A stretch of DNA of 42,902 nt from Bacillota bacterium. Its GTDB lineage: Bacteria > Bacillota > Sulfobacillia > Sulfobacillales > JAIMBI01. Location: contig JAJZWV010000032.1 in NCBI GenBank assembly GCA_021846505.1, positions 1 through 42,902 on the forward strand. The letters run 5' to 3'. The notes beneath the pieces were generated by a model. The model was given only the letters and a program-made list of their open reading frames with translations, was not told the DNA's origin and did not search any database. A program made the translations under genes and the position numbers. Shown here one piece after another: positions 1-42,902 of the stretch (the first letter of the stretch is position 1; each line of letters begins with the position of its first letter).

Positions 1-1
1 C

Positions 2-88
2 CGGCCCGCCCTCCGCGTCATCCTGGCGGCCCTCGACCTCCCCGAGACCATTTTTACGACCGTGCCGGCCCGCGCCGCGCCGGCTTAA
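2..88 (+). CDS. C-terminal end of an unidentified protein (partial)
   Basis: An open frame enters from the left edge and ends at TAA (86-88), giving about 28 residues with the tail LPETIFTTVPARAAPA. The codons look protein-like (hydrophobic LRVILAALDL followed by a short basic/alanine tail). Tails of this general style occur at the ends of some transposases, but I cannot assign a family from 28 residues. No hairpin with a T-run follows the stop. Confidence 0.35.
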   Translation, partial: RPALRVILAALDLPETIFTTVPARAAPA

Positions 89-667
89 AATTCGCGTCGT
101 GCGCCCCGTCGACGTGCGGAAGACGTGTATAAAGCCCCGGTTATGTTCTAGGCAATCCCGAACGGTGTCAAGGGACTATAGGTGAGAAATTCTAGGCTGT
201 TTGACCGGAATTCCGGCCAGTTGCCCCAGATTCGATGGCCGCGGAAGGGCGCACTGCGTCAAGCGGCCGCATAGGAACGGGTCCACAACCACCGGGTTTT
301 TAGGGCAGGCGCCCTGGCGGGCTTGGCGGTGGGGGCCCAGTCGGGTCTATCCGCCACATCCACGTGCCGCTGAGAACATGGGTGCGAGCGTCACCCGGAC
401 GACCCCCGAATTGGCCGCGGCGCCGGGGGCGCCCAGCGAAGGCGCTCAGCGGCACCACACCGAGTGGCCCGCACCACGACATGGCTGCCGGGAGACGGCC
501 GGATTGGCATATTGAGGACGGGGCGTTGCCGCCAGCTTGGCATGGAATGCGCGGCGGGGCATCCCGCGCCGCGCTGTCGGGGTACGCCGTCAAGATGCGG
601 CTCCGCTGTGCGGAATAGCCCCCACGACCCGGAGTGGTGAGCGGGCCGGCCTTGATTGTCCCGCCGG
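89..667. other. Gene-poor stretch, nothing recognised
   Basis: About 580 bases between the partial left-edge gene and the end of the glycerate kinase gene. Open frames here are short, overlap each other on both strands and have the arginine/proline/glycine-rich composition of random high-GC frames. I see no ribosome binding site leading into a convincing protein, and no clear insertion-sequence ends or intrinsic terminator. Confidence 0.5.
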
Positions 668-1738
668 CTAGCGGGCCCACCGTGAGAGCCACTGCCCCAT
701 ATGAAAGGCGGACTCCTGTGCCCAGTGCGCGCTCTGAGCCATGGCGTCCGCCCGGGTTCGGGGAGCCAAGGTGAGCGGAAACGCTGCCGCTAACCCGGCG
801 GCGTAAGCCGCCTGCATGGCGGCGGCCGATCCAAACTCTCCCACCAAGGCCACGGCGGGGACCCCGCGGGCACGCGCATGCGCTAGCACCGTCCCGACCA
901 CCTTGCCGTCCAGGGAGGATTCATCCAGCCGGCCCTCGCCCGTCACGACTACGTCCGCGACGTCGAGCCAGTCGTCCAGGTGGACCACGCCCGCCACGGC
1001 CTCGGCGCCGGGCACCAGCTGCGCGCCAAGAGCCGCGAGGGCCATGCCGGCACCCCCGGCGGCTCCCGCGCCAGGCTGCTGGCGCAGCGGCCGGCCGGCT
1101 GCCGCTTCCAGTGCGGCGCCGAGATCGTCCACCGCTGTGGCGAGCGCGGGCAATTCGTCGGGCGCCACGCCCTTTTGGGGCCCATAGCGATACACCGCGC
1201 CGCGCGGCCCCGTGGCCGGCACCATCGCGTCACACCAAGCGGTCAGGGGCACCGGAAAGGGTGGCAGGCGAAGGGCCGACCCCTGGGCAACGCCCAACGC
1301 CTGCAGCAGCCCCCACCCCCCATCCGTGCTGCCGGTGCCCCCGAGGCCAATCCACACGCGCCGGGCTCCCCCCGTGATGGCAGCAGCCAGCATGTCGCCC
1401 AAGCCGGCGCTGGTGGTGGACGCCGCCGACCGCGGGCGACGGGCTTCGGGCACGAAGCCGGGCCCCTCGGCAGCCTCCATCACCCAGGTGCCGTCGCGCA
1501 GCACCAGCACCTCCGCCATCCGGTGTCGCCCGTAGGCATCGTGCGCCGGCACGCGGACCCATCGGCCGCCGAGCGCGGCCTGCACGACCGCCGCGGTGCC
1601 CTCGCCTCCATCCGCCAGCGGGCAGCCAATCACCTCCACGCCGGCGAGCGCGCGCCGCAAGCCCGCGGCCACCGCGCTGGCAAACCGCTGCTGGCTGAGG
1701 GCGCCTTTGAGTGCATCCGGAGCCACCAGCACCCGCAC
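668..1738 (-). CDS. Glycerate kinase (GlxK/GarK family)
   Basis: Phosphorylates glycerate, normally to 2-phosphoglycerate in this family (type 2 glycerate kinase), feeding lower glycolysis; cytosolic. The protein of about 356 residues has the usual family length. It shows the N-terminal APDALKG motif (residues 6-12), ADGGEGT (about 42-48), a glycine-rich GLGGTGSTDGG stretch near the middle and TGEGRLDESS towards the C-terminus. I chose the GTG at 1738 rather than the ATG at 1786 because GGAAGGAGGA lies 6 bases before it, while the ATG has no Shine-Dalgarno sequence. It is the last gene of the minus-strand operon, 57 bases after the aconitase X small subunit. Together with the reductase at 4873-5733 it suggests a route through tartronate semialdehyde and glycerate, but the substrate entering the pathway is unknown. 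Confidence 0.9.
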   Translation of the reverse strand: MRVLVAPDALKGALSQQRFASAVAAGLRRALAGVEVIGCPLADGGEGTAAVVQAALGGRWVRVPAHDAYGRHRMAEVLVLRDGTWVMEAAEGPGFVPEARRPRSAASTTSAGLGDMLAAAITGGARRVWIGLGGTGSTDGGWGLLQALGVAQGSALRLPPFPVPLTAWCDAMVPATGPRGAVYRYGPQKGVAPDELPALATAVDDLGAALEAAAGRPLRQQPGAGAAGGAGMALAALGAQLVPGAEAVAGVVHLDDWLDVADVVVTGEGRLDESSLDGKVVGTVLAHARARGVPAVALVGEFGSAAAMQAAYAAGLAAAFPLTLAPRTRADAMAQSAHWAQESAFHMGQWLSRWAR

Positions 1739-1795
1739 CGGCGCTCCTCCTTCCCGTGACGGCTCCTGACGGCTCCGGCGCGCCATAAGAGGCGG

Positions 1796-2227
1796 CTACC
1801 GGGCGGCGATGGCCAGCTGGCGCTCCGCCGGGCGGAGCGCGGCCCACATTCCACTTTTCAGCTTATCCCAGTCCGCCGCCAGGATCCCGTCGGCAATGGG
1901 CACCCCGGCCATCACCGCGCCGTGCACCATCACCGAGTTGGCAATGCCAAACACAAACGCCAGCGGGGCCAGACCTCGCGACTGAAGGTCAAAAAACGCC
2001 CAGCCGGCGGCCACCCCGCCCTTGGCCGTGGGGAACGCCACGATGTGGCCTGCCAGCTTCTCTCCAAAGAGACTGTGAGCCCGGCGCGTGACGATCCCGG
2101 TGCTGCGGTCCAAGTCATACCGCGGGCTGAACCCGTCGGACGCCACCAGCAGCGGGCCCTCGACCGTGCGCCCATACGCGCGCGCCAGGAGCACGACCTG
2201 CGGATTGCCGTCACTCCGCGCCGTCAT
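1796..2227 (-). CDS. Aconitase X swivel-domain (small) subunit, DUF126
   Basis: Small subunit of a two-gene aconitase X-type (AcnX) dehydratase; in characterised AcnX enzymes the swivel domain closes over the active site and supplies a catalytic serine. The 143-residue protein has the swivel layout with conserved blocks LVASDGFSPRYD (about 28-39), FPTAKGGVAAGW (65-76) and a GAVMAGVPIADG-type tail. In characterised members the middle block is P-x-G-R-G-S-S/C; here the serine is replaced (KGGVAAG), so this is a divergent subfamily. The ATG at 2227 overlaps the large-subunit stop by 4 bases (ATGA), so the two are translationally coupled. The longer upstream frame has no support as coding sequence. 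Confidence 0.8.
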   Translation of the reverse strand: MTARSDGNPQVVLLARAYGRTVEGPLLVASDGFSPRYDLDRSTGIVTRRAHSLFGEKLAGHIVAFPTAKGGVAAGWAFFDLQSRGLAPLAFVFGIANSVMVHGAVMAGVPIADGILAADWDKLKSGMWAALRPAERQLAIAAR

Positions 2228-3465
2228 GTGGTCAGCCTCCCCGCAATGGCAGCCGCGACGCAGTCCGCGGTCCGCCGCAAGATCGGCTGATACGGGTACG
2301 CCCCCACAATGTTGGCCAACTTCGTGGAGTTGGTGACGACGGTGTGCCAGCCATTTTCGCGCTGCAGCCGGTCGATGGTCATCAGGTAGAAGCACACCCC
2401 CGTCAGCACCAGCCCTCCGGCCTGCTCAATAGTGCGGATGTAGCCCAATTGCTGCGCCCACTGGTAATACGCGTGATTGGTGGTCACCAGGAGCCGGGTG
2501 TGACCGTGCACGCGGCGCCCCTCCAAGAGGCTCGCCAGGCGGCCCAATTCATACAGGGACTGCTGGGGCCCGCTGAACACCACCAGATCCACGTCCGCCC
2601 CCGCTTGGTTGGCGCCAAAGGAGGCGTACACCTCCTCCAGCTCTCGCGCGCCCACCGTGAGCGTGCGCCGGGCGGCCGCGGGATTCATCGCGGCCCACTC
2701 CGGCGTCACATCCCTGGCGCCAAACAGGGCAATGGACCCGTAGCTGGCCAGCGCGGCCGCCAGATGCTTCAGCTGGTCCGCCGTGCGAGTGAGCTTGGGC
2801 GCCAGCCCGTCGAAGAAGGGGACCTCCCAATAGCTCTGCGACTGCCGGCCGACCCATGCCCCCAGGGCTCCCCAGTCCGCGTAGTCGTCCAGGCGCACTT
2901 GCACGTCCACCCGCGTGCTGGCTTGGCGGTGCTGGTCTAAGTGGTACCCGAAGGCGGGAACCCGCCCGGTGATGCCCGCCGCCAGCGCGGCGGGCCCGGC
3001 CTCAAAGTTGGACCGGCCCCCCAGCACGCTGTTGGCAAAGCACACGGCGCCCGTGTCGCCCCACGCCAGATGCTCCCCCACGTGCGGCTGGTATACGCTT
3101 TGATAGTTGATGCAGGTATCGACGTTCATGACACCCAAGGCAGCGAGCTGCCGGCGCAGCACGGCCTGCCGCTCGACGAGCGCGAGGTCTTGGTGCAGCG
3201 CCGCCGCGTGGGCGGGGTCGGTAAATCCCGCGTTGAGGGTGGTGGGCACCACCACGTGGGCCCCGTGGTCCACGAGGCGCTGTGCAAACGCCAGGCCCGC
3301 TTCGCCCATCACCTCCATGTCAGCGACGACGTGGGCATTGGAGATGGGGACCAGGCGCTCGGCGCCAAAGTATTCTCCCACCGCCACCTGATACCCCATC
3401 GCCCACTGGGGACCCTCACCGCACTGCCCGGCCAGCATCTGCTCTTCCTGCACACTGAGCTCCAT
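2224..3465 (-). CDS. Aconitase X catalytic (large) subunit, DUF521
   Basis: Catalytic subunit of an AcnX-type hydro-lyase. Known relatives are cis-3-hydroxy-L-proline dehydratase and archaeal mevalonate 5-phosphate dehydratase; the substrate here is unknown. The protein of about 413 residues keeps the family landmarks: MNVDTCINY (about 113-121, canonical TCTPY), AWGDTGAVCFANSVLGG (134-150), GYHLDQHR (173-180), a late TGVCFY (355-360) and TNSTK (378-382). Cysteines 118, 358 and 402 fit the three iron-sulfur ligands of AcnX. The ATG at 3465 has GGGGAG 6 bases upstream; an ATG two codons earlier abuts the Shine-Dalgarno and is less likely. It follows the MFS gene by 67 bases and overlaps the small subunit. 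Confidence 0.87.
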   Translation of the reverse strand: MELSVQEEQMLAGQCGEGPQWAMGYQVAVGEYFGAERLVPISNAHVVADMEVMGEAGLAFAQRLVDHGAHVVVPTTLNAGFTDPAHAAALHQDLALVERQAVLRRQLAALGVMNVDTCINYQSVYQPHVGEHLAWGDTGAVCFANSVLGGRSNFEAGPAALAAGITGRVPAFGYHLDQHRQASTRVDVQVRLDDYADWGALGAWVGRQSQSYWEVPFFDGLAPKLTRTADQLKHLAAALASYGSIALFGARDVTPEWAAMNPAAARRTLTVGARELEEVYASFGANQAGADVDLVVFSGPQQSLYELGRLASLLEGRRVHGHTRLLVTTNHAYYQWAQQLGYIRTIEQAGGLVLTGVCFYLMTIDRLQRENGWHTVVTNSTKLANIVGAYPYQPILRRTADCVAAAIAGRLTT

Positions 3466-3532
3466 CGCCATCTCCCCTTGCTCGCCTGATGATCCGCCCG
3501 ACCTTTCGTCGCGACAGCGCCTGGCCGTCTCC

Positions 3533-4783
3533 CTACGCCTCCACCACCTCAGCGATGGCACTGTCCACCTTGAGGTCTCGGCGGGCATCGCGGGCCAGCC
3601 ACACCAGCAGCGAGGCGGCAAGCAGCGAAGCCGGCAGGACGTACATGGCAGTCTGGAAGCCGTAGTGCTGTGCGAGGAACCCTCCGGTCACCGGCCCCAG
3701 CACCGCTCCCAGCTCCGCCCCAAACAGGGCAATGCCGAACGCCGTGCCAGAAATCATGGGATTGGTGGTGTCGGTCACCAAGGCGATGGCCGTCGGAATG
3801 TACGCCCCAAAAATGCCGCCGAGCGCAATCAGGACAAACAGGGCCACCGGGGAGGACGCCTGGGTAAACGCCAGCAGCAGCACCGCCGAACCCATGGCCA
3901 GAAAGCTGATGGCCTTGACCCGCCCAATGCGGTCCGCCACCACCCCGCTCAGCATCAGGCCCACCGTAATGCCGCCAAACAGCACGGCCGACAGCAGGCC
4001 GCCGCTCACAAAGGACATGTGGCGCACATGGATCACATACTCCGGGATCCATGCACCGGCCATCCAGAACGTAAAGTTATACAGGCCGTGCAGCACGAAC
4101 ACCACCCACACATTGCGCTTGCGCCACACGTCCTTGAGCCGGGGCACTACGCCGCCGCTCATCGCCATGGCCTCTTGATAGCCCGGCGTCTCGGTCCGGG
4201 GCCGCTCCTTGACGTACTTGAGGAGCAGCACGCCGCACAGCACCGAGAGGCCCCCGCTCACGGGCCACGGCGACTGCCAGCCCCAGCGCGCCGCCATCAA
4301 GGTGGCCATGACAATCCCCAAGAGGGTGCCCAAGCTGTAGCCGGTTTCCCAGAAGGCCAGGGCTTTGCCGCGCTTGGCATAGGGATACGTCTCACTGACC
4401 CAGGCGGCGCCGGTAGGATACTGAAAGCCTTCAAACACCCCGGTGCCGATCCGGATAGCGGCCAGCACCGGCACGGATGACGCCAGCGCGGTGAGCCCCG
4501 TGACCGTCCCAAAGCCCACCACCGATCGGCCGACCACTTTCTTGCGCCCCACGCGGTCCGACAGCAGGCCGCCCACGAAGGTCGACAGATAGCCCACAAA
4601 AAATAGCGACACAATGCCGCCAGCGGCGGTAAGCGACAGATGGAAAAACGGGATCATCAGCGGCAGGAGCGGGCCGATTAAGCCCCGGTCGATGAAGTTA
4701 AAGATCCAGCTGACCCAGTTCCAGAGCAAAACTTGGCGCGCGTAGCCATTCCAGTCGGCACTCTGCTTGTAGTGCACGGCCAT
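3533..4783 (-). CDS. MFS transporter (anion:cation symporter-like)
   Basis: Inner-membrane major facilitator carrier of 416 residues with about 12 hydrophobic segments. The loop between segments 2 and 3 carries the MFS signature GGLLSDRVGRKK (about 72-83), repeated in the second half as GVVADRIGRVKA. The start is supported by GGGAGGGA 6 bases before the ATG. Its place between the reductase and the dehydratase genes suggests it imports the operon's substrate, probably an organic or sugar acid as for many ACS-family carriers. Specificity cannot be read from sequence. Confidence 0.88.
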   Translation of the reverse strand: MAVHYKQSADWNGYARQVLLWNWVSWIFNFIDRGLIGPLLPLMIPFFHLSLTAAGGIVSLFFVGYLSTFVGGLLSDRVGRKKVVGRSVVGFGTVTGLTALASSVPVLAAIRIGTGVFEGFQYPTGAAWVSETYPYAKRGKALAFWETGYSLGTLLGIVMATLMAARWGWQSPWPVSGGLSVLCGVLLLKYVKERPRTETPGYQEAMAMSGGVVPRLKDVWRKRNVWVVFVLHGLYNFTFWMAGAWIPEYVIHVRHMSFVSGGLLSAVLFGGITVGLMLSGVVADRIGRVKAISFLAMGSAVLLLAFTQASSPVALFVLIALGGIFGAYIPTAIALVTDTTNPMISGTAFGIALFGAELGAVLGPVTGGFLAQHYGFQTAMYVLPASLLAASLLVWLARDARRDLKVDSAIAEVVEA

Positions 4784-4872
4784 CGTTTGTCCCTCCCGTG
4801 TGTGTCGCGCGGACGCCTGGGAACCCAGAACCGACCCCTGACAGCGGGAAGCCTCCTCACGCCTTTCTCGCG

Positions 4873-5733
4873 CTAGGACGGCAACTTGAAAATGGCCCCT
4901 AAGTCCAGATCTCCGTCCCCTGCCTGCACGCTTTGCTCATACCAGTGCAGGCTGCCCGCGGTGGTGGGCACGTCGAGGCCCGCCCGCTTGGCAGCCGCCA
5001 GCGCCAAGTGCAGGTCCTTGAGCGCCAGGCTGCCTTTGAATCCGAGGGAGTAGTCCTCCTGCAGAGCCCGCGCCACCGTGTTGTTCAGCTGCCAGCTGTC
5101 GGCTGCCGTCTGCCGCATGACGTGCAGCAGCGCCTCGGTGCTGGCGCCGCTCTGCGCGGCCAGCCGGTACGCTTCAAAAGCGGCCGCTAGGTTGGCGCAG
5201 GTGGCGATATTGTTGGCCAGCTTTACGACCTGCCCGGAGCCGAGCGGCCCGCAGTGCAGCACCTCACTGCCCAGCAAGTCGAAGAGCCACCGGGCGCGGT
5301 CGACCTGCGCTGGCTCCCCGCCGGCCAAGATGATGAGTTCGCCTTTGCCGGCCGCCCAGGTGCCTTTGCCGACGGGCCCGTCGATAAGCTCCACGCCGTA
5401 CTGCGCCAGCTCCTGAGCGCACGCCTGATCCGTTTCCGGGCCGGTGGTGCTCATGTCCACCACCATGGTGCCGGCCCGCGCGTGGGGGCCGATTCCGCCG
5501 TCCCCCAGCAGCACCGCCCGGACCACATCGGGATGGGGCAGCATGCACACAATCCACTGGCACTGCTGAGCCACCTCAGCCGGCGATTCGACGGCCCGCT
5601 GGAACTCTCCGCGCTTAGCCGGGTCGACGTCAAAGGCCACCACCGGCACAGCGACGTCCTCCAGGTGATGCGCCATCAAGGCGCCCATGGCGCCGAGGCC
5701 TACAAATCCGACTGCGGGATGCTGTTCTGTCAC
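4873..5733 (-). CDS. 3-hydroxyisobutyrate dehydrogenase-family reductase (tartronate semialdehyde reductase-like)
   Basis: Beta-hydroxyacid dehydrogenase of about 286 residues using NAD(P). The Rossmann motif GFVGLGAMG lies at residues 9-17, the substrate-loop equivalent DGPVGKG at about 118-124, and the catalytic lysine at K171 in GSGQVVKLANN. The usual DAPVSGG substrate motif is altered, so substrate choice among tartronate semialdehyde, 3-hydroxyisobutyrate, threonate and similar compounds is open; the glycerate kinase at the end of the operon favours tartronate semialdehyde to glycerate. I chose the GTG at 5733 because AGGAG lies 8 bases before it; that Shine-Dalgarno overlaps the end of the aldehyde dehydrogenase gene, whose stop is 11 bases upstream. 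Confidence 0.85.
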   Translation of the reverse strand: MTEQHPAVGFVGLGAMGALMAHHLEDVAVPVVAFDVDPAKRGEFQRAVESPAEVAQQCQWIVCMLPHPDVVRAVLLGDGGIGPHARAGTMVVDMSTTGPETDQACAQELAQYGVELIDGPVGKGTWAAGKGELIILAGGEPAQVDRARWLFDLLGSEVLHCGPLGSGQVVKLANNIATCANLAAAFEAYRLAAQSGASTEALLHVMRQTAADSWQLNNTVARALQEDYSLGFKGSLALKDLHLALAAAKRAGLDVPTTAGSLHWYEQSVQAGDGDLDLGAIFKLPS

Positions 5734-5744
5734 GCTTTCCACTC

Positions 5745-7181
5745 CTATTCCTGCTCCAGCGGCATCCGCCGCCACTGGATTGATTTTTGCCGGCTGAGTT
5801 CGGCCAGCACTTCCGCGCCGTATCCGTATCCCAGTCCGCTGGCGCCAAACGGCTCTGATGCCGCGCCCGGAGCCTTGCCGCGCCGGGTGTTGATTTTCAC
5901 CATGCCAGCCTTCAGGCCTTCAATGGCGCGAAGGACATGGTTGGCATCGTTGGTACACACGACCGCCGCCAGGCCGTAGGTGGAGTCGTTGGCCAGGGCG
6001 ATGGCGTCGTCGAACGTGTCGAAGGGAACCAGCGGGGCGACGGGGCCAAACGTCTCGCTGCGCATCAGCAGGCTCTGCCCTTGCTCCGGGAGAACCATCA
6101 CGGTCGGCGGAAAGAAGTATCCCGGCCGCGCCAGCCGCTGGCCGCCAGCCAGGATGGCCGCCCCATGGGCCACGGCATCCGCTATATGAGATTGCACCGT
6201 CGACAGCTGCAGGTCATCCACCAGCGGCCCCAAGTCCACGCCTTCCTCGCGGCCATCGCCCAAGGAGAGATCCTCGGTCACCGCCACCAGCTCACTCACG
6301 AATTGGTCAAAGATGGCGCGGTGAACAAACACCCGCTCGGTGGAGGTGCAAATCTGCCCGCTGTTGGCAAAGCACGAGTCCGCCACCAGCCGGGCGGCCG
6401 CCGGCACGTTGACGCCGTCGTCCACGATAAAGGCATCTTTGCCACCCAGCTCGAGAATTGCCTAGCGGGTGCGCTCGCCGCAGATTTTGCCTATGTGGTG
6501 GCCGGTGCGCACGCTGCCAACAAACATCACCACGTCGACCTGGCAGCTCTGCACCAGCGCCTCTCCGGTATGGGCCCCATCACCCAGCACGACATTCAGC
6601 ACGCCGGGCGGCAGGTGGTCAAACGCCTGGGCCGCCATCCGCAGCAGCGAGAGCGGCGTCTTTTCCGACGGCTTGGCCACCACGGTGTTGCCCACAGCCA
6701 AGTTGGGTGCCAGCGTCTCCATCGCCACCTGCAGCGGGAAGTTCCAGGGGACTATGCACGCCGCGATGCCCCGCGGCTCCCAGCGCTGGAACACCAGCTC
6801 GTCAGCGGGGGCCCCTTGGGACCCCGATCGATAGTGCACCGCCAACTCCGCAAATTGCTCCAGCCAGCTGGCCGCGCCCAGCACCTCAGCGTGAGCCTGG
6901 GCCACGGGCTTGCCGTTTTCCTCCGTCAGCACATCGGCCAATTCTCCTGCCTGCTCCCGGATCCGCGCGGCCGCACGCAGCAGCAGTGGGCGCCGGCCCG
7001 AGGGGCCCAGCGCACGCCACGCGGGCCCCGCCGCCTCCGCCGCGGCTACCGCGGCGGCCACATCCTCGGCCGTGCCGACCGGAATTTCCGCCACCACCGC
7101 CTCCGTGGCCGGATTAGTGATGGGCAGGCCGATCGCCCCCGTGCTGGGCCGTAGCGCCCCCGCAATCCAGTGCTTCTCCAC
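5745..7181 (-). pseudogene. NAD(P)-dependent aldehyde dehydrogenase, interrupted by an in-frame TAG
   Basis: First gene of the operon; as an intact frame it would be 478 residues, normal for the ALDH superfamily, oxidising an aldehyde to its acid. It has PWNFPLQ (residues 145-151), AKPSEKTP (169-176), the nucleotide-binding FVGSVRTG (220-227), LELGGK with the general base E244, and the nucleophile C278 in NSGQICTS. The Glu-to-Cys spacing of 34 is canonical. A single TAG codon (6462-6464, codon 240) lies between CGERTR and AILELGGK, with both sides in the same frame and no other damage. The GTG start at 7181 has GGAGAGGG 6 bases upstream. Either a recent nonsense mutation, a sequencing error, or readthrough. 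The N-terminal half alone lacks both catalytic residues. Confidence 0.88.
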
Positions 7182-7194
7182 TTCAATCCCTCTC

Positions 7195-7252
7195 CGTTCT
7201 ATAGGACGACTATAGACGTCCTATCCATGACGCGCAAGACACTCTTTTAAAT
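7195..7252 (-). promoter_or_regulatory. Promoter and operator of the AcnX/glycerate kinase operon
   Basis: On the minus strand TTGCGC is followed after 17 bases by TATAGT, a good -35/-10 pair about 30 bases upstream of the aldehyde dehydrogenase start. The inverted repeat ATAGGACG-N8-CGTCCTAT (7201-7224) has the -10 box exactly in its 8-base spacer, as expected for a repressor site. The central GACTATAGAC also resembles the small GT-n-TA-n-AC-type palindromes bound by HutC-type GntR regulators. The divergent GntR gene is the obvious candidate to bind here (inference). Confidence 0.6.
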
Positions 7253-7279
7253 ATCTTTGTGGAAGCCGCCACTGGCGCT

Positions 7280-7293
7280 GGTGTTCGGACACC
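7280..7293. promoter_or_regulatory. Short inverted repeat in the divergent promoter region
   Basis: GGTGT-TCGG-ACACC is a perfect 5-bp inverted repeat with a 4-base centre, located between the two divergent promoters and about 150 bases before the GntR start. It could be a second regulator site or a leader hairpin. Confidence 0.3.
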
Positions 7294-7442
7294 GATTCGG
7301 CTAGGTGTATCTTGATGGGGGGATACGCTCATGCGCCTGGCCGGCCAGGCCCCCGGGGCAGTCGAATGCCAGAGAGCGCTCCCGCATCAGCCAGGGCAGG
7401 AGCGTGCAAGCCCGAAAAAGCCCGAAGAGAGAAGGTCAGGCA

Positions 7443-8204
7443 ATGAATGTCGACCGGAACAGCTCGCTCCCGCTCTACCGGCAAATTGCCGCCAGCTTGC
7501 GGCAGCGCATCGACACCGGCGTGCTGCCTCCGGGATCTCGCTTCCCCAATGAAGAAGCGCTGCGGCAGCACTATGGGACAAGCCGAATCACGATCCGGAA
7601 TGCCATTCAGCTGCTCGCCGACGACGGGTTGGTGGAGAAGCACCATGGCAAGGGGACATATGTGCGGAACGACGTCGTGGCGATGGAGATGGGGGCGCTG
7701 CAGGGGTTTTATGGGGCGCTGCGCCGCACGGGAGCGGCGGTCACCACGGAGCTCTTGACGTGCGACACCGCGTCGCCGCCGGCGGAGCTGGCACGGGCCC
7801 TGGCTATCCCTGCCGGGACCCCGGTGCGGCGGCTGGAGCGGCTGTACCGAGTGAACCAGCGCCCGCTGGCGCTGACCACCAGCTATCTGTGGGCCAACGT
7901 AGCGGTGACGTTCGACCAGGCCGCCTCGACCACGGTGTACGGCTTGCTGGCCGCCCACCTGCCGCTGAACCTGAAAGAGGCTCGCTGGTCAATTTTTGCC
8001 GAGGCAGCTTCACCGCGCCATCGCGAGGTGCTGTCAGTGCCCGGCGGCTCGCCGCTGCTAGGCATGTCGCGCACAACCCTCTCCGAAGACGACGTGCCGC
8101 GCGAGCACACCGTGCACCACATCGTGGCGACCCTCTACCAGCTGCACCTCACCGTGCCGCGAGACGCGCGCCCGCTCGACGACGATTTCCTCATTCCTCA
8201 GTAG
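7443..8204 (+). CDS. GntR-family transcriptional regulator, HutC/UTRA subfamily
   Basis: DNA-binding regulator of 253 residues. Residues about 7-73 form the GntR winged helix-turn-helix (PLYRQIAASLRQRI ... SRITIRNAIQLLADDGLVEKHHGKGTYV), and residues about 90-235 fit the UTRA ligand-binding domain with the RLERLYRVNQRPLAL segment and a C-terminal HHIVATLYQ strand. The ATG at 7443 has AGAAGG 7 bases upstream; upstream residues of the same frame are not protein-like. It is transcribed away from the AcnX operon across a 261-base promoter region, so it most likely senses the operon's substrate or an intermediate and controls that operon and itself. Confidence 0.9.
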   Translation: MNVDRNSSLPLYRQIAASLRQRIDTGVLPPGSRFPNEEALRQHYGTSRITIRNAIQLLADDGLVEKHHGKGTYVRNDVVAMEMGALQGFYGALRRTGAAVTTELLTCDTASPPAELARALAIPAGTPVRRLERLYRVNQRPLALTTSYLWANVAVTFDQAASTTVYGLLAAHLPLNLKEARWSIFAEAASPRHREVLSVPGGSPLLGMSRTTLSEDDVPREHTVHHIVATLYQLHLTVPRDARPLDDDFLIPQ

Positions 8205-8334
8205 TGTCTGCGGGCTCTGGCGAAGCGCTGCCGCTCCGCTCCGCTCTCTCACGCCGACCACGCTGAGTCCCGACAGGGCTCATCGGGGCAACGCGACCTC
8301 TAGATGCCGGAAGACCCCCGCAGGTAGTGGCCGC

Positions 8335-8622
8335 TTACGGGAGGGGCCGCCCACCGAGCCGCCGATCCACACTATCAGCCTGATGGCGATGGCCAGCGCC
8401 CAACAGCTCTAATGGGCCATCGGGACGCATGCGATACACAATCCGCAGGTCAGCTTGACTGCCGCGAAGTTTTGGAGCGCTCTGAAAGGCATGGCGGCGC
8501 CACCCCAGTAGCCAGCTGTGCATATCCGTCCCCGGTCGGCGGCCAGCGATTGCAGAAAGCTGCCGCGATGTCTCGGCGACTGCGGCCGCGTATTCAGCCG
8601 CGTCCGCACAGGCCGATTCCAA
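8335..8622 (-). pseudogene. RelE/ParE-like toxin fragment (weak)
   Basis: A minus-strand frame with a possible TTG start encodes up to 95 residues. The second half (PKLRG..ADLRIVYRMRPDGPLELLGAGHR, broken here for brevity) resembles the core of RelE/ParE-type toxins, where a line such as LRVGDYRVIYRV..DGxxxVLxIGHR is typical, and is followed by a DSVDRRL tail like the usual VYRR end. The N-terminal half is less typical. A 32-codon frame (8640 to about 8733, MTPTLSHKEARVWF..., stop TAG) ends directly upstream and could be the rest of an antitoxin or HEPN gene. No strong ribosome binding site is visible. This is pattern resemblance only. Confidence 0.3.
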
Positions 8623-8713
8623 GGCGTTCCAGTCACTCTAGGCGTCAGTGGGATTAAACAGCAAGGCATCGCCCCAACCCCGCAACTGCTCAGCGAACCA
8701 TACGCGGGCCTCC

Positions 8714-8872
8714 TTATGGGACAGGGTGGGCGTCATCGTCCCGCCGCCGCCGTTGGAGGAGTTCGGGGACAGTGACCGATGCCGGCCGCAGACCGTGGCC
8801 AAGACGCTCCGACCATTGCTCCCCGAGGACCACGACCTCCAGTAAGTCCTCCACGAGCGATTCGGGCCGCAC
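8714..8872 (-). pseudogene. Possible nucleotidyltransferase (MNT) remnant
   Basis: A minus-strand frame from a GTG at 8872 to TAA at 8714 gives 52 residues beginning RPESLVEDLLEVVVLGE and ending PELLQRRRRDDDAHPVP. It resembles the second half of small MNT-type nucleotidyltransferases (a RPDSDIDLLVVV-like block, then a TPEEFxRRR-like block), but the GSxxR motif and the second aspartate are not intact. The KEARVWFAEQ peptide just downstream would fit the start of a HEPN partner. If right, this is a second decayed MNT-HEPN module besides the one at 41,876-42,322. Confidence 0.25.
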
Positions 8873-9677
8873 CGCTCCCGCGCTCCCCCCGCCTATCCAT
8901 CAGCCGACCGATTAAGTCCCCCAAGGTTGTCCGCCGGCATGGCCCGCACCGCTAGCTGCCACGTCGGCGCCCTGCCCTGCCCGGGGCCGCTGTGCCCGCG
9001 CCGCGGCAGCGCAGCCAGATCCCACTCGCACGCAACAGGGCCGGCCCCACCCCTAGTCGCGAATCTACTCCCGCGAACGCAAGGCGACCGACTGGCTCTG
9101 GGGCCGCTGAAGCCACTCCCGCGGCACCATGGCCACGTGGGCCACAGCTGGCATGCCGCAGGGACGATTTCGCAGATCCCTGCCGCGGTAGACAGCTCTG
9201 CCCGCGTTTCCTATAATCAGCAAGAAGCTCGCCGCTTTTTGGGGAGCGGCGGGTGTGGGTAGCCTTCCATAGAGACTGGAAGGGATCCCTGCCGAGCCTT
9301 TGAATTGAGGGTAGCCCACTCTGGGAACAGGGCGAGATTACTTTTTCTTCAAGTGCTTGAGGAGCCAAGGCAATGAGACGGGGACTGCAAACCTCCACAC
9401 GACCACGTGCATCGGCACCACCTCATCCCTGGCCGGGCTGCCCCAGAGATGCAGGACGGCACCGCGCCCAGAGAGGACCGCGACTCGAGCTCCCACGGGA
9501 CCAGTCTAATCGCCACGCGATTCGACGTACAGCGCTTTTTACCGACGCTATTCTACTGTAATCGACAACACTCCATAGTTGATGCGCTCCCGCCTCGCGG
9601 CCGGGCATCCTCGCCCGAAGACTTCTGTCTCGCAGGTGGTGTCGGACCAGCACGTGATCATCAATAGCCGTGGCCGG

Positions 9678-12600
9678 TCAGTGAGTCCCGGCCGCCGGTG
9701 TCACGCCGGTGGCGGCGATGCGTCCGCCCTCTTCCGCCCACATCCCCGCCGCGACGCCCAGCTGCAGCGTGCGCTCGACGGCCGCCCGCACGCGCGCGCC
9801 GGTGCGCTGGAGGCCGTACACCCGCGCCACGCTTTGCACCAAGTCGTCCCGGGAGAGCGAGTAGGCGCTCTGCAGCACCAGCAGCACAACCTGGGCCAGC
9901 TCTTCGGGCGCCACCTGCGACAACTCCCGGTCGCTCAGCGCGCGGGCCCGGATCGGCGAGCCCGCCACGTAAAGAAATTGGTCATCGCCGTAGGTGCGGG
10001 ACTCCAGCTCGCCCCGCATCGTGCAGTGGAGAAATTCCAGCACCTCGCGGCGCCGGCGATCCGAGGTGCGCCCGTACAGACGGCGTGCCACCACGTCTAC
10101 GTGCACCGGGGCTTCGCGGCGCACCACCTGGTCCGCCTGGCCCCCTGCGTCCTCGGGGTATTCCGCCAGCATGGGCGCCGGAGGGGCGGATTCGGGAGCC
10201 ACCGGGACCTTAGGCGCCGGCAGTGCTGCCTCGTCGGAGATGTCGTCCTCCACCGCAGCGCCATCAGGCAGGTCGGCGGCATCGTCCAGGGGAGCCGCCA
10301 GGGCCTCTTGGTAGGCCTGCTCCAGCTGGGCGATCACCGCCGCCCGGTTTTTGATCCAGTCCGGCGCCCACACCCGTGCGATGTGCCAGCCCAGCCCCTC
10401 CAGCACTTCCTGCCGCAGCCGGTCCCGCTCGCGCGCGGTCGGCGTCCCGTGATACTGGGCGCCGTCACACTCCACCCCCAGCAGAAAGCGCCCGGGGTCG
10501 TCCGGGTGCACCACGCCCAGGTCAATCCGATACCGGCCCACGCCCACCTGCGTGCGCACGGACCAGCCCAGCGCGCGCAAGGCCCCATGCACACTCTCCT
10601 CCAGTGGGGACTCAAAGGTGTCCGCCTCTCCCGCCCCGCGGGCCAAGCCCAAGGCGGCGGGGCCGTGCTGGGCATAGTCCAGGTAGCGCTGCAGCATGGC
10701 CACGCCGCGGCTTAAGCTTTCCCGCTGGGCCAAGTCTTCCGGTGCCAGCGACGACACGACTTTCACATGGTCCCGGGCCCGGGTGATGGCCACGTTCAGC
10801 CGGCGATACCCGCCGTCCAGCGCCAGCGGCCCAAACTGGAAGTGCAGCCGCCCGCTGGCGTCCCGGCCATACCCGGTGGACAGGATCATGACGTCGCGCT
10901 CATCGCCCTGCACGCGCTCCAAGTTCTTGACAAACAGCGCCACCGGGCTGTCGCTGCCCAGCCATAGGGCCAGCGCCGGGTCCTCCCGCGTGCGCCGCTC
11001 CAGCTCGTCTTGGATGGCCTCCATCTGGGCCGCCGAGAACGTCACCACGCCGAGGCTCTGGCGCCGGCGGCGCTCCACATGCTCCACCACCAGCTGGGCC
11101 ACGCGGGCCGCCTCCGGCTGGTTGGCCCGCGTGCCCCCGCGCCCGTACAGCCCATCGGCCACCCGGACGTACTCCACCCCGCGATACGGCGCTTGGTCCA
11201 CGGCGGACGGGAACGTCACCAAGCCACCCTCGTATACGTCGTGGTTGGAAAACGCAATCAGGCTTTCATGGCGGCTCCGGTAGTGCCAGCGCAGCCGCGC
11301 GCGGGCCACTTGGGACACCCGTGAGAGGTCCAAGAGACTGTCAAAGCTCAAGAGGCCGGCCTCATCCTCGGGATCGTCCGCCGCCCCCACCGCCCGGTCG
11401 GTGAAAAAGTCGGTGGGCGGCAGCTGGTGCTGGTCCCCCACCACGATCGCCTGGCGGGCCCGCAGGATGGCGCCGGCGGCGTCCTCGGGCCGAACCTGCG
11501 ACGCTTCGTCAAAAATCACCAAGTCAAACCGATACAGGTCAAGGTCCAGCAGCGTGCTGACCGCCAGCGGGCTCATCAGCAGGCACGGCTTAATTTCGGG
11601 CAAGAGGTGTGACACCTGGCCGATGAGCTTCCGCAGCGGCATGAACCGGCGCCGCTTCTGCGCCTCCCGCAGCACGATCGAAGTCTCCGCACTGGCGGCC
11701 TGCACCAAATCCCGGGGGCGGCGCGCATACAGCTGGTGGCGCAGGCGCTCCCGGTGCCAGTGGCAGAGCTCGCGGTCCAGTGCGCGGAACTGCCGCACGC
11801 GGTCCATGTGCTCCTGCCGCCGAAATCGCGCCAGCACCGGGCGCTCGCGGGCCACCGCATCCAGCCACTCTTGATAAAACCGGCGCCAGAATCCCTCCTG
11901 CATCCGCGCGACCGAACCTGGGCCAGCAGTGCGCCAAAGCTCCGCAACCCACTCGGCGAACCCCGCCTCCTCCAGCCCGCGGCACACCGCGGCCACGGCG
12001 GTCCAGTCTTCCAGCTCACTTAAGTGGTCCATGCGCTCGGCCAAAAACGCCAAGCCCTGGCCAAAGGGCCACGACCGAACCACCGACGCCATCGGCGCGG
12101 ATCCCGGGTCGGAAAACAGTGCCTGAAACCTGTCCAGGGCCGTCTGCAGCGCCTCGCGTGCTGCCTCGGTGCGGTCCAGTGCCGGCGCGGCGGCGGGGGG
12201 CACGCCCGCCACCGCCAGCGCTTGAAAGGCGGGCGTCAGCGTCACGCCGGGCAGCGCCTGTGCCCATCGGCACCACTCGATCGCCCGGCCCACGCGCTCC
12301 CAATCCGTCCTCATCCCCGCGCAGAACGCCCCGAAGCGCTCGCGGAGGGCCGGCGCCTCCTGGTCCAGCGCTTCCTCCAGGCGCCGGATGGCCTCCAGCT
12401 GGGCCGCCTCCTCGCACAGGGCGGCCCAGCCGACGCTGCCAGACGTGCGCGCCGCCAGCAGCTGCGCCGCCGCTGCCAGGGGCCGCTCGCCCGCCGCCAC
12501 GTAAGCGGCGGCCTGCGCGCGGATATCTGACAGGTGTCCGGCAAACGGCAGCGCGGGTAGGTTCGCCGCCACCTGGCGCCACGCCGCCAGTGCCTGGGCC

Positions 12601-15119
12601 AGCGTGCGGCGGGTGGAGGTGGGCAGCACCGGCTCGGTCAGCGCGGCGGCCAGTGCCGGGGATGGGTCGGCCCCCAGCCGCTGAACAAACTCCAGCGTGA
12701 GGGCGGCCGCCCGATGCGCGCGGCCCCAGTCGGTCTCGTCTCCCTGATAGTGGCGGCCCATCTCCTGTTGGAGTGAGGCCCGCTCGGCGTCGGCCCACTG
12801 AAGCCGGGCCTCGGCCGCCAGCGCGTCGGCCAGCCGGCCGAGCGCATCCCATGACGCGGGCGCTCCCAGCGTCTTGGCGAGAGCATCCTGGGCGGTGCTC
12901 CAACTCCGCGCGCGCACCCACCGCGCCACCGGGCTTCTAAAGGGAGCCAGCGTGGCCATGAGATCCTCGGCCGACAGGCGCCGCCATCCCGGCGCCTCGC
13001 TGTCCAGCTGCCGGTGGAGGGCGGCGAGCTCCTGGGCTCGCCGCTCGGCGGCCGCAGCGGCCCGCTCCGCCGCGCGGGCCCGCTCCCCCGACAGCCAAGC
13101 CGGATGCGCCATCGGGCCTTCTAAAAGAATCTCTACAAGGCGCACCGTGCGCCCAATGTCAGACGGGACCTGCGGGCGCGGAAGCCCCAGTTCCTCGAGC
13201 GAGCCCCCGAGCGCATCCAGCGCGGCCAGCGCGGCCAGCACCACGCCCGCCGCCTGGTGCTGTCGGAGCGCGGGCACAACGGCGGTGCTGAGGTCGGGGT
13301 GGGCGGCGTGTGCCGCCTCCGCGGAGGCCAAGTCCGCGCGAATCGCGGCTAAAGCGTCCCGCCTCGGCCGCTGGTCTGCCGGGTAGAGGGGCTCCAGGCG
13401 CCGCGAGTCGTCCCAGTAGCGCTCGGCGGCGGCTCCCCGGGCCAGGGCCTCTTCGGCGCGCGCATCCAACACCTCGGGCGCGAACCATGCTCCCTCGCGC
13501 ACCGGGGCGGTCCGCGCCGCCGCCGCCAGCGCTGCCAAATCTTCCACCCCGGCCAGGGTGGCCGGCGCGTCCAAGTGCAGGACCTGGGCCAGCGCAGCGG
13601 CCGCCGCTTGGACGTCCTCCAGCCCGCGGCGGATTTGCAGAAGGTCCGCCGCCCGGTCCTCCCGCTCGGCCAGCAGCGACACGCCGGGACCCTGGTACCC
13701 ATACCAGGGATGATGCGAGCCCGCCTCCACCACCGCCCGGTACTCCGCCAGCTGGGCCATCCCTTGGCGCACTGGCCTAAGACGCCGCTCGGTCCACTGA
13801 AGCGGCTCGGGCACGGGAAACGGGAGGCGGGGGGCATCGTGCAGGGGGGCCAGGCGGCCATAAATCTCGTAAGGCGTCCAGCGGCCGGCGCCGGCCGGCT
13901 GGTGCAGGGCCGCGACGTAGCTCGACAGCTCCTGGCGCACGGCCTGGTACTCCTCCGGCACCCGATCGCTGGGAGCCGGCGGCGGCAGCTCTCCGTTCAG
14001 CGCCCGGGCCAAATCGCGGACAATGGCCCCCCGATCCGGCTTGCCGTGGATGGAGAGGCAGAAGTCGCTCAAGCCGACCGCCGCGAGTCGCCTTTCGACC
14101 ACCTCCAGCGCAGCGGCCTTCTCGGACACAAACAGCACGCTTTGGCCCTGGCCCAGCGCGGTGGCAATGATGTTGGCGATGGTTTGGCTCTTGCCGGTGC
14201 CCGGCGGTCCCTCGATAACCAGATGGCCGCCGTTCAAGGCGTGCCACATGGCCACCACTTGACTGGAATCCGCCTCCAGCACTTCGTGCAGGGCGTCCAC
14301 CGGGAGTGCGTCCAAATCCTCGGGCAGGGGATCGGGGATGGCCGGGGCATCTTGCACGGCGGTGCCGCCCGCGAGGGCGGCCAGAAACGGATGCGCTTCG
14401 TAATCCGCCGCGCGCTCCAGCATCTCGCGATACATAACCAGCTTGGCAAACCCAAAGCGTCCGATGGCTGAGCTCGGCGCCACGGCCCAGCCCAGCGGCT
14501 GCACTAATTTCTCCACCGCCGCCAGGTACGCCTCGGGATCGGGGCTCTCCTCATCCAGCGGCGGCAGCGCCAGCTGAAAGTCCGCCACGAGCCGCTCGTG
14601 CAGGGCCGGGTTGGCCACAGGGTCCTCGTCGCGCAGCGACAGGCGGAACGGCTCCAGCGCACTTTTCCGCTGCAGGGTGGCCGGCAGCAGCAGCAGCGGT
14701 GAGCGATGCACCGCTTGGAGCCCCTGGGCTTCCCGCCACTCCAAGGTGCCGACCGCCACGTGCAGGATGGGCACGCCCTGCTCCTCCATGGACGTCCGAT
14801 CCTGCTCGCTGAGCCGCTGAATGAGGCGGTCCCGCTCGCGCCCCGTGAGCGCGAGCTCAAGGTCGCCGGCTTCCTCCGCGAACGCGCCCTCCGCCGGATC
14901 GCCCTCGGGGGCGGGTGCGAGGGGCCCCACCCACCGGGGCAGAGCCAGCTCGCGGCCGGCGGCAAGCGCCTTCCACACGCGCATCGGGTCGGGCGCGCTG
15001 ATCACGGCGAGGCTTTTTGGCTTCATCTCCAGCAGGGGATTGCGGAAGGTCAAGTCCATGAGGCGGTTGCGCCATCCCTCGATGACATGGGCCACGGCGT
15101 CCGAGCCATTTGCTGACAT
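9678..15119 (-). CDS. DUF4011 / SF1 helicase / Vsr-like nuclease / DUF3320 protein (Hhe-like antiphage candidate)
   Basis: A 1,813-residue intact single-gene protein. The N-terminus (about 1-290) fits DUF4011, opening with a WRNRLMDLTFRNPLLEMK block. An SF1 helicase core follows: Walker A GPPGTGKS (304-311), Walker B LVIFDEAS (about 1199-1206) with GDQHQLPPTDF next, and the late NVAITRARDH motif. A long helical insertion (about 420-1130) separates the motifs. Then comes a Vsr/DUF559-type nuclease domain with GVECDGAQYHG (1548-1558), RERDRLRQ and DWIKN, and a DUF3320-like C-terminus (about 1690-1790). The order matches the defence family I recall as Hhe. It probably acts on foreign nucleic acid; the target is unknown. 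The ATG at 15119 has a purine-rich GGGAAGGGG, rather far at about 13 bases. It stands alone between degraded stretches, typical of a defence-island gene. Confidence 0.88.
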   Translation of the reverse strand: MSANGSDAVAHVIEGWRNRLMDLTFRNPLLEMKPKSLAVISAPDPMRVWKALAAGRELALPRWVGPLAPAPEGDPAEGAFAEEAGDLELALTGRERDRLIQRLSEQDRTSMEEQGVPILHVAVGTLEWREAQGLQAVHRSPLLLLPATLQRKSALEPFRLSLRDEDPVANPALHERLVADFQLALPPLDEESPDPEAYLAAVEKLVQPLGWAVAPSSAIGRFGFAKLVMYREMLERAADYEAHPFLAALAGGTAVQDAPAIPDPLPEDLDALPVDALHEVLEADSSQVVAMWHALNGGHLVIEGPPGTGKSQTIANIIATALGQGQSVLFVSEKAAALEVVERRLAAVGLSDFCLSIHGKPDRGAIVRDLARALNGELPPPAPSDRVPEEYQAVRQELSSYVAALHQPAGAGRWTPYEIYGRLAPLHDAPRLPFPVPEPLQWTERRLRPVRQGMAQLAEYRAVVEAGSHHPWYGYQGPGVSLLAEREDRAADLLQIRRGLEDVQAAAAALAQVLHLDAPATLAGVEDLAALAAAARTAPVREGAWFAPEVLDARAEEALARGAAAERYWDDSRRLEPLYPADQRPRRDALAAIRADLASAEAAHAAHPDLSTAVVPALRQHQAAGVVLAALAALDALGGSLEELGLPRPQVPSDIGRTVRLVEILLEGPMAHPAWLSGERARAAERAAAAAERRAQELAALHRQLDSEAPGWRRLSAEDLMATLAPFRSPVARWVRARSWSTAQDALAKTLGAPASWDALGRLADALAAEARLQWADAERASLQQEMGRHYQGDETDWGRAHRAAALTLEFVQRLGADPSPALAAALTEPVLPTSTRRTLAQALAAWRQVAANLPALPFAGHLSDIRAQAAAYVAAGERPLAAAAQLLAARTSGSVGWAALCEEAAQLEAIRRLEEALDQEAPALRERFGAFCAGMRTDWERVGRAIEWCRWAQALPGVTLTPAFQALAVAGVPPAAAPALDRTEAAREALQTALDRFQALFSDPGSAPMASVVRSWPFGQGLAFLAERMDHLSELEDWTAVAAVCRGLEEAGFAEWVAELWRTAGPGSVARMQEGFWRRFYQEWLDAVARERPVLARFRRQEHMDRVRQFRALDRELCHWHRERLRHQLYARRPRDLVQAASAETSIVLREAQKRRRFMPLRKLIGQVSHLLPEIKPCLLMSPLAVSTLLDLDLYRFDLVIFDEASQVRPEDAAGAILRARQAIVVGDQHQLPPTDFFTDRAVGAADDPEDEAGLLSFDSLLDLSRVSQVARARLRWHYRSRHESLIAFSNHDVYEGGLVTFPSAVDQAPYRGVEYVRVADGLYGRGGTRANQPEAARVAQLVVEHVERRRRQSLGVVTFSAAQMEAIQDELERRTREDPALALWLGSDSPVALFVKNLERVQGDERDVMILSTGYGRDASGRLHFQFGPLALDGGYRRLNVAITRARDHVKVVSSLAPEDLAQRESLSRGVAMLQRYLDYAQHGPAALGLARGAGEADTFESPLEESVHGALRALGWSVRTQVGVGRYRIDLGVVHPDDPGRFLLGVECDGAQYHGTPTARERDRLRQEVLEGLGWHIARVWAPDWIKNRAAVIAQLEQAYQEALAAPLDDAADLPDGAAVEDDISDEAALPAPKVPVAPESAPPAPMLAEYPEDAGGQADQVVRREAPVHVDVVARRLYGRTSDRRRREVLEFLHCTMRGELESRTYGDDQFLYVAGSPIRARALSDRELSQVAPEELAQVVLLVLQSAYSLSRDDLVQSVARVYGLQRTGARVRAAVERTLQLGVAAGMWAEEGGRIAATGVTPAAGTH

Positions 15120-15363
15120 CTAAAATTCATTGCCCCTTCCCTCATGCTGGTGCGGCGAGCGGCGGAGCCTCTCTTGCAAGCCAAGAATACGCCGGCAGCG
15201 CGGCAAAACCCTGCTGGCGGGCCGACGGGCCATGATCCCGGGCGATCCAATCCAGCAGCCCACTCCCCACAGCACATCCGCGCTCGGTGCTGAGGGACGG
15301 CGCGGTGCTGCCATGGGTCGAGGGTGCATATACGCTCGCAGCTGCGCTAAGGGGGTTGTCTCC

Positions 15364-15971
15364 ATGCTGGGCATTTCAGCCCCGCATCTCCTCGCGTTCG
15401 TGCTGGTGGCGGTGGCGGTCATCGCGTCGCGGGCCATCACCAGCGGCCGGCGGGTGGCCCTACGCAGTGCGCTGGGCAACTCTGCGGGTGTATACGCGCA
15501 GGCAGTGGCCGTGGCCCTCGGCGTGGGAGTACTGGCAGAGCAATCTCCCGCGCTGTTGTTCGCCATGAAGCTGGCGGGCGGCGCGTACCTCATATATCTC
15601 GGGATCAAGACACTTCGTGAGCGGGGCCAGCTTGCGGCGCCGTGGGAGGCGCCCACCGAGGGGGTGGCGGATCGGGCGCCATTCCCGCAGGCGGCCATGA
15701 GGGCCGTACCCAACCCCAAGACCGTCGTGTTTCTGGCCGCCATTCTCCCCAGGTTTGCCCGCGGCCAGCGGCATGCCGCTGCAAATCCTCTGTGGGCCTG
15801 ATCTTCTCAACCATCGCCGTCCTGTCGGACACCGGTTGGGCGCTGGCCGCCGGCACCCTGCGCACCCGGTGGGTGCGGACGCTCCAGCGGCGTCACCTGG
15901 TGGGTGGGGCTGGGGACATTGCCCCCATCGCGCTGGGCGCGGGCCTGCTGCTGTCGACACGGGCCAAATAG
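15364..15971 (+). pseudogene. LysE/RhtB-family amino-acid exporter, frameshifted
   Basis: Intact relatives are about 200-residue inner-membrane exporters. The ATG at 15364 (AAGGGGG 8 bases upstream) opens MLGISAPHLLAFVLVA, GNSAGVYAQAVAVALG, KLAGGAYLIYLGIK and PNPKTVVFLAAILP, all LysE landmarks. The frame then runs into a TGA at 15799-15801. The next piece (SGMPLQIL) is in a second frame and the C-terminal part (GLIFSTIAVLSDTGWALAAGT, then VGGAGDIAPIALG) in a third frame ending at TAG 15969-15971. The usual TPGP motif near residue 20 is also missing, apparently through a short deletion. Several independent lesions indicate a real pseudogene rather than one read error. Confidence 0.8.
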
Positions 15972-16137
15972 CCGGGCCTGCGGCTCCATCCCGCTGAAGA
16001 GACCCCTCCTGCGGCCAGGTACGTCTGCCGCCCGGAATCCCATGTCTGGCGGCGCCGCGATGAAAGGTCCGACGACACCCACAGGGCGGCGCACGCCCCT
16101 GTCAATCTCGCAGAACTCATCCGACGGCCACAGCAGG

Positions 16138-16174
16138 CCAGAGGCGCGGGAGTGACCCGCGCCTCTGGTCTTTT
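16138..16174 (+). terminator. Intrinsic terminator
   Basis: A perfect 13-bp stem CCAGAGGCGCGGG / CCCGCGCCTCTGG with an AGTGA loop, followed on the plus strand by TCTTTT. It lies between the LysE pseudogene (plus) and the Ig-like protein gene (minus), which converge here. The T-run favours plus-strand termination, though the stem could serve both. Confidence 0.8.
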
Positions 16175-16201
16175 GCGGCGGCCGTCAAAGCCAGGTCGCA
16201 G

Positions 16202-18064
16202 CTAAGGTCCGGTTGCCGTCATCGCAGGCAGCAGGAACGTCGCAAACCCGTAGTGGACACTGGAGAGGTTGATGGCCAGCTGATACGCGAACGTGTCCGT
16301 CTCGTGGATGGCCGTGTTGCTGAAGGTGAACTGCGCCCATGCCGCAGGAGGCTCAGGGGCGTTGCTGGTGAGCGACACGCCGCGATCCCACGTGAGCGGC
16401 GTGTTCGTGGTGGTGTCCGTGGCGCTCGCGGAGGCCCATCCGCCAAAGTAGACGACGTGCTCGAGTGCGGGACTGACCTGAACGCCCAATTCTACGTACC
16501 CCGTGCTGGTGCTCGTCGCCAAACCGAACCCTCCAGATGGGTCCATGCTGGCCGCCACCGTGCTCAGGTTGAGGCCAAACACGCCTTCAAAGCCGCCGCC
16601 GTAGGTGGATGCGGTGCCATTCGACACGATCCACACGTTGGCGCTGGCTTGCCCCGCCGGAATGACCGCCGTGACCCCCGATCGCGCGGCGATGCCGTCG
16701 TGGGTGGTTTCCCAGTACAAGCCGCTGGGCAGCGTGGGCAGCAGGACCGACATGTTGGCCGCGCCCGTCACGGGCACGGCGTTGCCGCCGCCATCCGCGT
16801 TGACCACCTGCACTTCGGCCAAGCCGCTGGCGGGCACACTCACCTGGTTGGTGCCCGACAGCACCTGGCCGCCCTGCTCAATCAGCGGGAGGACGCCAGC
16901 CGACCCGGGCACCACCGTGTAGTTCACCTGGAGGGGCGGAACATTGGGATCCGACATATCCGTGAACGTGATGGTGGCCGTCCCGGTGGACTCGGCGGTG
17001 ATGCCCGTCACCTCCGCGGTCCCGTTCGTGTTGAGGGCAATCTGTGCCGTGCTCACGCTCAGCACATTGGGGTTGGACGACGTCACATCGATGAGGTCCA
17101 GCGCATGTGAGCCGCCGACCGGCGCCTGCAGTGCGCTCAAGCCCGTCACCGTGGCGTCGGGCAGCGTCGTGCCGCCCCCCACGGTCCCGCCAGGCAGGGT
17201 GGTGCTGAGCTGGGTCGTGTAGTTGGTCCGGGTGTTCGCCCAGGTGTCTGGGCCCTCGCTGCCGCCCGGGTACGCCCCCAGGCTGCCCGACACGGTCACG
17301 GACGCATCCACGTGCAGGGGCGCACTGGGCAGCATCGTAGCGGTGATGGTGGCCACGCCGGCCGCATTGGTGTACGCCACGTAGGTGTCACCGATACTGC
17401 TGGCGTGGTTCGGGAGGGCCAGCACCCCACTGGCATCTTGCAGCGTGAACCAAATCGGCTGGCCCGCCTCGGCCACCGGATTGCCATGGATGTCCGTCAG
17501 CTGGCCGTGGATCACATCGGCCTGGCCGCGCAGCAGGTTCATGTAAGCCACGGTCCCTCCGGAAGGCATCGCCGTGGCGTACCCGGGCGCGCCCACCAAG
17601 TAGGTGTAGCGGGCTGTGGCCGACGGGATGGCCGCATTGGTGTCGGTCACCGTCAGCGTAGCCGCACTGCTTTGGTACGCAGTGTTTTCGACCGTGAACG
17701 TGCCGGTCCCATTGGTGATGGGTACCCCGGTCAGCCCCTGGGCGTACTCGCTGCCGGTTGGCGTAGCTGCCTTGAAGTACTCCAAGTGTCCCGAGGAGCT
17801 GCTCACGGCCAAGGTGCTGCCGTTCACGCCGGAGCCGCTGCCGGTCGTAATGACGTGGCCGGCCGCATCTTCCACCGACACCGTGTACGTCGTGTAGGTG
17901 AGCCCGTCAGGTCCCAGCGCCATGCTGGATGAGATGGCCAAGTGACTGGCCACCCCGGTCTCATAAAGCGCAATGGACACTGGGCTGGCGGCGGCCAGCG
18001 GGTCGCCCGAGATGGGCGCGGCCGCCACCGTGATGGTGCCCGACGCCCCCGCCGACGTGTACAC
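16202..18064 (-). CDS. C-terminal part of a secreted Ig-like surface protein (after a frameshift)
   Basis: A 620-residue frame rich in Thr, Ser, Gly, Val and Ala with alternating beta-strand character typical of bacterial Ig-like (Big) domains. Recognisable pieces include ATLTVTDTNA, a segment with DIHGNPVAEAGQPIWFTL followed by AGVATITATMLPS, and SNPNVLSVSTAQIALNTNG followed by TGTATITFTD. No membrane anchor, LPxTG or S-layer homology motif is visible at the end. It continues the protein encoded at 18082-19350: a single extra G at the GGGG run (about 18,085-18,088) would join the frames as SAG-VSSASAAVYTS. Unless it is made by frameshifting it has no signal peptide or ribosome binding site of its own; the GTG at 18064 is simply the first start codon. 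About 18 bases separate the two frames. Confidence 0.7.
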   Translation of the reverse strand: MYTSAGASGTITVAAAPISGDPLAAASPVSIALYETGVASHLAISSSMALGPDGLTYTTYTVSVEDAAGHVITTGSGSGVNGSTLAVSSSSGHLEYFKAATPTGSEYAQGLTGVPITNGTGTFTVENTAYQSSAATLTVTDTNAAIPSATARYTYLVGAPGYATAMPSGGTVAYMNLLRGQADVIHGQLTDIHGNPVAEAGQPIWFTLQDASGVLALPNHASSIGDTYVAYTNAAGVATITATMLPSAPLHVDASVTVSGSLGAYPGGSEGPDTWANTRTNYTTQLSTTLPGGTVGGGTTLPDATVTGLSALQAPVGGSHALDLIDVTSSNPNVLSVSTAQIALNTNGTAEVTGITAESTGTATITFTDMSDPNVPPLQVNYTVVPGSAGVLPLIEQGGQVLSGTNQVSVPASGLAEVQVVNADGGGNAVPVTGAANMSVLLPTLPSGLYWETTHDGIAARSGVTAVIPAGQASANVWIVSNGTASTYGGGFEGVFGLNLSTVAASMDPSGGFGLATSTSTGYVELGVQVSPALEHVVYFGGWASASATDTTTNTPLTWDRGVSLTSNAPEPPAAWAQFTFSNTAIHETDTFAYQLAINLSSVHYGFATFLLPAMTATGP

Positions 18065-18081
18065 CGCAGCGGAGGCCGAGC

Positions 18082-19350
18082 TTACCCCGCCGACAGCGCG
18101 GCCACTTCGGTGGTCTCGGCCGACGACGGGCTGAACGACCCCGGCCCGCTGAGCGTCAGCTCGGCATAGTACGTGTGGCTCGCCGACACGTATCCATCGC
18201 CCGCGTGATTCGCCAGCGACACCTCGATCTTAGAGGAGTTCGCGGCGTTGTTAGCCAGCCCAGTGGGCGTGGCCGCGAGCATCAGGGCGGCCGCGGCCGG
18301 CGCGGAAGCGCTGACGGTGGCGGTCGCCTGGCTGTAGTTGATGTTGGCGACCTGCGCTTGGCCCGCCACGCCGCCAGTGCCGCTCGCGGCGCTGGTCAAG
18401 TGGTCCGCGACAACCGACACCACGCTGCCCCTGTCGGCAGAAGGCACCGCGAAGGCGACGGTCGCCCGGCCATCCGTGACCGCGGCGGATCCTGTCACCT
18501 TCAGGCCCATGTGGCTGCCGCTCACTGTGAGCGTGCCGCTGAAGTTGGCCACGCGGTTGCCCTGGCTGTCCTCCACGGTGTAGGTGACCGACCCCTGAGC
18601 CTGGCCGTCCGCCACGACCGTCTGATGGGTTGGGCTTGCCACCACTTGGCTCGCAGGGCCGAAGGCCACCTGGGTGCCGACGTTGCTCTCGAGCGCCCCA
18701 TGCTGGTTGCTGGCAGCCGCCGGGCTCTTGGCGTACGCCACGTACTTATAGGGGCCCGACATTCCGGCGGTGAACGCAAACGTGTTGCTGGTTTGGTAAG
18801 CCCCACTCTGGTGCCAGGTGCCATCAGGCGACTGATACCAAAACTGGTACAGCGGGCTGAAGATGCCGCTGGCCGTTGCCGTCAGCGTAACCGACTGGCC
18901 TTTGGCCACTTCGCCGCTGGCACTGGACTGCACCGACACCGACAACCCGTTGAACACCCCATCCGGCAGGGCGGTCTGCGCCATGCTCCAGTCGCCCGCC
19001 TGCACCTCGGCCCGGTCCATGACGTCCACCACCACCAGATAGTCGCCCTGGGATGGTGTGGCCAGAGCAAATGTGTTGCTGGTGGAGTAGTTTTGCATGT
19101 CACGCCACTGGCCGCTGGGCCCTTGCACCCAAAATTGGTACTCGGGCGTGCCGCCCAGGTCACTCGCGCTGGCGGTAAAAGTGGCCGAGCCGTTGGTAGG
19201 CCGAATCGGGCCGGACAGCGTCACCGAGCCAGGCGTGACGGTCGGGGCACTGTGAGCAAAAACGGCCGCCGCCGGCAAAATCGACATCCATGCCAGCGAT
19301 GAGGCCATAGTGAGTCCGGTCAGCACTTTGCGATTTTTCTTAGGCTGCAC
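18082..19350 (-). CDS. Secreted Ig-like surface protein, N-terminal part, truncated by a frameshift
   Basis: About 422 residues starting at the GTG at 19350, preceded by GAAGGAAGA about 10 bases upstream. The N-terminus is a classical signal peptide: basic QPKKNRK, a hydrophobic core LTMASSLAWMSILPAAAVFA and a likely cut near AHSA. Two tandem units each carry a YQFW(V/Y)Q-x-P-x-G-x-W core with a TSNTFA strand (about residues 68-105 and 168-205), resembling triple-tyrosine/Y_Y_Y-type Ig-like repeats. Further Ig-like segments follow (SVTYTVEDSQGNRVANFSGTL type, broken). The frame ends at TAA just where the next Ig-like domain begins in another frame. Together with 16202-18064 the intended protein would be about 1,050 residues, exported and cell-surface or extracellular. 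Confidence 0.75.
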   Translation of the reverse strand: MQPKKNRKVLTGLTMASSLAWMSILPAAAVFAHSAPTVTPGSVTLSGPIRPTNGSATFTASASDLGGTPEYQFWVQGPSGQWRDMQNYSTSNTFALATPSQGDYLVVVDVMDRAEVQAGDWSMAQTALPDGVFNGLSVSVQSSASGEVAKGQSVTLTATASGIFSPLYQFWYQSPDGTWHQSGAYQTSNTFAFTAGMSGPYKYVAYAKSPAAASNQHGALESNVGTQVAFGPASQVVASPTHQTVVADGQAQGSVTYTVEDSQGNRVANFSGTLTVSGSHMGLKVTGSAAVTDGRATVAFAVPSADRGSVVSVVADHLTSAASGTGGVAGQAQVANINYSQATATVSASAPAAAALMLAATPTGLANNAANSSKIEVSLANHAGDGYVSASHTYYAELTLSGPGSFSPSSAETTEVAALSAG

Positions 19351-19430
19351 TGGTAAGATGTCTTCCTTCAAAGACCCTGCAGGTGTTGGAGTCCACTGGC
19401 CTGGAGTCAGGTCGCATCGCCTGGCCCGTC

Positions 19431-19463
19431 GGGCGGAAGGACCCCGCCGCCGCGGTCCCGCCC
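19431..19463 (-). other. Strong stem-loop in the leader of the Ig-like protein gene
   Basis: GGGCGG (19431-19436) pairs with CCGCCC (19458-19463), and inside it GGACC (19439-19443) pairs with GGTCC (19454-19458, sharing one base). A second stem, CCTGGC/GCCAGG, spans 19476-19496, and a GGTTG/CAACC hairpin lies at 19504-19517. All fall in the 170 bases before the signal-peptide start, suggesting a structured 5' leader. I do not recognise a named riboswitch class. Confidence 0.35.
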
Positions 19464-19515
19464 GCTCTTCCTGGTCCTGGCCGCTGACCCGCCAGGTCCT
19501 GACGGTTGCATTCAA

Positions 19516-20577
19516 CCATCGTTAGCTTCCGTCGTTAGCTTCCGCAACTTCCGAAGCTGCGCCATCCCCATGCGGCACGCGACTTTCCGAGGATGTCATC
19601 CATTCTCCCGATAGCTGCGGGTTCTCGGCAGACATATTGAGCGACTGGCTGTTCCGACATGGTATCACGCCACTTCCACAATTTATGCAAAGAGGGTAAG
19701 AATTCGTGGCGGACGCCTATGGGCAATCGGTGGAGGCGTGCTGCACGGCCGGCGCAAGAGGCCAGCAGGCTCGGCCGACCCCTGTGGGTTAGCGCGCCAC
19801 AGCCGAAGTGGTGGGGGCGCGCGGCTCAGAGTGGGAGGCGGCGTCGCATCTTCTTGCCGCTGATAATGACTAGGGCACCCATCCCCTCGTCGAGGCGATG
19901 GCTGGCCACGACGCTCGGCAGGCGATCCGCGAGGGCTGTCCGGAGGAGAGCACCGCGACGCAGTACAACGCGCCCCAATGAGTTCCCGGGGAGAATCGCC
20001 GCACGTCAGCAAAGTGCAGTCCTGGGTGATGACAAGCCTCTGCTCGGCCTGCACCGCCAGTCACAGCTGCTCGTCCCCACTCCACTCAAGAGCTCGTCGG
20101 CGACCGTCTCCCCATCGTGGCGATTGCCCGCAGAGTCACTGCCGTTTTCGTCCACCTTGATTCTCACGCTGTCGCAACTGGAATCGCCGGAAGCGCGAAA
20201 TCTTCAGCAGCCGCCTCGGCCGCAAAGGCAATTGCCGCCCGAGTGGCCTCGATGGTCACCGCGGGAAATGCCTCCAGCAAAGTTTAGGGATCATCCCCCT
20301 GAGCGGGGCTGCCTAGCACCGTGCCCAGTGGGATCCGTGTCCCTTGATAGCGGGTTCACCGCCGCAAGCATCTGCGCGGAGCTCAAAAAACTTTTGGCAG
20401 CCCACGTCGGACGCCTCCTTTAGGCGCTTCCTATCGCATGCACGTTGCCAGATTGCGGGTATGGCGCAAGCCCGGAAGGTGTCCGGTTCTCTGGCCCGCC
20501 CACTGCAGGTCGAGGAGGTCGAAGGTCCTAGGGCGCGCGCCCCACTCGGGTGGTTCGAAGCCCGCGTGATTAGGTCG
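19516..20577. other. Gene-poor stretch with a short direct repeat
   Basis: No convincing gene in about 1 kb. The longest open frame (plus, 19659-20423) has a random high-GC composition and no ribosome binding site. A near-perfect direct repeat CGTTAGCTTCCG occurs at 19520-19531 and 19533-19544, just upstream of the leader of the Ig-like protein gene. Nothing else recognised. Confidence 0.45.
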
Positions 20578-20611
20578 ATTTGTCCTATCGGACAAATACA
20601 TAGGATATTAT
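20578..20611 (+). promoter_or_regulatory. Palindromic promoter/operator of the ureohydrolase gene
   Basis: A perfect inverted repeat ATTTGTCC-TATC-GGACAAAT (20578-20597) overlaps a possible -35 box TTGTCC (20580-20585); GATATT (20604-20609) follows after 18 bases as a -10 candidate. The site is AT-rich against a GC-rich background and lies about 165 bases upstream of the start codon, so the transcript would have a long leader. An unidentified regulator probably binds it. Confidence 0.55.
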
Positions 20612-20762
20612 TTCCTTAGACAGAGGTCTGCCTCACGCGGGCGGAGCGGAGCCGCTCCCCGTGGAAAATGGCGGAGCGTGCGATCTGTATCGCAGGCCTA
20701 CTCGGCGAGCATCCAGCGATGAGGCGGGCACTGCGAGACAATAAGGAGACACGAAGGAGGCG

Positions 20763-21758
20763 ATGGCGATTTCTGTTCCCCCAGGCGATTCACGGCGGCG
20801 CATTCAGCCCCTAGACGCGCTTGCCTCGCCCCGGTTCACCCAGGTGGCCACGTTTGCCCGGCTGCCCCACGACCGCTCGCTGGCGGACGTGGATGCCGCC
20901 TTTCTGGGCATACCGTTTGACGACGCGGCCACCTACCGGAGCGGCGCGCGGTTTGGCCCCTCGGCCATCCGCGAGCAGTCGCGGCTCCTGCGCCCCTACA
21001 ACATGAGTGTCGATATCTATCCGTTTGAGGTGTTCAACGTGGTGGACTATGGCGACGTCAACGTGGTGCCTGGGTCTTTTGAAGCCACAGCCGAGGCAGT
21101 GGAGCAGGAGCTGGACACCCTCCTGGCGGCCCGCGTCCTGCCGCTGGTGGCGGGCGGCGACCACTCGGTGGCGCTGCCCATGCTGCGGAGCCTCACCAAA
21201 GCCCATGGACGCCCCGTGCACCTGGTGCACTTTGACTCCCACTTCGACTTTTGGGACAGCTACTGGGGCCAGCGCTACACCCACGGCACTTGGCTCCGGC
21301 GGGCTTGGGAGGAGAAGTTGCTGGGCCACGTGCTCCAGGTGGGCATCCGCGGCCCCCAGTTCACCAAAGACGACTTTCAGTACGCCAAAGAGAACAAGTT
21401 TCACGTGCTGCCCATGCGGAAGTTGGAGCACAACCCGGCCACGCTGGTGGCCCGGGCACTGGACCGCATTCCGACTGCCGAGCCACTCTACCTGTCATGG
21501 GACATCGACGTGGTGGACCCGGCCTTTGCCATGGGCACCGGCACCCCCGAAGTGGGCGGCCTCACGAGCCGGGAGGCGCTGCACTGCCTGGACACGCTGG
21601 TGGGCCACAACCTTGTGGGCGCGGAGGTTGTGGAAGTGGCGCCGCTCTACGACGGGCCCGGGGCCATCACAGCGCTTTTGGCCGCCAACCTCCTATACGA
21701 GGCCCTGTCCGTCATGGCGAAAAACCGCGAGCGCGGCATCCCCGCCTTCGGCAGCTGA
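20763..21758 (+). CDS. Agmatinase-family ureohydrolase
   Basis: Binuclear-manganese enzyme hydrolysing a guanidino compound (agmatine, guanidinobutyrate or similar) to urea and an amine or acid; cytosolic. The 331-residue protein keeps all metal ligands of the arginase fold: GGDHS (H134), FDSHFD (D158, H160, D162) and SWDID (D247, D249), with the typical TPEVGGLTSRE stretch at 261-271. The canonical DAHxD is DSHFD and the substrate loop after it (FWDSYWGQRYTHGT) is atypical, so the exact substrate is uncertain. Start: AAGGAGG is only 2 bases before the ATG, unusually close; another AAGGAG is 14 bases away. It has its own promoter and no co-transcribed neighbour. Confidence 0.9.
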   Translation: MAISVPPGDSRRRIQPLDALASPRFTQVATFARLPHDRSLADVDAAFLGIPFDDAATYRSGARFGPSAIREQSRLLRPYNMSVDIYPFEVFNVVDYGDVNVVPGSFEATAEAVEQELDTLLAARVLPLVAGGDHSVALPMLRSLTKAHGRPVHLVHFDSHFDFWDSYWGQRYTHGTWLRRAWEEKLLGHVLQVGIRGPQFTKDDFQYAKENKFHVLPMRKLEHNPATLVARALDRIPTAEPLYLSWDIDVVDPAFAMGTGTPEVGGLTSREALHCLDTLVGHNLVGAEVVEVAPLYDGPGAITALLAANLLYEALSVMAKNRERGIPAFGS

Positions 21759-22174
21759 GGCTTGCAAAGCCGCCGCGGATAGGGCTGGCCTTGGCTCGCT
21801 CTCGCCACTTATCAGTGGGGTACCTCCGGGGTCCGCAGGGGCGCCCCGCGGCATTGCCCGCCAGCTGCGGCTGATCTGCCATGCCACCCAACTGGCACTG
21901 CGGCTGCCGCATCGCCCCCGCCGCAGTCCTGCGCACCGCAAAGCGTGCGCGAGGGGATGCCGCGCCGGTGCGGCGGAGTGGCTGACGATGCCAAGAGCGC
22001 CCAGCGGCAATGTGGCGTCCCGTCCTGACGAGGTTAGCTCAGCGTCTCGGCGGCGCTGGGTTGGAGCGCTTTGCCTGAGCCAGCGGCCGTGGCGCTGAGA
22101 GACGCCCGCCCCGGCCCTGAACCTGGAGCGCTCATGGGCCGGGGCGCGACGCGCGACGGGCACCCGCGGGCTCG
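21759..22174. other. Intergenic stretch between convergent genes
   Basis: About 415 bases between the ureohydrolase (plus) and heme monooxygenase (minus) genes. Open frames are shadow-like. Interleaved short inverted repeats around 22,040-22,105 (CTCAGCG/CGCTGAG and GCGTCTC/GAGACGC) may form hairpins, but no T-run follows. No RNA gene is recognised. Confidence 0.45.
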
Positions 22175-22471
22175 TCAGTCGCCCAGCACGGTGTGCATCT
22201 CAAATTCGTTGGGCTTGGAAAAAATCTCGGAGGGGGCTCGGCTGGCGTGAGCCTGGCGAAATGAGTCGCTCTGGGTCCACGCACGAAAGCTTTCTTCGTC
22301 GGCCCAGTGCGTCATTACGACATAGGGGGCCCCTTCCGTCATCGGGCACAGGATCTCGTTGCTGACGAAGCCCGGCGCATTTTCCACCAGGTGGGCTCGC
22401 CCGCGGAACCGTGCCTCAAACGCTTCTTCCTGGCCCTTGGCGACAAAGATGCGGTTCGATGCGATGATCAT
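22175..22471 (-). CDS. IsdG-family heme-degrading monooxygenase (ABM domain)
   Basis: A 98-residue antibiotic-biosynthesis-monooxygenase-fold protein. The IsdG/IsdI catalytic triad is present at matching spacing: N6 in MIIASNRI, W65 in SFRAWTQSD and H75 in FRQAHASR (IsdI: N6, W66, H76). It probably binds and cleaves heme to release iron, or protects from heme; cytosolic dimer in relatives. GAAAGG lies about 8 bases before the ATG at 22471. It follows the ABC exporter gene on the same strand after 121 bases that include a 9-bp tandem repeat, so it could be co-transcribed with the exporter. Confidence 0.85.
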   Translation of the reverse strand: MIIASNRIFVAKGQEEAFEARFRGRAHLVENAPGFVSNEILCPMTEGAPYVVMTHWADEESFRAWTQSDSFRQAHASRAPSEIFSKPNEFEMHTVLGD

Positions 22472-22492
22472 GGTATCGATCCTTTCTCTTCT

Positions 22493-22536
22493 TTCGGCTC
22501 GTTCGGCTCGTTCGGCTCGTTCGGCTCGTTCGGCTC
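22493..22536. repeat. Tandem 9-bp repeat, about 4.9 copies
   Basis: Four perfect copies of TTCGGCTCG and a fifth copy lacking its last base lie between the ABC exporter gene and the heme monooxygenase start, ending about 20 bases before the start codon. Perfect identity suggests recent slippage, and copy number could vary between strains and change leader spacing. Confidence 0.9.
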
Positions 22537-22592
22537 TATCTGCGGACGCGTGGGGACGTGCCCAGGGGCACCGTGGTCAACTCGGCTGCGTC

Positions 22593-24461
22593 TCAGCCGG
22601 CGGGCACCACCTCCTCTGCGGGCGCGGCGGCGGCCAGGCCAGGGTCAAACTGCTCGTGGTAGAGCCGTGCATACAGTCCGCCGGCTGCCAGCAGGTCGTA
22701 GTGTCGGCCGCGCTCCACGATGCGGCCTTCGCTGACCACCAGTATTTGATCCGCCGCCAGCACGGTGGACAGGCGGTGGGCAATGGCCACCACGGTCCGG
22801 CCGGCAAAGAGATGCTGCAGGGCCTCTTGAATAAGCCGCTCGGCATGGCTGTCCAAGGAGCTGGTGGCTTCGTCCAGCCACAGGATCCTGGGATTCTGCA
22901 CGATGGCCCTCGCGATGGCCACGCGCTGCTTCTCGCCGCCCGACAGCCGATACCCCCGCTCGCCCACCAGTGTGTCGAGGCCCTCCGGCAGGCGCGCGAC
23001 CAGCTCGTCCAGCTGGGCCGCCGCCACCGCGCGGCGCACATCGAATTCCGACGCATCCGGACGGCCGTAGCGCACGTTGGCCGCGAGCGTGGTGTGAAAC
23101 AGGAACAAGTCCTGGGTCACGACCCCCATGATGCGGCGCAGGTCCCGGTCGTCCAGGTCGCGGAGCTGCCGGCCCCCCACCGACACGGACCCGGCATCGG
23201 GGTCGTAGAACCGCGCGCCCAGGGCCAGCATGGTGCTTTTGCCGGCACCGCTGGGCCCCACGATGGCGGTCAGCTGGCCGGCCTCGGCCGTGAACGACAC
23301 CCCCTGCAGCACCGCGTGCGGCGGCTGATAGGCAAAGGTCACCTCCTGGAACCTCACGGCGGCTGGGGTGTTGGGCCCGCCTGGCCACGGCTGGGGGTGC
23401 TCGGGCGCCGGCACTTCCACGGGCAGGTCCAGGAACCGAAACACCCGGTCAAACAGCGCCAGACCGCCCATGAGGGTCGTGTTGGCGCCGGCCAAGCCCG
23501 AGGCCGGCCCGTACAGCTGCACGAGGTAGGTGGCAAAGGCCACGACCGTCCCCAGCTGCAGCTGGTGCTGGATGATGAGATAGCCGCCGTATCCGTACAG
23601 GAGGGCCGGGCCGACCGATGACAGGGTGCGCACGGCCATCATCAGCCACTGCCCCACCATGCTTTGGCGCACCTGGCGCTGGCGGACCTCGGTCGACAGC
23701 TGCCGGAACCGCTCGCCCTCTCGGGGCTGCGCGCCGAAGCTTCGCACCACGATGGTGCCCGACAGCGTCAGGGTTTCCTCTAGGTGAGACGTCACGGCCG
23801 ACAGCGCCTCCTGGGTGCGCCCCATGGCATCGTAGGACCGGCGCCCAAACGCCATCACGGGAAAGACAAAGCCCGGCAGCACCAGGGTCGCCAGAATGGC
23901 CAAGCGCCAGTCCAACACAAACATGATGGCCAGGGTGAGCGAAATCGTCAGCAGGTTGACGAACAGTCCCGTCAGCGTCTGATTCATCACCCCCTGAACC
24001 GCGTTCAAGTCGTTGACCAGACGGGAGTGAATTTGGCCGGCGGGTGTTTGGGTGAAAAACCGGATCCCCAGCCGCTGGCCGTGATCATAGAGGGCGGTCC
24101 GCAAGTCGTGAATCAGTGCCTGCGACACCACGGTGTTCAGGTAGCTCTGGGCGACCGACACCACGGCGCCGAAGGCTGGCACCAGCATGAGCGCCAGCGC
24201 CAGCTCAAACAGCAGCTGCAGGCGATGCTGCAAGATAGCCTGGTCAATCACCGCCCGCATCAAGAGGGGCGGGATCAAGCTCAGCAGGACGCCCAGCACC
24301 GTGAACGCCAGCGCGGCAGCCAGCGTGCGCCGGTGCGCCGCCAGCAGGTGGCCCAGGCGCCGCACCGTGGCCCACGTGGGCCGCCCCTCTGCCAGCAGTT
24401 CTTGGGCCCGCCGCTGAGCGAACACCGCGTGCATGCCTGCCATGCCTCCGGACATTCCCAT
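22593..24461 (-). CDS. ABC exporter with fused permease and ATPase (multidrug/lipid type)
   Basis: A 622-residue half-transporter acting as a dimer in the inner membrane. About six membrane helices lie in residues 45-330, followed by a nucleotide-binding domain with Walker A GPSGAGKST (about 401-409), signature LSGGEKQR (about 504-511), Walker B ILWLDEATSSLD and the H-loop IAHRLST. The ATG at 24461 has GGGAGG 9 bases upstream. The N-terminus is methionine/glycine-rich (MGMSGGMAGM), slightly unusual. It is divergent from the ArsR-like regulator across a 73-base region with inverted repeats. The neighbouring heme monooxygenase raises the possibility of heme or porphyrin export, but this is only context; a drug or lipid substrate is as likely. 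Confidence 0.9.
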   Translation of the reverse strand: MGMSGGMAGMHAVFAQRRAQELLAEGRPTWATVRRLGHLLAAHRRTLAAALAFTVLGVLLSLIPPLLMRAVIDQAILQHRLQLLFELALALMLVPAFGAVVSVAQSYLNTVVSQALIHDLRTALYDHGQRLGIRFFTQTPAGQIHSRLVNDLNAVQGVMNQTLTGLFVNLLTISLTLAIMFVLDWRLAILATLVLPGFVFPVMAFGRRSYDAMGRTQEALSAVTSHLEETLTLSGTIVVRSFGAQPREGERFRQLSTEVRQRQVRQSMVGQWLMMAVRTLSSVGPALLYGYGGYLIIQHQLQLGTVVAFATYLVQLYGPASGLAGANTTLMGGLALFDRVFRFLDLPVEVPAPEHPQPWPGGPNTPAAVRFQEVTFAYQPPHAVLQGVSFTAEAGQLTAIVGPSGAGKSTMLALGARFYDPDAGSVSVGGRQLRDLDDRDLRRIMGVVTQDLFLFHTTLAANVRYGRPDASEFDVRRAVAAAQLDELVARLPEGLDTLVGERGYRLSGGEKQRVAIARAIVQNPRILWLDEATSSLDSHAERLIQEALQHLFAGRTVVAIAHRLSTVLAADQILVVSEGRIVERGRHYDLLAAGGLYARLYHEQFDPGLAAAAPAEEVVPAG

Positions 24462-24494
24462 ATCTGCTGGCCTCCCTCGCCAATGAAAATTTCG

Positions 24495-24535
24495 TGATGA
24501 CGATAGGCTATCAGCATAGTGCTATACTGTCATCA
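24495..24535. promoter_or_regulatory. Divergent promoter/operator between exporter and regulator
   Basis: Outer arms TGATGAC (24495-24501) and GTCATCA (24529-24535) form a perfect 7-bp inverted repeat, enclosing GATAG-G-CTATC (24502-24512). TATACT (24523-24528) is a good plus-strand -10 box only 6 bases before the regulator's ATG. The right arm runs into the start codon, so a bound regulator would block its own transcription. Confidence 0.55.
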
Positions 24536-25623
24536 TGGAACACTTGCAGGATCCGCAATCTTCCCCAGAGGACAGCGAGTCAGCAATCCACCCGCTGTCT
24601 CCCGTCGACACCGTGTCTTTGGCACCGCCGTGCCGCGTGTGGATTCGCCCCTCGTGGCCGCTGATGGTGATGGGCGCGCTCGTGATGGCGGACGCCGACC
24701 CGGATGCCCACGGCGCCGGCGTCAGGGACGTGCCGGGCTGGAGCACGCTGCGGGCTCTCCTGCTCCATGGCGTTGCGCTCCGCGACCGGCTGGCCCGCCT
24801 GCCGGCAGCCGCGGTGGACTCCGCTCGCAGTCCCGAGCAGCTGGTGGACCTGATTCGGGATCAGGGAGACGCGTGGTGGAGCGCCTTGCTGGCGGAGGCG
24901 GCGGACACCGGCTGGCAGCACCGCACCCGGGACAGCTCGGTGCCCCTGACGGCCGCCGAGTTGGATCTGGCCTCCGCTTGGGAGCAGGCCGAGACCTGGC
25001 AGCAGCGAGCGGCCGTGCAGGCAAAGCGGTGGAGCGCGGATCCCGACCGCTGCGCAGCCCTGCTGGCCAATCCGGAGCAAGCCCTCCGCGTGCTGCAGGC
25101 CGTGCTGGAGCGCGTGGGCCAGTTTGTGAACCGCCAGGCTCCTCGGCTGGCCCGCCCGGAGCGGCGCACGTATGCGGACGCCCACCAAGCCTTTGTGAGC
25201 TTGGTGGGCCGCCCGCTCGACCGTCGGGAGGGGGCGGACAGCGTCCGCGACGTGACCGCCATTCCCACGCCGGGCCTCGGCGATGCCGTGCCTGTTGCGC
25301 GGCACGGCGCCCGATGGACCGTCTGGATCCCGCATGTGCCGCCCGAACCTCCTCGCGATCCGCTCCGGGTGCCGCGGGTGCTGGCCGCGCTGGGCGACGA
25401 CTTAAACCAGCAGCTGGTGGAGCTGCTGGCGCGGGAAGGGCCGAGTTATGCCCAGAAGCTCGCCGGCGCGCTGAGCGCCCATGCCTCCACCCTGTCGCGC
25501 CACCTTGCCGACTTGGCCGACGCGGGCCTAGTCCGCGTGCGCCCCGAGGGCCACCGCATCTGGCACGAGGTCAACCCTGAGGCCTTGATGGCCATTCAAG
25601 AGTGGATCCAGGAGCTTCACTGA
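24535..25623 (+). CDS. ArsR-like winged-helix transcriptional regulator with a large N-terminal domain
   Basis: A 362-residue protein. The C-terminus (about 285-360) is an ArsR-type winged helix: LNQQLVELLAREGPSYAQKLAGAL, then HASTLSRHLADLADAGLVRV and a wing ending in a WHEVNPEAL strand. The N-terminal 280 residues are helical and of unknown function, possibly sensing or dimerising, as in long ArsR-like regulators. It is divergent from the ABC exporter and very probably represses it and itself. No Shine-Dalgarno precedes the ATG, and the -10 box is so close that the mRNA may be leaderless; an internal start cannot be excluded. Confidence 0.8.
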   Translation: MEHLQDPQSSPEDSESAIHPLSPVDTVSLAPPCRVWIRPSWPLMVMGALVMADADPDAHGAGVRDVPGWSTLRALLLHGVALRDRLARLPAAAVDSARSPEQLVDLIRDQGDAWWSALLAEAADTGWQHRTRDSSVPLTAAELDLASAWEQAETWQQRAAVQAKRWSADPDRCAALLANPEQALRVLQAVLERVGQFVNRQAPRLARPERRTYADAHQAFVSLVGRPLDRREGADSVRDVTAIPTPGLGDAVPVARHGARWTVWIPHVPPEPPRDPLRVPRVLAALGDDLNQQLVELLAREGPSYAQKLAGALSAHASTLSRHLADLADAGLVRVRPEGHRIWHEVNPEALMAIQEWIQELH

Positions 25624-25812
25624 CCGACGCGCGAACCGAGGGAGTGAGATTCGCCTCGCCGCGCCAAAGGCACACACCTCTGCTGGGTGGATCCCTGGGG
25701 GCGCACTCCGGCCCGCGCAACGCGAGTGAAAGACCCTTGCGCCAGCACTCAGGCGCCCCTGCGCCTGGCTAAGTTGTGGGGCGCGTCGCCGTGCCTGAAT
25801 CCGCCCATGGAT

Positions 25813-25868
25813 GAGGGAGCGGCTGGATGCCAGGGGACTCGCCGCCCCCGCCATCCAGCCGCTCCCTC
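25813..25868. terminator. Large perfect hairpin between convergent genes
   Basis: A 17-bp perfect inverted repeat, GAGGGAGCGGCTGGATG and its complement, with a 22-base loop that can pair further. It sits 13 bases beyond the stop of the minus-strand MFS gene and 190 bases after the regulator gene. No T-run follows on either strand, so it is a bidirectional terminator or mRNA-stabilising hairpin of unconventional type. Confidence 0.6.
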
Positions 25869-25881
25869 CGAGTCGCAGTTG

Positions 25882-27258
25882 CTACTGAGCCAGATTTGTC
25901 AGATGGCGCCCGGTGGTCCGCATGCCAGCCCCAAGAATCAGCACCATGTCCGCCAAGGTAAACGCCCCCAAGATCCACAGCGTGGGGCGCGCCCCCAGCG
26001 CCGCCAGCGCCGCCAGGACAATAAAGGGCTGAATGGCGCCCCCCAGATGCCCCAGGCCGTCGCCGATAGCCATGCCCGATGCGCGAGCGCGCGTGGGAAA
26101 CACCTCGGCGGTGTACGTATAGGCTGCGCCCACCCCCAGTAGGTCCCCCAGCGCGATGAGGCCGCCGCCAATTACGACCGTGGCCTCGGTGCTGCCCATG
26201 AGGGACAGCACGGCGAAGCCCACCAAGGAGACCGCCAGCGCAATCCCAATCAGATACTTCCGGTCAATCCGGTCGGTGAGCAGTGCCGCCAACACAGCGC
26301 CTACCGGCAGGGCGCCATCGCCAATCGCCACGAACAGCAGGCCGTGCGGCGTGGAGAGTCCGGCCTTGATGAGAATCGTCGGCCCAAACGACAGGTAGGC
26401 ATAGATCCAGACGTAGAAAATGACCCAAAACAGGAACACCATGATCGTTCGACTCAGATAAGGCGGCCGCAGCAGGGTCCAGGTGGGGAACTCCGTCATT
26501 TTCTGCTCCGCTGGTACACTGACCACGGTCGGCAGTGGCTGCTGGGTTCGGCGCTGGACGGTGTCCTCCATCCGCGACACCAAATCCTCTGCGTCCTTGC
26601 CGCGCCCGTGCAGCACCAGCCAACGCGGAGACTCTGGGAACCAAGGATCCCGCATGAAGGGCAGTAGCAGCAACACCAGCGCGCCCACCATAAACGCGAC
26701 GCGCCAGCCGATCGGTCCAATTGCCACCAAAGGCAACACGATAAACCCGGCCCCGCCCAATCCCAGCGCGCCCAGGACCATGTTATAGGCGACGTTGCGC
26801 CCTCGGTTCTTGGCTGCGGATAGTTCTGTCAGCATCGTGGTGGCGAGAGAGATATAGGCCCCCATGCCGAGGCCGGTCAGCCCGCGAAACACCGTCAGCG
26901 ACGCCAAGTCCCAAGACAGGCCGGTCAGAATTGCCCCCACGCCGGCAATCGCCAGGGCAATCTGCAGGGCGCGCCGCCGTCCCATGTACTCTGCGGCGCT
27001 GCCCAGCACGTAGGCGCCAATCACATAGGCGAACAGGTTGGCACTGACAGGCAGCGCAATGTCCGCCCCCGTGAGGTGAAACTGCTGAATGAGTGCCGGC
27101 AGGGTAAAGCCGATGACCGTAATGTCATAGAAGACAAAAAACCAGCCGATGCCCATGGTGAAGTAGGAGAAGCTGCTCAGCCCCCACTGAGGCAACCGGT
27201 CAATGCGGGCGTTGAGCTGGGCCACGTCGGGCACATCGGTCTGAATCGTCGTGCTCAC
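25882..27258 (-). CDS. MFS transporter (metabolite/sugar-acid symporter type)
   Basis: Inner-membrane carrier of 458 residues with about 12 membrane segments. Family marks include YMGRRRAL after segment 2, the PESPRWL motif in the central loop (about 219-225) and ALLTDRIDRKYL in the second half. The GTG at 27258 is preceded by AAAGGAA about 9 bases upstream. It is the last gene of the CoA-pathway strand, 100 bases after the CoA-transferase; that gap is AT-rich and could hold its own promoter. By position it probably imports the acid that the CoA-transferases activate. Confidence 0.87.
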   Translation of the reverse strand: MSTTIQTDVPDVAQLNARIDRLPQWGLSSFSYFTMGIGWFFVFYDITVIGFTLPALIQQFHLTGADIALPVSANLFAYVIGAYVLGSAAEYMGRRRALQIALAIAGVGAILTGLSWDLASLTVFRGLTGLGMGAYISLATTMLTELSAAKNRGRNVAYNMVLGALGLGGAGFIVLPLVAIGPIGWRVAFMVGALVLLLLPFMRDPWFPESPRWLVLHGRGKDAEDLVSRMEDTVQRRTQQPLPTVVSVPAEQKMTEFPTWTLLRPPYLSRTIMVFLFWVIFYVWIYAYLSFGPTILIKAGLSTPHGLLFVAIGDGALPVGAVLAALLTDRIDRKYLIGIALAVSLVGFAVLSLMGSTEATVVIGGGLIALGDLLGVGAAYTYTAEVFPTRARASGMAIGDGLGHLGGAIQPFIVLAALAALGARPTLWILGAFTLADMVLILGAGMRTTGRHLTNLAQ

Positions 27259-27358
27259 GCTACTCGCTTCCTTTCGCTAGTTCTCACCTGTTGGCCTCGA
27301 ATCGATTCCGTCTATTCGACCTAGCCGCTCTAATATCCTTCTATTCGTTATCATGTAT

Positions 27359-28513
27359 CTAAAAGAGTCTGTCAGTCTTCATCGCTTCGATCTCAGCACG
27401 CGTGAACCCCAATTCGTGGAGGATGGCGTCCGACGCGCTCCCCAGCGCTGGGGGGCGCGTCGGCGGACGCACCCCACCGCTGGGACTGGGAACGGGATAG
27501 GGCACCTGCGCGCCGCCGCCGTCCAGGGCCTCGACGAGATGCCGCGCCACGATATGTGGTTCGTTTGCCAGGTCCGCCGGATCCGCCACGGGTGCCCAGG
27601 GCAGGTCCAGTGGCTCCAGCACGGTGGCCCACTCACTCAGCGTGCGAGTGGCCACGGCCGCCTGGATGAGCTGCATCAGCACCTCGGCATGCTCTCGCCG
27701 CGGGCGGCCCGTCGCAAAGCGCGAGTCGCGGGGCCAATCGGGGTGGCCCAGGGCGCTGCACAGCTCGATCCAAAACTTTTCCTCCACGGCGCCAAACGCA
27801 ATCCACCGGCCGTCGCGGGTTTGATACGCCTGGTTGGCGGGCGCCAAGTGGCCGAAGTCATATGCGTCGCGCGGCGCAGTGCCGTTTTCCAGGAAGTCGC
27901 CGAGGCGGGTTGCGGTCCAGGCAAACGCGGCGTCCGCCATCCCGACATCCAGGTAATCGCCTAGTCCCGTCGTACGGCTCCGGTGCACCGCCGCCACAAT
28001 GGACAGCGCGGCAAACATCGCCGCAGCTAAATCGGACACTGGCAGGCCGGACCGATGAGGGCGCTCGCCCAGCTCCCCGGCAATGGCCAGTGCCCCCGAC
28101 TGCGCCAGGTAATTGATGTCGTGCCCCGGCCGGTCGCGCAGGGGGCCGTGCTGTCCGTAGCCAGATATCGAGCAGTACACCAGGTCGGGCCGACTCTGAG
28201 ATAGGGTGGCGTAGCCCAGCGCCAGCCGGTCCATGACGCCCGGCCGAAACCCCTCCACCAGCACGTCGGCCTTGCCCACCAGCCGCCTCATGACTTCGCG
28301 GCTCCCGGGCGCCTTCAGGTCCAGGGCCAGGCTCTCCTTGTGGCGGTTCGCAATCCACTGGATGCCCGGCAGCGTCGTACGGGCAGGGTCCCCGTCCCCA
28401 GGTCGCTCGATTTTGATCACCCGAGCACCCAGATCGCCAAGCAACATGGTGCAGTAGGGGCCCGGCAGCCACTGGGTCAAGTCTAAGACGGTCACGCCTT
28501 CCAGGTACATCAT
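27359..28513 (-). CDS. Class III CoA-transferase (CaiB/BaiF family)
   Basis: Transfers CoA between carboxylic acids through an aspartyl-CoA intermediate; cytosolic interlocked dimer in relatives. At 384 residues it has the family length. It shows the N-terminal VTVLDLTQWLPGPY block, ALDLKAPG, the candidate catalytic D161 in GLPVSDLAAAM, and TGLGDYLDVGMADA. The ATG at 28513 overlaps the stop of the upstream CoA-transferase (ATGA), and GGAGGGGGG lies just before it, so the two are translationally coupled and may form a functional pair. Donor and acceptor acids are unknown. Confidence 0.88.
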   Translation of the reverse strand: MMYLEGVTVLDLTQWLPGPYCTMLLGDLGARVIKIERPGDGDPARTTLPGIQWIANRHKESLALDLKAPGSREVMRRLVGKADVLVEGFRPGVMDRLALGYATLSQSRPDLVYCSISGYGQHGPLRDRPGHDINYLAQSGALAIAGELGERPHRSGLPVSDLAAAMFAALSIVAAVHRSRTTGLGDYLDVGMADAAFAWTATRLGDFLENGTAPRDAYDFGHLAPANQAYQTRDGRWIAFGAVEEKFWIELCSALGHPDWPRDSRFATGRPRREHAEVLMQLIQAAVATRTLSEWATVLEPLDLPWAPVADPADLANEPHIVARHLVEALDGGGAQVPYPVPSPSGGVRPPTRPPALGSASDAILHELGFTRAEIEAMKTDRLF

Positions 28514-29739
28514 TGGCCGCTCCCCCCTCCACTGCTACCAGCATCTGAAGCGGCAATGGCCCCCACATCCAGCAAATGGCCAATTTCCTCCTCCGCGTAT
28601 CCCAACTCGCGCAGCAACTCGACCGAGTGCTCGCCGAGCCGCGGGGCTCCTCGCTGAATGGCGCTCGGGGTGCGCGACATCCGGATGGGCGTGTCCACGA
28701 CCCGAACCGTTCCTTCGGATGGGTGGTCGCGCTCCACGAACAGCTGCGCCGCTCGAAGATGGGGATCGGTGAGCAGATCCGCCGTGTCCAGCAGCGGCAT
28801 TGCAGGAATCTCGGCTTTACTCAGTAGCTTCAGCCACTCGGCGGTGGTGCGCTCCTGGAAGAGGTTGGCGACCATCCCGTACACCACGTCGATGTGGCAC
28901 ATTCGCTCCGCAAACGAGTTGAACCGTGCGTCCTCCTTGAGGTCCTGACGGCCGGTGACGGCGAAAAACCGCTCCCACTGCTTGTCGTTGTAGATGATGG
29001 CCGAGATGTAGCCGTCAGCGGTTCGGTAAGGCCGGCGGTCGCGCGCGACCACCCGCGGGTATACAGGGTCGCTTACCGGCGGGTCAAAGGCCGCGCCATA
29101 GAGATTCTCCAGCAAGTTGAACGAAACCATAGTTTCAAACATGGGCACCTCGACCTCTTGCCCCTCCCCGGTTCGCTCCCGGTGGAACAGCGCCATCAGA
29201 ATGCCGGCCAAAACCATCAGCGCGGTGACCTTGTCCGCGACGTCCGAGGCCACGTACTGCGGAGTCCCGCTCAAGCGCGCCTGCAGCATCGCCATGCCCG
29301 ACGCACCCTGAATGACGTCGTCGTAGGCAGGGAAATCGCGATACGGGCCCTGCCGGCCAAATCCATAGGCGTGGCAATACACCAGCTGCGGATTTATGTG
29401 GGAGAGGGTTGGATAGTCAATGGCCAACTCTTGGATGGCCTGTCGCCTCATGTTGTGGAGAAACACGTCGGCCGTGCCGACCAGCCGGTTGAACGCATCC
29501 AAGCCTGCGGGCTCCTTCAGATTCAACACCATGCTGCGCTTGTTGCGATTGGCGTTCAGAAACATGCCACTCATGCCCGGGTGGCGCGCTGCGCCCAGGT
29601 AGCGCACGGGATCGCCATGCGGGGTCTCCACCTTGATTACGTCGGCGCCCATGTCGCCCATAATCTGCGAACAGTAAGGCCCGAGCAGCACCGTGGTGCA
29701 CTCCACTACGCGGACGCCCGCCAGAGGTCCCACTGTCAC
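28510..29739 (-). CDS. Class III CoA-transferase (CaiB/BaiF family)
   Basis: A 409-residue CaiB/BaiF-type enzyme with GVRVVECTTVLLGPY, NANRNKRSMVLNL, LVYCHAYGFGRQGPY, the candidate catalytic D166 in VASDVADK, and TGEGQEVEVPMFE. It is only distantly similar to its downstream partner, so this is not a recent duplication. The GTG at 29739 (or a second GTG two codons on) has AAGGGAG nearby. It lies 76 bases after the crotonase gene in the same direction. Confidence 0.88.
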   Translation of the reverse strand: MTVGPLAGVRVVECTTVLLGPYCSQIMGDMGADVIKVETPHGDPVRYLGAARHPGMSGMFLNANRNKRSMVLNLKEPAGLDAFNRLVGTADVFLHNMRRQAIQELAIDYPTLSHINPQLVYCHAYGFGRQGPYRDFPAYDDVIQGASGMAMLQARLSGTPQYVASDVADKVTALMVLAGILMALFHRERTGEGQEVEVPMFETMVSFNLLENLYGAAFDPPVSDPVYPRVVARDRRPYRTADGYISAIIYNDKQWERFFAVTGRQDLKEDARFNSFAERMCHIDVVYGMVANLFQERTTAEWLKLLSKAEIPAMPLLDTADLLTDPHLRAAQLFVERDHPSEGTVRVVDTPIRMSRTPSAIQRGAPRLGEHSVELLRELGYAEEEIGHLLDVGAIAASDAGSSGGGSGQ

Positions 29740-29815
29740 TCGCTCCCTTCTCCCTCGCTCATGCGTCTATCTTCGTGTCTCTTCGGTCTTCGTATCTGGC
29801 CCCTCGCCGCCGAAG

Positions 29816-30577
29816 CTACTGGCCGAGCCAGTGCGGCGGGCGCCGGTCACGGAAAGCACGCATGCCCTCCTGGGCATCTTGGCTCCGATACACCGGCTCA
29901 AAGACCGCCTGCGCTGCTTCGAGCGCTGCGGACCTTCCCATCTCAGCAGCCAGGAACACCGCACGCCGCGCCGCCCGGACCGTCAGCGGCGCATTGTCCC
30001 GAATCCTCGCAGCCAGCTGCCAGGCGGCCGGCACCAAATCACTCGCCGGCACGACCCGATTCACCAACCCCACCTCATGCGCCCGCTGAGCGGACAGGGG
30101 CTCGCCGGTGAAGGCCACCTCCAAGACCACGCGCTGCGGAATCATGTGGAGGAGCGGAACCATCCACGGCATGCCCCGCCCCACCTTGGCCTCGGTAATG
30201 GCGAACCGTGCATGGGCGGCCGCGACGGCAAGGTCACACATCTGCATCAAGAGCCAGCCGCCCGCATACGCGACGCCGTTTACCGCGGCAATGGTGGGCT
30301 TGGACACGGACACGCTCTGCCCAATGACGGGCAGGAAGTCCCGCGGCGGCACCTCCAGATGGGTGTCGGCCGCCTCCGCTAAGTCCATCCCCGCGGAAAA
30401 CGCCCGATCGCCTGCCCCCGTGAGAATGGCCACCTTGAGGCTGGCATCGGCCTCAAAATGCTCCAGCGCCTGCCACAGTCCCCGTCGCATCGCCTCATTG
30501 ATGGCATTCAGCTTCTCCGGTCGGTTGAGGGTAATGAGGAAGATGCCGTTGTCCGCTGCCGTCAGCACCTCAGCCAT
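29816..30577 (-). CDS. Enoyl-CoA hydratase/isomerase (crotonase) family protein
   Basis: A 253-residue crotonase-fold protein. The oxyanion-hole segments are visible (DRAFSAGMDL near residue 63; YAGGWLLMQMCDLAVA near 105), as is the FTGEPLSAQRAHEVGLVNRVV block. The glutamate normally in GGGCELA (Glu144 of rat hydratase) is replaced by leucine (GGWLLMQ), while a TE occurs at the second glutamate position (ITEAKVG). It may therefore be a hydrolase, lyase or dehydratase variant rather than a classical hydratase. The ATG at 30577 has GGGGAG 6 bases upstream and overlaps the end of the preceding gene by 8 bases; the longer upstream frame is an artefact. Confidence 0.87.
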   Translation of the reverse strand: MAEVLTAADNGIFLITLNRPEKLNAINEAMRRGLWQALEHFEADASLKVAILTGAGDRAFSAGMDLAEAADTHLEVPPRDFLPVIGQSVSVSKPTIAAVNGVAYAGGWLLMQMCDLAVAAAHARFAITEAKVGRGMPWMVPLLHMIPQRVVLEVAFTGEPLSAQRAHEVGLVNRVVPASDLVPAAWQLAARIRDNAPLTVRAARRAVFLAAEMGRSAALEAAQAVFEPVYRSQDAQEGMRAFRDRRPPHWLGQ

Positions 30578-31583
30578 GCTGCACTCCCCACCGGGAGAGA
30601 ACCGCCCGCGCTTCGGCCATGATGCGGTCCACCACCACCGCCGCCGACTCCACCGAGTCAACAAGCCCGGCGCTCTGCCCGCTGGGCAGGACACCCCAGT
30701 CCACGTTGCCTTCAATCCGACCCAGGCGCGACGCCTCGCGGCCCACATGCAGGAGCTGGAGCGGGAAGGGACGGATTTCTGACTCCCGCGCCGCCCACTC
30801 ATCGCTGAACTGATTGCGAATCATGCGCACCGGCTTTCCGCTGTGCGCGCGGCTCACGACGGTGCCGGACTCATCAATCTCCACCAGGCGCTGTTTGTAG
30901 TTGATGTGGGCCGTGGCCTCCACGGTGGCGACGAAGCGGGTGCCCAGCCAGACAGCCTGAGCCCCCAGCGCCAGGGCAGCCACCAGCCCGCGCCCGTCCG
31001 CGATGCCGCCGCCAGCCACCACCGGCACCGACACGGCATCCACCACCCGCGGCACGAGGGCCATCGTGCCCACGCGCCCCACGTGGCCGCCGCCCTCCTG
31101 GCCGGAGGCAATAATGATATCGACCCCCTCGGCGGCCAGCTGCCGAGCTTGGTGCGCACTGCCCACGATCGACATGACGGACATGCCCAGGTCGTGCGCC
31201 TCGGGCACCACTCTCCCAGGGCTGCCCAGCCCAGACACCAGGACCGGCACCCGCTCGTCCAACACCACACGAATCTGCGCCTCAACCTCGGCCGCATAGC
31301 CCTGCGAATCCTCCGAGCCGTCGGTAGCGGGAGCAAACAGGATGTCCACGCCAAACGGCAGGTCGGTGCCCTCCTTCACCATCCGAATTTCCCGCCGAAG
31401 CTCCTCCGGCGCGAAATACGCGGCCCCGATGACGCCCAAGCCTCCGGCTCGCGACACCGCCAGCGCCAGCGAGCCGCGGGCCACCTCTCCCATGCCGGCC
31501 TGAAACACGGGGTAGCGCACACCCAGGCGGCGGCACAGGGGTGTGTCCAGCACCGCGCTCCCACGCTCCGATCGCGCCTCCAT
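30570..31583 (-). CDS. Nitronate monooxygenase / 2-nitropropane dioxygenase-family flavoprotein
   Basis: FMN-dependent TIM-barrel protein of about 337 residues. It has PVFQAGMGEVA, the GGLGVIGA strand-loop, SGQEGGGHVG with the family histidine, and VPVVAGGGIADGRG and ALGAQAVWLGTRF for FMN phosphate binding. Members annotated this way are often of unknown physiological role; in CoA operons they may act as enoyl-CoA reductase-like or detoxifying enzymes. The ATG at 31583 (or the GTG one codon earlier) follows AAGGAGGAG. It lies 55 bases after the class I CoA-transferase gene. Confidence 0.87.
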   Translation of the reverse strand: MEARSERGSAVLDTPLCRRLGVRYPVFQAGMGEVARGSLALAVSRAGGLGVIGAAYFAPEELRREIRMVKEGTDLPFGVDILFAPATDGSEDSQGYAAEVEAQIRVVLDERVPVLVSGLGSPGRVVPEAHDLGMSVMSIVGSAHQARQLAAEGVDIIIASGQEGGGHVGRVGTMALVPRVVDAVSVPVVAGGGIADGRGLVAALALGAQAVWLGTRFVATVEATAHINYKQRLVEIDESGTVVSRAHSGKPVRMIRNQFSDEWAARESEIRPFPLQLLHVGREASRLGRIEGNVDWGVLPSGQSAGLVDSVESAAVVVDRIMAEARAVLSRWGVQHG

Positions 31584-31638
31584 CACGCACTCCTCCTTAC
31601 GGCGCCTTGCGCCGCCTGTCGGCTCGCGCCGGCTCCTC

Positions 31639-32889
31639 TCAGCTGCCAGCCTCGTGCCGCAGCCACTCGCGAAAACGGGGGTCCGCAATAGCAATGAGTC
31701 GCTCGGCTCGATCCGCCGCCGGCACCCCCCGCAGATCCGCCACCCCGTGCTCCGTCACCACCAGGTCGGCATCGCTGCGGGGCGTGGTGACCGGCCCGTC
31801 GAGCCGGGGCACGATGCGGCTGATGGCGCCATGCTGTGCGGTGGACGGAAGCGTGACGATGCTGCGGCCCCCCCGCGCGCGCAGCGCGCCCCGGGCAAAG
31901 TCCACCTGGCCCCCGACCGCGCCCACCAGCTGGCCATCCGCCTCCTCCGCATTGATTTGCCCCGTGAGGTCCACCTGCAGGGCCGAGTTGATGGCGATGA
32001 ACTGGTCCTGGGCCGCCAGCACTTCCGGCTGGTGGGTGTAGGTCAGGGGCCGAAGGGCCCAGGCCGGATTGGCCGCTGCCAGGCGATACAGCCGCTTGGT
32101 GCCGAACAGCACGCCGCCCAACGCGATGCCGGGGTCAAGCGCCTTCCTGCGGTTGGTCACGACACCCGCCTCCGCCAGCGCTGCAATCCCATCGCTGATG
32201 AGCCCGGAGTGCACCCCCAGGTCTCGATGGTGCGCCAGCTGATGCAAAATCGCCTCGGGAGCCGCTCCAACCCCAACTTCCAAGGTGGCGCCGTCCGGGA
32301 TGAGCGACGCCACGTGCTCGCCCAGCTGCCGGTGAATCGGCCCAAACGACGCACGCGGCACTTCCAGCGGCGGCCGCGAGGTCCTGATCAGCACATCCAC
32401 CCGATCCAGATCGACTGCGCCAGAGAAGGTCCAGGGCACTTGATCGTTCACCTCGGCGATGACGACGCGAGCGTGGTCCAGGGCGAGGGACACATAGTCG
32501 TTCACGAGGCCGAAGCTCAGGTGCCCGTCCGGCCCGGGGGGACTCACCTGCATCAGCACCACATCTGGCGACAGCGGGCCGTCTTGCAGTAGCCGGGGCA
32601 GCACCGACAGAGCCGTGGGGACATAGTGCAACACGCCGGCCGCCGCCAGGCGACGGGTGTTGGCCACCGCACTGATCCCGATGAACCGCACCACGTCGGC
32701 GTAAGACGGGTGAAAGGTTTCAGAGTACGTGGTGCTCAGGAAAAACGAGAAGGATCCAATGCGGCGGCGTTGCTGCATCAGGCTCTCCGTCAGCGTCCGC
32801 GGCTCTCCGGTGCCCTGGCCGCAGGTGACCAGGTCACCTGGGCGCACCCACTCCGCCCAGTCCAGATGGTCCAGCGTCAGCTCCCTCAC
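31639..32889 (-). CDS. Class I CoA-transferase, acetyl-CoA hydrolase/4-hydroxybutyrate CoA-transferase family (RipA/Ict-like)
   Basis: A 416-residue protein related to 4-hydroxybutyrate CoA-transferase; Yersinia RipA (itaconate CoA-transferase) belongs to this family. It shows VLMQVSPPGPDGHLSFG (112-128), a VNDQVP block, VGVGAAPEAIL and the C-terminal VGGQVDFARGA plus VTEHGVADLRG. Where canonical members have HxE (catalytic glutamate in LGIHTE), this one has LGVHSGL with Gly229, so either a distinct subfamily or a non-standard mechanism. The GTG at 32889 overlaps the lyase stop (GTGA). The adjacent CitE and MaoC genes reproduce the RipABC trio. Confidence 0.85.
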   Translation of the reverse strand: MRELTLDHLDWAEWVRPGDLVTCGQGTGEPRTLTESLMQQRRRIGSFSFFLSTTYSETFHPSYADVVRFIGISAVANTRRLAAAGVLHYVPTALSVLPRLLQDGPLSPDVVLMQVSPPGPDGHLSFGLVNDYVSLALDHARVVIAEVNDQVPWTFSGAVDLDRVDVLIRTSRPPLEVPRASFGPIHRQLGEHVASLIPDGATLEVGVGAAPEAILHQLAHHRDLGVHSGLISDGIAALAEAGVVTNRRKALDPGIALGGVLFGTKRLYRLAAANPAWALRPLTYTHQPEVLAAQDQFIAINSALQVDLTGQINAEEADGQLVGAVGGQVDFARGALRARGGRSIVTLPSTAQHGAISRIVPRLDGPVTTPRSDADLVVTEHGVADLRGVPAADRAERLIAIADPRFREWLRHEAGS

Positions 32890-33767
32890 TGCCCGCCGCC
32901 TTCTTCGGCGCCAGCGGCTGCCAGCACCTGCCGCGCGCGGCTCAGCAGGGGCCCATCCACCATCTGCCCCTCAAACTCAATGGTGCCGCGGCCGCTGGCA
33001 GCGGCCGTCTCGTACTGCGCAAGCAGCCGGCGGCTCCAGGCGACCGCAACCTCCGAGGGGGCAAAGGCCTCGTGAGCCAACGCCACCTGGCGGGGGTGGA
33101 CGCAGATTTTTCCGCGATAGCCCAGCTGGCGCCCGACCTGTGCATCATCGCGAAATCGCTGATCGTCGCGAATCTCGGTCACCGCTTGGTCCAGGCCTGC
33201 CAAGGCGGCCAGGCGAGCCGCCAGGGCCACCCGCGAGCGCGCGTACAGCACCTCCGTGCCGGCAGCGGTCCGCTCCGCGCCGAGGTCGGCGGCGTAGTCC
33301 TCCGCTCCGAAGTACACCGCTACCGCCACCGGGGCGGCGCCGGCCAGCTGGCTCGCACGCTCAACCCCCCACGCGGACTCGATGCCCACGATGATGGACA
33401 GGGGCCCCTGGCCCGGCGGGCGTCGCGCGGCCAGCAAATCTTGGGCGAACAGCAGTTGGTCCGGGCGCTCCACCTTCGGCACCACCACACCATCCACCGG
33501 GAGGCCAGCCGCCAGCAGCAAATCCTCAGCGAAGTGGCGCGACTCCGGCTGATTCACCCGCAGGTACAGCTGCCCCTTGAGCGCGGGGCGCACCTCGCGG
33601 GCCGCCTGCTCCGCCACGTGTCGGGCGGCCTCTTTTTGGGCGTCGGGGGTTCCATCTTCCAGATCCATGACGCTCACGTCGGCCGCCCAGCGAGGAAACT
33701 TGCGGACGAGGTCGAGGCGGTTGGCCGGCGCAAAGAATAAGCTACGCCAACGCCGCGCCCCGCTCAT
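32886..33767 (-). CDS. CitE/HpcH-type acyl-CoA lyase (citramalyl- or malyl-CoA lyase-like)
   Basis: A TIM-barrel lyase of 293 residues in the citrate lyase beta/malyl-CoA lyase family. It has [19 protein letters not shown], the arginine in [18 protein letters not shown], the metal-ligand VGIESAWGV and [12 protein letters not shown], and KICVHPRQV. It probably splits citramalyl-CoA or a malyl-CoA analogue into acetyl- or propionyl-CoA plus pyruvate or glyoxylate. The ATG overlaps the MaoC stop by 4 bases, and its own stop overlaps the next start, so the three enzymes are translationally coupled. Confidence 0.88.
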
Positions 33768-34240
33768 CGAGCACCCTCCGGCGCATCACCGACAGGCCGG
33801 CGCTGCATCATCGCGGCGCGGCGGCAGCGAGCCACCACGTCTCCCCGCTGGTTGACGGCTTGGTGGGCAAACGTCACGATGCCCCACTCCGGATGAGACT
33901 GCGACGCACGCCGGGCCACCACCTCTGTCTCGGCGTACATCGTGTCGCCCACAAAGACGGGATGGGGAAATTCCACACTCTCGAATCCCAAATTGGCCAC
34001 GGTGGTGCCCAGGGTGGTGTCGGACACCGTCAGCCCTACCAAGAGGCCCAGGGTGAACAAGCTGTTGACCAGGACTTGCCCAAAGGTCGTGCCCCTGGCA
34101 AATTCGCTGTCCAAGTGCAGTGGCTGGGGGTTCATCGTCAGCGTGCTGAACAGCAAGTTGTCCGTTTCCGTAACCGTTCGGCCTGCGTGGTGGCGAAAGC
34201 GCGCCCCCACCTCCAGCTCCTCATAGTACCGACCTGCCAT
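33764..34240 (-). CDS. MaoC-family acyl-CoA hydratase (itaconyl-/mesaconyl-CoA hydratase-like)
   Basis: A 158-residue hotdog-fold hydratase. [21 protein letters not shown] (broken: TETDNLLFS, then MNPQPLHLD, about 24-44) is the MaoC hydratase motif with the catalytic Asp/Asn-His pair, and [15 protein letters not shown] follows as the hot-dog helix. It resembles beta-methylmalyl-CoA/itaconyl-CoA hydratases that work beside CitE lyases. The ATG at 34240 has GGAGGAG 8 bases upstream and lies 31 bases after the acyl-CoA dehydrogenase gene. Confidence 0.87.
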
Positions 34241-34271
34241 CGCTCACGCTCCTCCGCGCTGTGTGTGCCGA

Positions 34272-35438
34272 TCAATAGGACTTAGGCAGTCCCAGGACGT
34301 GCTCACCGATGAAGTTTTTCACCATCTCGTTGCTGATGGGGGCGATGCGCGTCATGCGGATTTGGCGGTAGAAGCGTTCAATGTCGTACTCCCGGGCGTA
34401 GCCGTAGCCGCCAAACGTCTGAAACGCGATGTCCACGGCGCGCCACCCCGCCTCCGACGCACGCAGCTTGGCCATGTTGGCCTCCGCCCCACACGATTGG
34501 CCGTGGTCGTATAGCCAGGCAGCGTGGTACACCAGCAGTTCCGCGGCCTTGAGCTCGGCGTACACGTCGGCCAGCGGCATCTGAATGCCCTGGTTCGCCC
34601 CGATGGGCCGCCCAAAGACGACGCGGTCCCGCGCATACTGCGCCGCGCGCTCCACAGCGCCCAGGCCTATGCCCAGTGCCTCGCCGGCAATGAGGATGCG
34701 CTCGGGGTTGAGGCCGTCTAGCAGGTGGTAAAAGCCGCGGTGCTCTTCGCCAACCAAGTCCTCGGCGGACACCTCCAACCCGTCGATGAACAGCTCGTTG
34801 GTATCCACGGCATTGCGACCCATGCGAGGAATGTCCCGCATCTCAATGTGCCCGCGATCTGTCGGCACGAGGAAAAGGCTCATCCCCATTGTCTTCTTCT
34901 CCACTTGGTCATAAGGCAGGGTGCGGGCCAGGAGCAAAATCCGCTCGGCCTCCTGGGCTTTAGTAATGAAGACTTTGCGCCCGCTGATGCGGTAGCCGCC
35001 TGCCGTGCGCTCCGCATACGTTTTGATGCGAGGCGTGTCCGTCCCGGCCTCCGGCTCCGTCACGGCGAACGACACATGCAACTGACCATCTGCACTTCTC
35101 GACAAATATTTCTGCTTCTGCTCCTCAGTACCGTGCTTCACGACTGGATTCATTCCAAACACCGACAGATGCACCGCCGATGAGCCGTCCATGCCAGCCT
35201 GAGAGGCCGCGATTTCCTGGAGGATGAGGCACGCCTCGGTCAGCCCCAGCCCCGATCCACCATACTGCTCGGGAATCATCACGCCCAGAAAGCCCGCTTC
35301 CGCGCAGGCGTCCCAAAATTCCTGCGGGAAGCGCCCCTCTTGGTCGCAGCGCCTCCAGTAGGGACCGTCAAAGCGCGCGCTCAGCGCCCGGGCGCTCTCG
35401 CGCATCTGCAGCTGGTCTTCCGTCCAGTCGATACTCAC
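34272..35438 (-). CDS. Acyl-CoA dehydrogenase
   Basis: FAD-dependent flavoprotein of 388 residues, first gene of the long operon. It has the FAD motif FAVTEPEAGTD (about 122-132), KVFITKAQEA, NPERILIAGEALG and the C-terminal GGYGYAREYDIERFYRQIR. Where many members have YEGT with the catalytic glutamate, this one has APISNEM, so the base must lie elsewhere; the E in NPER or GEALG is a candidate. An acyl-CoA dehydrogenase gene also adjoins the itaconate genes of Pseudomonas, as I recall. The GTG at 35438 has AAGGGGAG 6 bases upstream. Confidence 0.9.
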   Translation of the reverse strand: MSIDWTEDQLQMRESARALSARFDGPYWRRCDQEGRFPQEFWDACAEAGFLGVMIPEQYGGSGLGLTEACLILQEIAASQAGMDGSSAVHLSVFGMNPVVKHGTEEQKQKYLSRSADGQLHVSFAVTEPEAGTDTPRIKTYAERTAGGYRISGRKVFITKAQEAERILLLARTLPYDQVEKKTMGMSLFLVPTDRGHIEMRDIPRMGRNAVDTNELFIDGLEVSAEDLVGEEHRGFYHLLDGLNPERILIAGEALGIGLGAVERAAQYARDRVVFGRPIGANQGIQMPLADVYAELKAAELLVYHAAWLYDHGQSCGAEANMAKLRASEAGWRAVDIAFQTFGGYGYAREYDIERFYRQIRMTRIAPISNEMVKNFIGEHVLGLPKSY

Positions 35439-35475
35439 AGGGCTCTCCCCTTTTTGTCATCTAGATATATCGTTC

Positions 35476-35504
35476 ATACTATTCGGTCGCCGCGCAGCCG
35501 TCAA
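35476..35504 (-). promoter_or_regulatory. Promoter of the acyl-CoA dehydrogenase operon
   Basis: On the minus strand TTGACG (35499-35504) and TAGTAT (35476-35481) are separated by 17 bases, and the start codon lies about 37 bases downstream of the -10. The surrounding 40 bases are clearly more AT-rich than the background. Confidence 0.6.
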
Positions 35505-35552
35505 TTGCCCGAAGCGACTTGCGAGGAAAATCGGCCCGCGCCTCCGGTGCAC

Positions 35553-35579
35553 AAAAAGCCGCCGCGTCAGCGCGGCGGC
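35553..35579 (-). terminator. Intrinsic terminator after the FadR-type regulator gene
   Basis: On the minus strand a perfect 9-bp stem GCCGCCGCG/CGCGGCGGC with a 4-base loop is followed by TTTTTG. It closes the 39364-35747 operon and separates it from the promoter of the acyl-CoA dehydrogenase operon. Confidence 0.85.
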
Positions 35580-35746
35580 CCCTCCGGTGGGCCCATAACT
35601 GATATAGGCTTGATGGCCCTGATGCTGTGGGGTGAGCAGCCACCGGAACGCGGCAACGCAACATAACCCGGGGCGGAAGCCCGCCGCACCTTCCTGCAAA
35701 CCGCCGTGGCCCGGTCGGCTGCCTCGGCGGCTTCGCGGCTACCCGG

Positions 35747-36460
35747 CTAAGGGGCGGGCGTATCTTCCTCTGGCAGGCGGGAGTGGAAAGTTCGGTACGC
35801 AAAAAAGGCTTCGAGGTGCTTGTTCATCCGGCGCCGGGCGCTCTCGCGGTTGTGCTGCGCTAGCGCCTCCACAATGAGTCGGTGTGACCGCACCACTTCG
35901 CGCTGCGCCGCCTCCGTGTACTCATACAGCGTTGTCGGATACATGAGTCGCTCAAAACTTTCGTAGACGCGCGTCAGCAAGATGTTGTGGGACGCCTGCA
36001 CGACGAGGTCGTGGAACCGCAGGTTCTCCCGCAGAAACCAGTGCGGATTTTGCCCGACTAAGGCGTCCAACTTGTGGACCGACTCCATGAGCGGCTCCAG
36101 CTCCGCCTCCGTCACACGATCAGCCGCGAGCCACACGGCCCCCGTCTCCAGCAGCAGACGCATCTCCTGAATGGCGGTGTCGGGCGCATTCTCGTTAAAA
36201 ATCACCTGTTGGATGCCCCGCAGCATAGGCTGCGCTCCCGCATCCGCTACGTAAACTCCGCCCTGCTGCCCCGTCCGGACCACCACCGCACCATCCTGCT
36301 GCATCAAGTAGAGCGCCCGGCGCACTGTAGGCAGGCTGGCGCCGCAGGCTCGGCACAAATCCTGCAGCGTGCCGATCGACTCTCCCGGCCTCAGCCCGCG
36401 ACTGGCAATCATTGCGTTGACCCGGTCGACCACCACATTGGCGCGCTGGGTTCGCGCCAC
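35747..36460 (-). CDS. GntR-family regulator, FadR/FCD subfamily
   Basis: A 237-residue repressor-type regulator. Residues about 5-72 form the winged helix-turn-helix (VVVDRVNAMIAS, SLPTVRRALYLMQQDGAVVVRT, broken), and the C-terminal FCD domain carries the metal/ligand motif pieces EMRLLLETGAVWLA, NLRFHDLVVQASHN and RSHRLIVEAL. I chose the GTG at 36460 because GGGAGGT lies 7 bases before it; the GTG at 36556 has no such site. It is the last gene of the hydratase/CoA-transferase/thioesterase operon, and probably acts on the GTATAC-centred palindrome upstream of that operon and on the divergent gene. Confidence 0.88.
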   Translation of the reverse strand: MARTQRANVVVDRVNAMIASRGLRPGESIGTLQDLCRACGASLPTVRRALYLMQQDGAVVVRTGQQGGVYVADAGAQPMLRGIQQVIFNENAPDTAIQEMRLLLETGAVWLAADRVTEAELEPLMESVHKLDALVGQNPHWFLRENLRFHDLVVQASHNILLTRVYESFERLMYPTTLYEYTEAAQREVVRSHRLIVEALAQHNRESARRRMNKHLEAFFAYRTFHSRLPEEDTPAP

Positions 36461-36561
36461 CCGCCCCACCTCCCACACCGCACCATTGTACCGGACCCCG
36501 CGACCTTCGGCCATGCCGTCGGCTGTCTTGGCAGAGAAGGGCAGGGGGACGGGCACTCTCG

Positions 36562-36945
36562 CTATTCGGCCGCCCGCGCCGCAGTGTCCGAGGCCAGCCG
36601 GTACAGGACGCCCGAGCCCGAAGCCACCACGACCCCCTCTTCATTCGTCACCTGACCCCGGACGTGCATAATCCGACGCCCGGCGTGTTCAATGGCGTAG
36701 CGCGCTTCCAGCCGAGTGCCCTTCCCTGGGCGCAGGTAGTGGACCGACAGCTCCACCGTCACCACGCGGACAGAGGCGCCCCACTCCCGTCGGCACGCCA
36801 CCCCAAACGCCGCGTCCACCAGGGTGGACGTCACGCCGCCATGCACATACCCGAGGCGGTTCAGGTGCACCGCCCTCACGTCCAGGGCCACGCCGAGGCC
36901 GTCCTCGATTTCACGTATCCCCAGCAGATCATTGAACACCTGCAT
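36562..36945 (-). CDS. PaaI-type hotdog thioesterase
   Basis: A 127-residue single-hotdog protein. GYVHGGVTSTLVDAAFGVA (about 32-50, HGGxxxxLxD type) is the acyl-CoA thioesterase motif with its aspartate, followed by TVELSVHYLRPGKG. It would release CoA from stalled intermediates. The ATG at 36945 has AAGGCGGGG just upstream, and it lies 24 bases after the CoA-transferase gene. Confidence 0.87.
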   Translation of the reverse strand: MQVFNDLLGIREIEDGLGVALDVRAVHLNRLGYVHGGVTSTLVDAAFGVACRREWGASVRVVTVELSVHYLRPGKGTRLEARYAIEHAGRRIMHVRGQVTNEEGVVVASGSGVLYRLASDTAARAAE

Positions 36946-36969
36946 ACCCCGCCTTGTCTTTCAGCCGTC

Positions 36970-38223
36970 TTAGGATGCCCCGCCCCCTGCGCGGGGGGCG
37001 GGGGGCTCCGGCGGCGCGGCCAACACGCCCTGCCGGTCCAGCTCGTCCACATCCCCGTCCGCGTACCCTCCCCACTCCCGCAGAACGGATCGCGTCTGCT
37101 GCCCCAACAGCGGCGGCGGCAGGAGGGGAGGCGGATCGCGGTGCTGCGACAGCTTAATAGGTCGGCCCAGCACCCGCATCGGGCCCTCCGTGGGGTGATC
37201 CACCCGCTCCACCATGCGGCGATGATCCGCCTGGGGGTGCTCCAGCGCCTCTCCTACCGTCTGGATGGGCGCGTACGGAATCCCCGCTGCCTCGAACCGC
37301 GCCTCCCAGGTGGCCTGAGGATGCCGGGTCAGGTGGGACTCCAGAATTGCCGTGAGCACGGAGCGGTTGGCGACCCGATCAGCGTTCGTGGCAAACCGGT
37401 CATCCTCGATAAGCTCCGGGGCGCCGAGCGCCTGGCACAGCTTGGGCCAAAACGAGTCTACCAAGATCGCAATGACGACGTGGCCATCTTGGACGCGAAA
37501 GACGCCGTACGGGGCTAGGCTCAAATGCTGGGAGCCTGTGCGCGGCGGAGACGCTCCCGTGAGGAAGTAGCGCTGCGCCAGGTATCCCAGCAGACCCAGC
37601 ACCCCGTCGAACAGCGACACGTCCACCAGCTGCCCACGCCCGGTGGCGTCGCGCTCGCGCAGTGCCGCCAAAATCCCCAGCGCCGCATTGAGGCCACCGA
37701 TCAGGTCGCCAATGGGGAGACCCAGCCGAAGGGGATCGCCGTCTGGTTGCCCATTAATGCTCATGGCACCCGCCATCGCCTGGGTCACAATGTCGAACGC
37801 CACCCGCCCGCTGAGCGGGCCATCTGGCCCAAAACCGCTGATGGAGCAATAGATGATGCGCGGGTTGGCGGCTCGCACGTCATCGTAGCCAAGCCCCCAT
37901 GCGGCCATCCGGCCGGGCCGAAAGTTTTCCAGCAATACATCTGCGGCTCCGACGAGGCGGCGGACCACCTGCTGGCCTTCTGGCCGCCTGAGGTCCACGG
38001 CCACGCTCTGTTTGTTGCGGTTGATGGCCGCAAAGTAGTGGCTCACGCCCTTAGGGTAAAACGGCGGATATCCGCGCGTCTCGTCCCCCTTCACCGGGTC
38101 TTCCACTTTCACCACGTCGGCCCCCAAGTCCGCCAGCACCTGCGACCCGAACGGCCCTGACAGGATGCGGGTCACGTCCAGAATCCGAACCCCGGCCAGG
38201 GGGCCTTCTCCCAACGACGCCAT
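36970..38223 (-). CDS. Class III CoA-transferase (CaiB/BaiF family)
   Basis: A 417-residue family III enzyme with GVRILDVTRILSGPF, NRNKQSVAVDL, IYCSISGFGPDGP, the candidate catalytic D173 in GLPIGDLIGGLNA and TGRGQLVDVSLFD. Of the class III enzymes in the window it looks the most like succinyl-CoA:dicarboxylate CoA-transferases by layout, but specificity cannot be assigned. The proline/glycine-rich tail (last 20 residues) is unusual. It lies 22 bases after the hydratase gene. Confidence 0.88.
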   Translation of the reverse strand: MASLGEGPLAGVRILDVTRILSGPFGSQVLADLGADVVKVEDPVKGDETRGYPPFYPKGVSHYFAAINRNKQSVAVDLRRPEGQQVVRRLVGAADVLLENFRPGRMAAWGLGYDDVRAANPRIIYCSISGFGPDGPLSGRVAFDIVTQAMAGAMSINGQPDGDPLRLGLPIGDLIGGLNAALGILAALRERDATGRGQLVDVSLFDGVLGLLGYLAQRYFLTGASPPRTGSQHLSLAPYGVFRVQDGHVVIAILVDSFWPKLCQALGAPELIEDDRFATNADRVANRSVLTAILESHLTRHPQATWEARFEAAGIPYAPIQTVGEALEHPQADHRRMVERVDHPTEGPMRVLGRPIKLSQHRDPPPLLPPPLLGQQTRSVLREWGGYADGDVDELDRQGVLAAPPEPPAPRAGGGAS

Positions 38224-38245
38224 ATCTACGCCCCCGTGCGGTCCA

Positions 38246-39364
38246 TCATGGCTTCCGGCGCGGCAACACGGCGACCGCCATACCCCTTGCGGTCACCTCC
38301 CCGCGCTGGTCCTCGGCCCAAATGTCGCAGGTGACCAAGCCTTCGCCCGTGGGCGATACGGCTTTGTCGGACACCTTGCCTCGGCACCAGTGAGTGTCGC
38401 CCAAAATGTTGAACCGACGAACCTCCACTTTCAACTCCTTCAGGAACCCGTCGTCGCCCATCCAGTTAGTCATGAGGTGGCCAAGCCAAGACACCCGCTC
38501 GGGCCCGTAGTCGTACGCATACGGCACGCCCACCGTCTGGGCAAAGTCAACGTCCCAGTGGACCCGCTCGGGCGGCTCCGGCACGTTTTGGAGATTGGGG
38601 ATGCCCAGCGCCGGGTGGCGTCGGAACAAGTCGCGGGCAAAGCCATGTGCTCGGATGTACAGTCCACCCCACCCTTGGGCGTAGGCAATCACGCCGGTCG
38701 CGGTGAGCGGTCCCTTCACGACGTGGGGCAGGCTCTCTCCCACCGACACGTCTTCCCAGTAGCGCGGGGCCGCTCCGCGGATCTGCTCCTGGTCGTAGTC
38801 GGCCCAAATGTGCTCCAGCTCCTCCGCCGTGTAGTGGTGGGGCTCGATACGGCCGTACTTGCGGCGCTCTCGGGCCTCGTCGCGCTGGGTGCGAAAGCAC
38901 CACGAGTCGGCTTCGCACACTTCCTCCCCGCGCTGGTTGTGAAACCGTGTCGTGTAAATTTGCTGGATGGCGCGGCCCGAAAATTGCGAGGGGTGCTCCA
39001 CCAAGTCCTTCAGCGTGCTCGTGGCGGCCAGTGCGTCATTGCGCAAGACGGGGCGACGAAAGTGAAAGTGGGTGCCAGCATACATGGCGTGAACACCGGG
39101 CAGACCGCCCACATATCCACTCACAATGCGGTCAAACGCAAACAGTATAGTAGGGGGCGCCACCAGCGTCCCGAATCGGGACTGGGCCGCGTACTCCTCA
39201 TCCAGGGACAGTGGGTTCTTGTCGCCGATGCCCTGCGCGTAGTGGCGAATCCCATCCTTGCTGGCTTCCTCTAGCCACGGCGCGGGCGCCCGCACCTCCT
39301 TGCCGATCCACGATCGCAACTCCGACAGCGCTTCATCGGTGATTTTCGGAAACCCGGCGGCCAT
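38246..39364 (-). CDS. Two-hotdog MaoC/FAS1-type acyl-CoA dehydratase
   Basis: About 372 residues with two hotdog domains in one chain: an N-terminal FAS1-like dehydratase domain (about 1-150, with IRHYAQGIGDKNPL, FDRIVSG) and a C-terminal MaoC-like domain (about 195-370, with GPLTATGVIAYAQGWG and YDYGPERVSWLGHLMTNWMG, broken). Such proteins hydrate enoyl-CoAs, for example mesaconyl-C4-CoA. I chose the ATG at 39364 because GGAGGAAGGGG lies 8 bases upstream; an upstream GTG has no site of its own. First gene of its operon. Confidence 0.82.
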   Translation of the reverse strand: MAAGFPKITDEALSELRSWIGKEVRAPAPWLEEASKDGIRHYAQGIGDKNPLSLDEEYAAQSRFGTLVAPPTILFAFDRIVSGYVGGLPGVHAMYAGTHFHFRRPVLRNDALAATSTLKDLVEHPSQFSGRAIQQIYTTRFHNQRGEEVCEADSWCFRTQRDEARERRKYGRIEPHHYTAEELEHIWADYDQEQIRGAAPRYWEDVSVGESLPHVVKGPLTATGVIAYAQGWGGLYIRAHGFARDLFRRHPALGIPNLQNVPEPPERVHWDVDFAQTVGVPYAYDYGPERVSWLGHLMTNWMGDDGFLKELKVEVRRFNILGDTHWCRGKVSDKAVSPTGEGLVTCDIWAEDQRGEVTARGMAVAVLPRRKP

Positions 39365-39400
39365 ATCACCGTCCCCTTCCTCCGTGCAATCTGTCACCAG

Positions 39401-39435
39401 GAGAGTATACTCTCACTACTGAACATTACTATAAT
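39401..39435. promoter_or_regulatory. Divergent promoter with a perfect 14-bp palindrome
   Basis: GAGAGTATACTCTC (39401-39414) is a perfect palindrome. For the plus-strand CoA-transferase gene a consensus -10 TATAAT lies at 39430-39435, so the palindrome covers its -35 region. On the minus strand the TATACT inside the palindrome could be the -10 of the hydratase operon. GTATAC-centred sites suit FadR/VanR-type GntR regulators such as the one at 35747-36460. Confidence 0.7.
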
Positions 39436-39496
39436 GGTGTCCGGCTTACAACCCTGTCTTGCTACAACTATTTATCTAGTTCGGGAGGCGACAGTC

Positions 39497-41788
39497 GTGA
39501 TACCTCGCACAAACCTGACCGTTCTGGAACTGGGCAACGGACGCGCGGTTCACTACGCCGGTCATTTGCTTGCCAACGTGGGAGTGGAGGTGCACCGGCC
39601 GCCGCCCGCTGGCGATTTACCTAATATTCTAACGCGGTATCTCGATGCTGAGAAGCGGGTGATAGATCAGGCGCCGGACAGCGTTCAGGGCTATGACGGC
39701 GTGGTGGCCGACGCCCCGGAAAGCCCCCACGCCGAAGCCGCGCTGACTCACTGGCTCAATGCCGCCGCCCGGGGTCCGCTGGCCATGGTCACGGTATCCC
39801 CACTGGGATGGAGGCGAGAGTCGGGCTGGCGGGGCACGGACCTGGAGGCGGCCGCCTTGTCGGGGGTTGCCTGGGCCATCGGCGACCCCAGCCGCGAGCC
39901 GCTGGGTCTCCCGCACCACCTCGCCGACTACATTGCGGGAAGCCATGCGGCTGGTGCGCTCCTGGCCGCTGCTCGCCACGCGCGGCGCACCGGCCAAGGG
40001 CAGTCGGTCGACATCTCGGCGGCCCTGGTGCTGGCGTGGTTCACGCACGTCAACAGCACCGTGTACACACCCTATGGCATCCCGTGGCGGCGTGCCGGCC
40101 GGCGGGCGTCCGGGTCGGGCGGACCCTATCCCTACGCGCTCTTTCGCTGCGCGGACGGCTGGGTCGCGATCATCGCACGGACGCCCCGGGATTGGGATCG
40201 CTTTCTGGAGGCCATGGGGCACCCCGCCTGGGCCGACGATCCGCGCTACCGGGATCAGGTGGCCATGGGCCGAGATTATCCGGACGAGGTGGATGAGCAC
40301 GTGGCACCCCTCCTCCGGCAGCGCACGCGCGCCGAGCTGAGCCGGCTGGCGCGCGAGCACGGGTTTCCTCTGGCACCCGTCAACACGCTGGGTGATGTGC
40401 TGGCCGAGCCGCAGTTTCAGCACCGGCACTTCTTTCAGGTCGTCGGCCCCAAGGGTCAGGCCGTGCGGCTGCCAGCCAGCCCCTTCGCCTTTTCCCAGCC
40501 TCCCACACCTGGCGCAGCGGCCGCCACCGAGCCCGGACCGCTGCCGCTCTCGGGTCTAACGGTCCTGGATTTGGCGTGGGTGTGGTCGGGGCCGCTGGTG
40601 TCTCAGGCACTGGCCAGCATGGGGGCGAACGTCATCAAGGTGGAGCACGGCGACCGCCTGGACAACTCGCGGCTCCGGGGCCGTCCGCACGTGGGGGCAC
40701 CGCTCGCCGGCCCCACCATCGAAATTGGCCCATACTTTCACGCGGTAAATGCCGGCAAGCGCAGCGTGACTATCAACATGAAAGAGACTCGCGGCCAAGA
40801 GTTGGTGCGGCAGTTGGCCGAAGCGGCCGACGCCCTCGTGGAGAACCTCAGCCCCGGCGCACTGGGCCGGCTGGGGCTCAGCTACTCCGACCTAGCGCCA
40901 GCCAACCCCCGCCTCATCTACCTCTCCATGTCGGCCGCCGGCCAGACCGGCCCCCTCAGCACCATGCGCGCCTATGCGCCGATCATGTCCAGCCTCGCGG
41001 GGCTTGAGGCACTCATCGGGTATCCCGGCGACGAACCTGTCGGCATGATGACCATGGGGCTGGCCGACCCCAACGCCGCCAGCCACGCCCTGGTGGCCTT
41101 TCTCGCCGCGCTGCACGGGCGAGACCAAACCGGCCAGGGCTGTCACATCGACATGTCTCAGTCGGAGGCACTGCTGTGCATTATGGCCGAGGCGCTCGCC
41201 CAGCACCAGGCAGAGGGGCCTGTGGGCCCCTCTGGCAACCGCGCAGCGGGGGTGAGCCCGCGCGGCGTCTATCCCTGCCGAGAGCCAGACAGCTGGATCG
41301 CCCTCACGATCATCAGCGACAACGCGTGGCAGCGCTTCTGCCTGCTGGTGTTGACGTCTGCCTCCCAGGGCCGGGATCCCCTGCCGGTTCCGTGGGCGGC
41401 GGACCCTCAGTACCGAATCACCTCGGCCCGAGTCCGCGCCGCCGCGCTGCTGGATGAGTGCATCGGGCAGTGGACGCGGCGCTTCTATCGCGACCACCTG
41501 GTGGCTCTCTTGCAGTCGCACCAGGTGGCTGCTGCCCCCGTCCTGAGCGTGGAGGATCACGAAACGCATCCTTACTTCGCTCAGACGCCTTTCTTGCAGC
41601 CCGTGCACCATCCACTCGCGGGGGTGCGCCGCCTGGCGGTGCTGCCGTGGGCCATGTCAGCCACCCCGCCGCACGTGCCCGGCCCCGCCCCCCTGCTGGG
41701 CCAGCACAACTATGAGGTGCTGCATGACCTGCTGGGCCTCTCCAGCGGCGAACTGGCGGAATTGGCCGCGGGCGGCGTGATTCGCTGA
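39497..41788 (+). CDS. Fused double class III CoA-transferase
   Basis: About 763 residues with two CaiB/BaiF domains in tandem. The first (about 1-340) has an abbreviated N-terminus but keeps D144 in HHLADYIAGS and TGQGQSVDIS; the second (about 350-760) starts at LTVLDLAWVWSGPL and keeps D524 in LADPNAAS and TGQGCHIDMS. Both candidate catalytic aspartates are present, so the chain may act as an internal dimer. I chose the GTG at 39497 with GGGAGG 8 bases upstream; the ATG at 39434 overlaps the -10 box and cannot lie on the mRNA if that promoter is used. Divergent from the hydratase operon. Confidence 0.87.
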   Translation: MIPRTNLTVLELGNGRAVHYAGHLLANVGVEVHRPPPAGDLPNILTRYLDAEKRVIDQAPDSVQGYDGVVADAPESPHAEAALTHWLNAAARGPLAMVTVSPLGWRRESGWRGTDLEAAALSGVAWAIGDPSREPLGLPHHLADYIAGSHAAGALLAAARHARRTGQGQSVDISAALVLAWFTHVNSTVYTPYGIPWRRAGRRASGSGGPYPYALFRCADGWVAIIARTPRDWDRFLEAMGHPAWADDPRYRDQVAMGRDYPDEVDEHVAPLLRQRTRAELSRLAREHGFPLAPVNTLGDVLAEPQFQHRHFFQVVGPKGQAVRLPASPFAFSQPPTPGAAAATEPGPLPLSGLTVLDLAWVWSGPLVSQALASMGANVIKVEHGDRLDNSRLRGRPHVGAPLAGPTIEIGPYFHAVNAGKRSVTINMKETRGQELVRQLAEAADALVENLSPGALGRLGLSYSDLAPANPRLIYLSMSAAGQTGPLSTMRAYAPIMSSLAGLEALIGYPGDEPVGMMTMGLADPNAASHALVAFLAALHGRDQTGQGCHIDMSQSEALLCIMAEALAQHQAEGPVGPSGNRAAGVSPRGVYPCREPDSWIALTIISDNAWQRFCLLVLTSASQGRDPLPVPWAADPQYRITSARVRAAALLDECIGQWTRRFYRDHLVALLQSHQVAAAPVLSVEDHETHPYFAQTPFLQPVHHPLAGVRRLAVLPWAMSATPPHVPGPAPLLGQHNYEVLHDLLGLSSGELAELAAGGVIR

Positions 41789-41875
41789 GGTGCTGCGGAC
41801 CGCGCAGACCCATAGGATGGCGGGCCTGCCCAATTCCATGACAGATCCTCCATAATGGGAGCTGGAGGGATTGAT

Positions 41876-42190
41876 GTGGCACAAGCCCAGGGAGCTAGCC
41901 GGGATCCCACGGCGGCCGTGCGCCGCATTGTCTTACGCAAGCTGGAGGGTACGCCGTGCCGCGTGTACCTGTTTGGATCGTTCGCGCGGCATACCGCCCA
42001 ACAGTTTTCAGATATCGATGTGGCCATTGAGGCGCGGGACCCCCTCTCCCCCGTTCTGCTGGCGGAGATTCGCGAGGCGCTGGACGAGTCCCGGGTGCCC
42101 TATGAGGTGGACCTGGTCGATTTGCACCGGGCGAGCCCCGCGCTGCGTGACGCGGTACGACAGGAGGGGATCTTGTGGACCGAGCCGTGA
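41876..42190 (+). CDS. MNT-type nucleotidyltransferase (antitoxin of an MNT-HEPN module)
   Basis: About 104 residues with the minimal nucleotidyltransferase motif YLFGSFAR (about 31-38) followed by SDIDVAIE with D46 and D48, and a third acidic region VDLVDL. In MNT-HEPN pairs this protein modifies (AMPylates) and silences the HEPN RNase. The GTG at 41876 has GGAGG about 7 bases upstream, better than the ATG at 41855. Its end overlaps the start of the HEPN gene by 16 bases. Confidence 0.82.
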   Translation: MAQAQGASRDPTAAVRRIVLRKLEGTPCRVYLFGSFARHTAQQFSDIDVAIEARDPLSPVLLAEIREALDESRVPYEVDLVDLHRASPALRDAVRQEGILWTEP

Positions 42191-42322
42191 CCGCCGTTCA
42201 CACGGCCGACCGGGCGCTCAATGCACTGGAGTCGCTGCTGGCGCTGCCGCCCACGACAGACATCTAGCGCGATTCAGCGCTTCAAGGCCTCATTCGAGGC
42301 GGGGTGGAAAGCCGCGCGGGCC
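42175..42322 (+). pseudogene. HEPN toxin gene, frameshifted and truncated
   Basis: A GTG at 42175 with AGGAGG upstream opens VDRAVTAVHTADRALNALES followed by LLALPP, the usual start of HEPN-type nucleotidyltransferase-substrate proteins. A TAG at 42265-42267 ends this frame after 30 codons, but SAIQRFKASFEAGWKAARA continues the same family sequence in the next frame, up to about 42322. After that no homology is visible. The RX4-6H RNase motif region expected later is absent, so the toxin is dead while its antitoxin remains. Confidence 0.78.
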
Positions 42323-42424
42323 GTGCCCGCATTCTCACCTAAGGGTCGGTGCGAGCCAGCCGCAGCGCCGGCTGGCCGGACGCACGGCGTCCGCCCGGCG
42401 GGGAGCCCCTGCGCACCCATGATT

Positions 42425-42902
42425 CTACAGCCAAAGCCGCATGGCATCTTGGGATCGCACGGCCGCTCGCTCCAGGTAGGCGTCAACGTCTTCGGGCTGA
42501 AGCCACCGCGTCCGCCCGCCCGTCGGCGGGGCAGCCAAGTGCTCTAACGTCTGGCGACGAATCTCGCCCAGCCGACCCGCGTCCACGATCGGGCACGCCT
42601 CCGCCTCGGCCAGCGGCGCGTCCCGCAGGGCAGTCACTGCCCCAGCCGCATCGCGAAGCCTTGAAACCACGAAGGCGTTCAAAACATCAAAGTCGGCATA
42701 GATGCCGGCCCGGCCGGCAGGGTCCTCAGCCATCGCCCGCTTCACGCCCGCGAAGAAGAGCCACTGCGCCGCCAAGTCATCGGCGATCAAATGCGAGAGG
42801 TAGCCCGCGCAAAACGACGCCTGCTGATTATCTTCCGACGCTATGCGGGCGCCCATCTCGCGCTGAAACTGACCCAGTCGAAAGGGGGCGCCGTCTGACT
42901 TT
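42425..42902 (-). CDS. Zinc-dependent phospholipase C-like protein (partial)
   Basis: A minus-strand frame stays open to the right edge, so the N-terminus is missing; about 158 residues are visible. FRLGQFQREMGARI, then the helix FCAGYLSHLIADDLAAQWLFF contains an H-x-x-x-D pair like the metal-binding helix of the zinc-dependent phospholipase C fold (broken here: AGYLSHLIADD). The remainder is helical (LNAFVVSRLRDA, EDVDAYLERAA). Function in this family is often unknown; assignment rests on the helix pattern only. Confidence 0.5.
   Translation of the reverse strand, partial: KSDGAPFRLGQFQREMGARIASEDNQQASFCAGYLSHLIADDLAAQWLFFAGVKRAMAEDPAGRAGIYADFDVLNAFVVSRLRDAAGAVTALRDAPLAEAEACPIVDAGRLGEIRRQTLEHLAAPPTGGRTRWLQPEDVDAYLERAAVRSQDAMRLWL

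Follow-up and report, generated by a model that had tools for sequence, protein, structure and literature searches.

The window, a 42,902-nucleotide stretch of DNA from a member of the Sulfobacillales, carries a conserved, locally regulated operon of acid-mine bacteria in which both subunits of an aconitase X (AcnX) are encoded together with a glycerate kinase. As judged from the sequences, this AcnX belongs to a subfamily shared by the Sulfobacillales and Proteobacteria in which the residues of the known dehydratase site have been replaced. With somewhat better than even confidence, the locus is read as an operon, inducible by its substrate, for the catabolism of a single imported organic anion, feeding the glycerate kinase by way of the rebuilt AcnX. 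A broader proposal, made more tentatively and at slightly less than even confidence, is that in the subfamily the serine-based dehydratase site has given way to one catalysing a reaction not previously known in the aconitase superfamily, and that this reaction opens an undescribed organic-acid pathway ending at glycerate in the Sulfobacillales and in glycolate/glyoxylate metabolism in some Proteobacteria. A literature search, with little coverage of subscription journals, retrieved neither an AcnX-glycerate kinase operon nor a description of such a loss of catalytic residues, in agreement with the sequence-only reading, which knew of no published pathway with this gene set.

Gene content, conservation and predicted regulation of the operon

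The six genes of the operon are encoded on the minus strand, and are listed here in the order of transcription together with the divergent regulator and the candidate operator.

7443 to 8204, plus strand: divergent GntR-family regulator with a UTRA domain (HutC type; PF00392 and PF07702)
7201 to 7224, no strand assigned: palindrome, candidate operator, upstream of the ALDH start
5745 to 7181, minus strand: aldehyde dehydrogenase (ALDH; SSADH/AldA-like), first gene of the operon, with one in-frame TAG (PF00171 in both halves)
6462 to 6464, minus strand: in-frame TAG at ALDH codon 240, private to the window copy (Lys codon, AAA, in the orthologous locus L030 of congener G003)
4873 to 5733, minus strand: 3-hydroxyisobutyrate-dehydrogenase (HIBADH)-family reductase (PF03446 and PF14833, NAD_binding_2/11; below all NCBIfam equivalog cut-offs)
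3533 to 4783, minus strand: MFS carrier (MFS_1, 209.7 bits; nearest NCBIfam model a D-galactonate transporter, below its cut-off)
2224 to 3471, minus strand: AcnX large subunit (PF04412, 358.6 bits)
1796 to 2227, minus strand: AcnX small (swivel) subunit (PF01989, AcnX_swivel, 74 bits; aligned to 7cnr_B and 7cnp_A)
668 to 1738, minus strand: glycerate kinase (GlxK/GarK family), last gene of the operon (PF02595, 273.6 bits; above the TIGR00045 cut-off; adjacent in L031, L032 and L036)

The genes named in the sequence-only reading are all found in place, with Pfam matches far over the cut-offs; the divergent HutC regulator carries both GntR and UTRA domains, and the 4-base overlap of the AcnX subunits is borne out by an ATGA in which the large-subunit stop (2224-2226) meets the small-subunit ATG (2225-2227). 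The HIBADH and MFS genes are separated by 89 bp, a point against the catabolic-operon reading. A score of 236.9 bits against TIGR00045 (cut-off 168.45) places the glycerate kinase in the GlxK/GarK family. Next to the operon, the minus strand at 9678-15119 holds an 1813-residue ORF that has helicase-like motifs (GPPGTGKS) and possibly codes for a large helicase/nuclease protein.

The order ALDH-HIBADH-MFS-AcnXL-AcnXS-GK recurs in the congeners G001, G002 and G003, pieced together there from contig pieces and ends, with G001 contributing AcnXL-AcnXS-GK alone before its contig ends. The order ALDH-HIBADH-MFS-AcnXL is also found in Sulfobacillus benefaciens AMDSBA4, and this recurrence places the operon far beyond chance. 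Values of dN/dS of 0.03-0.22 across the operon genes indicate purifying selection, the best conserved protein being the MFS carrier (92.5% identity in L030; dN/dS 0.03). A recombination mosaic was suspected from the identities of the MFS carriers (92-94%) versus those of AcnX and glycerate kinase (64-81%), and was ruled out by synonymous divergence that is even across the genes (pS 0.57-0.63 in comparisons with the window). Among 154 genomes of the class, relatives of the AcnX at E<=1e-60 occur in six genomes of the order and one distant genome (38% identity), while close relatives of the HIBADH-family reductase at the same threshold occur in four, all of which encode this AcnX; these genomes are related rather than independent cases, and the count is not a probability. 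No such HIBADH gene was found without the AcnX in the class at E<=1e-60 or in plasmids at E<=1e-40.

The palindrome, ATAGGACG-N8-CGTCCTAT, lies approximately 20 bases before the ALDH start. It occurs as a perfect 22-base version in L030 and with one mismatch in L100 (congener G002), and both loci retain the GntR/UTRA regulator in the same divergent orientation. When genomes G000 to G003 and G029 were searched with up to three mismatches, one site each was found in G000, G002 and G003, always before the operon, the G001 contig ending before the palindrome region. The reversed pattern returned no sites in the same genomes, none is expected from shuffles of the window, and no wider regulon was found in these genomes beyond the site before this operon. 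We infer that the divergent regulator binds this palindrome.

The ALDH gene is divided into two ORFs solely by the in-frame TAG, which the sequence-only reading had overlooked. Read through, it codes for a single ALDH of 478 residues, whose Aldedh match is split into halves of 199 and 219 bits, and its orthologues in L030 and L100 are intact. Apart from this single codon the window ALDH is intact and constrained. The TAG may be either a point mutation or a sequencing error, and the window copy may be impaired by it. A second operon fragment in the genome of the window (G000), on contig C58 (L035; corresponding to window positions 3045-6143), shares 93% DNA identity with G002 and about 76% with the window copy. 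Over the operon, the window is 69-79% identical to the congeners, as against 86-90% for a core stretch of G000 compared with G001 and G002. The window contig may therefore be a second copy, or an island, that has diverged, or it may come from a related species through mis-binning; the AcnX analysis is unaffected in either case.

The active site of the AcnX subfamily

AlphaFold2 models of the two subunits, based on alignments that contained 10 and 14 sequences with plasmid sequences left out, reached pLDDT values of 91.8 (large) and 92.9 (small). The large subunit aligns with 7cnr_A at Z 52 and 35% identity and the best Foldseek match of the small subunit is 7cnr_B (E 6e-12), the structure comparison pointing to the AcnX/aconitase fold alone. 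This fold, and the presence of both the catalytic and the swivel domain in the operon, place the pair in aconitase X. In the Agrobacterium tumefaciens enzyme (AtAcnX; 7cnp/7cnq), Ser70 is the general base, Thr72 and Trp35 lie at the substrate, Glu292 and Lys530 at the hydroxyl group and Ser293 and Tyr534 at the carboxylate, while Cys273, Cys508 and Cys510 are the cluster ligands, with Cys283(L) instead in type IIb (PMC8184944). Substitution of the Glu by alanine abolishes the activity of type I AcnX, and this Glu has been called "highly conserved" in all AcnX enzymes (PMC10040528).

The window AcnX falls in a clade common to the Sulfobacillales and Proteobacteria, with 100/100 support and a long stem. 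Its rows comprise the window, G001 to G003, S. benefaciens, G040, Aquisalimonas lutea, Cupriavidus, Caballeronia, Polaromonas, Sulfitobacter S190 and Pseudorhizobium NT-26 (two copies), and partial genes among them lack some active-site positions. In AtAcnX numbering, the clade retains the equivalents of Cys273, Cys508 and Lys530, that is, two cluster cysteines and the active-site lysine. The large subunit carries the replacements E292D, S293T, H451Q and Y534I as well as Gly294, and in the small subunit the general base is lost (S70G), followed by Val71 and Ala72, with Arg35 for Trp35. Arg35, Tyr36, Asp37, Arg40 and Trp75 in the small subunit are found only in this clade, as are Asp205 and Glu207. 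Gly70 is present in all 11 clade small subunits covering the site and in the second NT-26 copy, with Ser in all others sampled; Asp, in place of the Glu said to be conserved in all AcnX, occupies the catalytic position (E292 / E129 / Ap E145) in every clade row covering it, with Glu elsewhere. The other AcnX proteins sampled, type I from hydroxyproline clusters included, keep Ser70, Glu292 and Ser293 in 24 cases out of 24.

Ser and Glu are likewise retained in other deep-branching AcnX types of the same order (L068 in G016, L070 in G024 and L072 in G012). A different two-subunit AcnX with both residues is encoded on a plasmid of Pseudomonas sp. MPC6 (L108, 2312-8990), beside a class II aldolase, an SDR, a HIBADH-family reductase with an ISGG motif and MFS/DMT carriers, with no hydroxyproline genes in view.

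AcnX has only two known activities, and types IIc to IIf are of unknown function (PMC8184944, PMC10040528). That the window enzyme is a cis-3-hydroxyproline dehydratase is a very remote prospect. It shares family, fold and the Cys273, Cys508 and Lys530 equivalents with AtAcnX, and its large subunit scores 223.6 bits against the NCBIfam C3LHyp dehydratase model, but this is far below the 700-bit cut-off of a model that spans the fused protein, which a large subunit alone would not be expected to reach. The substrate-binding and catalytic residues Trp35, Ser70, Thr72, Glu292, Ser293, Asn294 and Tyr534 are all replaced, Cys510 is absent, and AtAcnX groups outside the clade, with L071 from another genus of the family of the window organism. 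Nor does the locus contain proline racemase or epimerase genes or any other hydroxyproline context, unlike the plasmid type-I loci.

A role as mevalonate-5-phosphate dehydratase, as in archaea, is barely credible, even with the type IIb enzyme of T. kodakarensis (TkAcnX; 7cnr/7cns) as the closest solved structure (large subunit E 2.6e-60; Z 52). Both subunit folds, the separate large and small subunits and the equivalents of Cys110(L), Cys342(L) and Lys361(L) are shared. In contrast, the third cluster cysteine, Cys283(L), is lost (GCPH to SGPQ), Ser62(S), Glu129(L), Ser130(L) and the Tyr365(L)/Tyr534 position are replaced, and the acidic residues D205 and E207 occur in what is the phosphate-binding loop of TkAcnX (PMC8184944); the gene context is catabolic, with no isoprenoid genes alongside. 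On its residues, tree position and context, the AcnX is thus predicted to be neither of the two known dehydratases. It does not cluster with either type in the tree, and its companion genes are conserved in relatives, so that neither of the two observations named as counting against the sequence-only reading, tight clustering with the hydroxyproline enzymes and a lack of conservation of the other genes, was made. Like types IIc to IIf, the clade consists of bacterial AcnX proteins with two subunits that lack the landmark residues of both known enzymes (PMC8184944, PMC10040528), and it may be one of these already named types.

The same comparison weakens the earlier suggestion that an imported hydroxy acid is dehydrated: dehydration by the clade AcnX appears doubtful because the residues that perform it are replaced throughout the clade. 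This argument concerns the loss of the known mechanism and says nothing on the nature of a new one. The invariant Arg in place of Trp35, placed in the pocket by alignment, suggests an extra anionic group, and hence a second negative charge, on the substrate. Loss of the general base and the catalytic Glu could also mean that the protein is a sensor or scaffold that has lost its activity, which is highly unlikely given that the new residues do not vary between the Firmicutes and the Proteobacteria, the two subunits stay together, the cluster cysteine pair and lysine are retained, and AcnX dN/dS lies at 0.06-0.18.

Gene neighbourhoods and a possible route to glycerate

The genes accompanying the clade AcnX differ among the Proteobacteria. 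In NT-26, AcnX L+S occurs with SulP, TRAP, GntR and choline-dehydrogenase-like oxidoreductase genes, and the same neighbourhood contains a two-subunit sulfopyruvate/phosphonopyruvate-decarboxylase-like pair, malate synthase G, an HbpS-like gene, GlcDEF and acetate-CoA ligase; a second AcnX copy is followed by an SSADH-type ALDH. On the NT-26 plasmid (L089, 27196-42659), the two AcnX L+S copies, which have the same small-subunit protein record, flank the glycolate oxidase/malate synthase set. Cupriavidus encodes GntR, a TTT binding protein, AcnX and an SSADH-like ALDH, with a decarboxylase-like pair, a SulP-like remnant and a choline-dehydrogenase-like gene upstream. A GlcD-like oxidase adjoins AcnX in Sulfitobacter S190, where fumarase-like, SDH-like and TTT genes are divergent. 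Caballeronia combines AcnX with a MatC/CitMHS-type carrier and GntR, and G040 with MFS and GntR, which suggests that carrier, AcnX and regulator form the core, the other enzymes being lineage-specific. The TTT, TRAP, SulP, MatC-like and MFS carriers beside the clade AcnX belong to types known to handle organic anions, while the substrate type of the NMT1-type ABC system in Aquisalimonas is less clear. Neither HIBADH nor glycerate kinase was found beside the proteobacterial clade members inspected, which argues for a lineage-specific downstream route.

The HIBADH-family reductase scores 179.5 bits against the tartronate semialdehyde reductase family (cut-off 340.75) and carries the substrate motif PVGKGTW (GKG) in place of PVSGG (SGG). 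Its PVGKG can be aligned both with PVSGG, as found in tartronate semialdehyde reductase, and with PVGR, as found in sulfolactaldehyde reductase, and resembles the latter motif; on these features the enzyme would not be a canonical tartronate semialdehyde reductase. The best glyoxylate carboligase (Gcl) scores in G000 to G003 are 187.6-318.4 bits against a cut-off of 711.2, in draft genomes where absence is not proof. Gcl-like genes at 645-678 bits, near the cut-off, are found in G009, G010 and G012, which belong to other genera of the order, and that of G009 lies approximately 4 kb from a glycerate kinase gene.

These results bear on whether the operon is a glyoxylate-to-glycerate branch, with tartronate semialdehyde reductase and glycerate kinase, in which AcnX is incidental. 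A HIBADH-family reductase does occur with a GlxK-family kinase as in the Gcl pathway, NT-26 AcnX lies among glc genes, and Sulfobacillus uses glycolate, which occurs as an exudate in acid mines (PMC4378227). With no carboligase over the cut-off in the genus, a reductase lacking the SGG motif, an ALDH in the operon and AcnX in every operon copy seen, such a branch is nevertheless unlikely. The convergence on tartronate semialdehyde put forward in the sequence-only reading accordingly stays unproven, and glycerate as the end product retains the glycerate kinase gene as its sole support.

A sulfonate or similar strong acid as the substrate, imported, turned over by AcnX and processed by sulfolactaldehyde-type chemistry, is distinctly unlikely. 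In its favour, a Lys of the reductase occupies the position of the Arg in the PVGR motif of sulfolactaldehyde reductase, and SulP transporters and sulfopyruvate-decarboxylase-like subunits are encoded near clade members in Cupriavidus and NT-26. The scores are, however, far below the sulfolactaldehyde reductase and sulfopyruvate decarboxylase cut-offs, and the SulP family also includes dicarboxylate carriers. Glycerate kinase is not known to have a role in sulfonate routes.

Proposed pathway and implications

In the favoured reading, a catabolic operon for an organic anion, the GntR/UTRA protein would act as a repressor binding the palindrome ahead of the ALDH gene, and the MFS carrier would import an organic, probably dianionic, acid. 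The two-subunit AcnX, a type-II subfamily member with a rebuilt active site, would convert the imported anion in a reaction that need not be a dehydration. Its product would pass via an aldehyde or 2-oxo acid, oxidised or reduced by the ALDH and the HIBADH-family enzyme, to D-glycerate, which the glycerate kinase would then phosphorylate. A hypothetical shared C3 intermediate, for example hydroxypyruvate or tartronate semialdehyde, would be compatible with the glycerate kinase of the window as well as with the decarboxylase-like, ALDH, glycolate oxidase and malate synthase set of NT-26.

The clade represents a sharp case in which fold and cluster cysteines are retained and catalytic residues replaced, within a compact operon that has its own regulator and carrier. 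These two partners should reveal the substrate of the AcnX, and the clade would show whether the aconitase scaffold performs chemistry beyond dehydration and hydration.
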